A program made the position numbers and the translations under genes. Positions 1-64,000 of a stretch of DNA of 64,000 nt are shown here, piece after piece. Each line of letters begins with the position of its first letter. The stretch's first letter is position 1. The notes under the pieces were generated by a model, which was given only the letters and a program-made list of their open reading frames with translations, did not search any database and was not told where the DNA came from. Source of the DNA: Sphagnum magellanicum (taxonomy: Eukaryota > Streptophyta > Sphagnopsida > Sphagnales > Sphagnaceae); assembly GCA_021904315.1 (NCBI GenBank), contig CM038909.1, forward strand, positions 21,924,212 through 21,988,211, in the 5' to 3' direction.

Positions 1-2366
1 GCTCACAATGCTATGTAAATAATATGGAACCACAATATTTAGTAGATATTAAAATTACATTAAATATATATTGAAAATATATTTTCATTTTTTAATACAT
101 TGTGACATACATTTTTTAAATGCAAATTTAACATCACAGATCATATAAAATTTAAAATATTTTTTATTAATTTGATTTTTTTGTTTAACTTGCCATAATA
201 TGTAAAAACATCTTGAAAATTTTCTTAATAATGACATGGTTGAAATTCAAATATGGGTACTTTGAAAAACAATACAATGTGACAATTATCTTCCCTTCCC
301 CCCCATAGTGTATGCTTTCACCCTAATAGGGGGTGGAAAATTAAAGATCTCTCACATATTACCCCCCAAACAATGCCCTCTTTGATGCATGTAGTTACGA
401 AAATTAACACAATCTATTGACCCACCAAGGGACTACATGGGCTTGGGGAAGGGATGCTTAAATGCTTAAAGGGGTTGCACACCCACATGCCTAAGGGACA
501 TACACAGGTAGATATTTAGGCCTACATTTTACAATTTACATCCCTAGGTAACCTCATTGGTTAACTATAAAAAAATTTAAATTTCATATTTATGCCCCCT
601 ACTAATCAACATTAATTAACACTTATATAATTTTTTAGTCAAAATAGACAAGCCACATCAACTAATATTATCCTAATGTTTAATCAAAATGAGCATGCCA
701 TATTAAACACCATTAATCACTTCATTGGGGCCCATATGAAACACCATTAATCACATGATCTATAATATATGAGACAACAGGTCACTTGGACTTTGGCTAC
801 TACCTAAATCCAAGAAGATGAAACAATGTAATCTGAGTTGGGCTATCTTTGTTCCACATTCAATCATGAAATGCATAATAGGACAAGGAAACATGTTAAC
901 CAATCTGATGGGTGATAACCTATGAGCTCTTGGCTTACTTGCCAGGGTGATAGCTGAAAAAAGAAGCAGAGGTAGAAGTATAGCCCACAAATATATGAGC
1001 TTTAATCCTGCTGATTTCTTTTTGGACAACTCTGCTGATTCCACTGGCTCTGGGAATTTGAAGTCTGCTCCAGTTGTCTTCAACAACCCAATGCAATTTT
1101 GCCAAACCTGCAGTTAATGACAATTCTTTATGAGGACTAAGTCTATCATCTTTACATGGATCAGTCACCTATTATTAATTGCAAGAAGGTTATGTCCAAT
1201 TTCCCTGCAGTTCGCGAGATTCGAGGTCATGTCCACATGAATGCCTACGATCACTCAGTATAGACCAAATTGTTTCCTTTAGAAAGTGTTCATCGCTTTC
1301 CCCTCAGGTATTGAATCATATGGCAGAATTATAAAATATATCGATCACACGAGACAGGCGCAAATTGCTCCTTTCAGTTTCCCCTATAAAGATGAACTTG
1401 TTATAAACAATTGGTCATTTGTAATTACAACATCACCTTGACCAACATGTTTTTTTAACTTAAATTTTGTCACAAAAGACAAGTTTTGTTGTTTTGCTTG
1501 ATTTACATATTGCATGTAGGCAAGTTTCAATTGACATTAATATCTAAGTGTATACATGCCTATGCACCCAACTTTGAACTCCGACTTCCCATAGTCCAAG
1601 GTTCATTGTGAATGAAATCCTTGTAGGTGATACTATAAGTTAGGTAGTGATGAAATTATAGGCCATTGATGCCCATATGCTGAAAATTTTTCTCTTGAAA
1701 CTTCTTGCATGCATTTAACATGGAGGGTGCCACCCCTACCCAAATGTATGTTTGTAGCCAAAATAAGAAGTATTATACCTTTGAGGTAAGAAGAAGTGAT
1801 ATTAGGTACAATGTTGGGTGTGTATATGGTTTTAAACATACTTTCCATGTAAGTATAAATGAAAACTTGAAACTCGCTACCATGTCAAACAACTCAATGT
1901 GTTACATGAAACAAATATTGAAAATATAATGTCATTTCACTACCAAGGTTAAACAAAAACCTCCCAACTTTGTAACATTTTATACATGGCATTCATGATT
2001 CAACTACATCAAGAAACCCAACATCAAAGAAAACATTTTTTTAGCTTCACCAAATCCCTCCACATCCCTTGGACTTTCTTTTGCCTCATAACTCACACAA
2101 AGGCCTTTTGACCAATTTTTAATAAATAACAAACAAATACAGGTTCTTTGCACCAAGGCAACATTGACAAAAATTTGTGAGGATCCCTACAATAAGAAAA
2201 CAAGCATTTTCTAGTAATCCAAGTACAATAAAATCTTCCAAAAGAAAAACATACACACTTGCATAATAAACACAAAAACACACCAAAACAATGGAATGAT
2301 CTCAAATCATGAAAAGTGATATGAAACACCCAAGCATAAGGGCTTATCCCCTCCACAATCAAAATT
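1..2366. other. AT-rich intergenic DNA
   Basis: No convincing gene is visible. The short open frames are AT-rich and lack domain motifs. One 40-codon plus-strand frame at 995-1117 has protein-like composition and contains NPADFFLD, a string reminiscent of the post-linker region of ABCG half-transporters. It has no neighbouring exons that I can recognise, so it is at best a fragment. Confidence 0.6.
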
Positions 2367-2370
2367 TTTG

Positions 2371-2592
2371 GAAACTAGTTCACATTGGAATTGGTTTATA
2401 ACCAATTTAACACAACAATTTATTATTAGTTTTACCTATGATTTAGATGCATAAAAAAGGTTAAAGTTTTTAATCGATTTGGAACCTAGTTCACATTGGA
2501 ATTGGTTTAAAACCAATTTAACACAATAATTTATTATTAGTTTTACCTATGACTTAGATGCATAAAAAAGGTTAAATTTTTTAATCAATTGG
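2371..2592 (+). repeat. Tandem duplication, unit about 111 bp, two copies
   Basis: The segment beginning gaaactagttcacattgg at 2371 recurs at 2482 with only a few substitutions and runs to about 2592. Both copies carry the same internal landmarks (ttggtttaWaaccaattt, tttattattagttttacc, gatgcataaaaaaggtta). The high identity suggests a recent local duplication. There is no coding content. Confidence 0.9.
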
Positions 2593-2599
2593 ATTTTAC

Positions 2600-5500
2600 A
2601 AATTAAAGGAAATTAAGTTGTTTTCTTCATTTGGCAATGAACAAATTTTTTCCAAGCCTAGCCAATGCTCCCCACTTTTCATAGTCTAAACATAAAAGAT
2701 GACACAAATCACATTTGTGTTATTGATAAATTGAAAAATGCTTGAAATGAATAATATGCAAGGAATTCCCTTAAAGCAACTTGCTTTTGGAGCTTGTTAT
2801 TGCTGAAATAATGTTGAGTTGGTGGGGCAACTTGGTATTATTATTGTTAGTTGATGTATATGTAAACACAAACACCGTAGTTTACACAATTAAACCACAA
2901 TAAAATGCACTCAATTTGCACAATTAGATTTTAAATCATAATAAAATGCACCAAGAAAATATTTCATTTTTTCAAAATGGAGATAGTGCACATAGGAATT
3001 CCAAATTCTTCAACAATTTACAGATTAAAAAAAAAGGAACAGCTCAAAACTTTATCATTGAACTCAAAAACAATGTTTTATTTATAAAACTTCTTTGTCA
3101 AGTTTAGAATTTAGAATTTGATAATAACTTTGTCATTGAGTTTAAACTTTGAATAACAACATAAGGAGGTGGAGGTGGATAGTTGGGGATGGTTTTTTTA
3201 GAACTATTGTAACAAATGTGATGAAGAACCCAGAAAAAAAATTTAAAAACTCAAAGTTTAATGAAATTTGTTTGTTCCATCCATAAACTTATAGGTAGTT
3301 CAAAGTATGACAATGAAGCCATTGGGGGGAGTGGGGAGTGTGGGTATTTTTTGTTTCTAAAAGTTGTTGTTGTATAATCAAATCAGGTAAGATGCTACTT
3401 GTACACATTAACCATGACAACAATGGGGAAAATCTGACATAATGCCAACTGTGGGTTGCTAAAAAAGCGTGATTGAATGCTTTTTGGAAATATCATTCAA
3501 TTTCCCCATGAGGAGGGGAGTCCTCAAATGTCTGCGGAGTGAGTTCAGTCTGGAAAATAGTGTCAAATTTCCTTGACTTGTCTGGCAGAAAAAAACTCCA
3601 GGATACAAAACAAAATCCTCTCAACTATTTAGCATACCCAGCACCATCAACATGAGGCAGGTCGAAAATCATTGATCTTTTGACCACACCAACCCATTAT
3701 TAATACAATTCAATTTAGGTCACATCACATTGAATAAAAGATTAATTCTCTTTTAAATCTTCTCTTCATATTTGAATGATTTTTGTGAGTTTCTTGACAT
3801 ATTCAATACACGATGTTTTTTTAAAAAAATGTTTTCAATAAGGGAAGATTCAATTTCTATGTAACAAAACTAATGGAAGTGAAAATGATTTCATGGAAAA
3901 TTTATATGGACCTAATGAAATCTTGTTTTGGTACCATAGACTTCGAAGGAACAAATGATAATATATTAGTATTTTGACTTTATGTCAATTTGATTGATAT
4001 TTGTAATATGAAACCCAAGTTGTTGTTATCATTACTAATATGGGTTTGGTTTTTAACAATTGTGGTATTGCTAACAATATCATTTTTCAAGCTTGTAAGT
4101 GCCAATGTCCAAAGCTAGATAGGAGTATGGCAAAAGATTAAGTATTCAAACTTTTATTTGTTGTTCATTATTTGCAATTTTTTAAAATTATGGATTGCAT
4201 TGGTTGTGCATTGTGTGCATGACATATTATTTTTTGTTTTATGCATTTCAATTGTATGAATCAACTTCCAATATCATATCATGCTCATCCACACCCCACA
4301 TGAATGCCAAAAAAAAATGAAATATCAATACCATATACAAGTAAACAAATGGTAACAAAATAGGTGGCATATCAAAAATCCAATTAAAAAATGAGATAAT
4401 TTTAAATATGAACATAAAAAATAGATTTAATTTTTTTAAAAGTTTCATTAAAAAATCATTGGAGTCGTCCATTTGAATTTATGACAAATTAAACTTGAGG
4501 AATTTTAATATAATATTAAACAATAAAAAAGTACACTTGAAATTGATTGGTCAATATGGTGTTCAAACAAATGTGAACAAATGTGACAACTAGAGTTTTA
4601 TACTTGCTTGGATATTAAGTTGATTTTCTTTTCCAACATTAGTCAATATCATATTAGGTGATAATTAAATTGATAATTGACAAATCAAGTTTTACATGAA
4701 AATTAAGGTCATTTTCATTTTCTCCAAATGTTAATATTGCAATGAGCAAAGGCCCTACACAAGTCTAGTTTTTAATGTAGGGGGCTCAACGTAGCTAGGG
4801 TTTATTCCTAAAGTTTAAAATTTACATTTTCAAAGTTTGAATTTTTATTGTTAACATGGTAGATAGGCTAAGATATCCAAAAAGCCTTGCAACCATGGTC
4901 TTGCGGGCCAGGACATCCACATGAATAAAAAGGCTCAATAGAAAATTAGAAAGGCATTATGAAAATTTTGAAATTTACGAAAAAATGTTTCTCATTTTGT
5001 TAAATATTAATTTTCTAATCTTGTAATAATCAAGTTGTGAGAACCACCTTAAATAACTAAATGTTTTAAAATTGATGAAAATGGAAACCTTTGAGAACCA
5101 ACTTTGTGAAAAAAAAGAAAGTCCTAAAACCCAACTAGTTTTTTAAAGCTTGAATTTTAGTTTTTTTTAATGAACTAAACTAGTTCTTAAAACTTTTTTT
5201 AAATAAAATAAAATCTATAGTTAAAAATTTAAAAACAAAAAAAAAAAAGTGAACATCACCCAACGTTGGTTGAAACCTACTTTTACATTACAACATTTAA
5301 TGAAATAAATATATACTAAATATAGATATAAAAATCATCATATATTCAAAATGTGTCATCAAATGAATATTTTATTTTTTATTGTTAGAATGTACTTGAC
5401 ACATAATTCAAACAAAAGTTCACATTGAAAAAAAGAAGTTTCACAAATATCTATATTTTTAAAAAAAGATTAAAAAATGAAAATTATAAAAATTACTGAA

Positions 5501-5844
5501 TCATAATGAAGAATCACCTTATTTTTAACATTAAAATGAAAAAACTCAATTAGTGTTACCGCAAAAGCATGAACATGTGTCTAAATGGATAGACTCGCCT
5601 TCATTACATCATGCTATGTTCAACTTGATCTATGTGCTCACATAAGCACTACATTCACAAATAATGTATATATATTAAAATTCATGTATGCACAATATAT
5701 GGGATACTTTTTTAAAAAACACATCTCAACTAGTAAAAAGTAAAAGACTAATTAAACACTTGGTGATTAAAAATGAAATCAATGCTCCATCTAATATCAT
5801 AAAATGGTAATAAATTAAACAAATAGGACATTAGCATCAAATCA
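2600..5844. other. AT-rich intergenic DNA without recognisable genes
   Basis: Homopolymer runs and very AT-rich sequence dominate. Open frames are short and of low complexity on both strands. Nothing here supports a gene, an RNA or an intact mobile element. Confidence 0.6.
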
Positions 5845-6368
5845 TGTACTAAAGTATTCCTTAAACCAATCTTAGAATCAAGACTCATTACCATCTTCTC
5901 AACACACAAGAACCATGGATGATAATCTCACACTTGATCACACAATTCTTGAATTGTTTCCAATAAAAATGTCAAAATTACATGTGCATATGCTTAACTA
6001 GGTCATTACCTGTAGCAGCCTATTTTAAACTGGCAAATATATCGCCAGAATGAAAAAATTTAAATAAAAAAATAAAAACGATTTTGAATGTTTTTAGTAG
6101 CTAGAAGTGAGAAGAAATAAAAGTGAAATAAAAATCCCCAGACTCATTTATCATTGTGTAGCCAAACATATATATATATATATGAAAGGATGATTAAATG
6201 TTTTTACTTTTATTTACAGTTTATAGTCAGATTTGGCTAAATCTTCAAAGGGATGATTGCCACTTTTTTTTACATCTTCAATGAATGATCACCATGTTTG
6301 CTACAAACATAAATTCCTAACAATAAAATACTTGACATGTACACTAAGTTTGTTATAAGATTGGACAC
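5845..6368 (+). repeat. Left copy of a diverged ~0.5-kb direct repeat (LTR-like)
   Basis: It starts with TGTACTAAAG and is collinear with 8979-9454. Shared blocks include aatcaagactcattaccatc, gtcaaaattacatgtgcata, gcttaactaggtca, tttatagtcagatttRgcta and gggatgattgccactttt. Identity looks to be around 75-85 percent with several small indels. The TG start suits an LTR, but I cannot find a clear tRNA primer-binding site immediately inside, and no target-site duplication is obvious. Alternatives are a segmental duplication or two solo copies of one dispersed repeat. Confidence 0.85.
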
Positions 6369-6534
6369 ATGGATGCCATGCCATGGCCCCTACTAGTTTG
6401 ACTAGTGTGTTACATGCCATGCCATTTTCTCACACCTAATTGTTGGAAGCAAAGAAGAATAATTCCACCTCGATATTAAAGCCATAAAAAAAACAAAGGA
6501 AGGATCATCACAATCAGAGTGAGAACCAGCTCGT

Positions 6535-7548
6535 TTTTTCATCCTCGTTCCGCATTTCGGGTTCCGTGGTCTCTTCCTTTTTTCCTTCATCCTCGTTCCG
6601 CATTTCGGGTTCTGTGCTCTCTTCCTTTTTTCTTCATCCTGGTTTCCGCATTTCGGGTTCTGTGCTCTCTTCCTTTTTTCTTCATCCTGGTTCCGCATTT
6701 CGGGTTTCTGTGCGATCTTCCTTTTTTCATCATCCTGGTTCCCGCATTTCGGGTTCTGTGCGCTCTTCCTTTTTTCATCATCCTGATTCCCGCATTTCGG
6801 GTTTCTGTGCGATCTTCCTTTTTTCATCATCCTGATTCCCGCATTTCGGGTTTCTGTGCGATCTTCCTTTTTTCATCATCCTGGTTCCCGCATTTCGGGT
6901 TCTGTGCGCTCTTCCTTTTTTCATCATCCTCATTCCCGCATTTCGGGTTCTGTGCGCTCTTCCTTTTTTCATCATCCTGATTCCGCATTTCGGGTTCTGT
7001 ACGCTCTTCCTTTTTTCATCATCCTGATTCCACATTTCGGGTTCTGTGCGCTCTTCCTTTTTTCATCATCCTGGTTTCCGCATTTCGGGTTCTGTGCTCT
7101 CTTCCTTTTTTCATCATCCTGATTCCGCATTTCGGGTTCTGTGCGCTCTTCCTTTTTTCATCATCCTGGTTTCCGCATTTCGGGTTCTGTGCGCTCTTCC
7201 TTTTTTCATCATCCTGATTCCGCATTTCGGGTTCTGTGGTCTCTTCCTTTTTTCTTCATCCTGGTTCCGCATTTCGGGTTCTGTGGTCTCTTCCTTTTTT
7301 TCATCATCCTGGTTCCGCATTTCGGGTTCTGTGGTCTCTTCCTTTTTTCATCATCCTGGTTCCGCATTTCGGGTTCTGTGGTCTCTTCCTTTTTTCATCA
7401 TCCTGGTTCCGCATTTCGGGTTCTGTGGTCTCTTCCTTTTTTCTTCATCCGCATTTTGGCTCTCTGCTCTCTTCCTTTTTTCTTCATCCGCATTTTGGCT
7501 TCTCTGCTCTCTTCCTTTTTTCTTCATCCGCATTTTGGCTTCTCTGCT
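6535..7548 (+). repeat. Minisatellite, ~47-49-bp unit, about 22 copies
   Basis: The array is built from a unit containing gcatttcgggttctgtgc, then gctcttccttttttcatc and atcctgattcc. About 19 units keep the cgggttctgtg core. The last three (about 7440-7548) are shorter and degenerate, with gcattttggcttctctgc. Unit length wavers between 47 and 49 bp, so the reading frame changes from unit to unit. The long open frames seen in several frames on both strands are therefore products of the repeat, not a conserved protein. The pyrimidine-rich array stops about 200 bp upstream of the start codon at 7743 and could form its promoter or 5' UTR region (inference). Confidence 0.95.
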
Positions 7549-7742
7549 CCCTTTCACAATTTTTGAAGCGTTGCAGCGATTTCGCTCCTTCCAGTTCATT
7601 GAACTGCTTGAGGCCGCAAGATAAGAGAAGGATGAGTATAAGAACTCACATGATTGTGTGTGGAGATCAATATGGTTTCGATTGAGAACAAATACTTTAC
7701 TGCCTCACAGTTTCGAGAGAGTCCTTTGAATTAGCATCAGAG

Positions 7743-8307
7743 ATGGGTGCAGGAATCAGTTTCATGAGTGCAAACGTTGCAACACCTCCAACGAGCGAAT
7801 GGCAGGCACTAGCGTCAAGCTTCGCTTCGAATTCTGCGACGCTGATGTCAAGGCTGCTCCTTCTCTTCATTTTCATCACCATCGCTGCCTGTGGCCTGCA
7901 TCTCCACATGCGGAAGCCGTTATCAGGAAGCGATGATGGTATATTACTAAATGCAAAACCAGTCCCATGAGAGCGAAGCAAGCTAGCTAGCGTTTGTAAC
8001 TGGGCAAATCTTGAGTCCGACTTAATATTTTGCCAGCTATTCAATGTCGACGACACTTGCGTACGCATCCTCGTTCTGTGTATTGATACCAGATGTAACT
8101 GACTGTGTTTAAATAACCTTTGCCTGTTGATGGGTCGGAACTGCAGGCACCACAGGAGAAGAGCCATCGGAAGATGTTGAGATGAACGATTTTCATTCAG
8201 CTGAAGGACCTTCTTCTTTCACTGATGCTGTTGCGGCGTCTATTTTGTCCGCAGCAAATACCGTGTCACTGGATGCGGTTTCCATTGCCATGAATGCTTC
8301 CAGCTAA
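7743..8307 (+). CDS. Small single-pass membrane protein, two exons, unknown function
   Basis: I do not recognise this protein. The model is exon 1 at 7743-7938 and exon 2 at 8147-8307. The donor is GATGATG|GTATAT and the acceptor CTGCAG|GC; the split glycine codon keeps the phase, giving 118 residues and a TAA stop. The N-terminal ~36 residues are Ser/Ala-rich, a hydrophobic stretch at about residues 38-54 (LLLLFIFITIAACGL) is a likely membrane anchor, and the tail is acidic (GEEPSEDVEM) followed by a small-residue helix-like end. Support is splice phase plus the sharp change to balanced codon use. The opposite-strand 156-codon frame (7697-8167) is taken as a shadow. The gene lies just downstream of the minisatellite and between the two direct repeats, so it may be lineage-specific or part of a mobile unit. 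Confidence 0.5.
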
Positions 8308-8978
8308 ACCACCTCCGGTGATTAATTATCTTTGAAATTTCAGTGCTTTCACTCATTGGAGGTTTGCTTTTTTGGTGTTGTAAAGAAGAGTGTCTCTTCC
8401 CTCATGTTTATGGCATCCTCGGAGAGCGGATGGGCTAGACGTGCTTATAGTTATAAATAGAAATGTGTCTTCCTTGATGTTTGATGTCTTCCTCGTAGAG
8501 CTGATCGACTAGACTTGTTAGTCTACCGAACTCTGTGTAGTGAGACATGAAAGCAGACCGTGTATTGACATAACTGAATATTAAAGTATGTTTGGCTAGA
8601 GTTGTTTCGTTATCTTTTAATGTTGGAATTTCAAAGGGGTTTTTTTTTCCTATTTCCAATTTGCTATGTATATGTATTATTCATGCTTTCGATATCTGGG
8701 CTCCTTTTGCTTTCCTTCATTTTACTACTGCAAATTTCCCTGTTCGGACGCAGCGGGTTCCAAGGTTTTTTTACTTGTGGGTGAGATTTTTGGGTTAGGC
8801 TTGGTTTGTAGCGTCGTGAGCATGAAGACAGTGATGGTGTGGAGAGTGGTGAAAGGTTTTGATTTTGGAGAAAAGACTTGTGGTGTGTCGGACAAGCGGT
8901 GGAGTCTTTTGCAGCTGCGTTCATTTTTTCATGTAGCAGCAGAAGGTTCGATGCAAGGAGGAGGAGGAGGGGTTCTCC

Positions 8979-9454
8979 TGTACTAAAGTGATTCCTTGAA
9001 CCACTCTTGGAATCAAGACTCATTACCATCTTCTGAATACATGAATGATAATCTCCACTTGACCACACAATTATTGAATTGTTTTCAATAAATGTGTCAA
9101 AATTACATGTGCATATATGCTTAACTAGGTCACACCTTTACAAGCCTTTTTTAAAATTGGCAATGCAAAACAAGAAGAAAAAATTGATTTTGAATGTTTT
9201 CAATAGCCAGAATTGAAATAAATAAATAAAATCGCCAGATTCCTATATGTGCTTATTATTGTGTACCCAAACATAAAAAAGGAAGGATTAAATTTTTATT
9301 TTTTAATTTACGGTTTATAGTCAGATTTAGCTAAATCTTCCTTTGGGATGATTGCCACTTTTTCTACTTATTCATTGAATGATCACCACTTTGGCAACAA
9401 ATACAAGGAATTCCTTTAAAAACACTGACTTGTACACCAGTTCTGATATGTGAC
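8979..9454 (+). repeat. Right copy of the ~0.5-kb direct repeat (LTR-like)
   Basis: This is the partner of 5845-6368 and also begins TGTACTAAAG. It is preceded at about 8955-8972 by a purine tract (aaggaggaggaggagggg), which resembles the polypurine tract normally found just upstream of a 3' LTR. The end is ill-defined near ttgtacaccagttctgatat. Divergence from the left copy indicates an old event. Confidence 0.8.
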
Positions 9455-11500
9455 CACCATTTTTATTTTTAAAAATAAAAATAATTGAAGAAACTGTAAA
9501 GAACCTACTATCCTTTGCTGGTTCTTTCATCGAATCTGCAGTTTCTTTGAGTTTTTGAAATACCCAAAATCATAAGTTCTTTGATTCTGATTTTATTTTT
9601 ATTTTTTTCAAAAAATACAACCTGCAGTTCTTCTGTTTTAACATTTTCAAGAACTGAAACCAGGAAAAATCAAAGTGCCCACAAAACACACCCTAAAACA
9701 TTTCACCCAAAAGAACATTGATAAAAATTTGATGACATGGAAATGAAATTGGTTTCCTAGATAAAATTAACCATATAAAGGATATCGGCTACATGAAAGA
9801 TATTTCATCCATATTGTGAAATTTCATTAGAATTCATCACTTTCATGGTCACTTTCATCCATGTGGCACCATACCTTTCAACAAGTTCATGTTGTCAGCT
9901 TCATATATATTGTCCTTTCATTCATTTTCATCCATATGTGTTAGTTTTACTACCAAATTCAATTTCGTCCAAGTTGTCAAAATTTGTTTATATATAAATC
10001 CAATTAGGTGTGGCTAGTTAAATTTCATGTGATCAATTTTATCCATGAACATAGTCCCATGCATCATCAAGTTCTGCCATGTGCCTTCAAAATATGTATA
10101 TACACCTCTTGGATCAAATCTCTTACACACTAGAGCTTTGACACCAAGTGACATGCCCCAAAATTGCCATGAGATGAAAATATATATAGAGATCGTTGGT
10201 TCGAGTTGTTGTGGGCCCGAGTGAACCAAGAGGCTTTACCAAGCCCTCTATTGAAAGCCTATCACAAGTCAGTTGCAAATGAAGCCAAACTAAGGAGCTT
10301 ATGATAAATTTGTGGTGAGTCTTGATCATGTCTAGATTCAAATTGCATGAAAATCCTCGCTTTGGTTATTTTGTGCATATGAAAGAAAGGGTTTAAACGT
10401 TTCCTTACCAAAACTTTATATGTCTTTTATGCATACATGGTTCTTGGTATTGGTACTTTATTTCCAAAGGAGCTAAGGAATGCGCTTGAAGCTCAACAAG
10501 TTTTCTTTGGGCACGTTTCTTGGGCCCTGCCCCCACAGGGACAGGAACTATCGCATTGGATCCAACTTTTGGAAGTTTTACCTTATTAAAATCGGTTTCA
10601 CATTATGTGAGCCAGTTTCTTTGGTGAAAGTGTTTAGACTGTTTAAATCGGAACGGATTTTTTGGGTGTTCAGAGTGTGGACACAGTAGGTAGATGTACA
10701 ACATCTTGGCTCAACTTCTTATCTATTGGCAGGGCCAGCGTGTTTGTGATGCCTTGTTTTGATTGAGGAGGTACCCTTAATGTCATGCATTTCACGAGTC
10801 TATGGGGTTAATGAAGGAACATGTCTCAGTTGTTGTTCAGCAGGTGGTTTTCACTTTCACATGTATTCAATATTATTATTCAGCATGAAAAAACTCAATT
10901 GATTTTTTGCCCTTCAATTCATCCCATCTTGGTGGCCATGTATTTTCCTAACTTCATCTCATACTTGCCTCTATTGTGCATGGGTGTAACCTCTCAAATA
11001 CGTATGAACTACAAACCAATTCCATTGCAATGTCTTGATCAACTACTTTTTTTCCTGTGAGATTTCGCTAAAGGGAAACAAAATTTAAATTTTAAATTTT
11101 AAAAATAAAGTTATTTTTGAGAGTTTCATTGCCAATTAAAAGCCCACCCCCCCTTTTTTTTTAAAAGAAGGGGGAGGAAAAATCGCTAAATTTCTATATT
11201 TGGTTCGGACATAATATAGCCAAAGATATATAGATGATTAAAGATTAAATTGTTTTTCATATCTGGCTTATGGAAATATTTGGCAAGATATTTGACAAAG
11301 TGTTTTCTGTCCATTCATCCATCCATCCATCCATCCATTGATCTCTCACGGTGCACTGTTGGCTGTTGGTTAAGCCTTTATAACACGGAGCTCCGTTTCC
11401 TTCGCTCATCTTCTTTCTATCGAAGTAGTGTTGTTGTTGTTGTTGATTGTTCCTTTCTCAATTTTCTTCTGTATACAAATCTTGTGGTCATACTCTAAAT
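9455..11500. other. Intergenic DNA; (TCCA)n microsatellite at 11315-11338
   Basis: AT-rich sequence with a palindromic A/T stretch near 9454-9483. A perfect (ATCC)n run sits at 11315-11338. The rise in GC content after about 11,340 suggests the start of an upstream or transcribed region for the gene at 12569, but no coding exon is recognisable. Confidence 0.5.
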
Positions 11501-12073
11501 CTCGATCTCTTCTATCCACCTGTTTGCTTAGGATTTCGGAAGGCACATTCAAATTTATTTGGCTCGTGAGAGTCCAAAGTTAGCACTAAAAACAATAAAT
11601 CCAGCTGTTCTTTACGAGTGTTCTTTACGAGTGAGTTTTGTTGTTCTCTGCCTCAGAACACTAAGTACCGAGCGTGGTGTTTTTTTGTTTTGTTGTTTTT
11701 TTGGCTTAAGCAATTTCCATCAGGTGTTACAAGTGATCTTTGCCTTGCACATTAATATTAAGGTCGTGACGTGCAGTGACGACGCCTTCTGCTCAGTTGT
11801 AGGGATCTGCTGGTCAGGTTTTTGTTGGTGGTAAGTAGCAAAACCTCGCCTCGATCAGACGTTGTTGAACTTTCCTTGCTTTTCAGACGTTCTTGGCTGG
11901 CAACATCGTAGTTTTGAGTCGGTTTTTCTTCTGTTTCGGTTGTCTTCCATTGCTGTTTGGCGTTGCTCTGATACTACTCGTTTGCGCAATGGCGACCGGC
12001 TGGTGATGCTTTGATATTTTTCGTGAAGTGAGTCTCCTTTGTCAATTCTGATGCAAGTAGCAAGTCGCAGTTT

Positions 12074-12352
12074 CTAGGATTTCGCATATGATGAAGAAAA
12101 TGTGACGAGTATGTTATTAAGATCTCTAACTTCGAAACTGCTAACACTGGTGCAATTTCGCAGACTAGGTGTTGGTTGCTCATCTACAAAAGCTGTGTTG
12201 TCGTGCACAGAGGCAGGGCTAAGTTGCTCCATCCCATCAACAATCGGCAGCCTCTGATTCCACTTAAACTTATCCACCAGGAAACGTGGTACCATTTGCA
12301 ACCTTGATGGCACCTCTTCCTCATCACCTGTAACTCGGTTGCCTTTGATCAC
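12074..12352 (-). CDS. Possible coding exon, unrecognised protein
   Basis: The minus-strand frame reads about 90 residues with a natural-looking composition (for example KGNRVTGDEEEVPSRLQM and VPRFLVDKFKWNQRLPIVDG) before a TAG stop. I cannot assign a family and have not found matching exons. It lies in the region upstream of the plus-strand gene at 12569, so it may be the tail of a divergent gene, a retroelement remnant, or a chance frame. Confidence 0.25.
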   Translation of the reverse strand: MIKGNRVTGDEEEVPSRLQMVPRFLVDKFKWNQRLPIVDGMEQLSPASVHDNTAFVDEQPTPSLRNCTSVSSFEVRDLNNILVTFSSSYAKS

Positions 12353-12568
12353 CTTGGTCTGACACCTGTGATTAGCACTTCACAAGGTCATGCCTGCACT
12401 TGTTTTTTGTCATGCATATTTGCTGGAAACTAAAGATGAAACCACCTTCAATTTGTTGCTGCGATTTTTTGCTGCAACTTCATAAATGTGCTTGCTGTTG
12501 ATGACAATGTTGGGTTGGATTTTCTTGTCAGTGCATCTGCTGGATCATGAGCACTGGTGTAGGAAACT

Positions 12569-13251
12569 ATGGATTGGTGCAAGAAATTGAAGGAGTTGGT
12601 GCAGGACCCCAAATTGAGGGGTAAGCTAAACTTGAAGTTGCTAAAGGAAACTGAGGAGTTTCGGAGAGTTATTTTTTATGACGATGATGTAGCTGTGGAG
12701 GCATCTCTACTTGCTCTCATTGCAGGTAGGACCATTAACATATTTTGTCTATTTGCAATTTGAGGTGTATAATAATGTAATTATACAATTGTATTCTTTA
12801 CTTTTACTTATTATTTTGCATTTGATTGCTTGCAGAAGATACTAGGCCCCCAACACTCGTATATCAGCTGCATGGCAACTTGAGGTATGCAAAATTTACA
12901 ATCCAGCATCAAAATGTCATCATCCAGGAAGAACTGATGATAGACACAAGTTGTGCATTAGAAGTGCTCTTCACTGAGGCTTACATGAGGCGTTTGAAGT
13001 TGAGGGAGGTAGAGGGCCATGATATTGTGATTATTGGTGTGAGAGGTACAAAACATTGTGCTATTCTTTGTGAGGATGTGAAGATCACTGCAACCTTGGT
13101 CAAAAAAGGATCAGGAGAGATTGTACTTGAATGTTTGAAGTACTTGAGTCCATATGTTTTCATTCAGGGAAATATAAATGTGATTGGCCCTATTGAGAAT
13201 GTTCCTATGCCAAAGGATACCTCTGATGTAGTACACATGTCCAGGACATAG
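12569..13251 (+). CDS. Two-exon hypothetical protein with retropepsin-like segment
   Basis: Exon 1 is 12569-12725 and exon 2 is 12836-13251. The donor GCAG|GTAGG and acceptor CTTGCAG|AAG share a split Glu codon, giving 190 residues ending in TAG. An in-frame TAG lies two codons upstream of the first ATG; that start may alternatively lie in an internal exon after a TAG acceptor. The N-terminal part is charged (LKELVQDPKLRGKLNLKLLK). Residues ~70-110 (YAKFTIQHQ, then ELMIDTSC with D89-T90-S91, then LFTEAYMRRLKL) resemble the strand-turn-helix around the catalytic D-T/S-G/A of clan AA retropepsins. The usual G or A after DT/S is replaced by Cys, so activity is doubtful. It may be a domesticated retroelement gene or an isolated fragment. 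Function is unknown. Confidence 0.5.
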
Positions 13252-13259
13252 GTGCCATT

Positions 13260-16200
13260 CCTTCATTTATCAGCATCTTCTGATAGCCATGACTCAGATC
13301 TAGCTATTAGCTCTAAAGGTTGCATCTTAGGCAGAAAAGGACTACTGCATTTGGGCTTAAAGGTTCACGTTTCAAAGGAGTATCTATACCCCGCAACCCT
13401 GGTTTTAGCGTTCGGGTTTTCAGTGGTGGCACTTTGAAGCAGGGGCTCTTTTTTTAATCTCTGAGTTACATCTGGATTATGTTGCAGATAGAAGTTTTCA
13501 CTCCTCCAAGTTACAGTTTCTTAGGGTTCCAAGAACTTTGTAATTACAGAACTTCATGGCAGATCTTTGTGCATATGTCCAAGATTTTCCTTCACTTGCA
13601 TATTTGATTTCTGTTTCTGGTTTTTGTTTTGTATCGCAAAACACACTGAATTATATGCAAATTTACTCTGAAAATTCTCATTCCAATTACAAGGCCACAA
13701 CTCTTTAATTCTAAAGATCTTGACTTGTATGTCTCTGAGCTTGCGCAATTCAATTTCTTCAGAGCCTCATTCAGAATGTCACAAATAGAAGTGGGCAGAT
13801 TTTCTGCAAAAAGAATTGCAAAAGTTCACTTAGTGCCAACAAAGTTGAGCTCATGCATCAATGGACAAGGCAAACATCCTGATAGTTTTGATTCATCTTG
13901 TGTGATGCCATGCCATGGAGAAATCATGCGATAATTTTTTAGCAAGTTATCCTGTACTGATAACAAGCAAATATGTAACCCAAGTTCAGTTCAGATGCTC
14001 AGATTGGTTCACAGATGAGGATGCACAGTTTTAAGCAGTGTGGAACTTTTTCTCCAACTCCAGGAGAGGAAACAAAGTAGTTTCTTAGTCCCTCTCTCAT
14101 TCCATTTTTTGGTGGTTTGTGATGCTTTCTATCCTTGACTGCATCTCATGTGTTCCACAACCTACACATTCTGAGTAAAAAAAATCATATAAGGCATTTT
14201 GTCACACAAGATCTGTGCATCCTCAGTGTGAAGAAGCACATCCTTTATACTACCAACCGTAAATATCCAGCACAAACAACAAACTGCAATGCATGAGAAG
14301 CACCTGGTGGCATTCTCATGCCATCAGCATAGTAGCCAGATTTGAAGTTCTCACTTCCATAGGACTTCCTTGAGCTCCACTTTCCTAATCTCAGTCAAGT
14401 CTGACCTTGAAGATCTGTGCTGCAATTCAGAACCATTGCAAAAACTAAACATGACATAGATACCTGCAGGAGCAACAACAATCATACATGTAGGTAAAAC
14501 GTTGCCGGGCAATGGCCAGGGACATTTCTGCCATGGTGGTGATGGACAATTTACCTCATGTTTGCTTGCTTAGAAGTGTTTGGAATCTCAAAATCCACAA
14601 TCCATTCCTTGGTACCTGTGCAATGTGAGGTGCCTCTCCCCATGCCAAATACCCTTTGAAAACCATACCAGACTGGATTCTGTCAGCAAACTTTTTAGGT
14701 TCAGAATTGCAATGAAACTATAACTGGAATTACATCCGTGCGGTTGCATCTTTTTCACAAGACATCATATCCCAATTAGATGGTTTGCCTCCTGCAGACA
14801 CCCATTTGCAGCAGACAAAAAAAAGATCACACCCAATGCACACATACAAATGCCCCACGGACAGAAAGAAAACACAGCAAACTAAGCCCATGACACACGG
14901 CAGTAGGCCTTCATCGATAGCATACCAAGTCATCATCAGATGTGGTAAATGTGGCAGCATGGAGGAGGTTTGGAGAGTGCTCGTAAGCTGCTTTTGTTCA
15001 ATCATCATCTACTCATCAGCACACCTGCCCCTTGGAAATCGTGTCAATGCAGTAGTGCTACTACAGATTTCAGAAACCAGTGACAAAGTGAAGAAGATTT
15101 GCATCCTGTTCGTGTTGCTGCTGTTCTTTGAGCCTTTCCTCCTCACAGTTTGAAATGTCTCATGGCAGCAGAGCCAAGAGGAGTCGTTGTCAAGTCAACA
15201 ACATCCCCTTCCTTGTAAGGGCAATATTCTTGTTGAACACTTTCCAAGCATCCTCCAGGCTCCCCCATTTGGCAGCATCCATATCAACATCAAGCAGGGA
15301 GAGATTTCACAACAACAGGAGAAACAATCTGACTCACAGTAGCAAGGGACTGTTCTATCTACATGCTTTGCAATTTCATTAATAGATCTGCTCCTGCTAT
15401 CCTATCAACCAAGTCTTTGCAACAAGAATGTGTCATATGCTTTTGCATGAGAATAACAAGAGGAGAGATGGTAGTAGGAATCGTGCCCTTTTTAAATCCA
15501 GAATGGGTACCCTCCTTTTTGTTGTACCTCACAAACTCGGATGCCGTCTTCTTCTTCATCTTCTTCTTACGAAACAACAACCACAACATTGTTCGTAGTA
15601 TACACCTGCTGTTGTCTCTCTCGCACCCTCACTTATTTGTTAAGTGCATTGTTGCAGATGTTTCCAAGTTTGCAAAGAAGAATCAGAAGTAAGGAAACAC
15701 ACACTTCGATTCCTGGTAAAACAAAACAACTTTGTCATCATCACAAAAGAAAAAAAAAAATCCCTCAAAGCGCCTGCAACAACAGTGCTTCGATACTGCA
15801 GCAATCGAAAGGTAGACAGAAGAAGAAGAAGAAGCCCTCTCCGCAGCAGCAACAGCAGGTCTAGGGTTATGCGACCAACCTTCTCTGCTGCATCCTTCAA
15901 CTGCACAGAAGAACGAGAGTTACATGAAACCAGATCCGCGGAAAAAACCAGCCGATGCAGCAAAAGAAACACTCGTTCAAATGCAGACAGACAGGAACAG
16001 AGTCCAGCAGAAGATCGACCCTCCCGCGATGCGATGAGCGAGAGACAGAGAGATTGAAGAGAGAGGATCTTCCTGTTTGGAGTCTTTTCTTTCTTTCTGT
16101 CATCCACAAACGGCACCAACTGCACTCCAACTGTCTCTTCTCTCTCTCCTCTTCCTTTGCCTTAAACCTCCCCTCATCATCGTTGTCCGATTCTCTCTCC

Positions 16201-16365
16201 TGTGCTTGCTTCCGGTGATTTCACACTCCTCTGTTGCTGCTTCTTGTGTTGTAAGTAGCAGCAGTAGTAGCAGGATCCGGAGCAGCAGCACCGGCACCGC
16301 TACTACTAGGACGAATTGCTGCTGCACACACAGCAGTGTTAAGGTGGAAGAAGCAGAAGAAGAAG
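13260..16365. other. Intergenic or UTR sequence without a recognised gene
   Basis: Base composition is more balanced than in the far intergenic regions, and 15.6-16.3 kb is rich in (AAG)n, (CAG)n and CT-type simple repeats typical of plant 5' UTRs and promoters. Open frames in six frames are short and conflicting. The last few hundred bases probably hold the promoter and leader of the DNAAF1 gene that starts at 16366. Confidence 0.45.
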
Positions 16366-19300
16366 ATGGCATTGGTGATGACCAAGGAATGGATACGCAA
16401 ACAATGCAAACAAAACAAATTGTATCAGACTCCCGCATTGAATGATCGGCTCTACCTTCACAACCAGGGATTCAGCGTCATCGAGAATCTGGAGGAATAT
16501 ATTGTAAGCAATGGCGTTTCTGGCAATCCTCTCTCTGTCTCTGTCTTTTCTCTTCACATATTGTCGCACAAAAGTTTGCTGAAGTTTTGGCCATATCTAA
16601 TGGCAGCAGCAGCTTCTTCTTCTTCTTTTGCTTGCTTGCTTGATCTTGCAGAGAGAGATGTACATAAGAACAAGAAGAATTGGTCATGTTGTGCACAATA
16701 ATCTGCTTCCACAATCTGCTGGTTGTTGTTGTTCTATAAGGGAAAAAGGAAAGAAAGTGCGGATCCATTGTAGGTTTTGCTGAGGAGATTCTTCTTCAAC
16801 AAAAGGACACTCCTTTCTGAGGTGCCAGAATGTTGTTGTTATGTTGTCGGTGCAGGAGGTGAAGTTTCTGTATTTGGAGAACAATTGCATTGAGAGCTTG
16901 TCTGGATTGAAGCTTTTGACTCGTCTTCGTTGCCTGTAAGCCCCTCTTTTCTTGCTTTTGCACTCTCCTGATCATCTCTAAGCAACCTTCCTTTCTCACA
17001 CTCTACTGGCTCCAAGCTTTCTATGCATTCTCTTGACTCTGGTTTCATATCAAAGGGACTCTGTCCCCACCCATTTTCTTGACACAACAGATCTAAATTG
17101 GGTAATTGCAATATGGAAGAAGAAGTTTCTAACTTGCTATTTGTTGCAATTCTTTTCATGTGGAGGAGGTGCTCAGGTATCTGCAGAAGAATTGTCTGCG
17201 ATGCATAGAACACTTGGAGCCTCTGAAAGACCTTGATACACTCGATCTCAGGTTTTTTTTTCCCCTCTGTATCAAAGCGCCATTTCCAGTAACAAATGGA
17301 ACATGCACAAGCAGTCTGATGGAATGGAATCCCAAGCTATCTTGCATCACATCTAGGGACAAAGGAAGAGTCTCCTAGAAAACCCTAATTACACACAGTG
17401 CAAATTCCCATGAAGAGTTTGGAGACCATCAATGTTTTATATAGCATTGTCCGCAACCTGAATTGTGGTGTGTACCTGGAGCTCTGCCTGTAAGAGGCAG
17501 CTCCCTGAGAGTTAGGAGAGAAGAAAGAGAGATCCATTTTTCCATTAAAGAAGAGAGAGAACTTTGCAAACAACATGCTCCAGTGGGTGAAAGATGTATG
17601 TGTGTGTGTGTTGTGTGTACAGTGAGAATATGCTGACCAAGTTGGAGAAACTCTCATGCTGTCGGTTTTTGACAATATTGAATGTTGCAAGCAATTACCT
17701 GCGATCCCTTGATTCCATCATTCATCTCATGCAGTGCCCAAGCATTATGTAACCCTGCACCTCCTTTCCACCCTCTCTCATTTCATTTGATTACCTGCTT
17801 CTGAATGCTTTTGTGCAGCTTTCCACTCTTTTCCACTTTTGGAGCAGCTGGAATTTGTGTCTTCCACATGGAGATTGCATTGTGGGTGCATGTTTCCACT
17901 CTTGAAACAGCTGTCCAGAATCTGTGTCTTCCACACGGAGCTTGTATTGTGGGTTATGAGGGAGTTTCATCATCATGGTGGAGGGAGAAGCAGTGTTCTG
18001 GATCTGTCAAAAAACAAGTTAGAGGATGGAGATGGGGTGCTAAAGGTGGTGAAAGCATTACCTGTGCTTGCCTGTTTGTACCTTTCAGGCAACCCCTGTG
18101 TTTCAACTATCCCTTTCTATCGCAAGGTGCCTCCATTGCACCACCTTCCATGCGCCACATCCCACACACATTGCACATGAGGAAGATATGAAAGCCTAAG
18201 GAGTTACAACAGCAGCAACTCTCCTAGTTCATCTAGAGCCGTGTTTTCATTTTCTCTTCTTCGAATCAAAATCTGAAGAAGAAAGAATTTCTTTGTTGGA
18301 ATTATTTCATGCTTCAGATTTTGATTCAACAAGAAAGAATGGGATACACGGCTGCTTTGCAATGAACTCTCAGATGCTGAGAATTGGGGAATTGGTAGGG
18401 GTGGCTGGCAGACAATCATTTCATCTGCCCCACAGCTCAATCACTTGGATCAAAAGCCAGTCTTCTGGGATGAGCGTCTCTACGCAGAGGCCTGGTCAGT
18501 TGTTTCAGCAGTGAACTTTAAGAATGATGAACATGTGATCCCTGTCTATTTGCCATAGTTTCCATAGAATTTTCCACAAATACAAGAATGGCAGCATAAT
18601 GAGCTGACAAACTGACCAAATGCAATACAGGGCGAGAGGTGGAACTGAAGCTGAATCAGAAGAGCGTGACCGTGTGAAAGACATTCGAGAAAAAACTGAA
18701 ACGCTCCAATTTCATGGTCAACAGTATCTGCTCAGCAGTTTTTCATCTTTTGGCATGTATCAGGGAGACAAAAGGAGAGAGAGAGAGAGAAACCTTGAAG
18801 ATAATAAACAAGACTTCCTCATGCTGCAATCCTCCTGTTCATCTCCAAAGAAAAATAACTTGCAACTTCCTTTCTAGCACCCAATCATGAGCTGTGTGCA
18901 TAGAGGAAGCTGATACTTGTCCTGGGTCTTCAAACAACTAGCTCAATATGGTTGTTGCTGATGACATGACTTGAAAAGTGGGTGCAGCAATGAGAAAACT
19001 GCGAGACCAAAATGCCGAAAAGCGCATGCAATCAATTGAGATTCCTTTGCTGCAGTTTGATGATGATGAGTTCTATCCTGACCCTGTACCTGACATACAA
19101 CCTTCACTACCTTTGTTGAACCCTGGACTAAAACCTGATGAAATCTCAAAACTCAATCCTGTTTCAATCTCTGAGGATGGAACCAAGGACTTTGTGGAAC
19201 CCAATCATAAGATTCAGGATAAGCTTGAATGTAAGCTTACATGTCAACCTGAAACTGCAACACCAGATGTTGAAAGAGAAGAAGTTAACCCAACACATGA

Positions 19301-20885
19301 GTGGAAAGTTGCGAATCTTCAGCTGCAATTGGATGGTCATTTGTCAAGGTCCAATTGTCACCATCCTCAGTCCAAAGATGCAATGGAAGTTGATTTCCAA
19401 GTTCAACATGGTAGCCCATGTCCACCCTGTCCTCAACCAAATCCTGAATCTGAGAATGTTCTTGCATCAGAGTTTGAAACCAATTCTGGCATTGGACTAC
19501 CAGTATGTAGTCACCAACCTCAAGTTCAACCAGTAGGTGATCCTCATGTCCAAACAGAACATGAACATCATGCATCTCAATGTGGTCTTTATGAGCTTGA
19601 GCCTAATCCTCAATCTGAGAGTGAATGTACTGGCAATTGTGAAGTTGAGCCTCACAATGAACCTGCAATTTCTAGAATTGAAGTCAATTCAAAGCAACTC
19701 CAAGTCCAATCTAAATTCCACACTTTCAGCAAACTCTCTAGGTTTCAATGTGATTTTCAGAATGAGGAGCAATTCCTTGTTGAAGTTAGACCAGAAAGGG
19801 AGGTTCACATTGAGAACCAAATCCTGGCTGATGCTGTCACACTTCAAAGTGGAGCTGCTCTTGAAACTGAGCCTGGTTCATCCACTTGTTGCAAATTCCA
19901 AGCTGTTTCTGATACTAGTCCTGAGAGAGGACATGACTCAGATCTGGTTTCACCTCCATATAATGCTCAGACAACTCTTCTAGTGCGGGAAGAGGATCAC
20001 AATTCTGCACAGGATAAAACCTCCAAACCCAAGCTTCAAGTTGAGATCAAGGTTGAGCCCAAGTTCAATGCACAAAACAAACCTGACCTCCAGAGTCAGA
20101 TGGATCTTTTTGTGAACTGTGGAGCAAATCATGAGGTTACATGTGATCAGTTTATTCAACTCCAGTTTTCATTGAAGCATCAAACCCAGATCACTCCTGC
20201 CAATGAGCCTGACCATAACTCTGGAGACATTATCGAGCAAGAGCTTGTCCAACATACCAGATCTGAGAATCCAGCTGGGATAAATGTGGAACTTTTCTCA
20301 CAACAAAATATTGGTGTCATACAAAAGTGGGAATCCTTACCTCCAACAAGCACAGATCTCCACATTTCTAACAAGCCTGGCCATCAATTCAAAGGACAAC
20401 CTGAAGCTGCTGCACCTTCACATGAACCTCAATCTTTGAGGCAGTCAGATGCTCAAAGGAACTCTCTGTTTCCACTGAGTTTTATTACTCCAGAAGCTGT
20501 TAATCACATTAACCCAGTTTTTGAGTTTGATCCAAAAGTCCAGAAATCACCAGATCTGACGTTTGAACTCACCCAGACTCAATTGAATCCTGTTTTTGAG
20601 ATTGACACTGAAGATCAACCCAAGTGTGACCTTGATGGAGTGTCACTACCTCATGTCAAAAATGGAGATCGAGACGAATCTGGATTAACAGCAGAAGGTG
20701 AGTGCACACCTGATTCCAAGCCTGACAGATCCACAGATTTGCCTCATCTTGATCTTCACAAATATCACATTTTAGATCCTACATTGAATGGCAACATTCA
20801 AAGTGAAGAAGAAGAGTTCTGTGAAGGCAAAATGGCATCTGACATATGTTTTCTCAGTAGGTGTTTGTCATTTGACAATGAATGA
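16366..20885 (+). CDS. DNAAF1: Dynein axonemal assembly factor 1 orthologue (LRRC50/ODA7 family)
   Basis: Exons: 16366-16503, 16856-16935, 17177-17251, 17623-17748, 17994-18126, 18412-18494, 18631-18716 and 18988-20885. All have GT donors and AG acceptors and the phases chain without error to 872 residues. The start [15 protein letters not shown] and then [17 protein letters not shown] match the family opening. Leucine-rich repeats follow ([50 protein letters not shown]), then the LRR cap ([24 protein letters not shown]), where animal proteins have LDDRPVF. DNAAF1 proteins act in the cytoplasm to preassemble dynein arms for motile cilia. Residues ~241-872 come from one 1.9-kb exon that is Gln/Pro/Glu/His-rich, low-complexity and probably disordered. 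In a land plant the gene implies flagellated sperm, probably expressed in antheridia (inference). Confidence 0.9.
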
Positions 20886-23024
20886 CCCATGTCTCCTTGT
20901 TATGCACTAATGAATGTTCGACTAAAGAATGTCAGGTGTCCAGAGATTGGAGTTGTGTTTCATGACCATGTTATGCATTGAGAAGTGTTGAGTGGCAAAA
21001 ATCTTATGCATGTGATGAGATTCTTCCAAAAGAAAATGAAACTATGATGTAACACAAGAACAATTATCTTCATCCTTTTGAGTGCTAATGTTCATGACTA
21101 GTTCTTTTCTCCAAATTTTGAAGTTTATGACAACCGCCTTCAATCTCAGAATTGAAAAATGGCAAGCCTTGGATTTGTCGACCAACCAAATATTTACTTC
21201 TCAAATAAAACTAACATATCCTACAAGTTGGCTAAACTTCACCATCATCATGTTCGAACTATTGATGATGGTGGTAACATTTACTTCTTAGCTTTGTAAA
21301 CATGAAACTGAACAAAATAAATAAGAAACTATCAACCACAAATTTGCGAGTAAACTTTGCTAGAAATCATAATTGATTAAATCCTCAAGTAATCAAAAAG
21401 GGCAATGGGCACTAGCATTGCCTGTTTTGACAAGACAACATTTGGACAATAAGATATGTTGTCTAACTTGTCTTATGGTCCATGTGTGACGAACATTTAA
21501 TTCTTAGCACTTGCACCTGATTAAGTGACCAAAAAAATCCAATCTTTAGTTAAATCATATCAGTTACCAAAAACAATTGCAAAGACAAGAACTGGAGGTT
21601 TTATCATTTAATTAACAATGTTGGCTAGCACTCAAGAGACATAGAATTTTAAGAAAAAGTCAATAGTATCTTGATTCAAGCTGCAACATGGTCTGGTATT
21701 GACCAACTATCATAACATCCCCACTGATTTCATCAGCCCCCAGCAGAAGGTGGATAACCACTGTGCTGAATTTGTCATAAGATCAGTCATAGCAGGAATA
21801 CTCAGCCATGATTGCTGGCTGGCTCAACAAAACCTATGAGAGAAGGAGAAGACCAAATTTACTCCATATTGGACTAGGCAGATTCAGTTTCTGCTTTCAA
21901 GGTTATGTATGAGCAACAATGCTCTGGCATTTCAGCAACCAGAAAGCTTGGCAGATTGGAAAGTGGCACCAATGCTTTCCACCACGGAAGACTACGACAA
22001 GCTACTTGGAATCACAACAGTTCAAGCTAACATGGAGGAAGAAAATGGACATGTAAACCATTCAGTAATGCTACATTCTTAAAGTGAATACTAATATACT
22101 TCAGCTTACTTGCTTGCTAGCTACTACATGTAGGAGAACAAAAAATGTAGTTGTAAGAACAGATGGTCAACTAATCAAGGTTCGTCTCTGAAACAAGCTG
22201 CCTCTCATTGTGCATGTGTCTTACTGACAGGGATGCTTGGTTAGTCTTTCCATTGCAGTTCTGTCATACCAAACATTCACATAGTACTTATTGCCTTGAT
22301 TCAAAATGGAGGAGCAAGGAAATCAATCTTGTGAATGCAATCATAAGCTCACAGAGGCAAATGTAACACACCTCTTCTTGTACCTCAATAGCTGTCAGGT
22401 TAATCATCATGTCAATTCCTCTCTCCAGCTCATATTGTCTCTCTGGAATGGTCCCTGTATCAGAGAATCCAAACCCAACAGGAAACATAAACTAGATCAA
22501 ATAGTGAAACAAGAATCCACTTCCAATGCACATTTTCATCTCACTAAAATTCTTAAATCCCCATTTCCAAGAATCTGTCACATGTCTTTTTCCATCAGTC
22601 TAATCACAATCCTATTAACAGCACAAGCAAGATCACTAAAGAAACTGCACATTGCTCTTTGGATACTCCTTCAGAGACCCATCCATGCAACTGCTTTCTA
22701 TTTCCTTCTTGCCATCACAATAATGATGCAGCCTTATTCCATAGTGTCATGTTGAATACACTAGTGCTAGGATATATCAGTCACAGGTTGCTCAAGAATG
22801 CTCTGAAAGCTCAAGAGCTGACATTACAACTAATGTAATGTCGTCATACAGGAGCTCAATTCTGCGAGATCAGAGACATGATATGGCTCTTGGACATAAG
22901 ACTCATTCTCATTTGTCCAGTCGCCAGTCCGATAAGTGCAAAGTTGTCATAGGTGATGGCAACAAGAATATTCTGCAAAAAGCTTCATTAAGGGATTCTT
23001 TGAAAGGAGCAAACCTGTCAAGAT
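20886..23024. other. Intergenic/3' UTR region with two unassigned exon-like stretches
   Basis: No complete gene was assembled. A plus-strand stretch around 21933-22052 reads FQQPESLADWKVAPML and then STTEDYDKLLGI with a following GT. A minus-strand stretch at 22372-22454 reads GTIPERQYELERGIDMM and then INLTAIEVQEE, bounded by CAG and GT. Another minus-strand stretch near 22860-22972 reads NILVAITYDNFALIGLATGQ. These look protein-like, but I recognise no family and could not join them. Confidence 0.3.
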
Positions 23025-23432
23025 TTAGCCGGGGCCAACTTTCGGGATGTCATAATGCTCACTAAGATTTGCCAAGTATTGGTTGAATTCTTCAACTCTC
23101 TGACGATGAGATTTGCTCGCCACTTTGGCCAGGCGCCGAGTCTCCAGCTTCTCTTTCTGCTCGTGATACTTCTTTTCAGCTGGCGTTCGGTGGTCCTCCG
23201 CAGCCACCACCTTTTGCCTCTCAACTTCCTGCTCTTCTTCTTCTTCTTCCCGCCTGCCGTGCGAAGCTCCCTCCGCGTTGCCTTCCTGTCCTGCTTTCAA
23301 TAACATCAGCTGCTGCTGCTGCTGCTGTAGTGATTCTCGTTTACGTTTCTTCTTCTTCTTCAGCCCGCCTTTCACATCCAACGCCTTCCCCTTTAACTTC
23401 AACTTGCCTGGCACCACGTTGGAGTACGACAT
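23025..23432 (-). CDS. FAM32A: FAM32A-like protein
   Basis: A single uninterrupted exon of 135 residues runs from the ATG at 23432 to a TAG at 23025. I preferred this ATG over one eight codons upstream because the family begins close to MSxYxxVxxGxLKLKG, and here the sequence reads MSYSNVVPGKLKLKGKAL. A Lys-rich segment (GGLKKKKKRKRES), a short Gln run and an acidic stretch follow, then the conserved C-terminal block: RTPAEKKYHEQKEK, SKSHRQRVEEFNQYL, EHYDIPKVGPG. In human spliceosomes FAM32A is a late factor that promotes exon ligation at 3' splice sites; the plant protein probably shares this nuclear role (family knowledge). The region upstream carries a CT-rich tract at about 23547-23572. 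Nothing suggests damage. Gln/Glu homopolymers are the only variable part. Confidence 0.9.
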   Translation of the reverse strand: MSYSNVVPGKLKLKGKALDVKGGLKKKKKRKRESLQQQQQQLMLLKAGQEGNAEGASHGRREEEEEEQEVERQKVVAAEDHRTPAEKKYHEQKEKLETRRLAKVASKSHRQRVEEFNQYLANLSEHYDIPKVGPG

Positions 23433-25395
23433 GTTGAGAGTTAACACCAGCAGCAAACAAAAGAATCAGCAAATGCTACTAAAAAACCTCCATCTCCCTT
23501 CTTCTCATTCGTTCTCTCTTTCTCTCATCCTACCCGTTCGTTTTCTCTCTCGCTCTCTCTCTCTCTCTCTCACGGACAAGCCCTCGTTATTGTCCAATGC
23601 ACACCAAGCCCTAAAAGGGAAAACAATGTATACACGCAACTCTGCGAGTCCCAAAAAAAGACCTTAAAATTTTTGGGTTAGGGTTTCACAAAACTTCTGC
23701 ATCTTTTTCTTATAATTACAGAATTTCAGAACCCTACTTGTTTAAGATATTTATCCCTTCAACTCCTTCTTCATCCTGCATAGTTCAGGGTTTTTTTCCT
23801 TTTCTATTTTTCCAATTTTTTGATATTGAAAATTAGGAGAAAATTTCCAAAACAATTAGCAAAATAGTTGAATCTACACTACGAAAACAAAAAATTTGCA
23901 ATCCTTTTGTCGGAAAAACAAAACTTGGCATTCATTAGAACATTAGGTCTAGTTGTGTTTTTTTTGACACTTCTCATCCACCAAAAAGTCCTTTGGACGA
24001 GTCTCTTTTTTTCATTAGGTTTTGGGCTCTTTCTAAAAGTCTCATTAACTATCTAGTAGCCTTTTATTGCAAGACTTCTCATCCAAAGTCCTTTGGATGA
24101 ATCCATTTTTCTCGTTACATTTTGGACTCCTTCTAAGACCTCATTAATCTATCTATTTAGCTTTTACCATAAGACCTCTTTTAATCCCAAATCCTTTGGA
24201 TGAATTTTTTTTTCTCATTAGGTTTTTGGCTTGTTTTTAAATGTCATTAGTTGTTGGAGACTAGCAATGTACAACCATTTCTCTACATATTTATTATAGG
24301 GCTCATCCCTTTCCTCATCTAGTAAAGGTAAATTCTCATATATTAGTTATTCCATGATTTCACATGGTGTGAAATTAAGTCATTACTTTGTATTTCTTAG
24401 TAAATTTTCTAAATTTGTCCTCTCTTATAACCATTTCTAGTGAACATCTTATTGATGTGGTAGCACACAACATTGGACAAGAGTTTCCGAAACATATATA
24501 ATATATCTTGCTACCTTCTAACACTTTCTTATTGTCTTTTTGCACATTCTTAGTTGTTCCTTGCCTGAATTACATAATTTAACATCTTTTACATTCGATA
24601 ACCAATAAGCTTAATGCTCTCGTCTAAAGAATTATGTCCAAGCAACTAGTTTTAGTGTTTTGATTATGCTAGTAGTCTTAAGGTCAATTCACACCTACTA
24701 TTAGGCATCAAATGTTAAATTAAGATAACATTAAGGTTAATGTTTAGAAAATTGGGTTGTTGTAGTTCAATGATGACTCTTACCTTTATCATGCTCGCAA
24801 CATCGCCTTAAATTCACATCACATTCAATGTTTCATCATGGAAAATGTAGCTTCACCTTGTTCAAGCAAGTGCATTCATAAATGTCCAAATAACATCAAT
24901 GTTTTAGTTTGCGGCATTCCTTTTTTTGCACAACTCCACTTCACTTTTTCATTAGCTTCTTTTTGCGCATGTGTCAATTTGTTCTGTAGTTTTGGTTTTG
25001 TGCAATGTTTTGTTCCATCGCAATTTTTCACAAGCTCCTATCAACCCTCCTCTACGTCAACTTGTTTTGTAGATGTGTGACCTTTGTTTCGCACAACATT
25101 TTACTTTGTCATTGTTTCCTCACAAGCTCCTCTTAACACTCTTATTTCATCTTTGTTTTCTTCCTCTCAGCAACTCACAATGGATGAAATGCAACTTGAA
25201 ACTATTCTTGTAATTGGTTGTGTTTGATTCTTATTAAAGATTTTGCAAGAGATTATTGCTAAATCCATGGAATTTTCTATAAATTTGGATATGGTTGGTG
25301 AAGAAACCATTAACAACTCAAATTTTGTTGTTGCAGTTCTACACAATTATCCCATTTCCATTGTGATGAATAAACTTGTCTAAAGACTTAGGCCA
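23433..25395. other. FAM32A upstream region, then AT-rich DNA
   Basis: The first ~230 bp contain CT-rich simple sequence consistent with the FAM32A leader or promoter. Beyond ~23,700 the DNA is AT-rich, lacks genes, and contains the tandem repeat listed at 23963-24252. Confidence 0.5.
23963..24252 (+). repeat. Diverged tandem repeat, about 100-bp unit, three copies
   Basis: Three successive units share cttctcatcc, aagtcctttggaYga, tttttctc attaggttttgggctc and a trailing tctcatta. They start near 23968, 24074 and 24168 and are separated by small indels. No coding potential is visible. Confidence 0.75.
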
Positions 25396-25396
25396 C

Positions 25397-25842
25397 TAGG
25401 TGAAACCTAGATCCACCAGCTAGTTCTCAAGGTTTTTGTTTGTTGAATATGATGATGCGTGTTGGGTTGAGAATTTTAGGATGACAAAGGATACATTGTT
25501 TTACATTGCCAATCAATTGAAGCCTTTAATCGCAAAGCAAGACACATCATATAAGAAATTGATTCCTATGGAAATTAGAGTGGTGTGTGCAATATACAAA
25601 CTAGCACAGGGTGTGAATTTTTTCATATGTTTTGAGCTATTTGCCATGGGCAATCAATAGTGTCTCTTGTGTTTCATGAGGTTTGTTTTCATAATCAACA
25701 AAATGTTCAAAATTTTCATATCCTAGCCATGTGGAAATGAAATGCAAGCAATGATGGCAAGTTTCAAGAATTTGTGTGGCTTACCTTTTGTAGAATCAGT
25801 GTTCCAATATATTTGCCCAGATTTAAGTGTTGCAATCTAATA
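25397..25842 (+). pseudogene. PIF/Harbinger transposase, N-terminal half, broken
   Basis: One frame reads PRSTS, a stop, FSRFLFVEYDD, then WVENFRMTKDTLFYIANQL, KPLIAKQDTSYKKLIPMEIR and VCAIYKLAQG. This matches the helix-rich N-terminal part of plant PIF/Harbinger (HARBI1-like) nucleases, which read W-FSRFL and FRMS-T---L--L-PLI-KQDT. In the same or a shifted frame PCGNEMQAMMASFKNLCGLP follows, corresponding to the WPxG...F....GLP region just before the first catalytic Asp. Two tryptophans are replaced by TAG (25421-25423, and the TAG before PCGN), and there is a stop after MGNQ. Homology ends near GLPFVESV, so the catalytic DDE core is absent. It is a dead fragment, in the same orientation as the C-terminal piece at 34165-34641. 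Confidence 0.8.
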
Positions 25843-26155
25843 GGGGAAAAAAACCTACATTTCTACTCCTATAATCCAAACATTTAAGTCTTCAATCCTA
25901 AATTTTTGTGATTTTATTGGCTCAAAAAAAAATGTCATGTAGTACATCAATTTGATGCTTACAAAAACTAAATGCAACATTCTACACAATTCTAAGTAAC
26001 TTAGCAAACTCTAGCAGGCCATGTAGCACATTAGCCCTGCCCACAAGCGCTCCAACTAGTTCGAATATAACCTGAGTAGTATAGATGAAAATGAAGACTT
26101 TTAACAAAATCAGGCCTGCCAGATGCTAGAAACAGTATATCCAAACCTAAGCACA

Positions 26156-27025
26156 TTCCCAAACGAATTTTATGACTTAACTGTGTCTGGAATAGACAAA
26201 TCAACATCATCATTTTCTTCCATTATTCCAGCTAGGGTTGGAGAACTGAAAGCATCCTCAAACTGCTGCCAGGTGAAACAAAAATGGTTGCTATCAAAAA
26301 GGAATAAAAAAAATTGACCTTCTCAAGTTCTTCTTCCACATTCTTTGCAATGTCATTCTTCTGCTCAAAAACATCATCAAGAAGCATCCTTCGTACACTA
26401 GCCCGCACAACTGCTCACAAACAAACAACAACATTCTACTCAGAATTGAAACCTGATCACATGAGGAACACATATATATATGTCTATATAGTTGCCATTT
26501 TGCTTGAACATAAGGCCTACTCATTGAAATCTGATACCGATTACATCAACTGTTTGCAACAAGGATTGCTATACTTAGCATCAAATACATATGATTTGAT
26601 TTGTTCCCGTGGATTCGTGAGCTTGTAGAAGGCATCTTCAACAGTCTCAATGTGTGCTTGATATTGCACCGATGCCACTACAGTCACAAAGACATTGTCC
26701 TGAACATCACAGACACACAAACCCCACAATTCCTACCCCTGAGCTCTGATTCATCCTCACAAGACCACTGATAAAAGATCCAAGCAAGCAGGCAGGTGGG
26801 TGGGCGGGGGAGAGGGGGAAAAAAAACAACACCAAACCTTGCTCTTGGTTTCGCATTGGACATCAAGCTGCTGGATGCGAAGGGACAGAACACCTGCAAC
26901 ATTGACACCGCAGCACCATGGACACAATGGCAACCAGGGCTAAGCACAGTACTGAATTTTCCGAATTTTTCCTTGACAGCAACAGTGGATTGGTCCACCT
27001 GGTATAAACCACACACTTGCCCCAT
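26156..27025 (-). pseudogene. Hypersensitive-induced response (HIR, SPFH/prohibitin family) pseudogene
   Basis: Minus-strand exons match plant HIR proteins: 27025-26838 ([20 protein letters not shown], then [13 protein letters not shown]), 26699-26579 ([15 protein letters not shown] ... [18 protein letters not shown]) and 26410-26319 (VRASVRRMLLDDVFEQKNDI, AKNVEEELEK). Intact HIRs are ~285-residue proteins that oligomerise at plasma-membrane microdomains. Lesions: the frame slips after PGCHC, and [20 protein letters not shown] continues one frame over. The donor of the second exon reads G|CTAAGT where G|GTAAGT is expected. The whole C-terminal half (from YGYEIVQTL onward in the family) is missing. 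Instead, an unrelated exon-like end (QFEDAFSSPTLAGIMEENDD, terminating in TAA near 26180) follows. The phases of the three exons otherwise agree, showing descent from an introned genomic copy. Confidence 0.85.
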
Positions 27026-27599
27026 GTCTCCTTCACCCCACCAGGTCTGAGATCTGCACAACACAACAACAACAACCCATTTTCAACACTCAGATGATGC
27101 ACAAAAATCTGGCATAAGTAAGAAGACTGTAAACCACATCAGTCCCAACAAAGCAAGAGAAAATAAAATAGCAGGCAATAAAACCCAAAGGTTGTTGTTT
27201 GACCCAAAGACAAAAAGAAGTCCGACACAGTCTCTGTCTGTCTTTCCTTTGGCAGGAAACAGGATTCCGAACTTTTTCCTTCCAACCCAAGGAAGAAATC
27301 TTGAAACAGATTAGTTAGAAACTCAATCAGCAACAATTTGTAAGTATTGAATCCATGATGCACTCAAAAAAGGGTGAAGACAAAGGGGATCATCAATCCT
27401 TCCTGCTTTTGTATCAATCTCGTAGCAATCCACTTATCTATATGTGAGAAGGAATAGGCATTTGAGAATCACTCACCATCTGTGGCTACCTGGTTGTCTC
27501 TGTTGAGGGGCAGGCAAAGCTTCTGTACAAGCATGGCTTTCCTTCCATCCAATTGATTTTTGTTATCAGGAATACTCCCTTCACCAATTGAAACTCTCA
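27026..27599. other. Non-coding DNA between HIR and GTD-binding pseudogenes
   Basis: This would be the upstream and 5' UTR region of the HIR copy on the minus strand. No exon of either neighbouring pseudogene is recognisable here. Confidence 0.4.
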
Positions 27600-27669
27600 C
27601 TCTTAAGTTCTGGAAGATCGACATAGTGTGTTATAACAGCAGCAGCTCTTGTTGTGCGCGGGTAGAGGA

Positions 27670-29033
27670 GGTTCTACCTACATATCTGCTGCTACAGAGG
27701 AGAGAGAGTTCTTGGAAACAAACTGGCGAAAGGAATGCTCGTCGAAGACCAATAGAAGAACTCACCAATGCTACTGAAAGCAAAAAAGCTGCTGAAGAAG
27801 AAGAACAAGAACAAGAAGACGGTGATCAATTGCACACGAAACAGTATGAGGAGCTAGAGGAACCACTTCCGCAAACCGAGCGAGAGGCGCTGACTGCGAT
27901 GTATTTGGAACTGGAGAAAGAGAGAAATGCGTCCGCGACAGCGGCAAACGAAGCCATGGGAATGATTGCGCGTCTCCAAGAAGAAAAAGCCGCAGTGCTG
28001 ATGGAAGCTAGACAGTTCCAGCAAGTGGTGGAACAGAAGTCAATGCACGATTAAGAAGTGATCGAGGGTCTGCGAGAGGTCATTGTAAGGATCGAAGAGG
28101 AGAAGCGTGAACTGGAAGAGGAAAACAAGTTCTACAGATCGATCGAGGTTACTCCGTGCGCAGATAGAGGAGAGCATACGTGCTCGAAGCATGCTGTTGC
28201 TAACCGCACCTTCCTCTTCTGCTGAAGAGAGAACAAGAAGAAGCCAAAGCCTTCTTCTTCAGAAATCGCCTTCATCAACGTCCATGTGAAAAGAAAAATT
28301 TCCTGCTAATGTAAGGCCTGTTGCAGCAGATGTCCAAGAAGAAGAACAATTGAGATTTACAGGAAGAACAATCAAGTCGAAGAAACATCTTCGGGGTCCA
28401 ATTGTTCGAGAAGAAGCATCTCCGAAACGTGGACTGCCTTAGCTGGAGGATTCGAGCATCATACCTGCGAAGGGCAGTGATGTGAACGCTACATCGTTGG
28501 CAGTTTCTCAAGTGGTACAAGCGCAAATGGACGCAATCATCGGAGGAAGAGGTAATAAGGCATTAGGGTTAGGGTTCAACAGCTGAATAGATACAGCAAC
28601 AACGAGTTCGCCCAAGGCAATGGGTGGTAACAACAAAAAGAAGCAAATTAGCAGAGCACCGGCTTTGGCAGTTTTATTTAGGACTGTTTCTGGGAGGGGG
28701 CGTTGTAGAAGGTGAGTCTGATTCAGCTCAAGTCTCCGAGATTATTTCGGCGGAGGACTTAGATAGCACCTCTGAAGAAGTTGAGAGCACCATTAGCAGC
28801 AGCAGCAATTCTGGACTTCACCGAAGATCTCGAAAGTTAGCGACGATGATGTCGGTCGATGAGAATAGTAGCCTTCTCTCAGCTGCTGCGCGTGAGAGCG
28901 ACGAAGTGCAAAAAGTGTCAGAGCTTAAGGCTACTGCACATAGCCGAATGAAACACACCCAGCCTGCAAGCACACCATCTCACTTTCAAATCCAAAAAAG
29001 CCCTCTTAGTTCAAATGTAATCTTCAACCAGGC
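27670..29033 (+). pseudogene. GTD-binding (DUF593, myosin-binding protein) pseudogene
   Basis: The frame ending at 28054 carries the coiled-coil zein-binding/GTD-binding signature: LTAMYLELEKERNASATAAN, then EAMGMIARLQEEKAAVLMEA, then RQFQQVVEQKSMHD. This domain binds class XI myosin cargo tails in plant MyoB proteins. A TAA at 28052-28054 sits where the family normally has Gln; beyond it the same frame continues with EVIEGLREVIVRIEEEKREL and EEENKFYR, so the stop is a nonsense change. The frame then slips near 28140 (LLRAQIEESIRA in another frame) and a third frame (28316-28587, VQEEEQLRFTGRTIKSKK) contains a TAG at 28440-28442. An acidic Ser-rich frame from about 28710 to 29033 may be the former tail. 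No membrane segment is recognisable. Several independent lesions make this a pseudogene, unless unusual splicing removes them all. Confidence 0.75.
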
Positions 29034-29992
29034 AAGCCCAAATTCTTGTTTCTTCTTCTTTTGGCGTTTCTTGTTTGTTCTCTATCATCTATTAGTATAT
29101 CTTTGGGTGCCTAATATGCTTCTTTCTTCCTGTTCTGTATCCTGCATCCATATACTCTCTGTCTGAATCCAATTCTGGAATCTATACAATCTGGTGTTTA
29201 GGCATGGCAATAACTGGAGCAGAGTCACGCATGGCTGTTCAATCTGTGCCTTGTTATCCTCATTACAGTCAACAGTCGGCTCATTATAGAGAATTTGATG
29301 AAGGTGTTTCTCCACAACTCTCTTCTACTTATCTCTGCATATAAAGATATTTTTGTGTGAGTTATTTGCTGCAATCTCAATCTGGTTCTATTCTTTTGAA
29401 TCATATCAATCAGTTGTCATGAATGCATGTGTCTTAACACCAAGAGCAGGAGTTAAGATTTCCAAGACTTCAAAGCATCTTTCACGAAAGTATCTACTAT
29501 GGCTGAGGCGAGCGACACATCTCTTGAGGCATTGCTGAAATGCATTTCCCACATGTGTCTCCATTTTCACTATCTGCTTAAAGATTGATATCTTGTTTGA
29601 GCTGTTTACACATCTCCCTTTTGTGATACCCATGAGACGTAGTTAAAAAGTTCTCTGGAAGATGCATGTTAGCCTCAAGGTTTTGTGTGCACACTGGCCT
29701 TGAACAGTCCAGGTCAAGAACAAGGTGAGTGTACATTTTTGGGTCACAAAAGTGTGCGCTGCAAGGATATTTCCTAGTTATTCACAAGTATGTCAATGGG
29801 GGATCTTAAATTTGAAAATCAACAATGCTTGAAGCCTTGGTTGGGAGATTCTGCAACTGCAACTTGACCGTATCACAGCTTGTGGAAGCTGCCATGTTCA
29901 GCATGGATCAGGCACTGTAATGTGCTTGTGATAGCTGAATGCCACTAATTCCATCTTGACATTCTCTGAAATTATGTTTTTGTGGGTTGTAG

Positions 29993-32545
29993 GTGACCAG
30001 AGTGATTTACATATCATAATCTTTGATGAGATTGATGCCATTTGCAAGGTATGTCCTTCTGGAGCCATTTTGCAGTCTTGAAATTATGGTTTTGTTACAA
30101 CAATCACTTCCTGGTTAGCACCTCTGTAGTTTGAAGCTCCTGATCTCCTACTCAGATGCAATGAGTTATTTTCCCCCAGATAATACAATCCAAGTCCCTA
30201 ATTTCGTGCAATGCCAGGATTGCATAACACTAGTAAAATGTATAGCATGGTTTTCTTGGACGTTGTCCTGACCAAATTATGTGAATGTTGGTTTCTGGGG
30301 CTGGGTAAAGTTTCCAACCCCTCTATCAGTAGTAACACTGGCATCATGGTTTTGGGTGGTGTTTTGGACATATTACAAGTCATAGAGTTGAGAATCAATT
30401 GTTGGTACTCATTCCCCTACATAGTTGGCGATTTTGAGGATCTTGTTGCCAAAACTGATGTGCACATTTCTTTGGGACACAGACTAGAGGTTCTACAAGG
30501 GATGGAACAGGAGTGCATGACAGCATTGTCAATCAGCTGCTTACAAAGGTACACACATAATGTGGACATGTGTTACCATTGCTACATTATAGGAGACCCC
30601 TAGGTCAGTTAGAAATCTTCAAGTGCTAGTTGTTCAGGTCTTCTTAATCCTGAGCTCAAACTTGCTAATTTTAAGGCAGAGTGTTCAAATCTTGGAATTG
30701 CTGGACAGATTGATGGTGTTGAAGCCCTCAACAACATTTTGCTCATTGGAATGACAAACAGAAAGGACCTCCTTGATGAGGCTCTGTTACGGTAAGTATG
30801 CTTATTTGAGTTTTCATTTCTCATGGATAGAGACTCTACAGCATTACTGTTGTGCAACAGGATAGCTGTATGTTGAATGGAACAGGGATGGGCATCCACA
30901 TGAATTCAAAGATGTTATTGCTTTGTAGAGCAACATTGGATTTTGGTTTGACCCTATATTTTGTTGCAGGCCAGGTCGTATGGAAGTGCAAATTGAGATT
31001 AGACTGCCAGATGAGAAAAGGCGGTTCCAGATCCTAAGCATCCATTCTAACAAGATGAAAGAGAACTCATTTCTCAGTGCTGATGTTGACTTGAAAGAAC
31101 TTGGTAGACTCCTTTGTTGGTCAATCTGATAATTTTGTGTGGGTTGAAATTTTAATGCATTTGTTTCATTGACTACAGGTGGTTTGTTTCATCTAGCACA
31201 CTGTTAAGGAATTATTAGACCAAATTGAAGCTAGTTCAATCAAGCTAATGCTTTCTTCAGAGGCCTCTATACTTGTGCAGTTACTGTTTAGGAAGTGGTG
31301 AGCTGGTTATGAAGCATTCTGGTTTGTGCAGCATCAAAAACAAAGAATTTTAGTGGAGCAGAGTTGGAAGGGCTGGTTAAAAGCGCAACATCTTTTGCTC
31401 TCAACAGGTTTTGTAACTTTCAAGTGACATCTTTTTCTATTTTGGGAAATTTAGATTTTGGCAAAATCAAGAATGCGTTCCCAAGCCTATCTTGCTCTAG
31501 CTTAGCAGTACCAGCAACAACCCAGTCAACTGAAATTAGAAGCAGACCAGTCCATGCTACCTTTACCACACCTCTCATGTGTTAAGCTAGTTGGTTGCTT
31601 GGATTATACACTAATTCTGACAATGTAAAGAAGCAAGTAATCAAGAGTTGCAGACACTCTTGAATTCATGGTTGCTTTCTGTTCTGCTAAGCCCAGTTCC
31701 TGCTTTGTGATTGCTTCAAGCAAGTGAGTGCTGCAGACCTTTCAAGGGAAATAGTTGAGGACAACATCAAAGTGACCATGGATGATTTCATGTCAGCTCT
31801 CAATGAGGTGAAACCTGCATTTGGTGCAGCCATCAACACTCCCGAGATGTGCAGGTTCATCTTTCCTGACTGTTTTCAAACAAATTGCTTTCAGATTGGT
31901 TTTGTGTCTAACAGCCAGTAAAGATTTTATTGCTTATGGCATGGCACTCTCATTTGTCTTGGGGGGATGTCATGTAAACACTGCAGCACTGTACTTTAGC
32001 AGGATTACTCATTCAGTTTGGGCATTACAGATTGAATGGGATGCTGGATTGTGGAGAGAGACATGCACATATTCAAAGAACAGTCATGACTTTTGTGGAG
32101 CAAGTATCATTCAAAGTGAGAGAACACCTCTGCTCACTTGCCTCCTTGAAGGACCTGGTGGCAGGTACATATCTTTTCTTGGGTGCAATCCTCTCAATGC
32201 ATTGTGAGAGGCTGCAAGAGTTCCATGCTAAGGGCAGTTGCTATGAGTTCTGTGCTGGTGCTTTTGCTTAGAAAATGCTTGAAGCATCAAGGACAGAGTC
32301 ATGCTTCAAATGTGTTTTCTCCTTCCTTCATCTTTCATAATGAGCAAGTTGCAAATATCCATATGTGAAGAGGCATTTCTGCTTGTTTGACTTGCTTCAT
32401 GCAATTAGAGTAAGTGGCAATGATTTTCAGTTTCAGCATAAGAAGTAACATGTATACTATCACATGTTTTTTACTTGCCTGCAGTGGTAAGACAGCATTG
32501 GCAGCAACTATTGGAATTGAAAGTGGTTTTCCATTCATTAAAATT
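29993..32545 (+). pseudogene. NSF (SEC18, vesicle-fusing AAA ATPase) gene fragment, truncated at both ends
   Basis: Eight exons chain in phase: 29993-30048 (DQSDLHIIIFDEIDAICK, D1 Walker B), 30483-30548 ([20 protein letters not shown]), 30709-30791 ([20 protein letters not shown], sensor 1), 30970-31103 ([19 protein letters not shown]...), 31332-31407 (KTKNFSGAELEGLVKSA), ~31729-31854 (IKVTMDDFMSALNEVKPAFG), 32031-32164 and 32485-32545 (SGKTALAATIGIESGFPFIK, D2 Walker A). NSF drives SNARE disassembly and is ~740 residues. Here the N domain, the D1 Walker A and nearly all of D2 are absent. Exon 32031-32164 is one base short of frame: GERHAHIQRTVMTFVEQV is in one frame, TPLLTCLLEGPGG in another. 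The start of the sixth exon is also shifted relative to the family. Retained introns show a DNA-level duplication, not a retrocopy. Confidence 0.9.
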
Positions 32546-33555
32546 GTAAGCTCAACTTTATCTATGCTTATGCTCCATTGTTGAGGTCTAGGTTACTCTC
32601 TTTCCTGCTTCTTTCAACCTTGGCTTGGTTTGTATCTTTTCCATGTGAGATTTGTGTGTGTGCTTGGTCCGATAAAGCAGGAAAAGACTTTCCTTCTTTG
32701 TGCTGTAGCTTTCTGAATTCTTGTTTTCTACACAGGTGTCTGACTGGGTACTTGTCTCTGACTGTGAAGATGTCTCATATCTTCAGCTGCAATTTCATAT
32801 GTTTGTCCAATGCTCTACACTCACAAGTCTACAGTGGAAACATCTTTGATAAGCTGTTTGTGTTCATCTTTGTGCACGCTCTACTTTCAGTGCTCTGTCT
32901 AGAGCAGCACAATGCTCTCAATGCATTTCAATGGACACTTCAGAGAACACCGGAGAGTTTGAGAACCCTGCATCAACCCATACACCCCAGAATTATACCT
33001 GTTCCACCCTCACATCAGGTGACTCAAGAAAAGCAAAGGCAGTTTCCAACAAGTATAGGTCAGGCTGACTTGAAAAACTGTAGGAAGTACCAGTCTCACA
33101 GACTATAGACTCAATTTGCCCAGCATTCATCTTGCAACTACATAGGAGGATCGGGTATGCGCAATCAAGCATCACCTGAGCTCAGGGTTTTGCAAGAGAG
33201 GAACATGTGGGGGCAGTCTTATGCCCTGGAGTCTTCAAGAATCTCAGAGTGTTATGGAATTCGGGAACCCAAACAAGGAAAAAGGGATAGCACTCAAGCC
33301 AGGCCATTGCAGACATTTTCTTCTTTGGCATCAATTGGTAGTCGAGGCCTGAAAAGCACCGTTCTGTTGCACAATGCTCTTTTGCTATTGCTAAACCTTG
33401 GAAAATGTTCCCACAATTTTGTAACTTTCCTTTTGGAATATGCGGTTCTTTGCCTTGTGCATGTGTTTCTTAGTGATTGTAGAGTTTTGTTGATCGATCT
33501 GTTGTTGACAAGCACTCTTGGTAATTCTAGATAGCACATTGAACAAAGCAGATGA
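32546..33555. other. Unassigned sequence downstream of the NSF fragment
   Basis: A plus-strand frame at about 32950-33106 (TPESLRTLHQPIHPRIIPVP...) and another at 33157-33534 (ASPELRVLQERNMWGQSYAL...) have fairly natural composition. They do not match the missing D2 part of NSF or any family I recognise, and they lack clear splice partners. Confidence 0.3.
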
Positions 33556-33683
33556 ACCCTAAACCCTAAACCCTAACCCTAATAATGGGACCCTAACCCT
33601 AATAGTGGGACCTTAAACCCTAACCCTAACCCTAATAGTGGACCCTAAACCCTAAACCCTAACCCTAACCCTAATAGTGGGAC
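33556..33683 (+). repeat. Interstitial telomeric repeat tract
   Basis: About 128 bp of CCCTAAA and CCCTAA units are interspersed with a short spacer (aatagtgggac or aataatgggac) that recurs at least four times. CCCTAAA is the plant telomere repeat. The interleaved spacer indicates an amplified internal array, not a fresh chromosome end. Confidence 0.9.
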
Positions 33684-34027
33684 CATGTGACACATGGCGA
33701 TTCAAACTCTCAAAATGCTCATGTTGAGACACGTGGCACATTTCGATTAGCCAAACACAAAAGACGTGGCCATTTCTTGGCCATTTGATTTAGAAAATTC
33801 AAGATCACAATCTGGTTTCCCAAATACTAGAAACCATGCCATGTGGCAACAACCCATTAGTTAATCGGAAAAAACATGGCCACTCCTTACCCACACAATT
33901 AGGAAAAACAAAATATATACAAAATGATGCCTTGTATACATAATGTATATATTGGCCCCATTGGATGAAACCATATATACTACATTTAGGCTCCATCCAC
34001 CATTTGATGATGTCATGCTGATGTAAT

Positions 34028-34156
34028 TGTCGTTTGCTACTATTTGTCGTTTGCAACTTGTCTTACGCGACTAACAGCAAAATAGTTGTAAAATGTCGCT
34101 TTCAACTAAAAATTAGTCGTAAACACTAGTCGTAAATCAAGGGATTTCTACTAGTG
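34028..34156 (+). mobile_element. Right terminus of a CACTA (EnSpm)-like transposon
   Basis: The segment ends ...aagggatttctactagtg; its reverse complement starts CACTAGTAGAAATCCC, which fits the CACTA-family terminal inverted repeat. Preceding it are short repeated subterminal motifs in both orientations (gtcgtttgc twice, gtcgctttc, gtcgtaaa twice, cgcgacta), typical of EnSpm subterminal regions. On this orientation the element body should lie to the left. I could not find the matching left end. Confidence 0.55.
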
Positions 34157-34164
34157 TAAACGTG

Positions 34165-34641
34165 CACAATAGCATGGTTTTTTTTACCACATTGAAAGTT
34201 CAAATGTTATTCCTCCTTGGGACAAAAGGTATCCTTTGATCTCTTGGATTATGACATCATATAAGGAGGAAGGACCACATACGATTATGGAGTTGTTGTA
34301 TAATAAGAAGCATAAATGTGGTAGGTTTGTTGTTGAAAACTCCTTCAACATACTCAAGAAAACATTTCAAGAGCTCCTTGGGAAGATAAATTTACATGTG
34401 ACATTTGTGCCAATGTACTCACTTATTGTTGTTTACTACATAATTTGCTACGAAACCAAGTTGATTCTCAAATTGAGATGTTGATGCACATTCTTGAATT
34501 AAAAGTTGAAAGAAACTCGCAACAAGCTCAAAATGCTGATGATCCATTGGTTATTCACATTATTGAAGGTCGAAAAATACCTAGAAACATTTTGCAAAAG
34601 TTTGCAAAAGGAGTTAACCAGTTATCTTGGACTACAACATA
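34165..34641 (+). pseudogene. PIF/Harbinger transposase, C-terminal part, broken
   Basis: The frame YPLISWIMTSYKEEG, then NKKHKCGRFVVENSFNILKK, TFQELLGK and LHVTF matches the C-terminal DDE-nuclease region of plant PIF/Harbinger proteins (GDKGYPLLPWL...; ...R..VEN.FG.LK..FR). After ICYE the frame slips, and RNQVDSQIEMLMHILELKVE continues in a second frame to a TAA at about 34641. A small indel near 34206 also disturbs the GDKGYPL motif. The middle of the nuclease, with the first catalytic Asp residues, is absent. Confidence 0.8.
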
Positions 34642-34927
34642 ATTGCACATCAATCTCGTACAAGTAATTTATAAACCCTAAACCAACTCATGCATCAAAT
34701 TACTTTTTTTCTATGAATCAAATTTGCCATCCTTACAACTAAGTTGCATCAAAACTTTGCTACTTTTCAAGTCAATTACACATCATTAGTAGTCTGTATC
34801 ATTAGTAGTAGTAGTTTTTCTATTCACATGCTTGTTTGGATCAAATCTGCCATGTCCACAACTACATTGCATCAAAACCTAAAAATCTAATATTTTGTTG
34901 TTTAGATGTGAAGATTTATCACTTTGC

Positions 34928-35640
34928 TTACATGTCATTGTTGATTTTGTCTTCTTTTGTGGGTGTAGCTTTTACATGTGTAGCTTCTATAGGTGTAGTT
35001 GATGATTCAATGTTGTTGAATGGCTTTTCATGCGCCATATGAACATTACTATTTACCTTACATTTCCCTCTTGCAAATGCCATGTTCAAAACATTGGATA
35101 ACCCAACATTTGCATTCACCATGGTTGTTTAAGTATCATTCAAAACCTTGTCTCTTGTTTTGAAATAATTAAGTTGTTTGTCCATCATGAGCTCTTAGGT
35201 TTTGGATCTTTTCTTTTCAATGCGGTCTAATGTCTGCAATAACATTCAAATGTTCTTCTTAGTCATTTTTGCCATGATCTTATGGGTAGAGGAATAAGTT
35301 CTCTTTATTCTTGTACTTCTAGTTGATCAAATTGTTGTTCTTTCAATTCCCTTTCCAACTCCCTTGTTCACTAACTTGGGTGTTTCTTGATTTTGTCCAA
35401 GTTTAATGTGTGTAGGTAATTTAATTGTTGTGGTGTGTGCAGGTTGGTGGACTCTTATAATGTGTGAAGGTTGTTGGATTATTGCAGGTTGTGTGGGACT
35501 TTGTTGAACTTTGTGCAATTTCATTGGTGTTGTTAAGTCTTGTTCTCCTTTGTTAATAAGTGAAAAGGAGATTGTTTTACCTAGAGTTGGGATTAGAGTT
35601 ATAACATTTGCAGCAGTTAACATAAACATCTAGCCATCAT
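34928..35640 (-). pseudogene. Broken transposon-type ORF, possibly the accessory ORF1 of the Harbinger element
   Basis: Read on the minus strand, a protein-like frame continues across several stops: an N-terminal part with PTQPAIIQQPSHIIRVHQPA, a middle with LLQTLDRIEKKRSK and MMDKQLNYFKTRDKVLNDT, and an end with TTMVNANVGLSNVLNMAFAR. Two stops are TAA where Gln is plausible. PIF/Harbinger elements usually carry a second DNA-binding ORF next to the transposase, which suits the position and the opposite strand, but no Myb/SANT motif is recognisable. Confidence 0.35.
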
Positions 35641-35649
35641 CAATGATTG

Positions 35650-38600
35650 GGTCGTACTTTTATGTTTATTCAATTTTTGAATCATCATTCAAATGAATTG
35701 CATCTTCAAGGGTGTGGTCATGTGGTTTATATACATCATCTCCATCAACTATCAAATCTCAGACATGGGGTGGTGTGAAAATTGGTCGAATTCCCGTGAA
35801 TTCTTTTATCATGTCATACACCCCATGACCAAAATTATGAGGCAAATGGGAAGTTCTTTTCTTTCGAAAGCTTAATGACCAATAATCTTCATTGTGACCT
35901 GTCCCTACCATATAGTCAATTTTTTTTTTGAAATCATTGTAAATTAATCCTCACTTGTCTTTGCATGTAGGACCATTCCGTAAATGCTAAGAACAACTTG
36001 CATTCATTACTAAGGATGATATTTTCTTCCATTTCATGATGGTTATTTCAAGGTTGTTTCGAGGATCCACCTTATCAAGAAGAGCAACATGTTCATCTCT
36101 TTTTGCTTTGATAAAAGCTAGAACTTTTCCATGTTCCCAATTTGACTAGCATGGCTTCCTTGACTGAATTTCAACATTGGATTCAAAATTTGTTATTGCC
36201 TATTTTTTACTTTTGCACTTTTTCTTTGGATGATTGGTTTCAATGTCATTACGCTTTGGCATCCTTGTTTAAACATTTGCAACATTTAGACAAATTTAAA
36301 GGTTGGAAAAAAGAAAAAGATAAGAGTTAAGACCCTACACATTGTTGAATGCTTCAAAGGGCTTCATAATTTCAAGCTTGATAAACATTCCAATTAGCCT
36401 TGAATGATGTTCATTTCAAATTAAAAGATAATTGCTACAACAATTAGATAAAACTAAATATTAAAAAAAGGAAAGAAAACATGAAAACAAGAAGTAATTA
36501 TTGTAACAAAATTCAGGATGAACTAGAGGTTGGAAATAAATATGTTGAATATTACAATTTGGTAACTACATTGACAATTTAGATTTTAAAATCAAAGAAA
36601 AAAAAATTGATGAACAATTCACTTGCTTCTCCTAGACATTCGACATTTTCTTGGTAGTCTTCTTGGTAATCTTTTTCACAATAGTTGAATGTGTTGCTAG
36701 AATTATTCATGCTGCTCCAAAAAATGTTGAATAGTGCTACAATGCAACAGTGTCTTTACAATGTCTACACTTGAATCTTTACATTGTATACCTTTGGAAC
36801 TCTACTTGCATTTGAGTCTTGAAATCAAGAATTGTTGTTTGGCATGCAAATTGAAATCCAAAATAATATGCTACTTCTTTTATAAAATTTTATTTGTGGA
36901 TTATTTTTACATCTTTTTTTTACATTAATCATTGTTCCTATGGTATCATTCATGTGCATCGTTTCATACAATATTGCAAACGAGGGAAAAATTATAAGGA
37001 AGAAAGCTTGGGAAACATATCTACAAGGGTCGTGATGAGTATAGCTCACAAGATGTGTGATGTTTTGTAACATTGAATTACGAGGTCCTTTGATGCAATT
37101 CTTTGTAACATCGGTCTGCCATGAGCAAAATCTATGTTTTTTGAAAATTTATAGGTAGTTAGCATAATCGCAAACATTGACTTGCCATTGGCTGCCACAT
37201 TAGATTCCATGTAGGAATCAATTATATGTAGCATCACATATGTGAATCCACGCATTTGTCATCAAATCGTAACACTAACTTATCAAAGAGCTACCATTTG
37301 GTGTGAATTGACCTTAATGTTCATGCATTTCAACTATTCATAATAACTTGTGCACTTTTGTCGATTACCTAGTTCATAATAATTTCTTTTTTAGCAAACA
37401 ATTTTTCAACTTTCTTTTGAAAATCTTATGAACCATTTTTTTCCTTAGTAATTTTTTTTTTGGTCCTAATACAAGTTGTCCAATCTAGTTTAGACATCTT
37501 TGTAATGACAAGGTTAATTCAAGGATTAAAAAGGAACCAAGACAATCAAAACATGTCTATGTTCGAGGAAGAAGAGTTGAGGTTCATCAATAACAAATCA
37601 AACTTGATGGTGAGAGACATGAATAGAAATGATGGAAAAATTCTACAAAAGGTTGGAACATTAGATTGGAGAGGAGTTGAAAACTTTGCAAGAAATCAAG
37701 ATAAACATGTCCATTCAAAACAAGTGATCAAACAAAAATAAAATTCAATAAACAAACAAAATTTTGTCACCACTATGGGTCATGAAAGACATTATGAAAA
37801 AGAGATCATGATGTTTGCAAATGGGTAGGATTTAAGACTTAAACAATAAACTCAACATTTTATTGTGCAAACATCAAGTTCATTAAGGTAGAACTGCCCA
37901 TCACCAAACACTACCCTATCACTGAAGACTTTTTTAGATCTATGTCATTTATGCTTCATTTTGAGCTACCTCAAGCTCTAGAAATTGTCTTGGAAGTGCA
38001 ACTAAAAAGGAGTAATGAAAAAATAACCAAAACAAAATTCCAATTTACAAAACATGTTTATTTTCATTTTTTTTGTATTTGGACCCTTCCTACTTTCAAA
38101 GCTTTTAACTTTCTCATTTCTTGTTCATTTAAAACGATGTAAAGTGCTATATAGGAGCGCCACCATTAGTTCTACAAATTATCCTTAAACTTTAATAGCG
38201 ACATAACAACATACAAGGAATTTTTTGGGTGTTTGGGAATCAACTTTGTAAGGTTCTATGGTTTGTTTGTTTTAATTATTGACCCCTTTTAATTTGGGGG
38301 GATGTAACTTTTTTAATTCTAATTTGTTTTTGACAATTTTTAATGCACCAAATGTACCAATAGGAGGGGTTCAAGTTTTGTTTGAACACTAGAAGCAATG
38401 GAGACCTCCTTTTGGATTCGGACTGCCTTGAACATTTAAGTGTTCACTCACTAGTCGTTCTAACCTATAAAAAATCTCAAATTAATTTCGAAGTTTAAGT
38501 GAAAACAAAACAAAATTATGTGGTAAGGATGGGACATTATTGGAATAATGGCTTGTCTCCCAAGGTGAGAACTAAAATGATTGAAAAGGTGAAGGTTCAA
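35650..38600. other. AT-rich DNA with unrecognised short ORFs
   Basis: A 93-codon frame at 37460-37741 (GLKRNQDNQNMSMFEEEELR, then LQKVGTLDWRGVENFARNQD) is the most protein-like and is followed downstream by another frame (37942-38142). Neither is recognisable. The neighbourhood suggests decayed transposon coding sequence. Confidence 0.35.
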
Positions 38601-38629
38601 ACCCACTTTCAACATATTAAAATAATCAT

Positions 38630-39505
38630 GTATTCACCATGCCTTTGGGCTTATTTTCACCCCCTATCCCTTCTTTGAGTGAGGTTTGCAAAGTAAGGAG
38701 GTTTTATTAAATCTAGGTATGAAATGTTGAAAATCAAGATTTAATGCACAAGGTTTGAAGTAATTAAAGTAGTTATACATGTAGGAATAGGATAAAAATT
38801 TCTTTGGGTGGTACCATTAGGAACCATCACACCTTCATTTCTTGGACCCATTGAACTTTAAAAAATCATAGGAAACACTTAAATAAATTTTTTCATAATT
38901 TTTTCTAATGAATAAATTTATTAGGTTCCATAGATTTTGAGATTTTAATAATATTAAAAATATTTTGTATTTTGATGTTTGTAATCATTGCATTTTAAAA
39001 AGAAATTCAAGAATGTAATGTTGGTTCCTTTCTTTAAACTTTTTAGTTAAGAAGAAAAATTTGAAACACAATTTGAGAATTTTTTTTGAGAACTCTTTTC
39101 CTAAGGTAATTTGGAAATCATTTTATTTTTAGGTTTTTACTAGGAAATTAATTGAATAAGTATACTTTAGTTATGAATTTCCAAAGTTAAGGCTATCAAT
39201 TTATGAAGGGGCCATTTTAATTAAGAATGCAATTTTTTTAAAAATTTAAAAAAATTAAATTCCTAAATAAACTTCAAGCCATATATTAGTGCATGTAATT
39301 GATAAACATGAGAAAAATATATATATAGTTGTGAAAACATTTAAAGTAAAAGGCCCAAGAAAATGATTTAACTATTTTTGGTTCCTTTTTCATTCCTTGA
39401 GGTGGTTCCTAGTGGTACCACCCAAGGATACTTTCACCTGGTAGTGAAAATATATGTAGTAATAATGCAAGCGCTTAGGAGAAAAGAAAGACAATGTCAA
39501 AACTA
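38630..39505 (+). repeat. Dispersed repeat (copy 1) interrupted by a TIR element
   Basis: 38630-38788 (cctttgggcttattttcacc, tatgaaatgttgaaaatc, atttaatgcacaaggt) and 39440-39505 (gtgaaaatatatgtagta, gcgcttaggagaaaa) align in order with the continuous sequence 46985-47215. The intervening 651 bp are absent from the second copy. Confidence 0.7.
38789..39439 (+). mobile_element. Non-autonomous TIR element (MITE-like), about 651 bp
   Basis: The left end reads tttgggtggtaccattagga followed by acc; the right end reads ggttcctagtggtaccaccc, its near-perfect inverse. The inverted similarity extends outward to about 40 bp with lower identity. The interior is AT-rich and non-coding. The uninterrupted related repeat at 46985-47215 supports an insertion. 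The exact target-site duplication is unclear. Confidence 0.65.
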
Positions 39506-41480
39506 GTGTTGGGCGGTTTTCATTTTTTTGTGAAAACCTTTGGTTCCAATTTTCAGAGCAAGTTCTAAGAATGACCTTGGTTGTTTTTTTTAAAAAAAAC
39601 TTCCCATTCTAAACGTCGCCCTAGTTTGTAGAATTTAGAATAAAATCTTGTTAGGTGGTTTTTAGGGTTGAATGGTTTCCCAAAATTTTGAACCACTAGT
39701 TTTCAAGGGCAATTTTCACAGTTGGTTTTCATAAATCAAGGTTTTTTTTTCATATTTTTTTTTCAATCTTTTTTTTTGGTTTGTTTTGGTTTGTTTTTTT
39801 TCTTGAATGGAAAATGGAAACTATGATTGTCCCGTCAAACAAACACCAATCTCCTTCTAATAATCAAGTTAACTTGCAAATAAAATAAATGCAATGTTGA
39901 AAATAAATTTAAACATATTAACAAATCAAATAATTTTTTTTAAACATATAAAATAAAAAAAATTAAGATAACTTAATGGAATAATTATATTTACATATTT
40001 TTTAAAAAATTACAAGTTTGAGACAATTTCTTGTCTTCTTTCTCTTTCTTACAAAATCAAAACAAAAATAACTTGTGTCACATTGTACAAAATATTGAGA
40101 AATTGAAAAAATAACTTCTGAAAATGGTCAAATAGAAAGTGAATAAAATTTCTTAAAAAAACTCACCTTGTTTGCTAGTTGTAGCTCCAAAGACTACTTG
40201 CAAAAGAAAAAGAGGGGGAAGGAGTACCATTTGGGGAAACATAAGCAAGGAACAACAACAAGCAAATAGGGAGCAACCATGGGGAGTAGGGACGCAAGGG
40301 GGGCCAACAGTAAGGGGGGGGGCCAAAGGTACATTTTAAAAAAAAGCAGGAACAACAAGTGGGGAATAGGGATGTGGAACAACAAGCAAGGAGTAGGGAC
40401 CAATGATGTGGAATAGCAACACGGGGTAGTAACAAGTAGGGAGCAGCAATGTGGAGTAGCAAAGCAAGTGGGGAGTCTCATGAGGGAGCAACAAGCGGGG
40501 AGCAACGACTTGGAGCAATAAGTGAAAAATAGCCATGTTGAGGAGTAGCAACACACATGGGAACAAACCAAAAGCAACAAAGGCAAAAAACAACTTCCAA
40601 ATTATAAATTGAAATTACAAAACCTACAAAACAAAACAAAACAAAAAAACTAAGACTAGAAAAAAAACATAAAAAAACAAAAAAAAATTTAAAAAAATTT
40701 AAATAAAAGAAAAAACAAAAGTGTTTAAGGTATAAGAAAACAAATGTGTAGGTGTAAAACTATGTAAGAACAAAATGGGTTCAAGAGGGAGCTTGGAGCC
40801 TTTTTATAAACAAATTAAAACCTTAATCCCAAAGGGAGACGATTACCACATTAGGGTTAGGAGTTAGGGCACTAACCCTTAACCTTAATGTGGTGGTTGT
40901 CGCTATAAAAAATAAGTTTAGTTTTTTAATTTTTTACTTTCATAAATAGTAAGTTTAATTTTTATTATTTCTTACTTACTGTTTTATTAAATTTTTAAAA
41001 TATGATTTTTACTTTTTACTTATTATTTACTATTTTTCTTTTTTCTTTTTTATCATGAAAACCAAACCCTTTTCAAAATGTGAAAATTGATTTGGTTATC
41101 AAATTTCATGCTTAGTGAAAACCTAGGCGATTCTCATTTCCAATGAGAATTAGCAAATAAGTTCTCATGGTAATTCTCATGGCTGGTTTTCATTGCAAAT
41201 GGGATTGAAAACCAATGCCAGTTTTCAACCAACAAGTGAGGGCTAGAATGAACCAGTAGCCACAAATGCATTAGTTGGCCATTTTGTCCACTATATGTGT
41301 TGTGTTTTTTCATCCGATGTCAAATGGGGTTCATCACAATCCATTTCTTTTCGTTGTTGACCATTGTATTTTTATTTTTTTGGTTTGTTCTTGGTTGTTT
41401 GTTCCCTGGACCTGACCTCACACATAGCTACCCTACTCACCTTCCTATCTTCATAAATATTCTACCAACCTTGGTACCTT
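39506..41480. other. AT-rich DNA with a purine-rich stretch at 40200-40600
   Basis: No genes are visible. The interval 40200-40600 is biased to A and G (repeated ggggagYag, aacaagYgggga, caacaa), which makes the opposite strand open in several frames with Leu/Cys/Pro-rich translations. I regard those as compositional artefacts. Confidence 0.5.
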
Positions 41481-41484
41481 GCTA

Positions 41485-42005
41485 ATTATCCCATGTTGAC
41501 ATAATTACCTTAATAACTAGTTATCCTACTAACCTAATTACTATACTAACTACCTACCTTACTAACCTAACTCCCCTATTAACTACATACCCTATTGACT
41601 TACTTCTCTACTAACCTAACCATTGTATTAACTACCTACATTACTGACCTAGTTACATTAGTATTTACCAACCTTATATTCACAACCACCTTATTGACAT
41701 AAGTATTTTACAAACCTAGTCACTTTGATAAAATAACTTGTTTCCTATGTATTAACTTGCCTATCTACCTAACTACCTTAAGTGTAACTTTCTTCTTACC
41801 TACTAACTTGCCTACCTACTTTAATAACCTATCTACCTTGCTCTTTAAACTTTGTTTCTACTTACTAACTTGCCTACTAACCCAACTACCTACCTATATA
41901 CCTATTTACCTACCTATGCACCCACCTTCCTACCTACCACTATGTTCACCTACCTACCTATGCTTTTTACATAACCGAATACCTAACTAATTACCTATTC
42001 ACTTT
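41485..42005 (+). repeat. Degenerate (ACCTA/CTAAC)n low-complexity array
   Basis: About 500 bp are made of ctacctac, ctaactac, actaacct and ttacctac words with occasional substitutions. The period is irregular (4-12 bp), like a decayed short-unit satellite. Confidence 0.75.
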
Positions 42006-42009
42006 TCCC

Positions 42010-43440
42010 ACTCCCTAGCCCCCAATCCTACCTATCAATTTATCAAGGTTCGCCCTAGTTCATGGATGATGAACATAGGTCCCCATATGTAATTATTACA
42101 AACAATTTATAATGGTATCAATGTCATAATTATAGCCTTTTTGGTTTAGTTAATGCATATTTTATTAAAATTTGTTTACCTAATTTATTTATGGAATGGA
42201 CATTATAATACATCTTTTCATGTAATTATTATAAGTATGTACTATTGGATTATGGTTTAGGTTTAAGGTTGGAACACATAAATTAATTAGCAATTTTTCA
42301 CAAATTTATAGTAATTAACCTAAATTAGGCTAAATTTGGGGGGGGGGATTTAGGATTTAGACATATGTGAAGTAATATAATTTCATTCTATATCTTTTTC
42401 AAAGAGAGTGGAAAAAATTAGTTGGAGAGATCGCTCAAAGTTAATAAACATATATTTTCTTTTGGTTTTTTACAAAATTTATTTGATTTCTTTTTAAGAT
42501 TAAAGTTTTCTTTTAGTTAGTAAATCCTTGTAGTTTAAGAGTTTAAAATTTTGGTTATTAAAATTTTTCCTATGTTTTTAAAAAAAATTTGTTTTGCATT
42601 ATATAATTTGTATACTTTGTATAATTTTTTGGGTTTAGGGCATATATCATTAAGACTTTTTTTTGTTAGGGTTTGTATAGTTAGGGTTGTAATAGGGCTT
42701 ATGACAAAATATCATTTGGATTTTTAGGGTTATGCATTATGATTTAATGTTTAGGAATTTGGTTCATATACATCAAGGTTTAAGGTTTATACTTTAGACT
42801 TTGCTCATTGTATTGGTTTTTTTATCTTATCACTTGTTTAGATTTATAACATAATTATGAATATCCTTTTTTTCCATATGTTTTATAGTTGTTAAAGTTT
42901 AATATTTCTTAATCCACTTTTGTTTAAATGCAATACCTATATCATATTGTGATAATTCATTAACCATGAAACATAAAAATATTTTTTAAATATTTGATTC
43001 CTTATTAATACATCATGAAATTCATGTTTTCAAAATTATTTATTCACCTTATAGTATAATTTAACATATATAAAAATGAACATAATGCAAAATTGGTCAC
43101 ATTGATGATACAGGGGGTTAGGATTTAATGTAAAATTTAATACTTAATGTTAGAATTATGGTTTAGGTTTAGAGTTTGAGACATATAAATTAATTAACAT
43201 TCTTTTTACAATTCTATAATAATTAAAATAAATCTAAGGTGCATTTTGGGCAAAATTTTTAGGGCTTAAGCATATGTAAAATAATGTAATGTCATTTAAC
43301 ATTTTTTTAAAGAAAGTGAAAGAACTTAAATTGGAAATATTACCAAATGGTAAGAGACATACTTTCTTTTGTGTTTTGTTACAAATTTTATTTAATTATT
43401 CAAAAAATTAAGGTTAAATTTCTAGTTGGTGAAAATAAAT
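42010..43440. other. Very AT-rich DNA with a repeated gene-free module
   Basis: The sequence around 42240-42490 (attatggtttaggtttaagg, aaattaattag, ggatttaggRtttagacatatgtgaa, aaRgagagtgga) recurs in diverged form at 43150-43400. The copies are about 900 bp apart, direct, and non-coding. Confidence 0.5.
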
Positions 43441-44360
43441 ACGTGTGTGGGTATTGCAAAATTATATGAATATCTAGCCTTAAATGCACTACTTGTATTC
43501 AAGTTTGTTTCAATATAACCCATATGTGATTTATATAACCTAAGGTGCAAACCTAACCCTAAATGCAATACCCACATGTAGGGTCATTTTGAAATAACCA
43601 ATGTGTAATTTGGGTAACCTTTCAATGAAAACCAAAACCTATATGCAATACTTGCATGCAAGTTCATTTTGAAATAATCCATAAGTGTTTTAGATAACCT
43701 TAGGTAAAGAATCAACCCTAAATGCAATACCCACATGTAAGGTCACTTCAAAATAAGTGTTTTGGGTACCCAAAATACGTCTATTCATATACTTAAATTA
43801 ATTTTATGATAATTAATTATCATGAATAATTATTTAAAATAATGATTTGAATAATTTATCAACACAAAAAAATTAATTAAGATAATAAATTAAATATCAA
43901 ATTATTGATTTAATTTTTAGATATAAATTTTAATTATTTGAATAATTAAGGTTTGGCCAAATAATCAATTAATTAATATTAAGAAATAAATGATTGTTTA
44001 AATATGATATTTAATCATTTACATTATCTGAAATAATTTTTTAGTAATTTTTTAAAATTATGACATTATTTGTTGATATTTATATTAGATTATTATGTGG
44101 TATGAGTCCCATAAATATTACAATGGAAACCTATACGCAAATATTGCAAAAGATGTTTAAAATCAATCACTATTTATGGACCTATATGTGGGTATTATAA
44201 TGAATGTTAAAAAAATCAATTACTAGACCTATATGTGGGTATTGCAATGGATGTAAAAAAAACCAACAACTATTTACAAGACCTATATGCGGGTATTGCA
44301 ATGAATGTAAAAAAAATAGTAACTATTTACAAAACCTATATGTGGGTATTCCATATTTGA
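43440..44360 (+). repeat. Two tandem arrays of one motif in opposite orientation (foldback arrangement)
   Basis: At 43490-43760 three units of ~100-115 bp contain aatgcaatacccacatgtagg or variants. At 44125-44350 four units of ~60-75 bp contain acctatatgtgggtattgca, the reverse complement of that motif. The core separating them (about 43770-44120) is extremely AT-rich. The two arms could pair into a large hairpin. Confidence 0.65.
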
Positions 44361-45194
44361 AATGACCTTATGGAAATTATAATAAAAAAGATGTAAGTAT
44401 TGCTCAATGTTCATTTTGATCTTTATAAACCTCAGACAAATTAATATTACCTATTCATATGGGCCTATTTAAGTTTTGATTCTTACATCTAAAGTACTAA
44501 AAAGATTATGAAAATAAAAACATATATAATTAACCATATATCCAGCAAACAAGTGGGACTAGAGAAAAATATTATATTATTAAAAGATGTACAAATATGA
44601 GTGAATAAAAAAATGTTAAAGATTCTAATGAATAAAAAAGGTTCTCTACAATATATCAAAGGATCAAAGTTCAAAAATTGGGTTGTCCAAAAAATGACAG
44701 GGTTGAAAGAACCTAGTTAATTATATAAAGTGGAAATCTTAAACTATATCATTATTTATAATCTTGTGTTTAGTTCAGTAAACAACTATTGCATTTGCAG
44801 CCCTTGCTACATGACGAATAATGTACAAATGGTGGTGTTGCATTTCAACCTAAACTACATTTACAACAAACTTTTGCTTTGTTGTGCCTTGAACCTTATA
44901 AACACCCAAAAATCACCAAATTAAACCCTAACATACCTTGGATGAAACAAAATTATAAAAAAAATAAAATATTGATTATTAATTTTTCTTACCTTCCATG
45001 AATCATTCTAAATTCATGGAAATCCAATACATATTTTTTTTTTTCCAAATAGAAGGTCACAAAATTTCATGTTATATAGGCGCACTGCATAGGTTCCACA
45101 TTGTGGGGGATGTTTTGTGGCTTACCCAAGAGTGCTTTATATCATCCAAATATATTGGCTTTAGCATTGTGCGCACAATAGATTTTAAAACTTG

Positions 45195-45990
45195 CTATCG
45201 TCATCTTCTTCGTTACAATAACACCATAGAAGAAGATGATAGCGCATTACCAACATCTTTTTCTTTTCTAACACAAAGAAGAAGGCAACAACAACAAGTT
45301 GTCATCACCTTCTTTGCTAAAACACCACCACAAAAGAAAATGACAATGCGTTGTTGCATTGTCGTTTTCTTCTTCTTCTCAAACATAAAGAGTAATAACA
45401 CTTTAGGCAATAGCACCACAAAAAAAGATGACGATACCTTGTCGTCGTTTTCTTCTTCTCAAGCATAGAGAAGAAGGCGATGACAACAAATTACCGTTGC
45501 CTTCTTTGTTGTAACACTGCAAAAGAAGATGACAACGCATTGTCGTCATCTTCTTCTTCTCACACACAGAGAAGACAAAACACACAAGAAAACAACAAAA
45601 AAAAAACCAAGAGAAGGGAAGGAGCTTACTTTCAAGCTTTCGCTCTACCCTCTCATTTTTGGCTTTTGCTTTTGCTTTTTCGCTTCTGCCCTTCCATTCC
45701 AAGCACTTTCTCTTGGTTGCCACTTTTGCCTTCCCACTTTTGGCTGTTAGTTTTGCCTTCTCTCTTCTACTTTTCGCTTCAAGCTCTCCCAAGCTCTGAC
45801 AATGGAATGAGCACAAAATGAAGTGAGGTAGGTAAGTAGGAGGGGAAAATTTTGGGATGACAACATCCTTGTTGTCGTCACCTTATTTGTAACAAAAAAC
45901 AGAAGAAAAAAAAGGGCAACAACACACTTGTGTTGTCACCTTCTTCCTCCAAACAGAAATGAAAAAATGAAAGAAGAAGAAGAAGATGGT
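45195..45990 (+). repeat. Array of hairpin-forming repeats
   Basis: Units of about 85-105 bp each carry a near-palindrome pairing a gaagatgac-type arm with a gtcatcttc-type arm. Clear examples are near 45228-45267, 45334-45370, 45419-45453 and 45523-45555 (arms aagaagatgac and gtcatcttctt). Further related palindromes lie at about 45858-45885 (gacaacatccttgttgtc) and 45915-45945 (caacaacacacttgtgttg). Open frames here are by-products of the repeats. Confidence 0.7.
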
Positions 45991-46320
45991 GTATTCTTAT
46001 TCTTATTCTTAAACAAAAAGAAAAAAAAAAAAGATAGAGAAAAAGAAACCATAGAGAAGAAAAAAATGTAGAGAAGGGAAGGAGCTTACCTTTCTTCTCT
46101 CACTTTGCATTTGGGATGAAGCATTCCTCTTCCCTTCTTCTCTTCGTGTTCCTTCAACGTTGAGCTCTCCACCTTCTTCAAGCTTTTTGTCTCACGTTTC
46201 CTCAAAGCTCTATGCTACTCAAGCTTGGGGACTCTCCTAAGCTTTGGAGATGGAGTGAGTGGCAAAAGAAGTGGGGGAGGTAGGAGAAAGGAGGTAGGTA
46301 AGAGGGGAAAATTTTGGGGC
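45615..46320 (+). repeat. Direct repeat of a ~220-bp module, copies about 455 bp apart
   Basis: gagaagggaaggagcttac occurs at about 45612 and again at about 46074. Each copy is followed at a similar distance by gtgagtgg/gagcac-like words and a ggaggggaaaattttggg tail (about 45840 and 46300). The copies are diverged and non-coding. Confidence 0.55.
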
Positions 46321-46469
46321 GGAGAAGGGGGTTGAAAAATCCCTGGGCAGGGGAAGAGGACGTGTTTTTGGTTCATCCCCAAAACGGCTTGAATGGTCAT
46401 CCTGAACTGGTGGACTGGTGGCTGTTGGTTCACTCCGGCCACGAGTGAGAACCGCCCAGCACTGGTCAA

Positions 46470-47365
46470 AACCAGATCAAACTCAGTTTGGCACAAAAAG
46501 TGGTGCATTTCTGAGTTTGACCCCACCTTGAAGGCTAATGTACTTTTTTACAGGTTTAAAAAAAAATCTGACCTGGTTTTGGACCAAACTCAGGGTACCG
46601 GTGCCATGTTTTCTTGACTTTACTGAAAACTCTAAGTTCAACATATGTGAAAATTTATCTTTTCTGTCATTTTAGTCGCAGTGTTGCTAGTGAGAAAATC
46701 ATGTTTGTGAAATTTATCTTTTCTGTCATTTTAGTCGCAGTGTTGCTAGTGAGAAAATCATGTTTGTGTAATAATGACAAGGATGACAACAAAAAAAAAA
46801 AATTGAATTAAAAAGACACTTAACAAAAATTAAAGGTGATCAACTAACCTAATATTTTGATTCAATTGCCACTAGACATGGAACTAATGACAATGATTTA
46901 CTAGTATCTTTTAAGCAAATAGAAGGAAATTCATCAACGACTACCATAAAAGAAAACTATTCATGAGAGTTATCCATAAATTAACCCTATCTTCACCCTG
47001 TCTTTGGGCCTCTTTTCACCCTCTATCCCCTCTTTCAGTGGTTTCCACAAAGTAAAGATATTTTGTTAAATCTCAGTATGAAATGCTGAAACTCAGCATT
47101 TAATGCACGAGGTCCAAGACTTATTTTAGTATTTGTACAATTACGAGAAGTGAAGATATATGTGGCAGCGGTGGAGGCGCTCAGGAGAAAAAGGAAAAGA
47201 CAGGATGAAACTCAGTTTAGCACCAAAATTGATGGCTTTCTGAGTTTCATCCCCCGTTGAATGCTAATGTACTTTTTTGCAAGTCTTTTATTAATCTCAC
47301 CCTGTGTATGACCAAACTCAGGGTTCTGGTGCTGTCTTTTTCTTACTTTACGATAACTCTATCAT
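46470..47365 (+). repeat. Diverged repeat pair sharing CTGAGTTT and ACCAAACTCAGGG blocks
   Basis: 46470-46630 and 47205-47365 share, in the same order, aaactcagttt, gcaccaaaa/ggcacaaaa, ttctgagttt, gctaatgtacttttttRca, gaccaaactcagggt and gtgctgt/gtgccatg. They are about 730 bp apart. Between them lies copy 2 (46985-47215) of the dispersed repeat also seen at 38630-39505. Confidence 0.65.
46647..46765 (+). repeat. Near-perfect 60-bp tandem duplication
   Basis: The segment 46647-46706 (gtgaaaatttatcttttctg ... aaaatcatgttt) is repeated at 46707-46765 with a single-base length difference in an A run. It is probably a very recent duplication. Confidence 0.95.
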
Positions 47366-47369
47366 ATAT

Positions 47370-48970
47370 TGAACATGAGGGAATTGTTTGAGCAACATTC
47401 AGAATTGAAAAAAAAAAAAAAAAAACCACATTTGCAACTGTGTTTGAGAGGGAAACAACCTCAAAGGAAATTCTCTAGCAAGATGCGGAACATGAAAACT
47501 AAAAGGGACATTATAATTGGTTCATAACCAACCTAGCTTGTTTGGAATTGGTTGAGAACAAAACAAATAACCAATAAACTACACATAAACCCTATACCTA
47601 TGTGATATCTATTTTGTAAAGATCCAACCTGCACCAATTATGACCTAGGGGTTGTTTTTACCAAGGTTTGGAGTAGATGGGACCCCCTCCCCCCAAGGAA
47701 TCATTCTCTCTTGGCCTCTTGTTTTTCTGGGGGAGATTTATGTGGTTTGCAAGATGACCTTTTCACTCCTAGACCACATATTGGTGACTTTTTTTTCTAC
47801 CTAGGTGAACATTAGACATCTTACATAGTTTCATTCTTTAATTTTTCTAAGCTGAAAGATGGTGTCTACATTTTGATGGGGGAGTATTCTATTTCCAAAA
47901 ATGTTCTTCAAGCCTAGACATTTAGGCTTGAGGTGGGGTGTAGTCACCTAGTAGGGGATCAACAAGCATAAACAATATAGAGAATCTATGTTCATAGATT
48001 TTTCTTTTGGTGAAGGATAAATTTTACTTGGACAAGAAGCTACTTTAATGTTGCATTATGTTCTCCTCCAGTTCTGTATCAAGTTTGGTATCAAGTTGAG
48101 CCTAACAAGTGGGTATTATTAAAACAAACATTTGAAGAAATTGGTGACCAAGGGGTGTTTTGCTTAGATAAGCAACTTAAAAAATAGACCCCCTACCCCC
48201 CACATTCCCTTTCTACTAGCCCTATTTTAATTTGTGTCCAATTCATGAAATTCACATATCGACATTGTTAATTCCTGAAAGATGCTATCACTTCAAAAAT
48301 TGAATTTAATAAATACAACCCTCTCTTGAACACCAACCATTCGCTTCTGGAGGATGACAAGTTGACCCTTTCCTAGTCTTCATTGTTGGTCATAAAATAT
48401 GAGTACACTTGCATATATGTCTTCCTCTTTACAAGCATATTGCAAGTCCTACCTTTCCACAACAAACATTTACAAAACCAGTACACTTCAACTTGATCTG
48501 ATCATAAAAAACCTTGCCACTTTTTTTTAGTGTAGTTATAGGGTGGCAGCAAGTGTTAAAAACAAATGTAATGCCCATAAATTATCTATGGGAATATCAT
48601 TTTTCAAGACATTCATTGTTGTTATAATATACAATGGGTAATTGCTGAATATCATGAGATTTATATCTATATCTATATATATATATAAGGTGATGATTTT
48701 ACAAATGCCCTCGAGGGTAGGCTTTACCGAATTTGGTATTGCATGCTAGATGCCACCTTGTGGCCATCATCCTCAATAAATATAAACTTGATTCACATGG
48801 CCAATATGCTTCCCCTTTCTTTTCCTTCCCCACATTACCCAAACTCCCTCACAATTGTCTTATAGTGACTTAAATTTCATTGAAATGAGTTAGCATAAGT
48901 AAAGCCCACCCTTGACTATAGGCAATAATAGCCTTTTGGAGAAGAGGAAACTCTTGTTTAGGAAACTATT
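47370..48970. other. Intergenic DNA with simple repeats
   Basis: Contains an A20-type homopolymer near 47408-47425 and an alternating (TA)n run near 48666-48687. No gene, RNA or recognisable element is supported. Confidence 0.5.
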
Positions 48971-48973
48971 TTT

Positions 48974-49490
48974 CCAATGGTATTTTTTTAATTTACTGTT
49001 CATTTAGCTCAGAATAAGTAAAAACTGTATCTCCATTTAGAAAAAACGCCTATGTCTTTCTTTTCTCAAAATCCAGTAAAAAATAAGGAAATAAATGAAA
49101 AGCTGAAATAAAGATGAATAAATGTTATTTCATTTCTCTTTTTTTTTTTCCTATGGTAATTTTAAAATTACCATCCAGTAGCTCCTCAGAATAAGTAAAA
49201 ATGTATGTCCATTTAGGGAAAACAAAAAGGCATTCTCTTTTTAGTAAAAATAATGAAATAAATGAAAAGCTGCAAAAAACTGAATACATTTTATTTCTAT
49301 TCCCTTTTTTTTTCTTTTTTTTTGGTTCCTATGGTATTTTAAAATTACCAATCAGTAGCTCAGAATAAATAAAAATCTATGTGTCCATTCCAGAAAGAAA
49401 AAAAAAGGTCTTTTTTTGTTTTTTTTTCCCTCAAACCCATTGAAAATAAGGAAAGAGATGAAAAGATGAGAAACAAAATATGAATAAAGC
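48974..49490 (+). repeat. Three tandem diverged repeats of about 177 bp
   Basis: Units start near 48974, 49150 and 49328. Each has cctatggtattttaaaattacc, then agctcagaataagtaaaaa, then tatgtccatttag, then a gaaataaatgaaaagctg-like tail. The array ends about 400 bp upstream of the B12D/MLRQ-type start codon, so it may sit at the distal edge of that promoter. Confidence 0.8.
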
Positions 49491-49893
49491 GACCAATGAT
49501 CGCAACCTGAAAAAGCCCCCAGTTTAATAATAATAATAAGAGGAAGTATTGTCCAAAATAGCATATTCCACGATTCAGAAACGACCTGATCAACACAATT
49601 TCAGTGTCCCCAGCCCGCATCCTGCCTTGGGGGGGGGTACGATTCCGCAGCCGTCTTATCAGTTACGCGGCTTTAATTGACCTTCCGTGTTATGAAAGAA
49701 ACGGGCAAGCGACGCGTCTTTTACGCACATTCTGCTCTAAATGGGCATCTCTGACCCGCATTCCGCGTCGTCTTGCACCTTTCTGTGCTTTCAGAGAACA
49801 CACGCTAAGGACAGAAACACAATAGCTAGCCCGCACGCACGCAGCGACAATACGAAATCTTGACGGCAAACAAGCTTCTCACGGTTGGTTACA

Positions 49894-51605
49894 ATGGCGC
49901 AGGCATCTTGGAGCAAGCGTTGGATCAGACCTGAGGCAAGCTACTGCTCTCCGTTCTCGTCTGATTTCTTTTGATTTATTTTTTCCTTCGATTTATTTTT
50001 TCCCACGCTTCCGAGGGGGGGCGGTCTTTATTTGGTTTTTTCCATCTGCGGTGCAACACAGGAGCCGATGTTGTAGGAAGCGAATTTCGTCTGGTTTTCG
50101 CTCTCCGTTGTGTATCTGTAGTAATCGTGCTTAAATCGAAGGATGATTTTCTCTTGTCTCGAGGTATCGCCGGTCTCCGGTTTTTATTTTTGGTTGGTTG
50201 TAATTTCCAGGCTTCACTAGGAGATCTGGATTCGTTTTAAAAAAGTTTGTTACCTTGTATCGCTGCAGTAGCTGGATTGATGAGCACTGCAGTGATGTAA
50301 TTCTTTTCTTCCTTGTTGCCTAAAGATGCTCGGCTGTTTTGCTTCTAGTCACAGTTTTGCTTGCCGTAGAGGAGGAATTGATTCCTCTTAAGTCCAAATC
50401 TGAGAGATGTTTGTTGAATCGATTGACTGCGCGGGAAGATCAGTCAAAGGGAGAGAAAGCAGTAGTATGATTACTGCGTTGTTGTTTTTAAGGATTTGCT
50501 GCAGCGATGCTGTTCGTGCAACGAGCGGACATCGTGAGGGATAGGAATCCTAAGGAAATTCCAGTCCAAGTTCACTAGTGGCGTGTAGTTCTTTCACGGT
50601 AGATGAGCCTTAGGACATCTTTCCATTGAGCTGCTGTGATCACATCAGCTTTCTATTCTGTTTTTCCAACTAGCTGTGCTAACAATCATCTCACAGCTCT
50701 ACTGGTCAAGCATTGACCACTTGCTGGAGCTTGTGAGAGCTGTGACTCACCATATAGTGACATCTGTCTTTGTTTTTCATGAGAACATGTGTTCCCAGAG
50801 TTCCTAACATGATTAATTACATATTTTCAACGCGTTTGCAGCTCTCCAATGGAAAGAGACTGTCTTTGCAGTAAGAAACAAGGCCCTACGTCAGTGGCTC
50901 TCCATGAGGCTGCTGTGATCACAGTTACTGTTCACAGTAACTGTGATCACAGCAGCCTCATGGAAAGATGCTATTAAGCTATTGTAACCTTGAATGGATC
51001 TGCTGGCTGTGAAAAAAATCTTCCCGTTGTTTGCTTGTTGTTAAGGATTTGCTGCAGCGGAGCTGTTCCTGCAAGGGGCAGACGTTGTGAGGGATAGGAG
51101 TCCTAACGAAGCTCAAGTTCAGGTTCAGTAGTGGCGTATTGAGCTTATGGACCTGCTGGCTGTGAAAACAGATCTTCCCGTTGTTTGCAGCTATTGGAGC
51201 GGCTCTTGGCATCTGTGGCTTCGCAATAGCACGCAATATTGCAATCAACCCTGATGTCAGGTCTGTTCATCACCATTTCTGGACCAGCACCTACAACTTG
51301 TAGTGAATTTCCTTGCATGCCATATTTTCACATATGGCAATCTTGTTTTGCATCTTTTTTTGAGAGCTCCAACTGGACCACTTGAAATCTGACACACATC
51401 ACATACTAAAATGTACTGCTGCTGTTTGGTTTTTCTTTGCACATCTCTCTCTCACAGAATAAGCAAGGAAGATCGGACGGCTGGTATTCTTGATAACTAT
51501 AAGGAGGGAAAGCTGTACAAGGATCATGGTTTACGAGAGTATTTGAAACATTGCAAACCAGAGATCATGCCCGCACTCAACAGCTATCTCAGTGACTCAA
51601 AGTGA
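49894..51605 (+). CDS. B12D / complex I MLRQ-like subunit, mitochondrial inner membrane
   Basis: Three exons (49894-49935, 51172-51260, 51458-51605) encode 92 residues. The start MAQASWSKRWIRPE is followed by IFPLFAAIGAALGICGFAIA (a membrane helix at residues ~16-36), then RNIAINPDVRISKEDRTAGI and PEIMPALNSYLSDSK. This matches plant B12D-family (NADH-ubiquinone reductase MLRQ-like) proteins of ~88 residues, which read RW-RPE--PLF-A-G-A-GIC and end PEIMP-IN--F. Intron 1 begins GAG|GCAAGC and so uses a GC donor; no GT donor preserves the frame. Intron 2 is a normal GT-AG intron with a split Arg codon. Intron 1 (about 1.24 kb) carries a partial copy of the exon-2 head and a perfect 30-bp palindrome. 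Protein start and length agree with the family. Confidence 0.9.
50489..51189 (+). repeat. Intronic duplications in the B12D/MLRQ-like gene, including a decoy exon head
   Basis: A ~100-bp unit at about 50489-50588 (aaggatttgctgcagcg, gagggataggaatcctaa, agtggcgt) recurs at 51042-51140. Separately, 51003-51034 (ctggctgtgaaaaaaatctt, cccgttgtttgc) duplicates the acceptor and first codons of exon 2 at 51156-51189. The decoy has AAAAAA in place of the AAACAG splice acceptor, so it is presumably not spliced. Confidence 0.8.
50902..50963. repeat. Perfect 30-bp inverted repeat with 2-bp loop
   Basis: The arms 50902-50931 and 50934-50963 are exact reverse complements (ccatgaggctgctgtgatca / tgatcacagcagcctcatgg at the outer ends), separated only by TC. 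A related half-copy lies at about 50616-50650 (catctttccattgagctgct). It could be a tiny foldback element or a hairpin RNA source. Confidence 0.95.
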
Positions 51606-53040
51606 TTTGTTTCAAACTTGGTATTTTGTTTGTATTGGTATTGTTAAGAGAACCAAAGCTCAAAATTTCCAGTCTCTAAGCAAGATATCTATGATGGTGG
51701 ACTGACTATACTGGCAAGATAATTATATTATCTCCATGATTCCGAAGTCTAAGTTGGGCTCAAAATCTAAGAGCAAAAAGATTGTGATCCATGTTTCATT
51801 ATTCTCTTGATTGTATTAGCAATAAACTGAATCTGGTTTTGTGTATGTAATCATACTTAATTCTGTGTTTTGCATTCTTCTGTTCCCTATGGCAAGCTGT
51901 AGGGACATGGCAATGTGCTATACTTTCCAATTTCTGACAGAATCTCAAGAAGGACAGATCTCTCAGCTAGACATTCTTCTCCTGGATGATTTTTTTTCTT
52001 ACCCCTTAATTTCTTCTAAGAAAGTCGAGCTATGACAACCACCTGTATTTGTACCTTGGAGAGCAAGCTGCTGAAAAGAGGTCATGATTCCACAGGTAGG
52101 CATTCTTCATCTGCTTGTTGATCTTCTTCATTCCTGGATTTCTATGGAGAAAGTCCTGTCCCCTGGGTGCTTCACCTGTCTTCAGACCTAATTAAAAGCC
52201 ACTATGCTGAAATGAGAGGTTGTAAATTGGAGAAGAGAATAAAAAAGTGCATATCTTGTAATCCTCAGGTAGTGTTGTCACAGAATCTGCTTGAGATGGA
52301 TCAGTAAACAGCCAGATGATTGGAGTCTGAGGTAGTGACCTTTTTCCTCATGTTTGACAGCAGCAGATTTCTGATTCTTTAGTGAGGCCTACATGGTCCC
52401 ATTGTTGTACAGCTGCAGATTTATTGAAATGCAGGATGGACTGCCAGGAGTTGTGCTAAGTGACTGCAAATGAAGTGAGCAGCTTCTCACTGTAATAAGA
52501 AAAATGGAATCTGTTTTCTATATCTGAAGATTAGTTCAAATTTGTCTGGGACCTTTGTTACCAATGCACATGCATGACAAATGGCCTTGGAGCATCATCA
52601 CTATCCAAGAAACCATATCACAGGTGTGCATCCTGATATACATGCTCCATCTTTACTCCTGTACAAGGCATACACAGTGGCAAATGCATTCAGAACTCCC
52701 CCTGCCAGAAAAAAGTCAATCCTGAACTATGTGTTCAATACCTGAAATCAATTTCCACAATTCCTGAATCTCTGAGCACATGTAAAACAAACAGACAGAC
52801 ATGATAGAGGTTCTGTTCTTTCCTTCTCGGGCAATTCCCCTCTGATACCTCATCTCCTCCTACATCCAGGTTAATGCACATCTAGAGAAATACAATGAGA
52901 CCACTGTTCATGAAACTGCATTTGCAAATCAACAACACAGCCAAACACAAAGGCTCTTTTGACTTCTAAAATTATAAAAGCCCAGAACCAGGGATTAATA
53001 ACAAAATCAAAGAACTGCACAATACTGGTTGCGACCTTGA
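51606..53040. other. B12D-like gene 3' region and intergenic DNA without a recognised gene
   Basis: The composition is more balanced than in distant intergenic DNA, but frames are short and none is recognisable. The first few hundred bases are probably the 3' UTR and terminator of the B12D/MLRQ-like gene. Confidence 0.45.
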
Positions 53041-53044
53041 GAGT

Positions 53045-54050
53045 GTCACTTTTAAAAGCATCAGACCATCACCTTCATCACAATTGCAGCAACTAGTTGT
53101 CATTACTCTCCATTAACTGCATCAGCTCCTGATGGTGGATGTAATTATTATGTGATAATCTGCTCAAAATTTAAAGCAAAAATTGAACAAAACCTGCTTC
53201 CTGAGTTTCACATTTTGGGAAGGAACAGGAAGAAGATTGAGTTATGATATCAGTTAGTGCTCGAGAGAAATCATGCTGCAAATCAGAATTTCAACAAAAT
53301 CCTTGTAAGCAGTTGGTACTCTACTAATGGCTCATGTACACAAATGATGCCAATAACATCCTGGCCCTACAGGTCTTACAAAGTTCACCAGTTTGAGAAG
53401 CAGCAACTCTGCTGACATTGGTCATGTAGTGTGTGTTACAGTTGCATGTGGGAAAATTCGACTTTCCATTTCAATGCAGCTGGGAAAATTCAGAAGTGTT
53501 GTTGGTACTACCAAATTTCAAATCCAGCTAATCACCAACACTTGGACAATTTTCACAGCTGCATTGAATTGAGTCCAGAATGTGCACATTTGTGTGGAAA
53601 GACACTTTCTTCTGTTATGTGTTTTGGAGGTTGATGAAAAACTCTTGAATGGAAGGTGAGCATGATGGTGCACATCTGGAATCATGGTGGTGATCAAAAG
53701 AAGGGATGATGAGCTGCGGGCATCAATGGGAATGCTGCTGGTCAGACTCAGTTGAAGCATCAATCACTCCAATTTCTTTTCCGAGGACACTGTCACACTG
53801 ACAAAAAGTACATGCATGCTTCAGGAAATGGAGACAGAGCCCTCATTCAAATACACAATATCTATGGGATTTTAGAGAAAATTCCATCATTTCCAGCAAA
53901 CTTGCCCAAAAATAAACATGACAAGAAGGAGCATGGTCCTAGTCTTATTAGTGTAACTCACAAATTATCAGACTATCACCTTCATCATATTAATGGCAGT
54001 GACTGGCCATTATTACTCCAGGCTATGGACTTCATCAGCTCCTGATGGCG
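53045..54050 (+). repeat. Direct repeat pair ending GCATCAGCTCCTGATGG
   Basis: 53045-53137 (atcagaccatcaccttcatc ... catcagctcctgatgg) and 53968-54047 (atcagactatcaccttcatc ... catcagctcctgatgg) are diverged direct copies about 910 bp apart. The shared end contains the self-complementary word catcagctcctgatg. An imperfect hairpin lies between them at 53470-53568. Confidence 0.7.
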
Positions 54051-54374
54051 TAACACAGGCTCATTCAATACAGCAGGTGAAGCCACAGCCCTTGAAGCTC
54101 ACCTCAATGCTGAAATAATGCTCAGCAGTAAACTGCAAATGGAAGGAACAAACAACAAACCACAGGGTCATATATTGAACCTCCAAAACTGGATGCAGAG
54201 GTAGGGACAGCAACAGTTCTGGATAGAAATTCCTGAGGTTCTCAATTCTTCCTTTGCAATCAACAAGATGATAGAAAGAGGCTGTATCTGCTGACACACC
54301 AAACCAGTACATCTTTTAGTCACCAAACGCGGACAGAAGGGCATAGCCCATGGCTCCTAACCACGATTATGATC

Positions 54375-54695
54375 TTATGAGAAATGTGAGAAATGTTCCT
54401 CTAGGATGATTCGTTCAAAAAATCTCCTACAGCCAAATCGAAAGTCGACAAAGAACTCTACTTTGGTGACCAATCTTTGGTAAACCCTAAACCCACACCA
54501 AACTAGTACATGTTTGTTCTCATCGAACACGGATATAAATCGGAAGGGGCACAGCCTCATGGCTTTTATCCCTGCTGATTGTAAGCTTCACAGAGAACAG
54601 TGACAAATGTTGCGAGGATGATTCCTTTGAAAAATCTCCTGCAGCCAAATCGAAAGACGACAAAGAACCTGACTTTGGTGAGCAATCTTGTCAAA
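54375..54695 (+). repeat. Tandem duplication, about 215-bp period
   Basis: aggatgattcgttcaaaaaa, tctcctacagccaaatcgaa and agtcgacaaagaac at about 54402-54455 recur as aggatgattcctttgaaaaa, tctcctgcagccaaatcgaa and agacgacaaagaac at about 54616-54668. The flanks are also similar (catggctcctaacc vs catggcttttatcc). The translations on the minus strand are repeat by-products. Confidence 0.8.
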
Positions 54696-54933
54696 CCAAC
54701 AACAAAATGCGGTTCTTACGATCCACGATGCGCCGGCAGGTAAGGTTTTTGGCATGCGATAATCTTCTTCTTTTGAAGGCACAGACATGCACACCAAGAA
54801 TTCCCAACAAGCGGACTTTCAAAAATTTGGAGAGTAGGGACAAGAGAAAAAGGCAAAGAGTTCCAGCCGGAAGATGTGGAACCAGACTTTGAAGTTGTGA
54901 ATTAGAATTTTTTTCTACAACTGGAGCTTCTCG

Positions 54934-55248
54934 TGCATGCGATTATAAATCAAAGAAGCGAATGATCAGGAAGAACAAGCAACAGCAGCAGACGAGAAGC
55001 AGAAGAAGAATATAACTACCATTCCATCAGCATCATCATCATCCTTATCACTGATGCATCGCGCATCGGATTATCAATCAAAGAAGAGAATGATCAGGAA
55101 GAACAAGCAGCAGCAGAAGAAAAGCAGAAGAATATAAGTACGATCTATTCGATGATGCATCGCGCATTGCAAAACAAATCAAAGAAGAGAATGATCAGGA
55201 AGAACAAGCAGAAGAAGATGACAAGCAGGAGTAGAATATAAGTACGAA
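54934..55248 (+). repeat. Tandem repeat of about 100 bp, three units
   Basis: Each unit has gatgcatcgcgcat (gcatgcgatta in the first), aatcaaagaagagaatgatc, aggaagaacaagca, a variable CAG/GAAGAA stretch and gaatataa. Units start near 54934, 55052 and 55153. The frame IKEENDQEEQA is open but interrupted by stops, so coding is unlikely. Confidence 0.8.
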
Positions 55249-55249
55249 T

Positions 55250-56104
55250 CTGCACCATCACCATCAGAATCGATAAACGTTGAGCTGCACCTGGCCACAG
55301 AGGAGGAGGACAATAATACCACAAGTCTGCACGTCATCAGAGTCGAATCTCGATCCGCGTACACCCTGCCTCTGCACCATGTAGCATCCCTGCAGCATCC
55401 TCGCAGTTGCAAATCCAGCAGAAAACCAGAAAGCAACTACAGACATGGTAGCGGGCAGGCAATGACTTCCATTTCCCTCGTCCGTCGCCCGCAGTCGCTT
55501 CTCTTCTCATCGCAATATCGCCGCCACAAATGTGGCTCTTTCCCGAAGAGAGAGAAACAGTTCCTGTCGACGCGTATTTCTTGGGCCATAAAAATACGGT
55601 CTTACTCCAAAGAAAGAGCCATTTTTCTTATGCCCTCTCCTTGTTAGCGCCATAAAAGTGGCGTCTTAATATCGGACAAAGGGAAAAGATTTCTGTCTGT
55701 CGTCGACTCTCTATCTCCGTCGAAGAAGGCTTTCTTTTTCCCTCTTTTGTTTTGTTTTTGTGCGCGGGAAGAGGAAGAATAAGAAGTAAGTAGTCGAGTG
55801 TTTGATGATTGTGATTCCTCAGATCCTTTCATGTGGCTTTTTTCTCTGGGAGGATCTGGTGCTTTGCATCGAGTTCATGCTGCAGTGTTTAGGGTTTTCT
55901 CCCTTTGGTAGCAGCGCAATGTTTGGGGAGGAAGATCAAATTCTCTGTCGCATCGCAAACTAGTCTTCAGTTTTCACAAAATGCCCAAGAGCCGGGTCGG
56001 ATGTATGGAGGCAATGTGATTGCAAGCCCGACAGATACTGACACAGACAGCAGCGACAGAGAGACAGAGATAGAGACTTAGATCGCAGAGATCTTCAAGC
56101 GACA
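55250..56104. promoter_or_regulatory. Probable promoter and 5' leader region of the prolyl 4-hydroxylase gene
   Basis: GC content rises sharply compared with the flanks, with CG-containing words and pyrimidine-rich stretches typical of plant leaders. I see no coding exon with family resemblance. The exact transcription start and TATA element cannot be fixed from the sequence alone. Confidence 0.4.
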
Positions 56105-59100
56105 ATGAAATCAAGAAGGGGAAAGAGTGGATCAGGCTCACGCTACAAGCTGTCGCTTCCTCTAGTGCTGCTGTGTTGCATGCTCTTCTTCTTGGCAGGC
56201 TTCTGGGGCTCTTCCTTCATCTCGCAGGTTGGTGGTTTCAAGCAATACGCAAGTTCTTTTTTCCTTCTCCTAAATGAGAAATGCTTGTTATGATAAAATC
56301 ACATGGGTCACCAAATGCAAGCTGAATACTATTAGGTTCATGTCATTCATACTCAAATCACCAGATTCAAGGTTCTTTCCTAACTGCATTGCAAATGAAT
56401 TTCAGCAAGCTGCCTTGTAAATGAATCTGACAGCGCACTCCTTAATGGATCCAGTGGGTTCCTAATCAGATCAGGGAATTCCACATGCATCCTAATCAAG
56501 GCCGCTAAATCTCAAGAAAATGCAGGTCAGGGATCTATTTAGGGCATACATACTAATCATTCCTTTGCCCAAATGGGTAGATCTGGCCCAAATTTGTTTA
56601 CGGCTTTCTGCAGATTGTATCCCAAAAAAAATTGGACCACAATTCTTATCACTTTGAAGACTACCCATCAACACAGTCCTCTGCAGATTAACCCCTATGT
56701 TTTTTCCAGCTTCACTTTGACATGAGATGTATTTGTAATTGCCAGTTGTGTCCAAATTGACATATTATTGTGGGTGTAAGTAGGATGATGATAAAGGTTC
56801 AAACCTCAATGAAGGGTTGTTCCAGCAACAACTACTTGCAGTCAACAGTGGGGAAGAAGCCATTTCTTTTGAGCATGGTGAGACTGGCGACTCTGGAATT
56901 TCATCCTTCCATTTCCAGGTACGTTTGTTTATTTATGGTTGTCACCAAGTCATCCATGGTTACATGTCTAGCTTTATGATGGAGATTTTTCCATTGCACT
57001 TCCATGTCTTTTTAACCTCACCATAGTTTGCAAGAGGTTTTTTTTTTGGTTGATGCCACTGTCAGATATGTATGAGTCTTGGGTAGACACAAAGAAGACA
57101 ATGGCCACTTGATAGTTACAAGTAAAATTGTTATCACATCTCATGCTTTACTCAGAAGCTACTTCCACTGTCAGACCGAAATGCACTCCAATTTTTGTAC
57201 CCTGGTTGATTGAGGTTTCAGGAAGTGCACCCAATGACACTTACATCTTGCTTTAGCTGTACAACAGGTGCTGAGCTGGAAACCTCGTGCATTGTTGTTT
57301 CCAAACTTTGCAACTAAGGAGAAATGTGAAGCAATAATTGCACTTGCCCGGAGACGTCTGCATCCATCTGCTCTGGCATTGAGGAAAGGAGAGACAGCTG
57401 ACTCAACTAAAGACATTCGGACTAGGTGGGTGCCAGTTGCACTGTCTGCCATCTCTTGACTCACTACTCATTATCACATGTCATCATGGCTCACCTTCTG
57501 TGAGAAGTTTAATGTACCACTCAATCACACCCTTGAGCTCAAGAAGGTCCATGAAAACCTCTTGAAATCCAGAGACAACTACAGTGGAGAGGAAGGTCCA
57601 TCTAATGGGGCATGTTTATACTGAGCTCTTTTCTGGAGAAGCAGGATGGAGCTGATGAATTGAACTGTATTTGTTGAAACTTCAAGGCAGCTCAGGGACA
57701 TTTTTGAGAGCGAATGAGGACAAAACAGGAGCATTGGATTGGGTGGAGGAGAGAATGGCGAGGGCAACTATGATACCTCGAGCTCATGGCGAGGTCTGCC
57801 TCCTCCTTCATAGGCTTCTAGTAGCCTCAAATTTCCCTGGCCCAGGGAAGGATGCCCTTGTTTTATTGAAATCCAGGGTTTAAAATTCACAGTCACTGCA
57901 TCTCATGCAGACAGGCATGCTCCTGTTATTCAATTGTTAGTTGTAACAGTGACCTGAATTGCAAGAACGCGCAACCTTGATATGCCAAGTTGTAGCCTTA
58001 CAAGGATCCATGGGACACAGCAGTCCTACTGTTTGGTCACAATAAGGTCCAAGGAGTTGGCTAAGTTCATGTGCCATAATGTGCATAATGGGTAGAAACA
58101 TGTTTATTCACCCCCTCCTTGGAATGTATAATTGACACCATTTCCAAGTAGTCAACCTCATGTCTGATAATTGCTCTCTTTAATGAAATAAACTGTGTCC
58201 TTTTGCAATACATGGTCATAAATGTTGCTTGCCATTTGTGACAGGAAGTATGCCCTCAGAGTTTGACACTTAAGAGTCCACTCTATTCGTTTCTGTTAGT
58301 CCCTTGTGCTTCAGACTGTTGAACTAATTACCTTGTTGGGATGTGGTAGGCATTCAATGTCCTGCGATATGAATTGGGTCAGAAATACAACTCCCATTAT
58401 GATGTTTTTGACCCTGCTGAATATGGACCTCAGAATAGTCAGCGGGTATTCCTCTTTCACTCCCTCTCTCTGAACACATGGTCCATGAGTCCCTTGGAAT
58501 ATCAGACCAATGCATTCTGAGCTGATTTTTCTTAATCAAGTCCTTTGATTAAAAACTCAACATAATATTATGAATGGAGTTTTAGTAGCCAATGTTTCCT
58601 CAGATCAGTTAGACTTGTTTGGCAATGTGCCCTGTCTGTCTCTCTGCTCCATCCAAACTTGGCACATGTTCAACCCCATAATTGAGAGTGTTTGCTAGTG
58701 ACCGCTTTTTGTTTGCAGTGCTGATTGCAGTTTTCCAATGCTTGAAATTCTCAGCTCTTACACATCATTGTGCTACTTCATTTGATTGACATGTAATCTC
58801 TTTTTGTTGTTTTTGCTCAGATGGCATCATTTCTTTTGTACCTATCGGATGTTGAAGAAGGGGGAGAGACAATGTTTCCCTTTGAAGTAATATTCCTCCA
58901 ACTTAGATTTGCAATGTTTGTGTTCTCTTTTTCAAGTTTCACTATACAGAAGACAATTTATCAGTTTTTAGGATGGTCTTTTGGGAACCAATTCAACAGA
59001 GCCTAGCTTGAAAGGGGAATCAATCTCTTCTGATCCCTTCCATTTACACTTCTCTTACATTTGTTCGGATTGCTTGTATCTTGAATCAACAGAACTATGA

Positions 59101-59772
59101 GAACATGAACATTGGCTACAACTACAAAGAGTGCATTGGATTGAAGGTCAAACCTCGACAAGGGGATGCTTTACTGTTCTATTCAATGTTACCCAATGGC
59201 ACTTTTGACAAGGTATGCACATTATTTCTGCAAATCAGATTTCTAAGCTCAATTACTACCTTCTGGTGAGATATGGTTGATTGCAAGGTTATGACCACAC
59301 AGTTTATGTCTTCACTCATTCTTGTCATGTTTTGGTTTGGCCAAAACTGACACAACAGTTATCTTTAAAGCAGTTTTTTTGGATTCATTGATATTCAGAT
59401 GACATATGGCTAATTGGAAATGTATTTTGCTGAAGATGATTGATCATGCACCGTGTTTCTTCATAGAACTCATAGTAGACCTTATAGAGCATGCAGACAC
59501 TAGATCCGGTAGTAGCTCAATACCCCATGTTCCAAGAATCAATGGAGTTAGTTTTTGTTGGTTGATCAGCAAAAGTGCTCATTCAATTCACAAGCATGGT
59601 TGAACTAGAATCTGTATTTGCTTTCTACAAATTTCTGCTTGGATTTCTAGATCATAACCATTTTCATGCATTCTGCCTACAGACAGCACTGCATGGGAGC
59701 TGTCCAGTCATTAAAGGCGAGAAGTGGGTTGCAACCAAATGGATCCGGGATAAGCCAGTATCTGCAAGATGA
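56105..59772 (+). CDS. Prolyl 4-hydroxylase, type II membrane protein (plant P4H family)
   Basis: Eight exons chain in phase: 56105-56227, 56784-56918, 57268-57425, 57691-57793, 58350-58445, 58821-58886, 59093-59212 and 59683-59772, giving 296 residues. Residues ~14-38 form a signal anchor after a basic N-terminus. The catalytic domain starts near VLSWKPRALLFPNFATKEKC and contains SSGTFLRANEDKTG, NSHYDVFDPAEYGPQ (Fe-binding H189 and D191), FLLYLSDVEEGGETMFPFE, VKPRQGDALLFY and LHGSCPVIKGEKWVATKWIR (Fe ligand H271; 2-oxoglutarate lysine K281). Such enzymes use Fe(II), 2-oxoglutarate, O2 and ascorbate to hydroxylate prolines of extensins and arabinogalactan proteins in the ER/Golgi. The second exon (acidic stem, DDDKGSNLNEG) is the least certain. 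All catalytic residues are present and no C-terminal ShKT domain follows. Confidence 0.93.
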
Positions 59773-62690
59773 TAGCATAGCCAGAGGTAATACAACCCGC
59801 AGATTTCCTAGCCATAGTGCTATACCCTAAGCAACAATTAGGTTACAATTATGATATGCATTGTACAATTTCATACAGTTTGAAGTCATCTTTTCTTTCT
59901 GAAAGTTGACATCATTGTTGACATTGTAGATGAAGATTCTGATTGCAACAAAATTAAGTTTGTGTAGGAACTTTGGACAAATCATCTTGACAATTGGCAT
60001 TTTTCTTTCCAGAGGTTCCAATTGCTTTTATATTGAAAGTAAAACACACTTTTAGGGTGTTATGGCCATTATGTAGAAAAACAGGATGGTATCTACTTGT
60101 GATTTTGATTATAGTAAAATGAGAGTCACCATTAGATACACCATATAATGAGATGAAGTTTGTGTTATACATTTGTTATATGAGAATTACTATTGATACA
60201 TTGAGGGAACAAGATTGTGAAGTTTGCATTATATGAAAAAAACTGAAAATATGATTTACAGACCAAGTGACATCGATCAACCAATGCCAACTCAGATCAT
60301 ACAACACATATTTAGGAATTTGAGAATTAGTTATTAACCTAAGATACTTCATTTGATGTTCATAGAGTGTATTTCATTATTCATGGGTTCATTCATGAAT
60401 GTTCATTTTTTGAACATAATAAACGAAGTTCATCCAACGTCACCTACATTGTCACTCATGGATAAACCATGATGTCTATGCATGAAATTCTAGTTTCATT
60501 CATTGCCATTCATTTTGCATCCATGACAAACAATTAGATTTTCATTTTTCATGTGTAATTTTTTTGGGTGGTGGGCCTTATGAAAGCTTTTTAAAACATG
60601 TGTAAATCACAAGTAGGCATTTGTCTTTCCTCTTGGAACATGACAAAATATATCATGGAGCTATTGATTTGGTGGACTAGATGTAGTCAAGAGGTGTAGT
60701 ATGTGTGGCCTTCATCAAACATGACATCTTTTGAGACCAAAACTTCATTACTCCCTTGGAAAAAACAACTATTCCCTTTGATATAGTATGGTATCCTAAG
60801 AGTGCACGTGTATCTTCTAGGTTTTGGTGACAACTTGGTCCTAGAGGTGTTGATGTGAATAATGCATGTATAACCAATGATTTTCAAACAGCAAGGACAT
60901 TCCCACATGAAGTTTGTGACCGAAATGCTTGGACATTATATGCCTTAGTCGAAGAGATGTTACTAAGATAGTGTGCATTGTTGATTGACTTGTAGGGAAG
61001 GAATTGTCCAAAGCCAAGCTTCTTGTTTTTTTAACCCTTTTTATATACAAGACATAACAAGGGTCATAGTATTAGTGTACTAACATATATATATATATAT
61101 ATACGGTGTTGAATAGGCTTGTGTGTACATGTGAAGGAGTTTTTTTATGGCCAATAAAATTACTTGATTTGGTGTCCTAAATTTTTTAATTAATTATATG
61201 GAATAAATTAATATTTACATTTGTAATAGGATTTGGTAGGTTTGTGAGAATTTTAAAGGATCGATGGAAATGGTAAGAAGGGACCATTATTTTTTATGTT
61301 TAACAAAATAAGGTCATGTTTAGGCACAAATATTTCATTTTATGCAATTTGACTAACAGTTGATTATGAACGTTCATCCCTTTTCGGCCTCTTTCAACAG
61401 CTAATCTGCATTTTTAGATTGTTAGATTTGGTGGTTTTCATTATTTTTCCTGATTATCTTAATTGAACTTACAATTCAACTTGTAATAATTATTCACAAA
61501 CACGGTTCTTACTCATTACTTGTGCACTTTGTTTTAACAATTTCATGGTTTTGAATTCAATTACACTTTTTCAATCTAAATATTAATTTTGCATGTTCAT
61601 TGTTGTTGAATGTCATGTTCCTTGAAAAAACTAGAGAAAAGAAAGGAGTTTATAATTTCCCTTTTTATCTAAGCTCAAAACCTATGTAAATCAAGATTTC
61701 ATTTTTTGAAAAAAAAAAAGACAAAATCAAAGTGATTTTAATCCTCAATGAAGCTCAATATGTACTTTGCTCCATAAAGAAATTTGATTAGGGGGACATT
61801 TAATTTAATTTTTGTGACCTACACATTGTGTCAAACAACTATTTTTGGGGTACTAGGTTTTGGATTTATATTTTTTTCCACTTTATTATTATCTAATTTT
61901 TTAATATGCATATATTTTAGCCACCCTATATTTTTTTATAAATAAAATTTGGCATCCAATTTCAATATCAAATGTTAATTTAAGTATTTTATTTAAAAAA
62001 TTTTGGAACTAGAAAAGTTTGGAGCTGAAAGCAAAAATGAAACCAGGGACTGTAATTAAAATGAAAACAATTGCAATTTACAAACTTTTAATAATCACAA
62101 ATTCATCCAAAGAAGTTGCATCAAACAAATTAACCAATATATGTGTTTACACTTCTCATAGTTATTGACCTTCCAATCACCCTATACAATTAATCAAAAC
62201 ATTATTTTACAATAATTGAACGTTTTAACAACTAGTACCTTAAATCTTTAATGCACATTTTTTTTAATTAAAAATAAGAATATTAAAGATTTACATATAC
62301 CTTATATTAATTATAATTTTATTTTCAAAATATACATAACCTTACTTTTGAACTAATTAATTTATAATTTTTACTTGACAACCAACATATTTTACTCACA
62401 TATTTTCTATTTTTTTCAAGTAGTGTCCCCCCTAGGAAATTTGATGGTGATAGATATTGGATCTAGAAATATTAACATATGTCAAGTCAAATGGTTGTGT
62501 TTTGCAATGTGTATTTTTTAAAAAACTTTTTGAGGCTAACTTTTGTTTAAAGCACAAGCTTGACAAGCAATGTTAGAAAATATTCGTTTTTGATTAACTT
62601 TTGACAACTTTTTTTGCTACAATAGGTCTAGGCTTTTGTGGTTTATGTGTTCAAAACTATAAGGCCATATTGAAGTCAAATAATTGAAAA
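59773..62690. other. AT-rich intergenic DNA
   Basis: The first part is the P4H 3' region. Beyond ~60 kb the sequence is AT-rich with an (AT)n run at about 61087-61105 and no recognisable genes on either strand. Confidence 0.5.
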
Positions 62691-62708
62691 TTAATTCTTT
62701 AGAGACAT

Positions 62709-63420
62709 TCAATTTCTATAGCCCATTTGAATGATCTTCATTACCCAAGTGGCAAAGACTTTGAATGAACTATTCAAAATGTAAACATAATATTGGCTAT
62801 TTTGAAAAGAAATTAAAAACCTGCATTTATTATTGAACATACCTACAAACAACAAACTTTTTGATATAGTTGGAACATATAAAATGTTTTTCTTTACTGT
62901 GTCATCTTTAAAAACAATTACAACATTGGTTACACACATCAATGATTTTATGAGACCTTTTTATGTTCTCTTAATTGTGGTAATTTTGATTTTTTTCTTT
63001 TTGGTTATAATCAAGTCTTCATCCAAGGGAGGTTATTTCAATATTTTTTAAATAACATGCAAAAAAATATGGTGCAACTTAATGATTTTTTTAATAATTC
63101 ATTTCAATGTAAATAAGGTGCCAAGAATTGAAATATGAAAATATAACAAAAATATATCTAAAATATTTTCAATGTTGATTTTTTTTAATATTCTAGTATT
63201 TCATAGCATTGAAAAACGCCCCTTTATTTTTCACAATTCATAAAATATGTATAAAAAATAACCTCCTTGAGGTCTTCAATGTTAGTGAAATGTTTGGTGA
63301 TGATATTGTCTATGGACCAATTGGCTTTGTTGTATTTAGTTCCAAAATGAACCAACAACCAAGTCAAGTGGTGTGTTGTTACATTCATGGAAGTTATCAA
63401 AATTTTCATCATTTTCATCC
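62709..63420 (-). pseudogene. Ty1/copia retrotransposon pol remnant
   Basis: On the minus strand, ANWSIDNIITKHFTNIEDLK (about 63270-63350) resembles the copia protease motif W-LDSGA-KH-T, with the DSG triad decayed to DNI. Further along, KKNILYVPTISKSLLFVG and NSSFKVFATWVMK (62709-62942) match the GAG-pre-integrase region (V-YVPGI-KNLLSVG...VA). Stops and frame changes separate the two. No LTRs, integrase core or reverse transcriptase are visible in the window. Confidence 0.6.
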
Positions 63421-64000
63421 TCCACAACATTTATTATGTTTTTTTCACACAAATGCTCACACTCAATTGCTTAAGGTTTGTTTTTTTTGGAAAGTTCAAT
63501 GCAATTGCACATCTAATTGTTTTGGATTATTGCAAAAGTTACATTGTCTACCCTCATGTTTGGCTCTGCCTTTTTTTCTTTCAATAGTTTTACATTGAAT
63601 GATGAGTTGATGAGTGAATTTTCATGTTTTGCTTTCAAGCTTGTTGTCATGTGTTCCTATGTCGACGTTTACAATTATTGTTGTCATCACACACATACAA
63701 CACATAACATAGAAATACCTTAAATGGTACACCACATGCAAATGATTCAAAATGTGACTTGCATGCAACAACACAAGAATCCAAGCCCAAAGCATTAAAA
63801 AAAAACCATAACACTTGCATAAACACAAGAAAATTGCATAATAGAAAACCATACTTTGGAATCTTAAATCACCAAAAGTGATTTCAAATTACACAACTTG
63901 GGATTATATCCCATGAAAAAATATTTCAAACTAATCAACTCAACTAACCTAGTTTATCCCTAACTAAGTGGGATTTAAATGAGCAGCTAAATTAACACAC
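63421..64000. other. AT-rich intergenic DNA at the window edge
   Basis: No feature is recognised. Decayed upstream retrotransposon sequence (gag side on the minus strand) might extend here, but no motif is identifiable. Confidence 0.4.

Follow-up and report, generated by a model that had tools for sequence, protein, structure and literature searches.

How fragments of three host genes came to lie together between two parts of a Harbinger transposase is the question raised by this locus of Sphagnum magellanicum, which we approached in a window of 64,000 nucleotides (G000:C3:21924212-21988211), the whole stretch being compared with a genome of 439 Mb in 31 contigs. The first-pass annotation had left two readings: either a gene-capturing CACTA element had inserted into a Harbinger element, or unrelated debris had accumulated in a heterochromatic pocket. 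All the pieces named in that annotation are present, far above chance; and the region from 25794 to 34156 (plus strand; boundaries taken from other copies) is a left-truncated copy of a non-autonomous CACTA transposon of the Pack-CACTA kind—hereafter element A—carrying fragments of HIR, GTD-binding, and NSF genes. The account as a whole, in which a Pack-CACTA element of likely mosaic origin was mobilised in trans in a burst, entered a Harbinger-type element, and suffered a deletion at its left junction, we hold to be very probable.

The fragments—HIR on the minus strand, the GTD-binding gene and NSF on the plus strand, as had been claimed—are all real according to both the Pfam or PDB matches and the search of the genome. 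The HIR (Band_7/SPFH) fragment, at 26319-27025, consists of three exon pieces with introns between them, which pieces the own-genome search placed at 26319-26423, 26571-26765, and 26888-27025; the hand-spliced exons matched Pfam Band_7 with an E of 1.1e-16, and the single pieces gave no HIR match in Pfam. A piece beside that fragment, near 26180-26260, was unlike HIR and had no match in a Pfam search. The cassette of the GTD-binding, MYOB-like gene (27619-29604) is a 2.0-kb block common to element A and to a second subfamily, B, and contains the GTD/Zein-binding domain PF04576 at 27872-28123 (E 3.5e-26). The fragment of NSF, the vesicle-fusing ATPase, occupies 29605-32554 with its introns, its right breakpoint lying somewhere beyond 32554; the exon pieces fall at 30480-32554 and, spliced by hand, had a vesicle-fusing ATPase as their best PDB match (E 4.1e-71). 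Farther to the right on the plus strand are a stretch at 32800-33540, perhaps a fourth fragment, part of which coincides with a 330-aa open frame in the consensus and which gave no match in a Pfam search; and a telomere-like CCCTAA(A) array at 33555-33690, close to the right end and of a length that varies among copies. The right CACTA terminus occupies 34141-34156, with the minus-strand sequence CACTAGTAGAAATCCC. Searches for tRNA and Rfam families returned nothing; and local repeats, considered as a cause of the layout, do not account for the arrangement, either within 20-40 kb or across the whole window.

A probe of 501 bp from the GTD part (window 28000-28500) had at least 25 matches in the genome, counts of this kind being lower bounds, and these were classified by reading 10-kb stretches around 24 loci, the 25th match being the window itself: 17 are copies of element A (window included), 6 belong to subfamily B, and 2 are distant loci. 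The composite, of which further copies had been proposed as a check, thus exists as a CACTA transposon in at least 17 copies, which lie on many contigs with the same arrangement and the same ends and are 95-97% alike across about 8 kb. Their consensus of 8919 bp starts with CACTAGTAGAAATC and finishes with GATTTCTACTAGTG, so that the family has the CACTA...TAGTG terminal inverted repeats, of which the window copy carries the right one only. The terminus reported at 34156 is borne out by 13 other loci where the same sequence stops at the equivalent position, all 14 right flanks displayed (window plus those 13 loci) being different. Target-site duplications of 3 bp are identical in 11 of the 12 two-ended copies of A, a set that leaves out three copies that extend past the right edge of the stretches read (L013, L016, L020) and two in which the left end is absent (the window and L019); the one with unequal flanks, AAA versus TTA, is L011, which is rearranged and devoid of the HIR part. 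The 11 copies with matching duplications measure 8.25-9.18 kb. A six-frame Pfam scan of 25300-34700 found no Transposase_21; and the host-gene fragments, as in Pack-CACTA elements, were captured as DNA, the collinear introns having been shown for NSF. The CACTA/TAGTG ends together with the 3-bp duplications rule out a Helitron or Pack-MULE origin.

These same observations decide between transposition and two other histories of the locus. Old debris does surround element A, the Harbinger part having no relative more than 74% identical to it; but the accumulation of unrelated pieces in a heterochromatic pocket fails as an explanation because the three fragments travel together, the same arrangement and ends recurring on many contigs and all but one of the 12 two-ended copies having matching duplications, and we accord that reading practically no credence. 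Nor is there any appreciable chance that segmental duplication made the copies of A: a likeness of 95-97% over about 8 kb would suit such an origin, but the uniqueness of the flanks refutes it, and both the matching 3-bp duplications and the star-like divergence among the copies speak against it. The recurrence of the composite as a CACTA element with such duplications upholds, instead, the proposal that a gene-capturing CACTA had inserted into a Harbinger element.

The interrupted element is old and of the PIF/Harbinger type. Its 5' (N-terminal) part, at 25147-25793 on the plus strand, is broken off at 25793; the segment 25250-25793 has 24 other matches in the genome at 64-74% identity, and since the Harbinger relatives are no more than 74% identical, the host element must be much older than its guest. 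The 3' part of the same element (34157-35448, plus strand) includes the C-terminal part of a DDE_Tnp_4 transposase at 34.2-34.5 kb (E 1e-7; 6.4e-6 in the relative L037), whereas the N-terminal part (25424-25660) gave no match in a Pfam search, the relatives nonetheless holding both parts together. The two parts flanking the cluster accordingly belong to one Harbinger family; halves from different subfamilies would have told against the annotated arrangement. The middle of the transposase, missing here, was to be sought elsewhere, and in 4 of the 7 relatives read (L034, L037, L038, L039) the parts stand about 200-215 bp apart, unaligned ends counted; L034, which matches 34158-35448 at 70.5%, has 213 bp between them. 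The interval in L040 is about 820 bp, and in L035 and L036 the start of the 3' part had no match.

A left CACTA end had been expected near 25.8-26.1 kb, but it is absent: a search of the window allowing at most 3 mismatches matched the right end only, and the window copy aligns from consensus position 543 through to the end of the element, so that the first 542 bp have gone, and the left terminal repeat with them. One copy of A, then, inserted into the old Harbinger-type element with a predicted 3-bp duplication of TAA, the surviving copy of which stands at 34157-34159 (plus strand); its partner would have been lost along with the left CACTA end. Given the spacing of the two parts in the 4 relatives, a single deletion across the left junction, which took 542 bp from the CACTA side and about 210 bp from the Harbinger side, would explain the truncation and is the simplest account, though there may have been two.

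With respect to age, we aligned 16 of the 17 copies of A, the rearranged L011 being left out, and found a divergence of 1.16-1.65% from the consensus and of 2.0-3.0% between pairs, with only slight structure, four copies having two deletions in common. C-to-T or G-to-A changes make up 1430 of the 1883 differences, and by site the rate is 6.4% for CHG, 5.4% for CG, 1.5% for the remaining C/G positions, and 0.36% for A/T positions; the copies spread in one recent burst and then underwent C-to-T decay at CG and CHG, which excess fits copies that would be methylated and silenced. Different ages for the fragments had been named as grounds for doubt: the spread of A has a single age, but the captures are older. 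Whether the cargo might constitute a chimeric gene under selection is a matter on which the consensus itself invites consideration, since it retains open frames of 222, 208, 191, and 330 aa; but five tests, whose frames overlap in part, gave no sign of purifying selection, the nonsynonymous/synonymous changes scaled to context-specific mutation being 0.85-1.32 of expectation, and stop codons reached or exceeded expectation in 4 of the 5. We therefore regard a selected gene as highly improbable.

The capture itself occurred at the DNA level, as had been deduced from the retained introns, since those of NSF can be aligned to a resident gene: a 3-kb stretch (L041, C5:5605500-5608499) is collinear with element A in both exons and introns, the match falling into three pieces of 70-85% identity from 29650 to 32553. 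The BLAST similarity to that gene begins at 29650, 46 bp beyond the right edge of the GTD block, or by eye possibly at about 29608. The proposed search for parental genes produced no near-identical donor for any of the three: HIR genes agree in at most 86% of residues, and the relatives of the GTD block are at 75-82%, one of which (L032, 77%) has an open 726-aa frame with the GTD-binding domain. The capture would accordingly be older than the burst, or else the donors have been lost or were not read.

Each of the cassettes, for its part, is found elsewhere without the others. The HIR fragment occurs alone at about 13 further loci, placed by coordinates, one of them from C6:9495342 onward; 9 have the left end of A at 2-5 kb with 93-95% identity, the spacing in A being 1.07 kb, and the other 4 had no such end when 40 of 249 candidate places were scored. 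In the listed part of 160 matches, the NSF fragment lies at at least 10 further loci without the other cassettes, likewise placed by coordinates, one of them within C8:640500-650500: in 8 of these the same exon is followed after 1.8-2.0 kb by a right end related to that of A (82-83%), in agreement with the 1.85 kb of A, whereas of the remaining two, one has a right end at about 10 kb and the other none listed. Among the loci as listed, HIR-only and NSF-only loci nowhere come closer together than 45 kb. The GTD block, finally, is carried by subfamily B, at least 6 loci that share only the window segment 27619-29604 or part of it; 4 of the 6—L025 and L027 being outside the two-ended set—have both ends and are CACTA elements, with duplications that match in all 4, with subterminal sequence different from that of A. 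B also carries a further 3' part of a GTD-binding gene that is absent from A. In a tree of 23 GTD blocks A is split from B with a support of 100/99, the root not being fixed, and A attaches near the center of the star formed by B.

Because each cassette occurs separately, element A is most likely a mosaic in which the left end plus HIR, the GTD block, and NSF plus the right-end piece would come from separate CACTA lineages. That the cassettes were joined by the fusion of neighbouring insertions, and in what order, we infer; fragments of three unrelated host genes would in that manner have been gathered within one CACTA element. If, alternatively, A had captured each fragment directly and independently, the single-cassette elements would be deletion derivatives or independent captures rather than donors. 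Internal deletions do occur, as in the four copies that have two in common, the A/B tree has no fixed root, and the HIR-only and NSF-only loci were placed by coordinates. Nevertheless, B differs from A subterminally and possesses the extra 3' part of a GTD-binding gene; the NSF-only right ends, at 82-83%, are not those of deletion derivatives of the present copies of A; and the HIR-only loci combine left ends of 93-95% identity with a longer spacing. Direct capture is thus, in our estimation, the unlikely alternative, and we retain the mosaic origin.

A search with the right end, in which 40 of 214 candidates were scored, gave 46 matches; 22 of them span the query completely or almost so at 94-100% identity, namely the 17 copies of A and 5 others. 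Four of these others have a correctly oriented left end as partner, the intervals so bounded measuring 29.4, 31.8, 37.6, and 56.8 kb, the shortest at C12:16085758-16115176 and the longest at C1:2045056-2101817. Of the 152 Transposase_21 matches obtained with 150 of 657 candidates scored, 5 of the 6 best fall within these four intervals, each of which has its first transposase 10.41-10.43 kb in from its left end. Compared with A, the left ends are 94% and the right ends 94-97% identical, a few bases at the tips being unlike those of A, with 3 of the 4 finishing in TTGTG instead of TAGTG; and the 3-bp duplications match in all four (TAG, AAA, ATG, TTT). With such ends, duplications, and transposases, the four elements of 29-57 kb are the likely autonomous source of A, whose ends their CACTA transposase would recognize in trans and so spread the element. 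The 56.8-kb element contains two transposases 24.93 kb apart within one pair of duplicated flanks, and, once those 24.93 kb are subtracted, its length departs from that of the 31.8-kb element by no more than 11 bp, so that it may owe its size to a duplication within it, to the fusion of two elements, or to faulty assembly. We may tentatively conceive of a wider system of cassette exchange, in which the autonomous elements of 29-57 kb would provide transposase for several non-autonomous lineages, whose cassettes would pass from one to another when neighbouring insertions fuse and travel together; were that conjecture true, the 56.8-kb element would be such a fusion caught early.

CACTA elements are among the most abundant repeat types of Sphagnum divinum, according to PMC9946827; and the literature on CACTA gene capture in Sphagnum, mosses, or bryophytes, subscription journals lying largely outside that search, held no recognized description of the A family. 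Gene capture by CACTA elements is itself already known, from the literature on flowering plants; a three-cassette mosaic together with its likely source, here in a moss genome, is less usual. The likely intermediates—single-cassette loci, a mosaic combining them, and a likely autonomous source—are still present, so that the order of capture and fusion can be tested from sequence. For annotation the consequence is a warning, in that many look-alikes of HIR, GTD-binding, and NSF genes in this genome are probably transposon cargo.

Of the known systems, the host element resembles PIF/Harbinger transposons in its DDE_Tnp_4 transposase part and differs in being decayed and interrupted. As to Tgm-Express1 of soybean, that element, as presented in PMC1947982, concerns one mutant allele, whereas A is scattered through the genome as a family and has a likely autonomous relative. 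The soybean element Tgmt*, putatively autonomous and of 20.5 kb according to PMC2613891, is likewise a large CACTA with a transposase, the elements here being of 29.4, 31.8, 37.6, and 56.8 kb. Element A itself resembles the Pack-CACTA elements, a part of the Pack-TYPE elements of Arabidopsis, rice, and maize, which, as described in PMC8903248, have CACTA terminal repeats, 3-bp duplications, and pieces of host genes from more than one source locus; the main text of that paper contains no mention of "moss," "bryophyte," or "Physcomitr." The differences here are the 17 similar multi-gene copies in a moss genome and the occurrence of each cassette apart as well. The same paper proposes the acquisition of genes through neighbouring insertions remobilised as one, and the mosaic origin that we suggest for element A agrees with such joint movement of adjacent Pack elements.

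Within the copies of A, the Pack-CACTA element that carries the HIR, GTD-binding and NSF fragments, C-to-T change was highest at CHG sites (6.4%), with 5.4% at CG sites, versus 0.36% at A/T sites, which bias constitutes a strong mark of methylation decay. Three of these copies (L029, L013 and L016) contained a related insertion of 948–953 bp, mutually 89–97% alike and located at a different site in each—positions 134, 7968 and 5160, respectively, of the 8919-bp consensus—which insertion is probably another small transposon.

A telomere-like CCCTAA(A) array was located close to the right end of A (window 33555–33690) and likewise in L018 (9060–9129, numbered in the window's orientation), a locus matched by the GTD probe. 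Some 70 bp including this array were 95% alike between A and subfamily B, whose loci share the GTD block or part of it with A, despite their differing subterminal sequences. Furthermore, among the right-end matches listed, at least three NSF-bearing loci contained an inverted, 94% copy of 207 bp from inside A's right end, those copies being situated ~7 kb from the right ends of the loci at G000:C8:17578945, C17:10859120 and C6:11204855.

As to relatives of the captured sequences, oriented positions 4766–5286 of L031 (G000:C18:9066500–9076499) were related to parts of the GTD block but gave no GTD-domain match. The matches listed included two NSF-gene-like loci ~120 kb apart (G000:C5:5606186–5607577 and C5:5726777–5727945), of which pair we examined the sequence at the former.

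Elsewhere in the window, we observed a tandem repeat of 19 copies of a 48-bp unit, with several frames open (6539–7450); a minus-strand FAM32A-like frame (23028–23465; Pfam E 2.1e-13); and a plus-strand open frame of 636 aa (18975–20882) having no Pfam match.

Four large CACTA elements carried transposase sequence and were bordered by matching 3-bp duplications: G000:C12:16085758–16115176 (29.4 kb), C1:5655437–5687280 (31.8 kb), C11:13434302–13471916 (37.6 kb) and C1:2045056–2101817 (56.8 kb), the last of which appears to contain an internal duplication of 24.9 kb. At 29.4–56.8 kb, these Sphagnum elements are bigger than the soybean Tgmt* (20.5 kb; PMC2613891).
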